Below are positions 1 to 23,648 of a DNA stretch of 23,648 nucleotides, one piece after another. This stretch comes from a virus: positions 1 to 23,648 of IMG/VR virus record IMGVR_UViG_3300046656_000180; one strand, given 5' to 3'. The position numbers were made by a program, and so were the translations under genes. Position 1 is the first letter of the stretch. The number at the start of each line of letters is the position of its first letter. The notes beneath the pieces are model-generated. The model saw only the letters and a list, made by a program, of their open reading frames with translations, had not been told where the DNA came from and did no database searches.

Positions 1-520
1 CTATGGCCAGTACGATACGATCGTGCAGGTCTGTGGGCCGAAGGGCGCCGCGTCTCTGATGGAGTTCTTCAATGCTCCGTACGAGGCGACGTATGGCAAG
101 ATCGGCATCGAACTGACCGCGAGCAGCGCGGTGATCAACCGGGAAATTGACAAGCAGAGTGATGTTCTCCTGGCCAATATTTGGGGCCAGTACGCCGAGA
201 AGTTCCTGCAGATCGCGATGATGGCGATGAATCCGCAGGCTCCGCCACCGCTTCAAGAACTGGCAACAAGTATCGCCAAGGGCATGAACGCGATGATGGG
301 CGATATTCTCAAGGACTTCAACAAACGGAATCCAGCGCTTGTGCTGGCGGAGGCACTCGATGTCATCCAGAGCGGCCCATTTGGAGCTGGAGCTCAACCC
401 GGCGTTGCAGGAGCTCCTGGAGCGCTTCCGGGTACGGCGGCAGGCTTACTTGGAGCAGCTGCCGGGCGAGAAGGACTCGGACGAGAGGCTACGCTTGTCG
501 GGGCGGGCCCAGGAGCTTAA
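1..520 (+). CDS. Portal protein, C-terminal part (N-truncated by window edge)
   Basis: An open frame enters from the left edge (first whole codon at base 2) and runs to a stop ending at 520, giving about 172 residues. The visible part is mostly helical and resembles the C-terminal region of podoviral portal proteins; the call rests mainly on this and on its position directly before scaffold-like and major capsid genes. The portal is the dodecameric ring at the capsid vertex through which DNA is packaged and ejected. The last 53 codons (from base 360) read as a Gly/Ala/Pro-rich low-complexity tail and lie entirely over the next gene in another frame, so the tail may be a by-product of overlap rather than a folded region. 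The true start and most of the gene are outside the window. Confidence 0.65.
   Translation, partial: YGQYDTIVQVCGPKGAASLMEFFNAPYEATYGKIGIELTASSAVINREIDKQSDVLLANIWGQYAEKFLQIAMMAMNPQAPPPLQELATSIAKGMNAMMGDILKDFNKRNPALVLAEALDVIQSGPFGAGAQPGVAGAPGALPGTAAGLLGAAAGREGLGREATLVGAGPGA
349..353 (+). promoter_or_regulatory. Ribosome binding site setting the start at 360
   Basis: GGAGG six bases before ATG 360. It lies inside the portal reading frame and decides the start of the overlapping 79-residue gene; the longer open frame (from TTG 339) has no comparable site. Confidence 0.6.
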
Positions 521-599
521 GCAGATTTTGATGGAGTTCAACGAAGTTTTCAAGGCGCGGACGGATTTGGAAGCCACGGCGCCTCGGGAGGAGATATGA
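360..599 (+). CDS. Small helical protein overlapping the portal end
   Basis: I do not recognise a family. The product is 79 residues, charged and almost wholly helical, with heptad-like Leu spacing (LELELNPALQELLERFRVRR, then a second helix ending QELKQILMEFNEVFKART), so a short coiled coil is likely. The ATG at 360 has a GGAGG six bases upstream. The first 161 bases overlap the portal frame in the +1 frame, and the stop overlaps the next ATG (ATGA, 596-599), so translation is probably coupled on both sides. Sitting between portal and scaffold-like genes, it may be a minor head or assembly factor; this is inference from position only. Confidence 0.65.
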   Translation: MSSRAAHLELELNPALQELLERFRVRRQAYLEQLPGEKDSDERLRLSGRAQELKQILMEFNEVFKARTDLEATAPREEI

Positions 600-1234
600 G
601 TGACGAGCCAGTTGTCGATCCGGCAGCCCCAGTAGCACAGCCCTTCGTCACGAAGGCGGAGCTGGAGCAGATCATCGCGAATCAGACCACCCAGTTCGCT
701 TCGATCTTTCAGAGGCTGACGGAGACGTTGGCGGCACCGAAGCCAGCCGCCCCAGCGGTAGCGGATCAGCCGACGTTCTACAACCAGCCTGCGGAGGCTG
801 CATCAGCCCTCTTCGATGCGAAGATGGCGCCACTGAAGGCGGCCTTCGTGAACTCGGAGAAGGAGCGGCAGATGTCGTCGATCGTGGGGTTGCCGTTCTT
901 CGGCGACTACGCGAAGGAGATTCAGGAGGTCATCAACTCGGCTCCGGCAGAGGTCGTGGTGACTCCTGGCTACTCTCGCGAGGTCTACAACCTCGTCATC
1001 GGGCGGCACTTCGAGGAGGTGTCGAAGAAGCAGCAGGAGCTCAAAGCCCGCCAGCCCGAGTTCACCGAGACGGTGTCGGCAGGGGCGCCACCCGCGCAGC
1101 GTTCAAACTCTCTGTCCGCGGACGAAAAGCGGGCCGCCGAGGGCATGGGCGTCTCCGAGGACGAGTACAAGAAGTGGCGCGACAATCCGGCCGGGATGCG
1201 CGCAACGGCCATGGCCGGAAAGGAGAAGAAGTAA
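596..1234 (+). CDS. Scaffold-like head assembly protein
   Basis: 212 residues. The N-terminus is acidic and Ala/Pro-rich, the middle (about 20-50) is helical with Glu/Gln-rich stretches, and the C-terminus carries LSADEKRAAEGMGVSEDEYK followed by a basic end (MAGKEKK). A low-complexity, highly charged helical protein just before the major capsid gene fits a phage scaffolding protein, which templates procapsid assembly and is then lost. The short 'SADE..A...MG.S..EY' element near the C-terminus is common in phage proteins in this position. No protease motif is visible. The start overlaps the previous stop (ATGA). Function is inferred from context and composition, not from a catalytic motif. 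Confidence 0.55.
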   Translation: MSDEPVVDPAAPVAQPFVTKAELEQIIANQTTQFASIFQRLTETLAAPKPAAPAVADQPTFYNQPAEAASALFDAKMAPLKAAFVNSEKERQMSSIVGLPFFGDYAKEIQEVINSAPAEVVVTPGYSREVYNLVIGRHFEEVSKKQQELKARQPEFTETVSAGAPPAQRSNSLSADEKRAAEGMGVSEDEYKKWRDNPAGMRATAMAGKEKK

Positions 1235-1626
1235 TGGACGTGCACAAGCAGATGGAGCAGAAGCTCAACGAGTACCGCAAGAAGCACCCGGACCTGGCGT
1301 TCAGGTTCATCGACACGGCGCCCGACATTCTGAGAGAGCGGACGCAGTCCGATGGATACCAGGTCTACAAAGAAGGCAACTCAGCCACGGCCGGCACGGT
1401 CGGCGAGGTCCGTGTCGGTGACTTGATCCTCGCTGCGAGGCCACGCAAGGAGGAGGACGAGGAACGTCAGCGTCAGACGGAAAGGACGAGAGCACAGATT
1501 CACGCCCCGCTGAACCGCTACTACGGCGATATCGATCGCCTGGGGGCGGGCGGCAAGTACATCAAGCCTCTCACCCCTGGCGAGGTTGAAGGCGATCAAG
1601 GAAAGTGGAGAGGAGGTAACCGCTAG
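1234..1626 (+). CDS. Hypothetical protein before the capsid gene
   Basis: 130 residues, family not recognised. I chose ATG 1234 over the longer open frame because it overlaps the previous stop (TAATG) and has AGGAG-type bases about ten upstream. The protein starts with a charged helix (MDVHKQMEQKLNEYRKKHPD), has a short beta-like middle (GTVGEVRVGDLILAAR), then a very charged helical stretch rich in Glu/Arg (EEDEERQRQTERTRAQ), and ends in a Gly-rich tail. Between scaffold-like protein and major capsid protein it is likely a minor head component or assembly factor. Its end overlaps the GTG start of the capsid gene by one base. Confidence 0.6.
   Translation: MDVHKQMEQKLNEYRKKHPDLAFRFIDTAPDILRERTQSDGYQVYKEGNSATAGTVGEVRVGDLILAARPRKEEDEERQRQTERTRAQIHAPLNRYYGDIDRLGAGGKYIKPLTPGEVEGDQGKWRGGNR
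1611..1617 (+). promoter_or_regulatory. Strong ribosome binding site for the major capsid gene
   Basis: AGGAGGT with eight bases to a GTG start at 1626. It is one of the best matches to the anti-Shine-Dalgarno sequence in the window, as expected for the most abundant virion protein, and it supports a GTG rather than a downstream ATG start. Confidence 0.6.
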
Positions 1627-2525
1627 TGACAACGACAGTCCCATCACTTCGTAGTCAGCTCTTCGCCCCTGGCCTCGCGAAGGTGTTCTTCAACGAGTAC
1701 GGTCAGTGGCCCGAAGAGTTCTCGATGGTCGCGAACGTCAAGACTTCCAAGAGGTCGTACGAGGAAGCGATGATGGTCGTGGCATTCGGATCGACGCAGG
1801 TCAAGCCGGAGGGTACCGGTACGACCTACGAGGATCTGGTTGACTACGCGCCCATCAGGGCGACGATGGTCAGCCGTGGCCTCGGTTTCCGGGTGACGAG
1901 GGAGGCGCGCGATGATGAGATGTACGACATCATCAATCAGGCGCCGGCTTCGCTCTCGCGGAGCGTCAGGCAGACGCGTGAAGCGGTGGGCATCAGCCCA
2001 CTGAACAATGCGTTCAATGCGTCGTTCCCCGTGATCGATGGGAAGGCGCTCTGTGCTGTCGATCACCCGCTGAAGGGTGGCGGCACGTTCAGCAACAAGC
2101 TCTCCGCGGACCTGACGGCGACGAGCTTGAAGGCGGCGCTGATCGCTGCCGACAAGTGGATCGACGATCGGGGCATGAATATCATGGTCCGCATGGAGAA
2201 CCTCTGGGTACCCTCCGACCTGCAGTGGAAGGCCGAGGAGATCCTGAGGTCGTCTCAGATGCCGTACAACTGGGACAACACGGTCAACGTGCTCCGGGGG
2301 AAATTGACCCCACACGTCCTTCACTACCTCACGTCGCTGACGGCCTGGTTCGTTGGCTCGTCGAAGAACGATCACGGGATCTGCTTCTACGATCGGACTT
2401 CGCCGACGTACGAGAACGCAGACGACTTCGACACGGGCGACGAGAAGTACAAGACCTTCCATCGTGAGGCCGCGATCGCGTGGCATCACTACGGATTCAT
2501 CGGCTCAGACGGTCTGGGCTCGTAG
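1626..2525 (+). CDS. Major capsid protein (Mu gpT-like / HK97-fold)
   Basis: 299 residues, a usual length for HK97-fold capsid proteins without a cleaved delta domain. The middle region ALCAVDHPLKGGGTFSNKL followed by a helix with LKAALIAADKWIDDRGMNI matches the pattern in Mu gpT-type major head proteins, where an 'HP..GG..sN' turn precedes the spine helix. This protein forms the icosahedral shell. It starts at GTG 1626 behind AGGAGGT, and the preceding gene ends on the same base. Its stop is followed at once by a strong hairpin (2532-2560). Family assignment is by recognised pattern; a structure prediction would confirm the fold. Confidence 0.8.
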   Translation: MTTTVPSLRSQLFAPGLAKVFFNEYGQWPEEFSMVANVKTSKRSYEEAMMVVAFGSTQVKPEGTGTTYEDLVDYAPIRATMVSRGLGFRVTREARDDEMYDIINQAPASLSRSVRQTREAVGISPLNNAFNASFPVIDGKALCAVDHPLKGGGTFSNKLSADLTATSLKAALIAADKWIDDRGMNIMVRMENLWVPSDLQWKAEEILRSSQMPYNWDNTVNVLRGKLTPHVLHYLTSLTAWFVGSSKNDHGICFYDRTSPTYENADDFDTGDEKYKTFHREAAIAWHHYGFIGSDGLGS

Positions 2526-2531
2526 TTAACT

Positions 2532-2560
2532 GGGGGCCCGGGCGATGAACCCGGGCTCCC
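2532..2560 (+). terminator. Strong hairpin after the major capsid gene (terminator-like or RNA stabiliser)
   Basis: An 11-bp stem (2532-2542 with 2550-2560, one G-U pair) closes a 7-base loop CGATGAA. The stem is almost all G/C. No T-run follows on the + strand, so it is not a textbook intrinsic terminator; partial attenuation, 3'-end protection of capsid mRNA or an endonuclease processing site are equally possible. Confidence 0.5.
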
Positions 2561-2567
2561 GCTTCCA

Positions 2568-2586
2568 CCCTGGCGATGACCCAGGG
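2568..2586 (+). promoter_or_regulatory. Second hairpin with the same CGATGA loop, next to a ribosome binding site
   Basis: CCCTGG (2568-2573) pairs with CCAGGG (2581-2586) around loop CGATGAC, repeating the CGATGA loop of the hairpin just upstream. The probable ribosome binding site AAGGGG (2588-2593) starts one base after the stem, so the hairpin could affect translation of the gene at 2600. Confidence 0.35.
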
Positions 2587-2599
2587 CAAGGGGCCTTTC

Positions 2600-3274
2600 A
2601 TGGGTGCAGTCACACTTCGTGGTCTGAAAGTCGTCGGAAACTGGTACTCTTCCGGCGGAATGGAGCAGTACGTCAACACGCAGTACAAGAACAAGTCGGG
2701 CCAAGTATTCAAGGCCGGCGAACTTGTCGCGGTCGATGCCACTCCGGAGATTCTCCGAGTGACTTCGATCGTCGGTGGTGGTGACGATCGGCTCGACGTC
2801 AGTGCTCTCGATTCGCTGTACGCTGGAACGACTCCGAACATCATCGAAACGATGACGCTCGCGACGTCGCTTCTGCGGATCTTCGGCATCGCGTTGATCG
2901 ATGCGCCCGCTTCGGGGCAGGTCAACATCCCGGTGGCGATGATCATCCCAGGCACCCTCGTCGAGGGGAACCTGGTCACGGCAACGGCGGGAGACGGAGA
3001 CGCTCCGGCGTCGCTGGCTCTCACCGCGGCCCATCTCTCGGCGCCGGTCGCCCTCGTCTTCGACGACACGGCGGATCGGTGGTACTTCACTCCGACGATC
3101 GTGACGACTTCGGAGCGCGCTGCTGACATCCAGAAGATCGCTCTGGGCGTCGGTGGCGGTGGCACCCAGGACGCCTATGGCGCCATCGGTGACACCAACG
3201 CCCGAGTTCAGGCCACTCTCCGGATGTCGGTGCTCCGCGCCTGTCTGCCGACGACCGGGACGGGTACCACCTAG
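2600..3274 (+). CDS. Head decoration-like protein (DUF2190-like)
   Basis: 224 residues. The central part, with FKAGELVAV..., then ILRVTSIV..., LRIFGIALIDAPASGQVNIPV and a late PVALVFDD, has the short beta strands and 'aGdlV.v ... G.al..a..G..v.v' rhythm of DUF2190-type capsid decoration or head-fibre proteins, which trimerise on the shell. Position right after the major capsid gene fits. I chose ATG 2600 (AAGGGG six bases upstream) over ATG 2576, which lies in a hairpin loop and has no binding site. The gene is insulated by hairpins on both sides (2532-2586 and 3285-3317), suggesting its own transcript level. The C-terminus is Gly/Thr-rich. Confidence 0.55.
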   Translation: MGAVTLRGLKVVGNWYSSGGMEQYVNTQYKNKSGQVFKAGELVAVDATPEILRVTSIVGGGDDRLDVSALDSLYAGTTPNIIETMTLATSLLRIFGIALIDAPASGQVNIPVAMIIPGTLVEGNLVTATAGDGDAPASLALTAAHLSAPVALVFDDTADRWYFTPTIVTTSERAADIQKIALGVGGGGTQDAYGAIGDTNARVQATLRMSVLRACLPTTGTGTT

Positions 3275-3284
3275 TTCCATCAAC

Positions 3285-3317
3285 GGGGGGACGGGGCCTA
3301 ATTGGCCTCGTTCCCCC
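3285..3317 (+). terminator. Strong hairpin after the decoration gene
   Basis: A 14-bp stem (3285-3298 with 3304-3317, two G-U pairs) closes a 5-base loop TAATT. It sits between the stop of the decoration gene and the GGAG (3321-3324) of the next gene. No T-run follows, so termination would be atypical; attenuation, RNA processing or mRNA protection are alternatives. Confidence 0.5.
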
Positions 3318-3329
3318 AATGGAGTTTCA

Positions 3330-3515
3330 ATGGGTACACGAATCACAAATGATCGACTTCGCGGAGAGAGGTGGAAGCTCTGCGCTATCTGTGACTTCGA
3401 GTATCCAGTAACGATGCTCTGGAAGCGACGAGGACAACTCGTCTGCCAGGAGCATTGTGCAGACGAAGACCTTTTGGGCGAAGCGGAGCCGATGACTCAG
3501 CAGGAGAATCCATGA
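3330..3515 (+). CDS. Small zinc-binding protein
   Basis: 61 residues. Start ATG 3330 has GGAG five bases upstream; the stop overlaps the next ATG (ATGA). Cysteines form CAIC (C18, C21) and CQEHC (C39, H42, C43), a C-x2-C-x17-C-x2-H-C layout that suggests a single bound zinc (treble-clef or ribbon-like). The C-terminal tail is acidic. Small zinc proteins of this type occur in the head-tail region of many phages, but I cannot assign a function; a minor virion or assembly part is possible. Confidence 0.65.
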   Translation: MGTRITNDRLRGERWKLCAICDFEYPVTMLWKRRGQLVCQEHCADEDLLGEAEPMTQQENP

Positions 3516-4147
3516 GCACGGGTTTGGTGACGATGAGGGACGAGGTCAAGCTGGCCATCGGCTCGCGGACGGACATCACCGATCCGATGGTGGATAACTG
3601 GCTGAACATTTCGCAGCTGGCTCTGGCTTCCAGGCTCCGCATCTTTGAGATTGAGGCGGCGGTGACGTTCGCCCTCATCCCGGCGACGGACATTTATGGC
3701 CAGCCTCTGAACTTTTGGTCGACGATTGTGATGGTGAATACGAGCGTGGATCGACAGCTGATTCGCCTCAAGCCCATCGAGTCGATTCTGACCCAGCCGA
3801 TCTCGGCGACTGGCCGAGTGACTCAGTTCGGCCTCAGGGCAAAGTCGTTGATTTTTCGCCCCGTTCCGACGACGGCGGATACGTTGGAATGGACATACAA
3901 GAAGCGGCCGTCAACTATGACGTCATTGGTCAATCTCACCCTTCCCGACGAGTTTGGGCCGGCGGTGGTGTTTGATGCCATCGTGAGGGCGCTCTACCTC
4001 ACCGGTGAAGAAGATCGGGCGGCGATCTACCGAGAGCATCGTGACGACGTCCTCGCCGGAATTGGCGACCAGCGTGGCGAAGAGTTCGCCCAGCGCGAAG
4101 AAGGTGTTATTATGGCCGGCATGAATCCGGCAGTGAGGCTCGCATAA
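3512..4147 (+). CDS. Head-tail adaptor protein (SU10/T7 gp11-like)
   Basis: 211 residues. The N-terminus is a helical bundle (MRDEVKLAIGSRTD... DNWLNISQLALASR), followed by a beta insertion, and a C-terminal helix pair starting LPDEFGPAVVFDAIVRALYL, with a conserved-looking 'GEEDRAAIYREHRDDVL'. This helix-beta-helix plan and the 'LPdef.pavv..a...al...gd...a' element are typical of podoviral adaptor proteins that form the ring beneath the portal and dock the tail. ATG 3512 overlaps the previous stop and has AGGAG upstream. Placement after the capsid genes and before tail genes agrees. Confidence 0.65.
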   Translation: MSTGLVTMRDEVKLAIGSRTDITDPMVDNWLNISQLALASRLRIFEIEAAVTFALIPATDIYGQPLNFWSTIVMVNTSVDRQLIRLKPIESILTQPISATGRVTQFGLRAKSLIFRPVPTTADTLEWTYKKRPSTMTSLVNLTLPDEFGPAVVFDAIVRALYLTGEEDRAAIYREHRDDVLAGIGDQRGEEFAQREEGVIMAGMNPAVRLA

Positions 4148-4912
4148 ATGGCTGCTTCGAGGCAGTGGGCGGAAACAAAGCCGGCAGTCACTGACAAGAT
4201 CAAAGATGGGCCTGCTGAGTTTCAGCTGTATTGGCGGGACATTCGTGAGCGGGCGAACATCGGAGGTCATGTCTGGGACAGCGTGAGTGCCCTGGATAAG
4301 CAGGGACTTCATGCCGTCGGGGCGAGCGGAGTCGCGGGCCCGGACATCTACAAGTCGGATATGGCCACCAAGATCGCTGCCTGGACCGATAGTGGAGTGA
4401 CCTTCCCTGCCGACTATCTCTTTGCGGGCGCTCGGAACATTCCTGGGTCGATGCTGATCAACCCGTTCATCACGGCGGATGCGAAGGGATACAAGCCAGC
4501 GTGGGAGCCATTCCTGATCTTTGAGTCATCGCCAGTGGATGCGAAGGTCAATGTGAAGGCCGGGGTCACGATGATCCACGGCGTGGCGAATAGCACCGTG
4601 GTCCCTTTCCGCTATGCGGGTGGCTTTCTAACGATCGGAGTCGCCCCACTCGTTCAGCCGGCCGCCGGGAATCATGCTTACTATGTTCTCCTCATCGACC
4701 GGAGTGGCGTCCTCACTGCGACAAAAGGTACTGAAGTGATCTTGGCGAACCCGCCCACCATTCCTGACCTTGTCGAGAACCAGACGCCTTTGGCGGTGAT
4801 TGAGATTAAGGCGTTGAGCGTGAACTTCTCACTCGCGACGAGTGGTAACAATGCTTTTCTCGTCCTCGATGCGCGAGTCGATGCCGGTCTGACCATTCAC
4901 TCGGGTGCTTAA
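4148..4912 (+). CDS. Virion-type protein of unknown family
   Basis: 254 residues, starting directly after the previous stop (TAAATG) and ending with TAATG onto the next gene. The first 100 residues are mixed and Trp/Asp-rich; the rest looks beta-rich with short strands (VNVKAGVTMIHGVANSTVVP, FLTIGVAPL, AYYVLLIDRSGVL, LAVIEIKALSVNF), ending in a strand. Such an architecture, between adaptor and nozzle genes, suggests a tail or head-surface protein, perhaps a fibre or plug. No enzymatic motif is visible. This is position and composition, not homology. Confidence 0.55.
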   Translation: MAASRQWAETKPAVTDKIKDGPAEFQLYWRDIRERANIGGHVWDSVSALDKQGLHAVGASGVAGPDIYKSDMATKIAAWTDSGVTFPADYLFAGARNIPGSMLINPFITADAKGYKPAWEPFLIFESSPVDAKVNVKAGVTMIHGVANSTVVPFRYAGGFLTIGVAPLVQPAAGNHAYYVLLIDRSGVLTATKGTEVILANPPTIPDLVENQTPLAVIEIKALSVNFSLATSGNNAFLVLDARVDAGLTIHSGA

Positions 4913-5538
4913 TGCCGACTGTCGAACTACTTCCTGTTGCGAGCATTGTTTCGGAATGGTTGCAGTTTCCGAACGATGGGTCGCCGCACTATCTGAAGGT
5001 CGATGAAGGCATTGCTCTGAGCGATGAAGCAACGACTGAGCTTCGAGTCAAGATTAATCTTCGCAAAGAACGATTTCGACTGGCCCCATTGCCAGGCGAT
5101 TTCAACAATTCGAATTCAATACTGCTCCAGGTCATCGCAAGAGCCGATTACACTGGCGCGACTTATCTCAGCCTCGATGTGAATTTCTACGTTGGCGGGG
5201 TCTTGAAATTCACCGAGAACATCTTCTTCGACCCGATTGGTGGGCCATATGCGATCTACGACTTTCCCATCAACCTTGTCGAACTCGATCCGAGCAAGGA
5301 TAACGAAGTTGAGGTCATTGCCTACGTCACCGATGACGCTCCTCCGACGCTGAATAACAAAATCTTTCTCACGGCGGTGGCGCTTCAGCTCGATTACTCG
5401 GTGTTGGTTTTCTTTCCCGTGACCGATCCGGCGACGGACTATACGAATCTGGCTGACCCACCGGCGTTGAGTCTGTCGCCGATTGCCGATGGCTCGACGA
5501 CTTTCACCGACATTCCAACGCCGACGCCGATAGGGTAA
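4912..5538 (+). CDS. Beta-rich virion-type protein of unknown family
   Basis: 208 residues, start overlapping the previous stop by one base. Alternating hydrophobic strands throughout (SILLQVIARADY, YLSLDVNFYVGGVLKFTENI, DNEVEVIAYVTDD, IFLTAVALQLDYSVLVFFPV) indicate a beta-sandwich or jelly-roll, possibly carbohydrate-binding or a fibre/tail accessory. The final 30 residues are Pro/Thr/Asp-rich and probably disordered. It probably works with the preceding gene, as both lie between adaptor and nozzle. I do not recognise a family. Confidence 0.55.
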   Translation: MPTVELLPVASIVSEWLQFPNDGSPHYLKVDEGIALSDEATTELRVKINLRKERFRLAPLPGDFNNSNSILLQVIARADYTGATYLSLDVNFYVGGVLKFTENIFFDPIGGPYAIYDFPINLVELDPSKDNEVEVIAYVTDDAPPTLNNKIFLTAVALQLDYSVLVFFPVTDPATDYTNLADPPALSLSPIADGSTTFTDIPTPTPIG

Positions 5539-5544
5539 CTGACA

Positions 5545-7140
5545 ATGCCACCACTGACAAGTTTAGTGACTCAGAGGCCGACGGTTGGGCGTCAGGCGTT
5601 TGTCTACCCCTATCCGAAGGCTCTGAACTACCTCAATCGGCCGGGAATGTTGGACGTTGAGGAGGCGGTCGACCTCGTCGACTTCATCTCGTCGGATGAG
5701 GCGCTGGCGGTCCGTGATGGGTTCTCGCAACTGGGGACGGCGGCGCTAGATAATATTCCCATCAGGCTCTCGACCTTTGAGCAAGAGAATCTGAATAAGT
5801 TCGCGATGGCTCATACGAAGACCAAGTTGTACTATCTCAATGCCGGCGTCTGGACAGACATCTCGCGGGCGGGTGGATATACAGGCACGGATTCGCAGCC
5901 GTACGATTCGACCGTCGTCCTCAACGACTACGTCTTTACCAACTACGTCGACAAGATTCAGTACTGGGATGGCGTGGCGGGTACGGCTCTTGACCTACCG
6001 GCGGCAGGTGCTGGTCTGTCACTTGAGTTCACCAGGGCGAAGTATTGCACCTCCTTCGCAGGTCGCCTCTTCATCGCGAATTTGCTCGAAGAGTCTCCAA
6101 CGAAAGTTCGGGCACTTCGTGTTCGGTGGAGCGCGGAGCTTGTCTATCGGGCGAATGCGGATTGGACGGCGCTGGGCTCAGGCGAGAATGACCTTGCCGA
6201 GACCCCCGATGAAATCGTGGGCATGTCGAAGTTGCAGAACTTTTTGGTCGTGTACAAGAAGCGGTCAATCGTCCATGGGTATGAGACGGGCAATATTAAC
6301 AACCCATTCAGCTGGGAGTGGCGGACGATTGCCGATCTCGACAAGGGCGTTGGACTCGTCGCGCATCAGACGCTTGCGAATCTCCAGGGCTTTCACCTCG
6401 CCCTGGGGAACGACAACGTCTACCGATACGATGGCCAACTCTACCCCGTCGGAGACAGGGTTATTCGCGATGTGGTCAAACTCGCGGGGGCTCCGAACCT
6501 TCGTCGCGCCTTCTGTGCGGTCGACCCGATCCGCTCTCACTATATCCTTTTCGTCCCCCTGGCGGGTCAGACGTGGCCGGAGCAGGCATACATCTACGAC
6601 TATCGCCGCGACCTCTGGGTCGGGAAGATGGCGAGGCGTTGCTCGACCGCTGGGGTCAATACCCCGACAAGTTCGACGACGTGGCAGTCAACGGACCCGC
6701 AGACGTGGGCGGATGTCGAGGAGACGTGGGGCTCTTTCGGCCTCGATACCGACATTCCCATTATCAACGTTGGGTCGCCTGATGATAAGAAAATCTATCA
6801 GAGCGATTCGTCCGTGGACTATGACGGAGCTGGCGCCGAGTGGACGACGAAGGATGATGACCTGGGCGCCCCTGACCACGTCAAGACTCTCATCCGCGTT
6901 CGACTTAGGGTCGATACAGGCGGCGTTGTTCAGCCTATCACCCTTTCGGTGAGTGGTGATACCGGTCGATCGTACACGCAAGTGTTGGTCAAGAATACAC
7001 AGAATGAGCAAGGTGAGCAGGATGTATTCTTCGACACACGTCTTACTGCCGTTCGCTTCACTCTCAAGATCAAGTCGCTGAAGCGTCTTCGCATTCTCGA
7101 ATGGTCTCCATCGTTCCAAATTCGCGGGAGGACTCGATGA
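5545..7140 (+). CDS. Tail nozzle / stabilisation-like protein (P22 gp10/T7 gp12-like)
   Basis: 531 residues, the length range of tail nozzle proteins. The sequence has repeated beta blades: residues about 60-130 (VRDGFSQLG..., LYYLNAGVWTDI), about 170-260 (FAGRLFIANLL..., LQNFLVVYKKRSIVHGYETG) and about 280-380 (GFHLALGNDNVYRYDGQLYPVGD, AYIYDYRRDLWVGKM), consistent with an irregular propeller. The C-terminal 90 residues form a beta domain (HVKTLIRVRLRVDTGGV..., LTAVRFTLKIKSLKRLRILEW). In podoviruses such proteins form the hexameric distal tail tube below the adaptor, with the same gene order. The stop overlaps the next ATG (ATGA). Assignment is by order and architecture. Confidence 0.6.
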   Translation: MPPLTSLVTQRPTVGRQAFVYPYPKALNYLNRPGMLDVEEAVDLVDFISSDEALAVRDGFSQLGTAALDNIPIRLSTFEQENLNKFAMAHTKTKLYYLNAGVWTDISRAGGYTGTDSQPYDSTVVLNDYVFTNYVDKIQYWDGVAGTALDLPAAGAGLSLEFTRAKYCTSFAGRLFIANLLEESPTKVRALRVRWSAELVYRANADWTALGSGENDLAETPDEIVGMSKLQNFLVVYKKRSIVHGYETGNINNPFSWEWRTIADLDKGVGLVAHQTLANLQGFHLALGNDNVYRYDGQLYPVGDRVIRDVVKLAGAPNLRRAFCAVDPIRSHYILFVPLAGQTWPEQAYIYDYRRDLWVGKMARRCSTAGVNTPTSSTTWQSTDPQTWADVEETWGSFGLDTDIPIINVGSPDDKKIYQSDSSVDYDGAGAEWTTKDDDLGAPDHVKTLIRVRLRVDTGGVVQPITLSVSGDTGRSYTQVLVKNTQNEQGEQDVFFDTRLTAVRFTLKIKSLKRLRILEWSPSFQIRGRTR

Positions 7141-7907
7141 GCTCTAGCCACGCCGTCGCCCCAAGGAAAGCCCCACCAGGCGTTCGTTTGATGACTGTGA
7201 GTGACTTTGATTGGCTCTGGGAGCAGTCAAAAAAGACTCGCTCGATATTTCTCGAGCCTGGTGACGACGATGAGAAAAGGTTCAAAGAGCTGCTCGAGGA
7301 CGCTGGAACCTTCGGCTTCATTATCGACGATGGAGCGCTCATTTTTCTGTGCGATCTCGCACCAAATAATCACGCCTTCTTCAACGGGCTCGTTTGGAAT
7401 CCAGCGCTCTATGGCCAATCCGAACGAGCTCTTGCTGTTCTACGATTTCTCTTTGAACTCTTTGGTCTGCGAAGGATGTCCGCGGTCGTGCCGGAGGATA
7501 ACGACCTAGCCAGACGGTACGTCGAGGGCTTGAACTTCAAGTACGAGGGAACGTCACGAGAGGCGATCAGGCGCGAGAATGGGCCGATCGGCCTCCATCT
7601 GTACGGGTTGCTCCGAAGGGAGGTGGACGAAGATGAGCGGGTGGAAACAGGTCCTACTGGAGCCGGTGCTCCTGGGATGGGCGGCAGCGGCCCCGTGGAT
7701 CGCGTCAGGCGTGGGCGCTTTAGCGTCGGGTCTGAGCAGCAAGAAAGGGGGACGTCAGAGTCCGGCGTACAATCAGCAAGTTCGGGCCCAGAAGGCGGGA
7801 CTGAGCCAGCTGGCCGATCAATGGATTCCGGGCGCCTCGCCGCTGGCTACCGCTGGATCAAAGGCGTACTTGGGATTGACAAACTCTGGAGGCGTGGGCC
7901 TCGGTGA
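7137..7907 (+). CDS. GNAT-family acetyltransferase with a long overlapping C-terminal tail
   Basis: The first ~165 residues have GNAT features: a beta strand (GFIIDDGALIFLC), then YGQSERALAVLRFLFELFG at the acetyl-CoA-binding helix position (92-110), a conserved-type VVPEDNDLARRYVEGLNFKYEG (118-138; N122 and the 'GF..EG' motif), and a last strand (IGLHLYGLLRREV). The substrate is unknown. GNAT genes next to tail and ejection genes recur in phages and may modify virion or host proteins (inference). The domain finishes where the next gene begins; a further ~90 codons, rich in Gly, Ser, Arg and Glu, run out of frame over that gene for 275 bp. The tail may be non-essential readthrough or real overprinted protein. 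Confidence 0.65.
   Translation: MSSSHAVAPRKAPPGVRLMTVSDFDWLWEQSKKTRSIFLEPGDDDEKRFKELLEDAGTFGFIIDDGALIFLCDLAPNNHAFFNGLVWNPALYGQSERALAVLRFLFELFGLRRMSAVVPEDNDLARRYVEGLNFKYEGTSREAIRRENGPIGLHLYGLLRREVDEDERVETGPTGAGAPGMGGSGPVDRVRRGRFSVGSEQQERGTSESGVQSASSGPEGGTEPAGRSMDSGRLAAGYRWIKGVLGIDKLWRRGPR
7618..7624 (+). promoter_or_regulatory. Ribosome binding site inside the GNAT gene
   Basis: GGGAGGT eight bases before ATG 7633. It decides the start of the internal virion protein and so the 275-bp overlap with the acetyltransferase frame. Confidence 0.6.
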
Positions 7908-8427
7908 CCTCGGTCCCCTAGGCGAGATTGCCGCAACTGGCCTCCCGGCTGATATCAGTGGCCTCGTTAAGTCGACCACCGACGTCGCCAACCGAAACAT
8001 CGGAGATCAAGCAACAGCAACCCAGGCCCAGTTCGGGCCACAGGGCGATCGATTCTCAAGTGACGCCTATCGTGGCGTTGGACTGGTCCGTGAACGTGGC
8101 GCCCAGGACCTCAACCAAACGCTCATGCAGCTCGCCTATGGGGCGGCTGAGCAGGCGGCTGGACGTCGGGTCCAGGGCTCAGAGCTCCTGATGAACTACG
8201 GCGCTTCGGCAAGACAATCGGCTCTTGCCCCGATTCTGGCGTCGTTGGGGATTCAGCCGCCAGATGTTCAGCCAGGGGCAGTCTCTCAGGCGATCGCTGC
8301 GGCCACTCCGTCACTGGCCTATGGGCTCGCCGCGAAGCCTCCAGCAGCCGCGGCGCCGGCCGCTCCTGTCACGGGTGGCGCGGCTTCGACAGGTAACTTC
8401 AAGGGCACGAAGCCCGGCAAAGGATAG
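7633..8427 (+). CDS. Internal virion protein, T7 gp14-like by position
   Basis: 264 residues. ATG 7633 (MSGWKQVLL) follows GGGAGGT at eight bases and is preferred over upstream starts. Residues about 8-32 are a hydrophobic segment (LEPVLLGWAAAAPWIASGVG), followed by a Gln/Ala-rich helical body and an Ala/Pro/Gly-rich C-terminus. T7-type internal virion protein gp14 is small, has an N-terminal hydrophobic region and is ejected first to form the outer-membrane part of the DNA conduit; this gene lies in the matching place before two larger ejection-type genes. No sequence signature proves it. The first 275 bases overlap the GNAT tail in the +1 frame. Confidence 0.55.
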   Translation: MSGWKQVLLEPVLLGWAAAAPWIASGVGALASGLSSKKGGRQSPAYNQQVRAQKAGLSQLADQWIPGASPLATAGSKAYLGLTNSGGVGLGDLGPLGEIAATGLPADISGLVKSTTDVANRNIGDQATATQAQFGPQGDRFSSDAYRGVGLVRERGAQDLNQTLMQLAYGAAEQAAGRRVQGSELLMNYGASARQSALAPILASLGIQPPDVQPGAVSQAIAAATPSLAYGLAAKPPAAAAPAAPVTGGAASTGNFKGTKPGKG

Positions 8428-8429
8428 CC

Positions 8430-9944
8430 ATGGCCGAATATGGTGGTGGAGTCCAGAGAACCCCCCTCGACACAATCGACCTTGGGAGCCAGTTGCTCCA
8501 GGCGGTCGTGGCTGGGCATCAGACCCAGATGGATCGAGAGAAGCTTAAGCTTCAGCAAGAGCAGCTCAAGCATGAGCAGAATCAGCAGGCCTTTGAGGCA
8601 TCGAAGGGATTGAACCCGGACGCGGCCGCAAAGATTCTATCGTCAATCCTCGGGCAGGCAATTCAGCCGGGTGACATTACCGTCCCCCCGGCACAGCAGG
8701 AGGCGGATCGGCTGACGGGCTATCTCAATGCCAATCCCGATGTGGCGACGGCACACAACAATCTTCTCGCAATGGGCAGTCTCTTCGGGCCGGCAGAAGC
8801 GACTGATGCCGCACGGGTGGCCTCAGGACTTCGTCTAAGTGCTGGTCAACGGGCTGAGCGTGTCGGCCAGCTTCTCGATCACTATGGGAGCCCTGCCGCT
8901 CCGGCTTGGAACGCGGCGGTTGGTCGAGAGCTTGGCGTCCGTGCCCCAAGTGGTCCAACCCTTGCTGAGAAAGGTCTCAAGCTTCAAGAGCGCCAAGTCG
9001 ACCTCGGGGGGAAGGAAGCTGAAGCGGCGAGAGTTCGAGCGCATCAGTCCGCAATCGAAGCGATCAGCGGTGGCTTTCAGCCTCTTCCGAACTCGCCGGC
9101 GGCTAAAGATCCGGCGTTGGCGAGTAAGTACGTCAGTGAACTCGTCCAGTTTGGACTTGGCAACTCCGACGTTGTCTCGCCGGAAGCGCTGACTCAGATG
9201 GTGCCGACTGAGAAGTGGGCGCAGATCTTCAAGGCGTCGGCGACTCCATCGCCCCAGCTTCAGCTCAAGATGGACATGTGGAAACATCTCGCCGGAGTCG
9301 CGGAGAAGCAGGGCGATAAGATGGACCCTGAGCTTCTCAAGATGCTCCAGCAGTACACCGTCGAAATTGACCAGGAGCTCCATCCTGACCAAGGTGGTGT
9401 GGCGCCCCAAGAAGCACCGGCAGGTGCTGGCCCGAGTCGGGTCGGTTCATTGCTCAAGAGTGGGGCCATGACCTTTGGGGGTCGCCCAGGTATGAGCGTG
9501 GAACCTCTGGTGACGGCGCTTCTCGGCCATGCGCCTGCTCCGGAGTTTCTGCAGGCCCTCGGAATCACAAGCCCGAACAAGGCGATTCAAGGGTCGATCG
9601 ACAAGGCAGTTGGCCAGCTCGGGCCGGAGCTTCTGAGTCCACGAAAGTCGCTCGGTCCGCTCTCAGATCCAGCCCTCTTTGACTCTGGAGTTGCGACGGG
9701 CACGGGGCCAAAAGCAGGACAGTTTAACGACAACATCCTACGCGGCCAGTTGCCGAAAGACAGCCTGGAGAAGTTGAAGGGCATTGTTGGAGCCTATCAG
9801 AAGGCTGGGGCATCGGCTGACGATGCCGCGAAGATGGAGCAGGACCTGGTTGATGCTCTCAAGTCAGGTGACCCAGCAATCTTCGACGAGATGGTCACTG
9901 CCGCCGTTGAAGATGTCCAAGCCCAGAAAGCGGCCAGCAAATAA
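8430..9944 (+). CDS. Internal virion protein, T7 gp15-like by position
   Basis: 504 residues, predominantly helical and Ala/Gln/Leu-rich. A coiled-coil-like segment (QMDREKLKLQQEQLKHEQNQ, about 33-52) precedes repeats of helical, Pro-broken stretches. The C-terminus (LEKLKGIVGAYQKAGASADD... onward) is helical and acidic. No enzymatic motif is visible. It follows the gp14-like gene by two bases and precedes the 1700-residue protein, reproducing the T7 gp14-15-16 order; gp15 forms a tube in the periplasm during DNA ejection. Function is inferred from order, length and composition. Confidence 0.55.
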   Translation: MAEYGGGVQRTPLDTIDLGSQLLQAVVAGHQTQMDREKLKLQQEQLKHEQNQQAFEASKGLNPDAAAKILSSILGQAIQPGDITVPPAQQEADRLTGYLNANPDVATAHNNLLAMGSLFGPAEATDAARVASGLRLSAGQRAERVGQLLDHYGSPAAPAWNAAVGRELGVRAPSGPTLAEKGLKLQERQVDLGGKEAEAARVRAHQSAIEAISGGFQPLPNSPAAKDPALASKYVSELVQFGLGNSDVVSPEALTQMVPTEKWAQIFKASATPSPQLQLKMDMWKHLAGVAEKQGDKMDPELLKMLQQYTVEIDQELHPDQGGVAPQEAPAGAGPSRVGSLLKSGAMTFGGRPGMSVEPLVTALLGHAPAPEFLQALGITSPNKAIQGSIDKAVGQLGPELLSPRKSLGPLSDPALFDSGVATGTGPKAGQFNDNILRGQLPKDSLEKLKGIVGAYQKAGASADDAAKMEQDLVDALKSGDPAIFDEMVTAAVEDVQAQKAASK

Positions 9945-9946
9945 CC

Positions 9947-12900
9947 ATGGCAACAATCGGCGAGAAGCGGAGCGCGATTCTTGAGAGGCTGAAAGCGACC
10001 TCGACGCAGTCGGAGGGTCGCCCGCCTCTGTCATCGCTGCCCGATCAAGGACCTATCGAGGCATTTGGGACGGGGTTTGCGCGCCAGGCAACGGCCCCTC
10101 TCGATGTGCTCGGTCTTGCGGTAGAGCCGGCGTACGGACCCAAGGGACCTGGCGTGGCTGGAACCTTGGGCGAGCTCGCCGGCTCTATCGCTCCCTATCT
10201 GGCGGTTGAAGCGGCCCTCGCAAAGTTCATCCCATTGCTCCGAGCAAGGAACTTGCTCACCTCGGCGCTGAGGACTGGGACGACATTCGGGGCCGTGGAC
10301 TTCGGGCGCAAGCCCCAACCCGGTGATACCCGTGCCCGCAATGCGGTCGAAGGGGCGATGTCTGGAGCGATCTTTGGCTCCTTCCTGGCTCCGACATTGG
10401 GACCGACAGGCGAGGTGATCTCAGAGGCTTCGGTCCCCAAGGCGATGCTTGGAGGCGCTCTGTCCTCGGTCGTTCCTGCGACCGTCGGTGGGCATCCAAA
10501 CGCCCCCGTCAATTTCACCGGCAACCAAGTCCTGGACTCAGCGATCTTCAACGCGGCCCTTGCTGGCGCCTTCCAGAAGCTTGGTCAGTACATCCCGAGT
10601 GGCGAGACGGAACCCAAGCCGCCGACCGCGGATGCGGCGCCCAAGGGACCGATTACGGACCCCAGGCGGTTGCTCAGGCCGAGGACATTTTATCAGCCTC
10701 CAAGTCCGACGGAGACGGGTGGTCCAGTTATTGACATTGGGCCGGCTCCGACACCATCAGCGCCGATCAACCCACTCGACCAGGTTGTGGAGCCGAACAA
10801 GGCGCCATTCATCTTTGCGCCCGGTGCGGACTCGGCAGAGCTTCAGTCAGCTCGGGCCGGGTTGAACCAAGCCCTTGCTTCGCGACCACAAGTCGTCCCA
10901 CCCAGCTCCACCCTCGACCTTGCGGCTACGATCAAGGATGCGAGAAGGGGACAGGCGCCTCTTCCAAGGCTCCGTGACCTCAACCCACCCGAGCAACTCG
11001 CTCTTCCTGGTGGCGCCCCAGACCTCATGCCGATGCAACCGGGACCGGCGTCGGAGTTCGTCCAGCCTGGGGCGATTGCGGAGAAACTCGCAAATCATGG
11101 AGTCAAGCTCGCTCCTGCCGTTCCTGTAGTCAAGGTCGAGAATCTTGACCCGCTGTCTGGTGAGCATTCAGGCGAGTGGATGGCCGTAATCAAGTCTGGT
11201 CAGCCCGTCAATCTTATTCGCGGGCTGAGCAAGGAAGAACTTGACATCTCGGCTAAGCAACAGTTCATGCAGTCGCGATTTGGTGGGCCCAATGATCGGC
11301 ACCAGGTAACATCTCGCTCAGAGCCTGTAACCTATGCCACTCCCGATGCGAGGACAGCAGTAAACTTTGGCGACTACTTTGTCGTCTTTGACGGTCAGGG
11401 TTTGCCAGTCCATTCCGGCTATGCCGCTAAGGGTGGCTATCTGACAAAGCTTCCCGATGCCCTTGACGAGTCAGCAGCGGTCGCTATCCATGGCCCAATT
11501 CCCTGGGACCGCGTTAAGTTCCTTGGCAAGTGGACTGACAACGGCAAGAACTTTGACGTCATCCCGTTAACCGAGGCGTACTCCATTCCACGGGCCACAG
11601 GAGCGAAGACTGCAAGAGTTTCCCCCGTCGATCCTGGCCAACTCGTCCAGCTTGTTCGCTCCTCGGATGAACAAGCAGTCCTCGACAACCTCGCCGGAGA
11701 GATTCGGTCAGGCGCCAAGGTCAAGAAAGGTCGAGTCATCGCCCTCGAACCTGACACAGCGGATTCGTTCAGGGCGAAGTTCGTGGAGGGTGGCGCTATT
11801 CCTGGCTTCGACCCTGACACGGGAGCGATCAACACGGCAGGGTTGAGCCATGAGAATCTGGCTGAGCTCATCACCCTCGCCGAGGACTCAGGCGATCAGG
11901 AGCTTATCCAGTCGCTCGAACGAACGAAGGCAGGTCTTGGTGGCAAGGGCAAGAAGATGGGAGTCGTCCGAGAGCGTCTTGTCCCACAGACGCGTCGCGA
12001 GATCGTGGCTGGGAACATCGCAGACTTGGCGGCAGATGCCAAGCCGACGGCTGAAGAAGTGATGCTCGCAGCCGAGTCGAATACGACCCTTGATGAGGCC
12101 GCGGATGCTGGGGGACGGGCGATCGCAGAGCTGGAGACTGGTGAACCTCCCGAGAGTCTGAGGACGGCCAAGAGCAAGAAGTTCGTCGATGACTTGGCTA
12201 AGGTCAAGCAGGGTCGGAGTGGAGACATCTACAGCTACGGCAACTTGATCAAGGCGATGAAGGACCTTGGCACGCCAATCGTTGGCTCTCAGGGTGAAGG
12301 CTTCAGGGTTGCCATGCCAGATAAGACCATCGTCACCCTGTCCAAGGATGAGGTGATTGCCAGGGTCACCGCCTCGCTCCCCCCGACGGATGCGGTGCCG
12401 GTGTTCCAGGGGCAAGATTTGCCTCCGATTGCTCAGCCTTGGAAGGAAGAGCAGCTTCATCTACCTGGAGTCAAGGCGGTCGCGGAGCCGGCGCTGGGGT
12501 ATGTCAAGCCGATTCCAGAGCCCTCTGCGGACGTGGTGATCCAGTCGGCCGAGAGAGAAGCTGGGATCAATAAGCCACCGACTCCACCGGTAACGCCACC
12601 CGCCCAGAACTATGGTGGCAAGCCATCGACGGTTGAGCTTAAGCCGACCAACAAGAATATCGACGCCTTCAACAAGGAGCGGGGTATCGAGCGGGTTGCC
12701 AAGCGTCTCTCGAATAAGATGAAGGCCCCATACGTTAAAGGGGAAGCGGCAGCCAAGGCGATCGAAGTCGACGATACTCCAAATGGCGTTATCCTGACCG
12801 ATCACGTGTCGGGCAAGGTGACCAAGGTCAAGAACATGGCCGAAGCGGCCAAGGTCATCAGCTCGAACACGAACAATGAAGGGCCGATGAGGTCGGACGA

Positions 12901-15049
12901 GGAGCTCCGCTCGATCTTCCGGCGCCGATTCGCTGGGGCGGACAGCGCGAAGTATCGGAACAACATTAAGAAGAAGTATGCGCTCTACGCCGAATATTTC
13001 CCCAAGCCAGGTGAGATCTTGAGGGCGGGCGAGACGCCCCTGAACTCGCTAGACGGTCTGATCAATTCGCGAGTCCCTCCAACAGTGGACCTGACACCCG
13101 TTGAGGCCGGTTCTGGTGGGAGATTAACTCTCCCCCCGGACCAGGTCCCGGTCCCACCCCGTGGTGGGCCTCCGATTGATCCGCCGACAGAGTGGTCGAA
13201 GCTGTGGTGGGAGTCGATGTCGAGATACTGGACGGGGATGAAGCAATGGTCGCTCAACGTCCAGGGCAAGACGAAGGGCCAGATTGCGGCGTACGATACC
13301 GTGTTCTCTCCGCTCTTCGATGGAGTGACGAAGTTTCAGAATGCGCGGGATCAGTATCTTGAGTGGCTTGTCCCGTCGATTAAGGCGACGAAGGGTAAGG
13401 CGGCCGGTGAGAGGATCACGCGCTATATGGAGGCCCCGGACAAGGCCGCGGCTATCCGTGACTTCGGTATCTCGCCTAAAGAGGTCCAGGTCGCGCAACT
13501 CTATCGGACGAAGCTCGATCAAGCCTTCAAGGACTTTGGCTACGAAAACGAAGTTCCGTACGTCCAGAACTACATGACGTGGCGCCGTGAGAATCCGCAG
13601 TATACTCCGGCGCAGGCGCTTGACACTTACTGGAAAGGTCGGGCGAAGCCAAAGAGCTATGCGACCATCTCCGAACTCGAACGCGAGACGAATGGCGACT
13701 GGGCCCGCGAGATGGATGCGCATAAGATCGTGAACGAGTACTTCTTCCGAGGGCTGAGGAAGCAACACTTGTCTGCCCCCCATGCCGCCGCGGTTGACTA
13801 TGTCAACTCGCTCAAGCCGGCCCCAGGCTACCAGCCCGTCGTCCAGCACATGGCTGACTTCGTCAACTACTCCTGGGGCTCCTCGGAGATGAGCCGACGG
13901 GCGCTCGACACATTCTTCAAGGGCGCCCTCGATACCCTTGGTGTCAAGCACGCTCACGAGACCCGAGACGATCTCATCACGATCATGCAACAGCTCAACA
14001 CCAGCGCCCTCATGGGCTGGAGGGCTCCTCTTGTCATCCGCAACGGCTTCCAAATCTTCTTCGCATATCCCATGCTCGGTGAGAAGTACTTCGGCATCGG
14101 GATGAAAGAAGCCTTGTCGAAGGAGGGGCAGGCAAGAGCTCGAGCGGCCTTCGGTATCGTCGGAGGTCCCCCAGTACCGGGTGCCGACGAGATGTACAGT
14201 ATGACGGGTATGCTCGGCAAGATCACTCGGTCAGGGTTGGCTGGATACGCGGGAGTTGACGACTTCACTCGGATCGTGGCGTACCTTGGAACGCGGGCGA
14301 AGGTCATGGATGCGGCCATCGCGTACCGTGGGCATGGGAACATTGCGAAGTTCGCGGAGGATGCCGAGCTCTTGAGCATGTTCCATCCCGTCGAAGCCCA
14401 GGCGATTACGAAGTTGGCCCAGTCGGGGAACTCGGTGGCGGCGGCAGATAGAGCAGGCTACCTGATGCAGCAGAATACGAACTTCATTTACGGAACGGCG
14501 AATAACCCTGCGGCGTTCCGTGGCGTGGCTGGTCGGCTCTTCGGCCAGTTCGGCGTCTGGCCGACTTCGTATATTCAGTACGCTCGGTACATCTCACAGT
14601 TCGGAACGACCGCCCAGCGGGGCGACAAGATCGCGAGGTTCCTGGCGATGAACACCGCCTTCGGGGCCGCAGGGACTCTGCTCGGGGTGAATACCTGGAA
14701 GTGGCTGATGTTTGGCCCGCTCGTATTCACTGGGGGTCCCATGGCCCAGACCGCCTTGGATGCCGCTAAGGTGGCGTCCAACTTTGTTCAGGGTCGTAAG
14801 GACCCAGAGGCGGAGCTGGCGGCTTCGAGGCTGAAGAACACGGTGCCGACGCTCATCGTTCCTGGGGCGATGGCGCTGAAGGATATTGAGGGCACGTTGA
14901 AAGAAGCTCCGCATGGTGCTCAAGCCGTTCTCACTCGGGCTCTTCTAGGGCAGGCACCTCAAGGTGCCCCACCGTCTCTCTTGCCGCCCGGAGCTCGACG
15001 TCAAGCGATTGCTGAAGCAATTCGACGTCGGCAGAGGCCAGGTCAATAG
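9947..15049 (+). CDS. Very large internal virion / ejection protein (T7 gp16-like by position)
   Basis: 1700 residues, multi-domain. (a) Residues 60-190: hydrophobic, Gly/Ala-rich helices (GELAGSIAPYLAVEAALAKF; EGAMSGAIFGSFLAPTLGP), likely membrane-active. (b) About 190-380: Pro-rich linker. (c) About 384-545: a compact alpha/beta domain with LIRGLSKEEL, YATPDARTAVNFGDYFVVFD and ESAAVAIHGPIPWDRVKFLG, of uncertain class. (d) About 560-1080: charged helical and linker regions. (e) About 1085-1560: large helical domain with WRAPLVIRNGFQIFFAYP and FGQFGVWPTSYIQYARYISQ, resembling the C-terminal region of polyvalent phage ejection proteins. (f) A hydrophobic stretch near 1560-1600 (FLAMNTAFGAAGTLLG). 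I see no lytic transglycosylase motif like the one in T7 gp16. Its last 119 bp overlap a gene on the other strand. Confidence 0.65.
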   Translation: MATIGEKRSAILERLKATSTQSEGRPPLSSLPDQGPIEAFGTGFARQATAPLDVLGLAVEPAYGPKGPGVAGTLGELAGSIAPYLAVEAALAKFIPLLRARNLLTSALRTGTTFGAVDFGRKPQPGDTRARNAVEGAMSGAIFGSFLAPTLGPTGEVISEASVPKAMLGGALSSVVPATVGGHPNAPVNFTGNQVLDSAIFNAALAGAFQKLGQYIPSGETEPKPPTADAAPKGPITDPRRLLRPRTFYQPPSPTETGGPVIDIGPAPTPSAPINPLDQVVEPNKAPFIFAPGADSAELQSARAGLNQALASRPQVVPPSSTLDLAATIKDARRGQAPLPRLRDLNPPEQLALPGGAPDLMPMQPGPASEFVQPGAIAEKLANHGVKLAPAVPVVKVENLDPLSGEHSGEWMAVIKSGQPVNLIRGLSKEELDISAKQQFMQSRFGGPNDRHQVTSRSEPVTYATPDARTAVNFGDYFVVFDGQGLPVHSGYAAKGGYLTKLPDALDESAAVAIHGPIPWDRVKFLGKWTDNGKNFDVIPLTEAYSIPRATGAKTARVSPVDPGQLVQLVRSSDEQAVLDNLAGEIRSGAKVKKGRVIALEPDTADSFRAKFVEGGAIPGFDPDTGAINTAGLSHENLAELITLAEDSGDQELIQSLERTKAGLGGKGKKMGVVRERLVPQTRREIVAGNIADLAADAKPTAEEVMLAAESNTTLDEAADAGGRAIAELETGEPPESLRTAKSKKFVDDLAKVKQGRSGDIYSYGNLIKAMKDLGTPIVGSQGEGFRVAMPDKTIVTLSKDEVIARVTASLPPTDAVPVFQGQDLPPIAQPWKEEQLHLPGVKAVAEPALGYVKPIPEPSADVVIQSAEREAGINKPPTPPVTPPAQNYGGKPSTVELKPTNKNIDAFNKERGIERVAKRLSNKMKAPYVKGEAAAKAIEVDDTPNGVILTDHVSGKVTKVKNMAEAAKVISSNTNNEGPMRSDEELRSIFRRRFAGADSAKYRNNIKKKYALYAEYFPKPGEILRAGETPLNSLDGLINSRVPPTVDLTPVEAGSGGRLTLPPDQVPVPPRGGPPIDPPTEWSKLWWESMSRYWTGMKQWSLNVQGKTKGQIAAYDTVFSPLFDGVTKFQNARDQYLEWLVPSIKATKGKAAGERITRYMEAPDKAAAIRDFGISPKEVQVAQLYRTKLDQAFKDFGYENEVPYVQNYMTWRRENPQYTPAQALDTYWKGRAKPKSYATISELERETNGDWAREMDAHKIVNEYFFRGLRKQHLSAPHAAAVDYVNSLKPAPGYQPVVQHMADFVNYSWGSSEMSRRALDTFFKGALDTLGVKHAHETRDDLITIMQQLNTSALMGWRAPLVIRNGFQIFFAYPMLGEKYFGIGMKEALSKEGQARARAAFGIVGGPPVPGADEMYSMTGMLGKITRSGLAGYAGVDDFTRIVAYLGTRAKVMDAAIAYRGHGNIAKFAEDAELLSMFHPVEAQAITKLAQSGNSVAAADRAGYLMQQNTNFIYGTANNPAAFRGVAGRLFGQFGVWPTSYIQYARYISQFGTTAQRGDKIARFLAMNTAFGAAGTLLGVNTWKWLMFGPLVFTGGPMAQTALDAAKVASNFVQGRKDPEAELAASRLKNTVPTLIVPGAMALKDIEGTLKEAPHGAQAVLTRALLGQAPQGAPPSLLPPGARRQAIAEAIRRRQRPGQ

Positions 15050-15395
15050 CCACTTCGTATGGCTCGTGGTTCCCATTGACGGCATGGAGAACGGGCAGAC
15101 GGCCTATGCGATAGCCCCCCTTGATAACAAGTGGCTTCGCCTGATAGTGGAAGATGTCGAGGGGAAATGGAATGATAAGGCTCTCAAGCCGAGCTTCGGC
15201 AATGTCGAGGTGCTGAGTCATTCGCTCATCAAACGGGTCGACGACGATGATTGAGCGCCGAAAGATGACTCGGGAGTCGTCGAAGTTGCTTTCATGGTTC
15301 ATCGAGTAGACATCGACCATTCTGGTCACCCGTCTTAGTTGCCCTGTCACGGCCCGCTTAAAGACTTGGCCGAGTCCTAAATCGACGTACTTCAC
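14931..15395 (-). CDS. Hypothetical protein ending the early operon, overlapping the late module
   Basis: 154 residues, family not recognised. The GTG start (15395) overlaps the upstream stop as GTGA and has AAGGAG shortly before, so translation looks real. The first ~110 residues mix beta and helix (VIFRRSIIVVDPFDERM; SLIIPFPLDIFHY; AKPLVIKGGYRIGRLPVL); the last 40 are an acidic helix (ASADVELLQQSLDVELRAARE). This final part is read from DNA that also encodes the end of the large ejection protein on the + strand (14931-15049), so neither transcript can end between the two genes. It could instead end functionally earlier, but no earlier in-frame stop exists. Confidence 0.6.
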   Translation of the reverse strand: MKYVDLGLGQVFKRAVTGQLRRVTRMVDVYSMNHESNFDDSRVIFRRSIIVVDPFDERMTQHLDIAEARLESLIIPFPLDIFHYQAKPLVIKGGYRIGRLPVLHAVNGNHEPYEVAIDLASADVELLQQSLDVELRAARETVGHLEVPALEEPE

Positions 15396-15655
15396 GGCTT
15401 CTCCTTCTCCAGTTTGTCGATCACACTGCTCACGATGTTCGGATCGAGGCGGGACTTTGAGTGCCTCGTTCCCCCATGCGGTCGCCTCTTGATCTCCCAG
15501 CGGTCAAGGGCGTATCGCACGACCCAGGTTGAACAGCCAACCTCGTCCGCGATCTCCTGCATGGTCCAACCGTCCTCGGTGTACTTCTGCGTAAGGAATT
15601 GCTTGGGCGTCGCAAAGCCCCGTTCCTGGGCGATGAGGAACCAATCGTATGCCAT
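15392..15655 (-). CDS. Helix-turn-helix DNA-binding protein
   Basis: 87 residues. Residues about 29-52 (GWTMQEIADEVGCSTWVVRY) form a clear helix-turn-helix: T-x-QEIAdevG-C-S-x-W-V-V-R-Y, followed by a basic stretch (KRRPHGGTRHSKSR) suited to DNA backbone contact. Phage proteins of this kind are small regulators, or homing/terminase-like HTH parts. Start ATG 15655 shares a base with the upstream stop (TAATG). Being near the end of the early operon, it might control late transcription; the target is unknown. A different role, such as DNA packaging, cannot be excluded. Confidence 0.65.
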   Translation of the reverse strand: MAYDWFLIAQERGFATPKQFLTQKYTEDGWTMQEIADEVGCSTWVVRYALDRWEIKRRPHGGTRHSKSRLDPNIVSSVIDKLEKEKP

Positions 15656-15813
15656 TAAACCCTCGCGAAGAGATGCCAGTCCGCATGGGTCTCAGCGGCG
15701 CCTGGGAGTAGGAGACTTCCACAACGTGGACAGACGACGAATGAGACAATGTGCGTCGATTCGACATCGACCCAGACCCGCACTTTCTTCCAGGTGTCAG
15801 TTTGAACGCTCAT
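15655..15813 (-). CDS. C2H2-type zinc-finger mini-protein (52 residues)
   Basis: Below the usual length cutoff for ORF finding, but well supported. ATG 15813 overlaps the stop of the upstream ATPase gene (ATGA) behind a GGAGA-type site, and its TAA (15655-15657) overlaps the next ATG (TAATG), so it fills the gap between two genes exactly. The 52-residue product has C28-x2-C31-x11-H43-x3-H47 (CPRCGSLLLPGAAETHADWH), a near-classical C2H2 zinc finger, after a beta-like N-terminus (KKVRVWVDVESTHIVSFVV). Phages carry such mini zinc fingers with unknown targets; DNA, RNA or protein binding are all possible. Confidence 0.7.
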   Translation of the reverse strand: MSVQTDTWKKVRVWVDVESTHIVSFVVCPRCGSLLLPGAAETHADWHLFARV

Positions 15814-17231
15814 TCTCCACCCTTCGCCTTCCTCGTGATATAATAGCTCCGCCCCTCCATGGCCGTCTTTGGCTTCTCCTCAAGCATCTCGCCCTCCTTG
15901 AGCGTGTTGACCATCTGGTAGAGCTTGTCGGCAGTGACATACTTCGACATTCGCCTGACGAGATCGCTATGAGTCATCCGGCCACCTGCATTCCGAATAT
16001 AGCGAAGTATCTTATCCTCCATCTCGCCAACACTCGACGACGCCATGGCCGAGAATGCCTGGGGCAAGAACTGCTCGAGCCAGTCCAGCACCTGGAGCCC
16101 CCGTTCCAGCGACTCCGTCGTCAGCTCCCTCTTGCCACCCGATAACTGGAGGAGCATCGCGACTCTCAGAAGGTGGTCAGGCTTGGACTCGAGGTAGCCT
16201 TCCATGCGCTCTTCCCCCTCGTGGGTTGGGGAGGATTTGCTCTTCGTGTACCAGTTAATGTACCAGTTGCGGGCATCGCCATCAAGCTTGAACTCGTGGA
16301 CGCCTGTGGTGAGCATGGTGAGGCCATCAGCGAGCCGACGTGTCGCCCCTTGGTCCCAGCCGTCACCGAGAGGCGAGAGTCGAGTTGTCCGCGTCTGGTG
16401 CGATATGAGATGCCTCCGCATGAACCCACCTCCAAAGACGTCAGGTGGCAAGTTGGTGTTGACCCAGTCCATCGTCGTGCCATAGACGCCCGACATCATC
16501 ACGTTCTTCAGCACCAACTTCCCCCGCCCTATCGTCAACGACCTCCACTCATCGGGGCAATCGATGAGGTCGGTGAAGAGTGGAATCATGCCTTCCAGGT
16601 ACTTCGACTTGCGGAAGAAGGCAGCCATCTCACGTCCGATGACGATGCAGCTGGCTGGGTCGTTGGCGCCAATGTCCAGGACGAAGGCTTCTGGCGTGGT
16701 GACTCCAACGATGAACTTCTCATACTTCGCCTTCATCAAGACGTCGAGCATGATATTGATGGAGGCAGTCTTGCGACACTTTCCCGTCGGGGCGATCAGC
16801 ATCAGGTTGAGATTAGGGTAGACGCGATAGTGACCTTTGCTCACCCAAAATCTACGGTCCGTCATCGCACCGAGGGCGACGCATGCGCACATAAAGTGGA
16901 ATGCCGTCGGTGACTCGGAGGCGAGTGTCTCTTGCAAATAGCTTCCAAACCATCCATTCGTCGAGACTACATCTTCGAAGGCTCTAGACGATGTTTTCGT
17001 CGGGTCCATTGACTTGAGCATCGCCTTCGCCTTCGTGGAGTCGAGTTGGAAGCAGGCCATGACGAGCTGCTCCAGCTCAACCATTTCCCCCTCGGAGATG
17101 TGGCCAGGCCAATTCGCGAGGATCTCGGTGACGAATGGCAGATGTGATGAGTCGGGAGCAAGCTTCAGCTCCCTCAAGGTCGCCTTTAGGCGATCGAGTT
17201 GCTCGCGAAGGCTAGGGGTCCTTTGGGCCAT
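15810..17231 (-). CDS. DUF3987-type ATPase, probable replicative helicase
   Basis: 473 residues. The core resembles DUF3987 proteins of phages and mobile elements: NLNLMLIAPTGKCRKTASIN (141-160) is an atypical P-loop (G-K-C-R-K-T), CIVIGREMAAFF carries the probable Walker B acid (E201), and GGGFMRRH (267-274) resembles the arginine-finger region with 'G.gf..R'. The C-terminal ~70 residues (GEMEDKILRYIRNAGGRMTH onward) are a winged-helix DNA-binding domain. DUF3987 proteins often take the place of a helicase in phage replication modules; no DnaB-like helicase or primase is in the window. The start ATG 17231 has only a weak binding site, so coupling to the short frame upstream is likely. Role is inferred from family context. 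Confidence 0.65.
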   Translation of the reverse strand: MAQRTPSLREQLDRLKATLRELKLAPDSSHLPFVTEILANWPGHISEGEMVELEQLVMACFQLDSTKAKAMLKSMDPTKTSSRAFEDVVSTNGWFGSYLQETLASESPTAFHFMCACVALGAMTDRRFWVSKGHYRVYPNLNLMLIAPTGKCRKTASINIMLDVLMKAKYEKFIVGVTTPEAFVLDIGANDPASCIVIGREMAAFFRKSKYLEGMIPLFTDLIDCPDEWRSLTIGRGKLVLKNVMMSGVYGTTMDWVNTNLPPDVFGGGFMRRHLISHQTRTTRLSPLGDGWDQGATRRLADGLTMLTTGVHEFKLDGDARNWYINWYTKSKSSPTHEGEERMEGYLESKPDHLLRVAMLLQLSGGKRELTTESLERGLQVLDWLEQFLPQAFSAMASSSVGEMEDKILRYIRNAGGRMTHSDLVRRMSKYVTADKLYQMVNTLKEGEMLEEKPKTAMEGRSYYITRKAKGGE

Positions 17232-17292
17232 GGTTGGGAGTCAATGCCTTCCAGATGATGTACATGGTTAGAAGAACCAGAATCGGTGGCAT
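17212..17292 (-). CDS. Possible 26-residue membrane peptide
   Basis: A very short frame filling the gap between two genes: its ATG shares a base with the upstream stop (TGATG at 17290-17294) and its TAG (17212-17214) lies inside the next gene. The product MPPILVLLTMYIIWKALTP... has one hydrophobic segment of about 14 residues, long enough for a marginal membrane helix, and a polar end. It may be a true micro-protein (holin-like or membrane regulator), or only a leader that couples translation of the weakly initiated ATPase gene. Evidence is position and composition only. Confidence 0.4.
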   Translation of the reverse strand: MPPILVLLTMYIIWKALTPNHGPKDP

Positions 17293-17510
17293 CAGAGCTG
17301 GAGCTGACGCTGAAAGACACCATCACGAAGCGCGAGCTTCAGCTCCATCTCAGTCTGGACAATTCGCTCGGCCAAGGCCGCGGCCGCATCCAAATGCCGC
17401 CCCATTTCGATGGTCAAGCCTTCAAGCTCTTGGAACTTCACGCTAACGAACTGTGCGACGGAGTCGTCTCCAATCACCTGCCAGTCCTTCTTCTCTTGAG
17501 GCTTCGTCAT
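17292..17510 (-). CDS. Small helical protein after DNA polymerase
   Basis: 72 residues, family not recognised. I chose ATG 17510 because GGGAG lies five bases upstream; it starts 68 bases before the polymerase stop, out of frame. Residues about 17-68 form one long amphipathic helix (VAQFVSVKFQELEGLTIEMG... HLDAAAALAERIVQTEMELK), so a coiled-coil dimer is likely. The N-terminus is charged (MTKPQEKKDW). Position between polymerase and helicase-like gene suggests a replication accessory protein, which is inference. Confidence 0.6.
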   Translation of the reverse strand: MTKPQEKKDWQVIGDDSVAQFVSVKFQELEGLTIEMGRHLDAAAALAERIVQTEMELKLALRDGVFQRQLQL

Positions 17511-19839
17511 AGTTTCTCCCAATCGTTGCCTTGGTGGGACAACCGAATCCATCGAGCTTTTCACGACCACGGGACATGACCTTGCCCATCAGCTCCGAGA
17601 CCTCCTCAGCCATCGTCTCGGGGCAGGTGACAACTATTTCGTCATGGACCCACATGAGCTGGCGTGCCGGTGACGGAAGCAACTTCGCTAATTCGAGGGC
17701 GCTCTCGGCCATCATATCGAACTCGGTCATCTGAGGCAGACAGATGAACGCCTCAGTCGCAAAGTTCCGATTCCAGAGCCAGCGAACGCGGTGGTAGGGG
17801 TTCTTGAGGTAGTTTCGTTCTTCGACTGTATTCAGCAGGCCGTCACGCCAGCGTTTGAGTTCGGGGTACTCTGACCAGATGAAGTCAATGAAGCGTTGGG
17901 CATAGGCTTGTTCGACACCGTACATCGTGGCCAAGCCCGCAGCCCTCTGGCCGAATTGGATGCCGTAGTACATGTTCTTGGTCAGCGAGCGGTGCGTCTT
18001 TGTGATCTCCGTGTCCCCGTAGAATCGTTGGGCATGGAGAGTATGGGCATCGGGTTGTGTCGGATCGAGGTCACGGGCGCAGCATCGTTCCATGAGCTTC
18101 GCGCAGCTGCTGAACCAGGCCCCCAGACGCATCTGAATTTGCGAGTAGTCGACCTTGATGATCACCCAGTCACCGTGGTCCGGGAGCACCATCGCTCTCG
18201 GCAGCCCTTGTGGCAGCTGCATCACATTCGGGTCCTGGGCCGATAATCGCCCTGTGACCTGCCTGTGTTGCAGGAAGCTCGGATGCCATCGCCCATCTGG
18301 ATGCAGATCGCTTCCACTCAAGAACGTGTCGAGCATCTTGTCGAACTGCTTGATTGACCCGAGAGCTTCGAGCACGGGCTTGTAACTTTTCCACTCGGCC
18401 GAGGCGCTCGGGTCAGAGACGATCTTAGTCAAGTCGTCTAGGGCGTAGTGGTCAGTTGTCGGCTTCCTCGTCCGTCGATGGAGCTGAATGGGTAGCTTCA
18501 TTACCTCGTAGAAGAGCGTTGCAAGTTGCTTGGGGGATTTGCGGTTGAAGATTGGGCCGAGTGTCTCTGTCAGAGTCTTGTCGTATCGCTGAATGATCGA
18601 TTCGCAGGCGACATAGGCCTTGGCCATGGCTTCCTTGTCGACACGGATACCTAGGCGGCTGGCGGTGGCGCATAGGTCAGCCATCGGCACCTGCTTCTCC
18701 CAAAAGAGGTCGGTGCAGCCGATGTCATCCATGCGTTCCTTCATCTTCTCGGCCATCTCAAGCGTGATACTCACGTCAAGACAGTTCCGCATGGGGTCCT
18801 TGGTTGTCAGATGCTTCCAGGGCTCGTAATCGAGGTGGCGAGAGGCTCCACCTTCCAGGCTAAAGTCACCCATGTCGGATTCGACGAGATGGTCGGCGAG
18901 CATGCAGTCGAATTGAAGGTTGTCGTTCACCCAGCCATTGTCGATTAGCCGGTACTTGTCGAACTGGGCGTTGTTCCAGCCAACGAGCTTCTTGGTTTTG
19001 TCGGCAAGAATCTTCTGGATGCGCTCTCGGTACCGTTGGAAGGCCCACGGCATGAACGTGACCGCTCTGCCAGGCTTGTCGCTCAGCCCGATCATCGTAA
19101 TGGTCTTGCCATCGCCTTGTGGGTAGTTCGTCTCGACGTCCAGCCCGAACTCTGGCGACTTCTCAATGCGATCGAGCATGTCCTCGCAGTCCGCCTCCTT
19201 CGCATGGGGGACCAATTCGCGAGTGACGGACACGGAGGCATGGCCAGTCGCCAGCCTCTTGACCTTGACCAGGTCCTTGATGACGATCGGCAGATAGTCC
19301 CGCGTCTCGCCGATGTTCTTGGCTTCGCTCTTGCTCCAAATGAGGCCGGCCGGCTCGAGGGTGATGACGACGGGGATGCCGGCGAGGTTGTGTATCGTCC
19401 CCCTCTCGTGCTTGACCTTGTCGACGTTGCAGAGGATCTTCGCGGGCATGGAGCCGATCGCGATGATGCAAGGATTTGGATTTGCCTTGATCACCGCAAG
19501 TTCATCCGAGAAGTACTGGCTCATGCAGTAGTGGACCTCGGCCAGCGTCGGCTCCGGCCCTCCGCACTTGACTAGATTCGTGAGCGCGACACGTCCTCTA
19601 GACAATCCAGCGCGGATAAGCAGGTTGTCAAACAAGCGACCAGCCCCGCCCGAGTAGGGCTTGCCGGTCCGAGCCTCAGCATCACCTGGGCTTCTCCCCA
19701 CACCGAGTATTGACGAATCTCGATTACCGTCCGTGGGGACGAAACCTTTCCCATGTCCAAAACGGGGACAACCCTTGCATTGCTCGGGCTTGATTCCACG
19801 GCTCAGCCTCCAATCACCTTCTCGTTTCCAGTCGTCCAT
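17443..19839 (-). CDS. Family-A DNA polymerase with N-terminal UDG-like domain
   Basis: 798 residues. Residues 20-170: family-4 uracil-DNA-glycosylase-like domain with four Cys placed for a [4Fe-4S] cluster (C21, C24, C92, C105) and TGKPYSGGAGRLFD (58-71). The usual GE(G/A)PG Glu is Arg (GRSPG, R49) and the HP His is Glu (LEPAG, E162), so glycosylase activity is doubtful. Residues 230-365: 3'-5' exonuclease with D234/E236 (GLDVET), N290/D294 (WNNAQFD) and D355, but Arg instead of Tyr at -4 in motif III. Residues 430-780: polymerase with TGRLS (529-533), motif A DYSQIQMR (564-571; the usual Glu is Gln), motif B R617-x3-K621-x3-Y625-x3-F629-G, and motif C HDE (732-734). The start overlaps the previous stop (TAATG). 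It is the replicative polymerase of the phage. Confidence 0.92.
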   Translation of the reverse strand: MDDWKREGDWRLSRGIKPEQCKGCPRFGHGKGFVPTDGNRDSSILGVGRSPGDAEARTGKPYSGGAGRLFDNLLIRAGLSRGRVALTNLVKCGGPEPTLAEVHYCMSQYFSDELAVIKANPNPCIIAIGSMPAKILCNVDKVKHERGTIHNLAGIPVVITLEPAGLIWSKSEAKNIGETRDYLPIVIKDLVKVKRLATGHASVSVTRELVPHAKEADCEDMLDRIEKSPEFGLDVETNYPQGDGKTITMIGLSDKPGRAVTFMPWAFQRYRERIQKILADKTKKLVGWNNAQFDKYRLIDNGWVNDNLQFDCMLADHLVESDMGDFSLEGGASRHLDYEPWKHLTTKDPMRNCLDVSITLEMAEKMKERMDDIGCTDLFWEKQVPMADLCATASRLGIRVDKEAMAKAYVACESIIQRYDKTLTETLGPIFNRKSPKQLATLFYEVMKLPIQLHRRTRKPTTDHYALDDLTKIVSDPSASAEWKSYKPVLEALGSIKQFDKMLDTFLSGSDLHPDGRWHPSFLQHRQVTGRLSAQDPNVMQLPQGLPRAMVLPDHGDWVIIKVDYSQIQMRLGAWFSSCAKLMERCCARDLDPTQPDAHTLHAQRFYGDTEITKTHRSLTKNMYYGIQFGQRAAGLATMYGVEQAYAQRFIDFIWSEYPELKRWRDGLLNTVEERNYLKNPYHRVRWLWNRNFATEAFICLPQMTEFDMMAESALELAKLLPSPARQLMWVHDEIVVTCPETMAEEVSELMGKVMSRGREKLDGFGCPTKATIGRNYDEASREEGLAGDWRRLRRTVR

Positions 19840-20111
19840 TAGTCGGCCACGCGAACGGGGAGCTTAACGCTGAACGAGAGCTTTAGGTTCCGAGTATCAA
19901 ACTCCTCGCTCAGTTCGACCTGCAACGAATCCTTGACGATGTCCATAATCCAGTCGGTGATGGCTTTGTACGAAGAACTGTGCCACTTCCACTCTTGTAT
20001 CTCTTGGGCCGTGATCGGAATGGCGCATGCCACTTTCTGGAACTGGAGAGTAAGGCCAACAACGTTCCGCTTCTGCGGGTCGGGTGGTTCGATGATTAGC
20101 GAAGGTGTCAT
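19839..20111 (-). CDS. Hypothetical protein upstream of polymerase
   Basis: 90 residues, not recognised. ATG 20111 overlaps the upstream stop (ATGA) and has GGGGA about five bases upstream; the stop shares a base with the polymerase ATG. It looks alpha/beta: RNVVGLTLQFQKVACAIPI, then helices (AQEIQEWKWHSSSYKAITDW; IMDIVKDSLQVELSEEF), then a closing strand (RNLKLSFSVKLPVRVAD). Gene order gives the only clue: a DNA-replication accessory role is possible. Translation of the polymerase probably depends on this gene by termination-reinitiation, since the polymerase has no strong binding site of its own. Confidence 0.6.
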   Translation of the reverse strand: MTPSLIIEPPDPQKRNVVGLTLQFQKVACAIPITAQEIQEWKWHSSSYKAITDWIMDIVKDSLQVELSEEFDTRNLKLSFSVKLPVRVAD

Positions 20112-20341
20112 ATTTTCCCCTTGCGACGAAGGTCAACAAGCTTCTCAATGATGTCGACTGCCCAACTGGTCTGCTTGAACGACAGTTCTTCGCCGACCTT
20201 GTCCTTCAACTGCGCGACGAAGGTGAAGGCAGTGACCCAGTAGCCTCCACGATCGTCGGCAAGTGCCTCCAAGTCCTCAAGGTCCTGTTCGTCGAACCCG
20301 AGGTAGGTGAAGGCATTAGTCCCGAGGGTGAGCTTGGCCAT
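20108..20341 (-). CDS. Hypothetical small protein
   Basis: 77 residues, not recognised. I prefer ATG 20341 (MAKLTLGTNAFTYLGFDEQD) over longer starts because those would run deep into a well-supported small gene; this start overlaps that gene by 26 bases. The protein has an acidic helix (DEQDLEDLEALADD), a short strand (YWVTAFTFVAQL) and a helix with a basic end (AVDIIEKLVDLRRKGK). The stop overlaps the next ATG (ATGA). Its function is unknown; it belongs to the dense set of small genes before the polymerase. Confidence 0.6.
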   Translation of the reverse strand: MAKLTLGTNAFTYLGFDEQDLEDLEALADDRGGYWVTAFTFVAQLKDKVGEELSFKQTSWAVDIIEKLVDLRRKGKI

Positions 20342-20492
20342 TCTCGACTGCCTCTTTGTGTAAGCGGAGAAGCTCTCTGGCCTCTTGGTGAGCCTGACAA
20401 ATCCAGCCATTGAGAACATCGCAATGGCAGACCGACTCGACGAACTTCTTGAGAGCCACTTCAAAGTCGATCGAGCTCTCACTTTTGCTCAC
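20316..20492 (-). CDS. 58-residue Cys/His-containing small protein
   Basis: A short frame that closes the gap between the methyltransferase stop and the next gene. GTG 20492 overlaps the methyltransferase stop (GTGA) and has GGAG five bases upstream; the TAA is at 20316-20318. The product begins VSKSESSIDFEVALKKFVES, has VCHCDVLNGWICQAH in the middle (C22, C24, C32, H35, possible metal ligands) and a helical end (QEARELLRLHKEAVE). No family is recognised. Because it lies exactly between neighbours with phage-like coupling signals I consider it real. Confidence 0.6.
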   Translation of the reverse strand: MSKSESSIDFEVALKKFVESVCHCDVLNGWICQAHQEARELLRLHKEAVENGQAHPRD

Positions 20493-21505
20493 GGCTTCTC
20501 CATGACCAAGATTTCGTCCGACGTGATGTCGAGCGTTGGGACTCGGTAGTCACGGGCGAGCCGGACGATGGGACCCATGCCCGCTTCGCGAAGAGCCGTC
20601 TCGTACATCCTGGGAGTGTCGACGCCATGGTAGGATGCTGAGACGATGACAACTCGTCCCCCCGATACAAGCGATTCGAACATCCTCGCGGAGAGTTGCT
20701 TGACGGATGCGGAGTACTCGGCCAATGATTGGCTGATTCCGAGCGTGTCTACCTGTGGCCGACTGAGGCCAAGTAGCTGCCTCATCTCACGATGCCTTGC
20801 GTTGTAATCGATCGCATCGAAGTATGGCGGTGAGGTCACGATCGCGTCCACACCATGGCTTCCGGCGAGCGTCGAGTCTGCATCCTGCTCCGACACGGTC
20901 GAGGTCGCAATCGTCGGGGGACAGGATTGGCGCTGCTGGGCGATGGGTGGAATAGTGTCATGCCCATGCCAGAGACGCTCGAAGGCATCTTCGAACATCT
21001 TGATGTAGTTGGTGACCTTGGCGTTGGTGAGCCAGACGGCAAATGGATCGACATCGCCCCCGATGGTCTTGAAGCCCATGAGATTGGCTTCGAGGATGAC
21101 GGTGCCGCTGCCACAGAAGGGGTCGACGACCACGGCGTCGGCCTTGCCATTGACTGCGAGGTTGATACAGGCCCGAGCGAGTCGCGGCTCGAGCTTCCCC
21201 GTGAATGGCCACATCGAATGGGTCGAGTGGTCGATTCGCTTGTCGTATCGGTGGCCTCGGATCTTGGCCCAGAGCGTTGGAATCTCCATGCCAAGTTCGC
21301 CAAGCGGGTGCTCGACTACTGCATCGAACATTGCAAGACGTGAAATTGAGCGCTCGAAATTCTCGAAAACAACTTCGCAACAGCCCCGATCTCGGTAGGT
21401 TGGATAAGTCAGACCCTCCGCATCTCTTCCGATTTGCGAATCAAGCTCAGCAAGCGCGATGTCCAGCTCTTGGAGGTTCTGAGCGTTCGTTCTGAGGGTA
21501 GTCAT
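20489..21505 (-). CDS. DNA methyltransferase (N6-adenine or N4-cytosine type)
   Basis: 338 residues from ATG 21505, which overlaps the upstream stop (ATGA) with AAGGA just before. DPFCGSGT (128-135) is the S-adenosylmethionine motif I, followed by a strand with acid (GGDVD), and TSPPY (224-228) is catalytic motif IV of amino-methyltransferases. The order I then IV with only ~90 residues between them, with DPF.GSGT before SPPY, differs from the common beta class (IV first), so target and class are uncertain. No restriction enzyme is nearby; an orphan phage methylase commonly protects against host restriction or marks its own genome. An RNA methylase is a less likely alternative because TSPPY favours DNA substrates. 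Confidence 0.75.
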   Translation of the reverse strand: MTTLRTNAQNLQELDIALAELDSQIGRDAEGLTYPTYRDRGCCEVVFENFERSISRLAMFDAVVEHPLGELGMEIPTLWAKIRGHRYDKRIDHSTHSMWPFTGKLEPRLARACINLAVNGKADAVVVDPFCGSGTVILEANLMGFKTIGGDVDPFAVWLTNAKVTNYIKMFEDAFERLWHGHDTIPPIAQQRQSCPPTIATSTVSEQDADSTLAGSHGVDAIVTSPPYFDAIDYNARHREMRQLLGLSRPQVDTLGISQSLAEYSASVKQLSARMFESLVSGGRVVIVSASYHGVDTPRMYETALREAGMGPIVRLARDYRVPTLDITSDEILVMEKP

Positions 21506-21786
21506 TCCTTGATCGCCTGCTCGAGAACGGCAGCCCAGCCGGCGACGTCCACAATTGAATCGTCTTTGAGGCTGTAGGTCAGCCGAGACAGCTTCAGAGC
21601 GATCATGCACATGGGGACCTGAAAAGGCTGAATTGGAAAGCCGAGAATTGCCGACCACATCTGGGCGATCCGAACCATGTCCGCCTTGACAGGGCCATAG
21701 TCCGTCATCCGATCGCCAAAGACGGCATTCCTCGCTTTGTCAAGGATGGTTTCTGGAAGTGTTGCTGGAACGTTGAGAGAGGGCAT
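21502..21786 (-). CDS. DUF6378 family protein
   Basis: 94 residues. The pattern GDRMTDYGPVKADMVRIAQM followed by W-SAILG, MIALKLSRL and DSIVDVAGWAAVLEQA matches DUF6378, a small all-helical phage and bacterial family with the same order: 'gDR..dYG....n..ria.lwsa.lg', then 'm.llKlaRl', then 'DsivDaaGYaal'. The biochemical role is not established to my knowledge; a nucleotide-metabolism role is sometimes guessed from its MazG-like helices. ATG 21786 has AGGAGG eight bases upstream. It lies between a sigma factor and a DNA methyltransferase. Confidence 0.75.
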   Translation of the reverse strand: MPSLNVPATLPETILDKARNAVFGDRMTDYGPVKADMVRIAQMWSAILGFPIQPFQVPMCMIALKLSRLTYSLKDDSIVDVAGWAAVLEQAIKE

Positions 21787-21788
21787 GG

Positions 21789-22376
21789 CTACTTCCTCCT
21801 CTTGGATAGCCCCATGCGGAGCTTCTTCAATGCGTTCTGTTCAATGCGGTGGACGTCTGAGTGAGAGACATAGCCGAGGGCTTCGGCGATTTCTTGTAGG
21901 GTGGTCTTGTCAGGAGCGAGCCACCGCATCGCGATGACGAGTCGCTCAAGGTCATCGAGGTCGGTGGCGAGATGTTCGCGCAGGTGCTTCTGCAGATCCT
22001 GGCGGATGTACTCAATCTCGTGGCTGTCGAGCGCCCGCTCATTCGGCTCAGCCCAGTCCTCGGGCTCGACCTCTTCTTCTGGCGGTTGCTGAAAGTTGTC
22101 ACGGTCCTGGAATACTGCCATGATCTTATTGAGCACCCAGGGGTAGGCGTAGGTGCTGAATGCGATCTGTCGCGAGGGGTCGAAACGACGGGCGGCTTCG
22201 AGTAGACCAAGCAGGCCCTCCTGCACCAGGTCATTGAAGTCGGTGGGGTTGTAACTGTGCTGACGGGCAAGCTTATAGACAAGCCCCATGTTCTCGATAA
22301 CGATCGTCCACGCTGCCTCCGGTGGCGGTGGATTCGGTGGCTCCGGTTCGTCCGACATGAGAGTGGCGGCTTCCAT
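21789..22376 (-). CDS. Phage RNA polymerase sigma factor (sigma-70 family)
   Basis: 195 residues. Region 2 is at about 24-90: NPTDFNDLVQEGLLGLLEAA (core-binding helix, 43-62) and FDPSRQIAFSTYAYPWVLNK (-10 recognition and melting, 65-84). An acidic linker (PEEEVEPEDWAEPNE) replaces region 3, and region 4 (about 140-190) contains the -35 HTH (TTLQEIAEALGYVSHSDVHR). The domain set (2+4) fits a compact alternative sigma factor. The likely job is to direct host RNA polymerase to phage late or middle promoters. ATG 22376 starts two bases after the previous stop; ATG 22358 is an alternative without the Pro-rich context change. No promoter of matching type is visible in the window. Confidence 0.88.
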   Translation of the reverse strand: MEAATLMSDEPEPPNPPPPEAAWTIVIENMGLVYKLARQHSYNPTDFNDLVQEGLLGLLEAARRFDPSRQIAFSTYAYPWVLNKIMAVFQDRDNFQQPPEEEVEPEDWAEPNERALDSHEIEYIRQDLQKHLREHLATDLDDLERLVIAMRWLAPDKTTLQEIAEALGYVSHSDVHRIEQNALKKLRMGLSKRRK

Positions 22377-22378
22377 GG

Positions 22379-22666
22379 CTACGGTGTTACGATCGCTAGA
22401 ATCTCGCTCTCGACAAACACCTCGACCTTGCCCAGGTCACGGTCATCGAACGGTGACCCGTCGAGCCATGTAATGAGCACCCCGTCCCCCGGGCGAATGT
22501 CCTCGCGGACGTCAGGCCCGACGGATACGACCTTGCCATACCGCGACTTCGCCTTCGCCATCTCGGGAATGACGATGAGGCCATTCTCGAAGTGGTTCGC
22601 AATGTCTGGGGGCAAGGTTCGTGGATCGCGTCGGACGACCAACTTGTTACCGATTGGGGTTAGCAT
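22379..22666 (-). CDS. groES: GroES-like co-chaperonin
   Basis: 95 residues, the usual Cpn10 length. Start ATG 22666 has AAGGAG at seven bases. Landmarks: N-terminal LTPIGNKLVVRRD (2-14), a mobile loop of about 15-36 with ENGLIVIPEMAK, where GLIVIP matches the GG-I-V-L segment that binds GroEL, KSRYGKVVSVGPDV (40-53), RPGDGVLI (58-65), and the C-terminal strand VESEILAIV (85-93). Phage co-chaperonins (T4 gp31, RB49 CocO) replace host GroES on host GroEL to fold the major capsid protein. No GroEL is encoded here, so a similar use of host GroEL is likely (inference). Confidence 0.88.
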   Translation of the reverse strand: MLTPIGNKLVVRRDPRTLPPDIANHFENGLIVIPEMAKAKSRYGKVVSVGPDVREDIRPGDGVLITWLDGSPFDDRDLGKVEVFVESEILAIVTP

Positions 22667-22859
22667 CTGTACTCTCCTTGTTATCGTTGGCGATTCCATC
22701 TCGGACAAGCGATTCGACGGCTTCGTGGAATACGTGGCATTGGAAACAGCTATCGACGTTGAAACTTCCATCAAGGCATGCCCGATTGTGGAGCTGTTGG
22801 CATCGGCATGGGCAGGCTAGATGGGCGAGTCTACGTCGTTCGAGCCAGTAGATACTCAT
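22647..22859 (-). CDS. Cys/His-rich small protein
   Basis: 70 residues from ATG 22859, which overlaps the upstream stop (ATGA); the end overlaps the co-chaperonin start by 20 bases. It has six Cys (C16, C18, C20, C28, C38, C41) and several His (H24, H42, H45), with CPCRC and CFQCHVFH clusters, suggesting one or two bound zinc ions. The C-terminus is polar. I recognise no family and see no clear DNA-binding basic face. No strong ribosome binding site is seen; expression probably depends on coupling to the metalloprotease gene. Confidence 0.55.
   Translation of the reverse strand: MSIYWLERRRLAHLACPCRCQQLHNRACLDGSFNVDSCFQCHVFHEAVESLVRDGIANDNKESTDANPNR
22674..22679 (-). promoter_or_regulatory. 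Ribosome binding site for the GroES-like gene
   Basis: AAGGAG (read on the - strand) with seven bases to ATG 22666. It decides the start of the co-chaperonin and excludes the 36-residue longer open frame. Confidence 0.6.
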
Positions 22860-23648
22860 GGGCAAGTTCTTGTTACACTCAACGTCGCTTCCGTGGCGTC
22901 CGAGGAGAGCATCGTCACGGTGATTCCACGGTAGGGGTCATTAAACGAATCCGTGAGCGTTACTGGACGGAGGTTGTTGACCAAGTTCATCTCAACGTCG
23001 AATGCCCACACGAACCCGTTGTCGATCGGGTACCCCTCGTGCAACCACACCCACACCCCATCCGGCCTGTACTCCAGCGAGTAGAACCACCCAGGGTGCG
23101 CCGCATCAAGAGGAATCCGTAGCTCCCTCGGTGTCACCACACCGTCGAGGGCCTTCACCACGTAGGAGTTCGTCCCGCACGCGGCAAAGATTCTCTCCGT
23201 CGAAGTCTGCCAGCCTAACAACGCCCGGTGGAATGCCGAGAGTGGGAGCGTTCCTACCCCCATCGGCTCACCAGCCCCTGGTATAGGACCAGACTGATAC
23301 CGCGAGGCGAAGCACCCTCCAGTCGCCGGCACCTCGATCGACACCCCCGTGTCGGCTGCCGGTATGCACGTCCACGACCCTGAGTGGTATAACCCCTCCG
23401 CATGCCCCCACTCATGTATGAACGAATCGGCATGGAAGAAGTCACTCCCAATCTGCCCGCCTGACTCGCCCCCTGACATGTGGACATACATTTGTAATAC
23501 CATCTTGTAATCGCCAGTCCTATACCCCAGCCCCTCTAGGATCGCAAGGGAGTCAATTCGCATCTGGAGGAAGTCGCAATTCGACCAGTTCACTTCCGGT
23601 GATATTGGAGGCGTGCGGCAGTAGTACGCTAGCCCGTGCGGCATGACA
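22856..23648 (-). CDS. Metzincin-type metalloprotease (M11-like), N-truncated by window edge
   Basis: At least 262 residues; the frame stays open to the window edge, so the first ATG (23644) is probably internal. HEWGHAEGLYH (77-87) is the HExxHxxGxxH zinc site of metzincins, with E78 as catalytic base and H77, H81 and H87 as ligands. GEPMGVG (125-131), then AFHRALLGW (137-145), match the Met-turn and 'h...LGW' region of gametolysin-like M11 peptidases. Around eight Cys (C9, C23, C93, C111, C156 and others) and a beta-rich C-terminus suggest an extracellular or periplasmic enzyme. Its stop overlaps the next gene (ATGA), so it belongs to the operon. The substrate is unknown: host surface protein, envelope or virion processing are possible. 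Confidence 0.7.
   Translation of the reverse strand, partial: VMPHGLAYYCRTPPISPEVNWSNCDFLQMRIDSLAILEGLGYRTGDYKMVLQMYVHMSGGESGGQIGSDFFHADSFIHEWGHAEGLYHSGSWTCIPAADTGVSIEVPATGGCFASRYQSGPIPGAGEPMGVGTLPLSAFHRALLGWQTSTERIFAACGTNSYVVKALDGVVTPRELRIPLDAAHPGWFYSLEYRPDGVWVWLHEGYPIDNGFVWAFDVEMNLVNNLRPVTLTDSFNDPYRGITVTMLSSDATEATLSVTRTCP

Follow-up and report, generated by a model that had tools for sequence, protein, structure and literature searches.

The window, that is the whole analysed stretch of 23,648 bases, is identical to the linear virus record IMGVR_UViG_3300046656_000180 (G000), which contains nothing beyond it. A metzincin protease gene, delimited from the list of open reading frames and the alignment with the homolog L272, is located on the minus strand at 22856..>23648 and is 5'-truncated by the contig end. 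The ORF is still open at this end, and 263 aa remain of an estimated length of ~345 aa, corresponding to the last three quarters of the gene. As the alignment starts at residue 81 of L272, ~80 N-terminal residues are missing from the window protein.

Residues 1-77 (23417..23647, minus strand) were assigned to a partial N-terminal zincin half by the alignments, the mapping of cysteines and the L272 model. This part contains C10 and C24, two of the four cysteines in common with L272, and a helix/strand preceding the active-site helix. The zinc-binding motif HEWGHAEGLYH was read in the sequence at residues 78-88 (23384..23416, minus). The HExxHxxGxxH pattern occurs once in the six frames of the window, compared with 0.01 expected from 200 shuffles. 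The Met-turn EPMG is located at residues 127-130 (23258..23269, minus), and its M129 aligned with M208 of L272. Both the zinc motif and the Met-turn reported in the preliminary description were thus confirmed, and the protein has two sequence features of the metzincin superfamily (MA(M) subclan), a HExxHxxGxx(H/D) zinc motif and a downstream Met-turn. According to the alignments, LGW (residues 144-146) and a C-terminal beta-domain reaching residue 263 follow at 22859..23218 (minus), with ~115 residues after LGW. These two elements are common to the window protein, L272, the more distant relative L301 and the Pfam-M11 phage protein L033.

The genes downstream of the protease are on the same strand in the order of GroES, sigma factor, DUF6378 protein, DNA methyltransferase, two small ORFs, UDG+PolA protein and a DUF3987 primase/helicase-like protein. 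The GroES-like co-chaperonin (22379..22666, minus) matched Pfam Cpn10 with 33.2 bits and has AAGGAG 5' of its ATG. The sigma-70-family factor (21789..22376, minus) was recognised by Pfam Sigma70_r2 and r4 and by phrog_351. The PHROG matches of the DUF6378 protein (21502-21786, minus) are labelled phosphofructokinase, which is a doubtful label. The 798-aa UDG+PolA protein (17443-19839, minus) comprises an N-terminal uracil-DNA glycosylase domain (residues 36-174) and a C-terminal family A DNA polymerase (405-776); such a fusion is known in phages, since phrog_17 covers both domains. A 1700-aa ORF on the plus strand (9947-15049) had no Pfam or PHROG match; it probably encodes a large protein of the virion. 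Lysis genes were not recognised anywhere in the window.

The protease had been described as the head of an early operon in which phage replication genes are coupled by ATGA. The position at the head was not borne out: the record stops within the protease gene, so the apparent head results from where the contig stops. The presence of GroES, sigma and replication genes on the same strand was verified and the ATGA overlap is real, the protease stop TGA (22856-22858) overlapping an ATG (22857-22859), but functional coupling was not confirmed. The overlapping start belongs to a doubtful 70-codon ORF (22647..22859, minus) with no Shine-Dalgarno sequence, no homolog among phages and no match in Pfam or PHROGs. 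The coding score of this ORF was -0.056, lower than the +0.066 of its own antisense frame; the metzincin scored 0.002 versus 0.17-0.26 for the other genes of the window. The ATGA overlap was consequently rejected as a proof of an operon. The scan for sigma-70-like promoters on the minus strand between 15 and 23.6 kb revealed none, the sites being no more numerous than in shuffles. Because the overlapped ORF is doubtful, GroES has its own AAGGAG and no promoter was found, the protease may stand apart from the GroES group by ~190 bp.

Searches with the single protein as the query, conducted against viral and genome contigs and against phages and plasmids, gave no relative, and neither did the two-row alignment A2. 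With the polymerase and the sigma factor as queries, no related viral contigs were found. L272 was obtained with a DNA pattern for HExGHxxGLxHA in IMG/VR contigs. It is a full-length homolog of the window protein (E 8.7e-20, 37% identity) encoded by the 46-kb phage contig G024. In the pairwise alignment, 90 of the 226 aligned residues were identical, and the score of 229 was well above those of shuffled sequences (mean 36, maximum 55). The four conserved cysteines correspond to C10, C24, C94 and C112. The N-terminus of L272, MKKLVICTIILRILSAIPSIA, contains a hydrophobic stretch which, read by eye, is an apparent Sec signal peptide. L301 on contig G025 was determined to be the second homolog with an E value of 6.8e-10.

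The DNA patterns HExGHxxGLYH, HEWGHxxGL and HExGHxxGLxHA were detected in 108, 28 and 92 IMG/VR stretches, respectively. The Pfam scan of 57 sequences, 56 of them representing the HExGHxxGLYH and HEWGHxxGL sets and one being the window protein, resulted in matches to M43, M10, M12-like, M57, M54 and M64 families, and to M11 in two members. The counts and the several families matched indicate that metzincins in viral contigs are varied rather than exceptional; the contigs with the motif make up a small fraction of the 2.9 million in IMG/VR. In L005 (3-1163), the metzincin motif lies within the apparent C-terminal part of a tape-measure protein, and the 900-1400-aa ORFs with HExGHxxGLxHA in L244, L240, L254 and L294 may resemble it.

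Capsid proteins similar to that of the window occur in Alcaligenes phage QDWS535, DSL-LC04, 023Pt_psg01 and phages like them. Those examined have GroES among the virion genes, upstream of the one for the capsid, whereas in the window it accompanies the sigma and replication genes. The A2 profile, used without a positive control, matched nothing in 27 capsid-related records (four phages and 23 IMG/VR relatives), and the metzincin motif was absent from ~750 kb of such records, many of which are short fragments. The earlier statement that such proteases are rare in tailed phages applies only with reservation: the 108 IMG/VR stretches with HExGHxxGLYH alone, from several metzincin families, speak against it, although these 27 records show none.

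The determined Pfam matches of the window protein were weak and restricted to the zinc motif, M66 with 15.2 bits and Reprolysin_3 with 12.8 bits, both below the cut-offs. No match was obtained with PHROGs and NCBIfam. In the Pfam scan, the curated cut-off of Peptidase_M11 (PF05548), 21 bits, was missed by the window protein, L272 and L301, and passed by L033, L255 and L264 from phage contigs and, by 0.1 bit, by L226. The search of the window record itself with PF05548 was also empty, though no positive control gave a signal there. In contrast, the hhalign comparison of the window clade with an M11-like set (L033, L255, L264 and the below-cut-off L229) resulted in a probability of 98.8% and an E value of 1.2e-16 over 282 columns, the C-terminal beta-domain among them; two other metzincin sets used as controls aligned over only 44 and 16 columns around the zinc motif. 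The window protein aligned with L033 alone with a score of 93 (500 shuffles: mean 35, sd 5, maximum 58). The M11 (gametolysin-like) phage members share with the window protein HExGHxxGLxH, the Met-turn, LGW after it and the C-terminal beta-domain. Since the homology to M11 proteins extends beyond the zinc motif yet the Pfam cut-off is missed, the window protein is, judged by its sequence, M11-like and not an M11 member. The M11-like assignment proposed at first was thereby upheld by the full-length phage homolog, the controlled profile comparison and the modelled topology of L272, and strict M11 membership was not.

The structure prediction was informative only in the case of the homolog. The AlphaFold model of mature L272, built with seven sequences, had a pLDDT of 63.9; its strands and helices are arranged in a metzincin-like order, with a C-terminal beta-domain after them. 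The model of the window fragment (two sequences, pLDDT 40.6) was too poor for use. The nearest solved structures to the L272 model were OgpA with E 1.2e-3 (Foldseek probability 1.00) and ADAM-8 with E 0.04; none was below E 0.001. OgpA, the O-glycopeptidase of Akkermansia muciniphila (PDB 6z2d), also combines a metzincin domain with a beta-sandwich and is annotated as M11 by NCBI. However, it shares 15% identity with L272 at a TM-score of ~0.3 to a model of pLDDT 64, and glycopeptide specificity is not implied. According to the authors of the OgpA study, M11 had no solved structure (PMC7518263). The sole viral predicted structure below E 0.001 was the uncharacterised Gaeavirus sp. protein A0A3G5A2V9 (E 2.0e-7), which differs from L272 in its 9% identity, its length of 603 aa and its origin from a eukaryotic (giant) virus. 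The model is thus supportive of the metzincin fold of L272 but not conclusive.

The amino-acid-normalised codon score of the metzincin, 0.016, was below those of all 97 equal-sized stretches from other genes (mean 0.133, sd 0.045, minimum 0.020), whereas the codon usage of the metzincins in G024, G025 and G027 fits their own contigs. This atypical codon usage suggests either that the phage acquired the gene recently or that the contig was chimerically joined near 22.7-22.86 kb. A wrong joining of the terminal ~0.8 kb from another genome, host DNA included, would also be in agreement with the ~190 bp of weak coding signal between the metzincin and GroES and with the location of the gene at the extreme end of the contig. 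Nevertheless, such a chimera is considered unlikely: the closest homolog found resides on a phage contig, atypical composition is common among accessory phage genes and the GC content of the metzincin (58.6%) matches that of the contig, so that GC gives no separation. The codon usage, together with the patchy occurrence among the 27 capsid-related records, would also fit with an auxiliary gene whose secreted product aids the infected cell or lysogen in nutrient gain or competition. No integrase or repressor was recognised in the window, which is an incomplete contig, and we regard this function as improbable.

The related proteases were located at the end of the virion block in three uncultured phage contigs, G024, G025 and G027. 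The gene order in G024 is M23-type endolysin, holin-like protein, coiled-coil membrane protein, phosphoesterase, beta-propeller, metzincin, secreted beta-helix, a weakly spanin-like protein and a minus-strand polymerase; the lysis assignment is firm for the endolysin only, the holin- and spanin-like calls being weak or made by eye. In G025, tail-like genes precede the metzincin, which is followed by a signal-peptide protein, a small membrane protein and the replication block. The metzincin of G027, an M11 member, is succeeded by a secreted beta-helix and small membrane proteins. Two unrelated phage contigs encode, beside the metzincin or close to it, signal-peptide beta-helix-like proteins with the mature start ATTYY... 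(L272:1620-4190 and L033:3602-4714), and Pfam Beta_helix was confirmed for the neighbour of L272 but not for that of L033.

The beta-propeller and beta-helix proteins adjoining the G024 and G027 relatives are reminiscent of tail spikes, which, along with the metzincin domain in the apparent tape-measure-type protein of L005, would suit an entry protease in or on the particle that removes capsule, S-layer or surface proteins when the phage adsorbs. This role is doubtful, because the metzincin of G024 and both beta-helix neighbours read as Sec signal-peptide proteins, which is not expected of components of a particle put together in the cytoplasm, and the window gene is distant from the virion genes. 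Even less probable is a cytoplasmic protease acting with the sigma factor and the co-chaperonin in early takeover or counter-defence. The gene is close to GroES and sigma on the same strand, but its four cysteines are conserved with an apparently exported homolog, the relatives occupy the late end and the ORF in the ATGA overlap is doubtful.

The conserved cysteines, the apparently exported homolog and the lysis-end positions suggest an exported enzyme acting around lysis. With moderate confidence, we propose that the gene is an accessory gene of the phage encoding a Sec-exported metzincin endopeptidase which cuts envelope or extracellular proteins of the host at about the time of lysis. As the relatives stand where the block of virion genes ends and, where the context is best resolved, adjoin lysis genes, a cargo enzyme digesting host surface proteins at this stage is the most likely function. 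The complete protein of ~345 aa would consist of a signal peptide, a zincin catalytic domain and the C-terminal beta-domain, and its gene would have been acquired by the phage. During infection, the protease would reach the periplasm or cell surface by export, with zinc bound through His78, His82 and His88 and Glu79 as the general base. The cutting of envelope or extracellular proteins around lysis could then ease cell break-up and virion release, or clear debris and receptors. The computed basis of this role comprises the catalytic signature, the Met-turn, the full-length phage homolog, the M11-like relation and the relatives' location at the virion/lysis end; the catalytic activity, the export of the window protein (any signal peptide of this copy would lie off the contig), the timing, the substrate and the benefit we infer. 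The adjacency of the window gene to GroES, sigma and replication genes rather than to lysis genes argues against it, as does codon usage that is the most atypical of the comparable stretches.

In the literature on phage gametolysins, phage metalloproteases and viral peptidases, the only direct precedent found was the Listeria mtz-tim pair. Mtz, a metzincin of phage origin, together with Tim raises the sensitivity to phage lysis only if it is catalytically active, and the pair is frequently located downstream of holin-lysin in prophages (PMC8235301). By its published description, Mtz is likewise a phage-associated exported metzincin, encoded in prophages by an accessory gene; the host is different. 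No TIMP-like partner was recognised in the window, where the downstream 70-codon ORF matches nothing and the upstream side is off the contig. Among the roles put forward in the preliminary description (action on the host surface, on an inhibitor, in entry or in exit), exit is best supported, by the virion/lysis-end positions of the relatives and the Listeria precedent.

More speculatively, and rather against expectation, the metzincin clade, which lies outside every curated family searched, may form with secreted beta-helix proteins and lysis genes an "exit module" of uncultured phages by which surface proteins of the host are digested at lysis, moved in this phage beside the GroES, sigma and replication genes and made early. 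The window gene, L272 and L301 represent a named, testable gene group, the window protein of which is missed by Pfam M11, PHROGs and NCBIfam. The exit of phages from Gram-negative hosts is usually described in terms of holin, endolysin and spanin. If several unrelated phages do encode an exported protease at their lysis end, the digestion of proteins would be a further step in this scheme.
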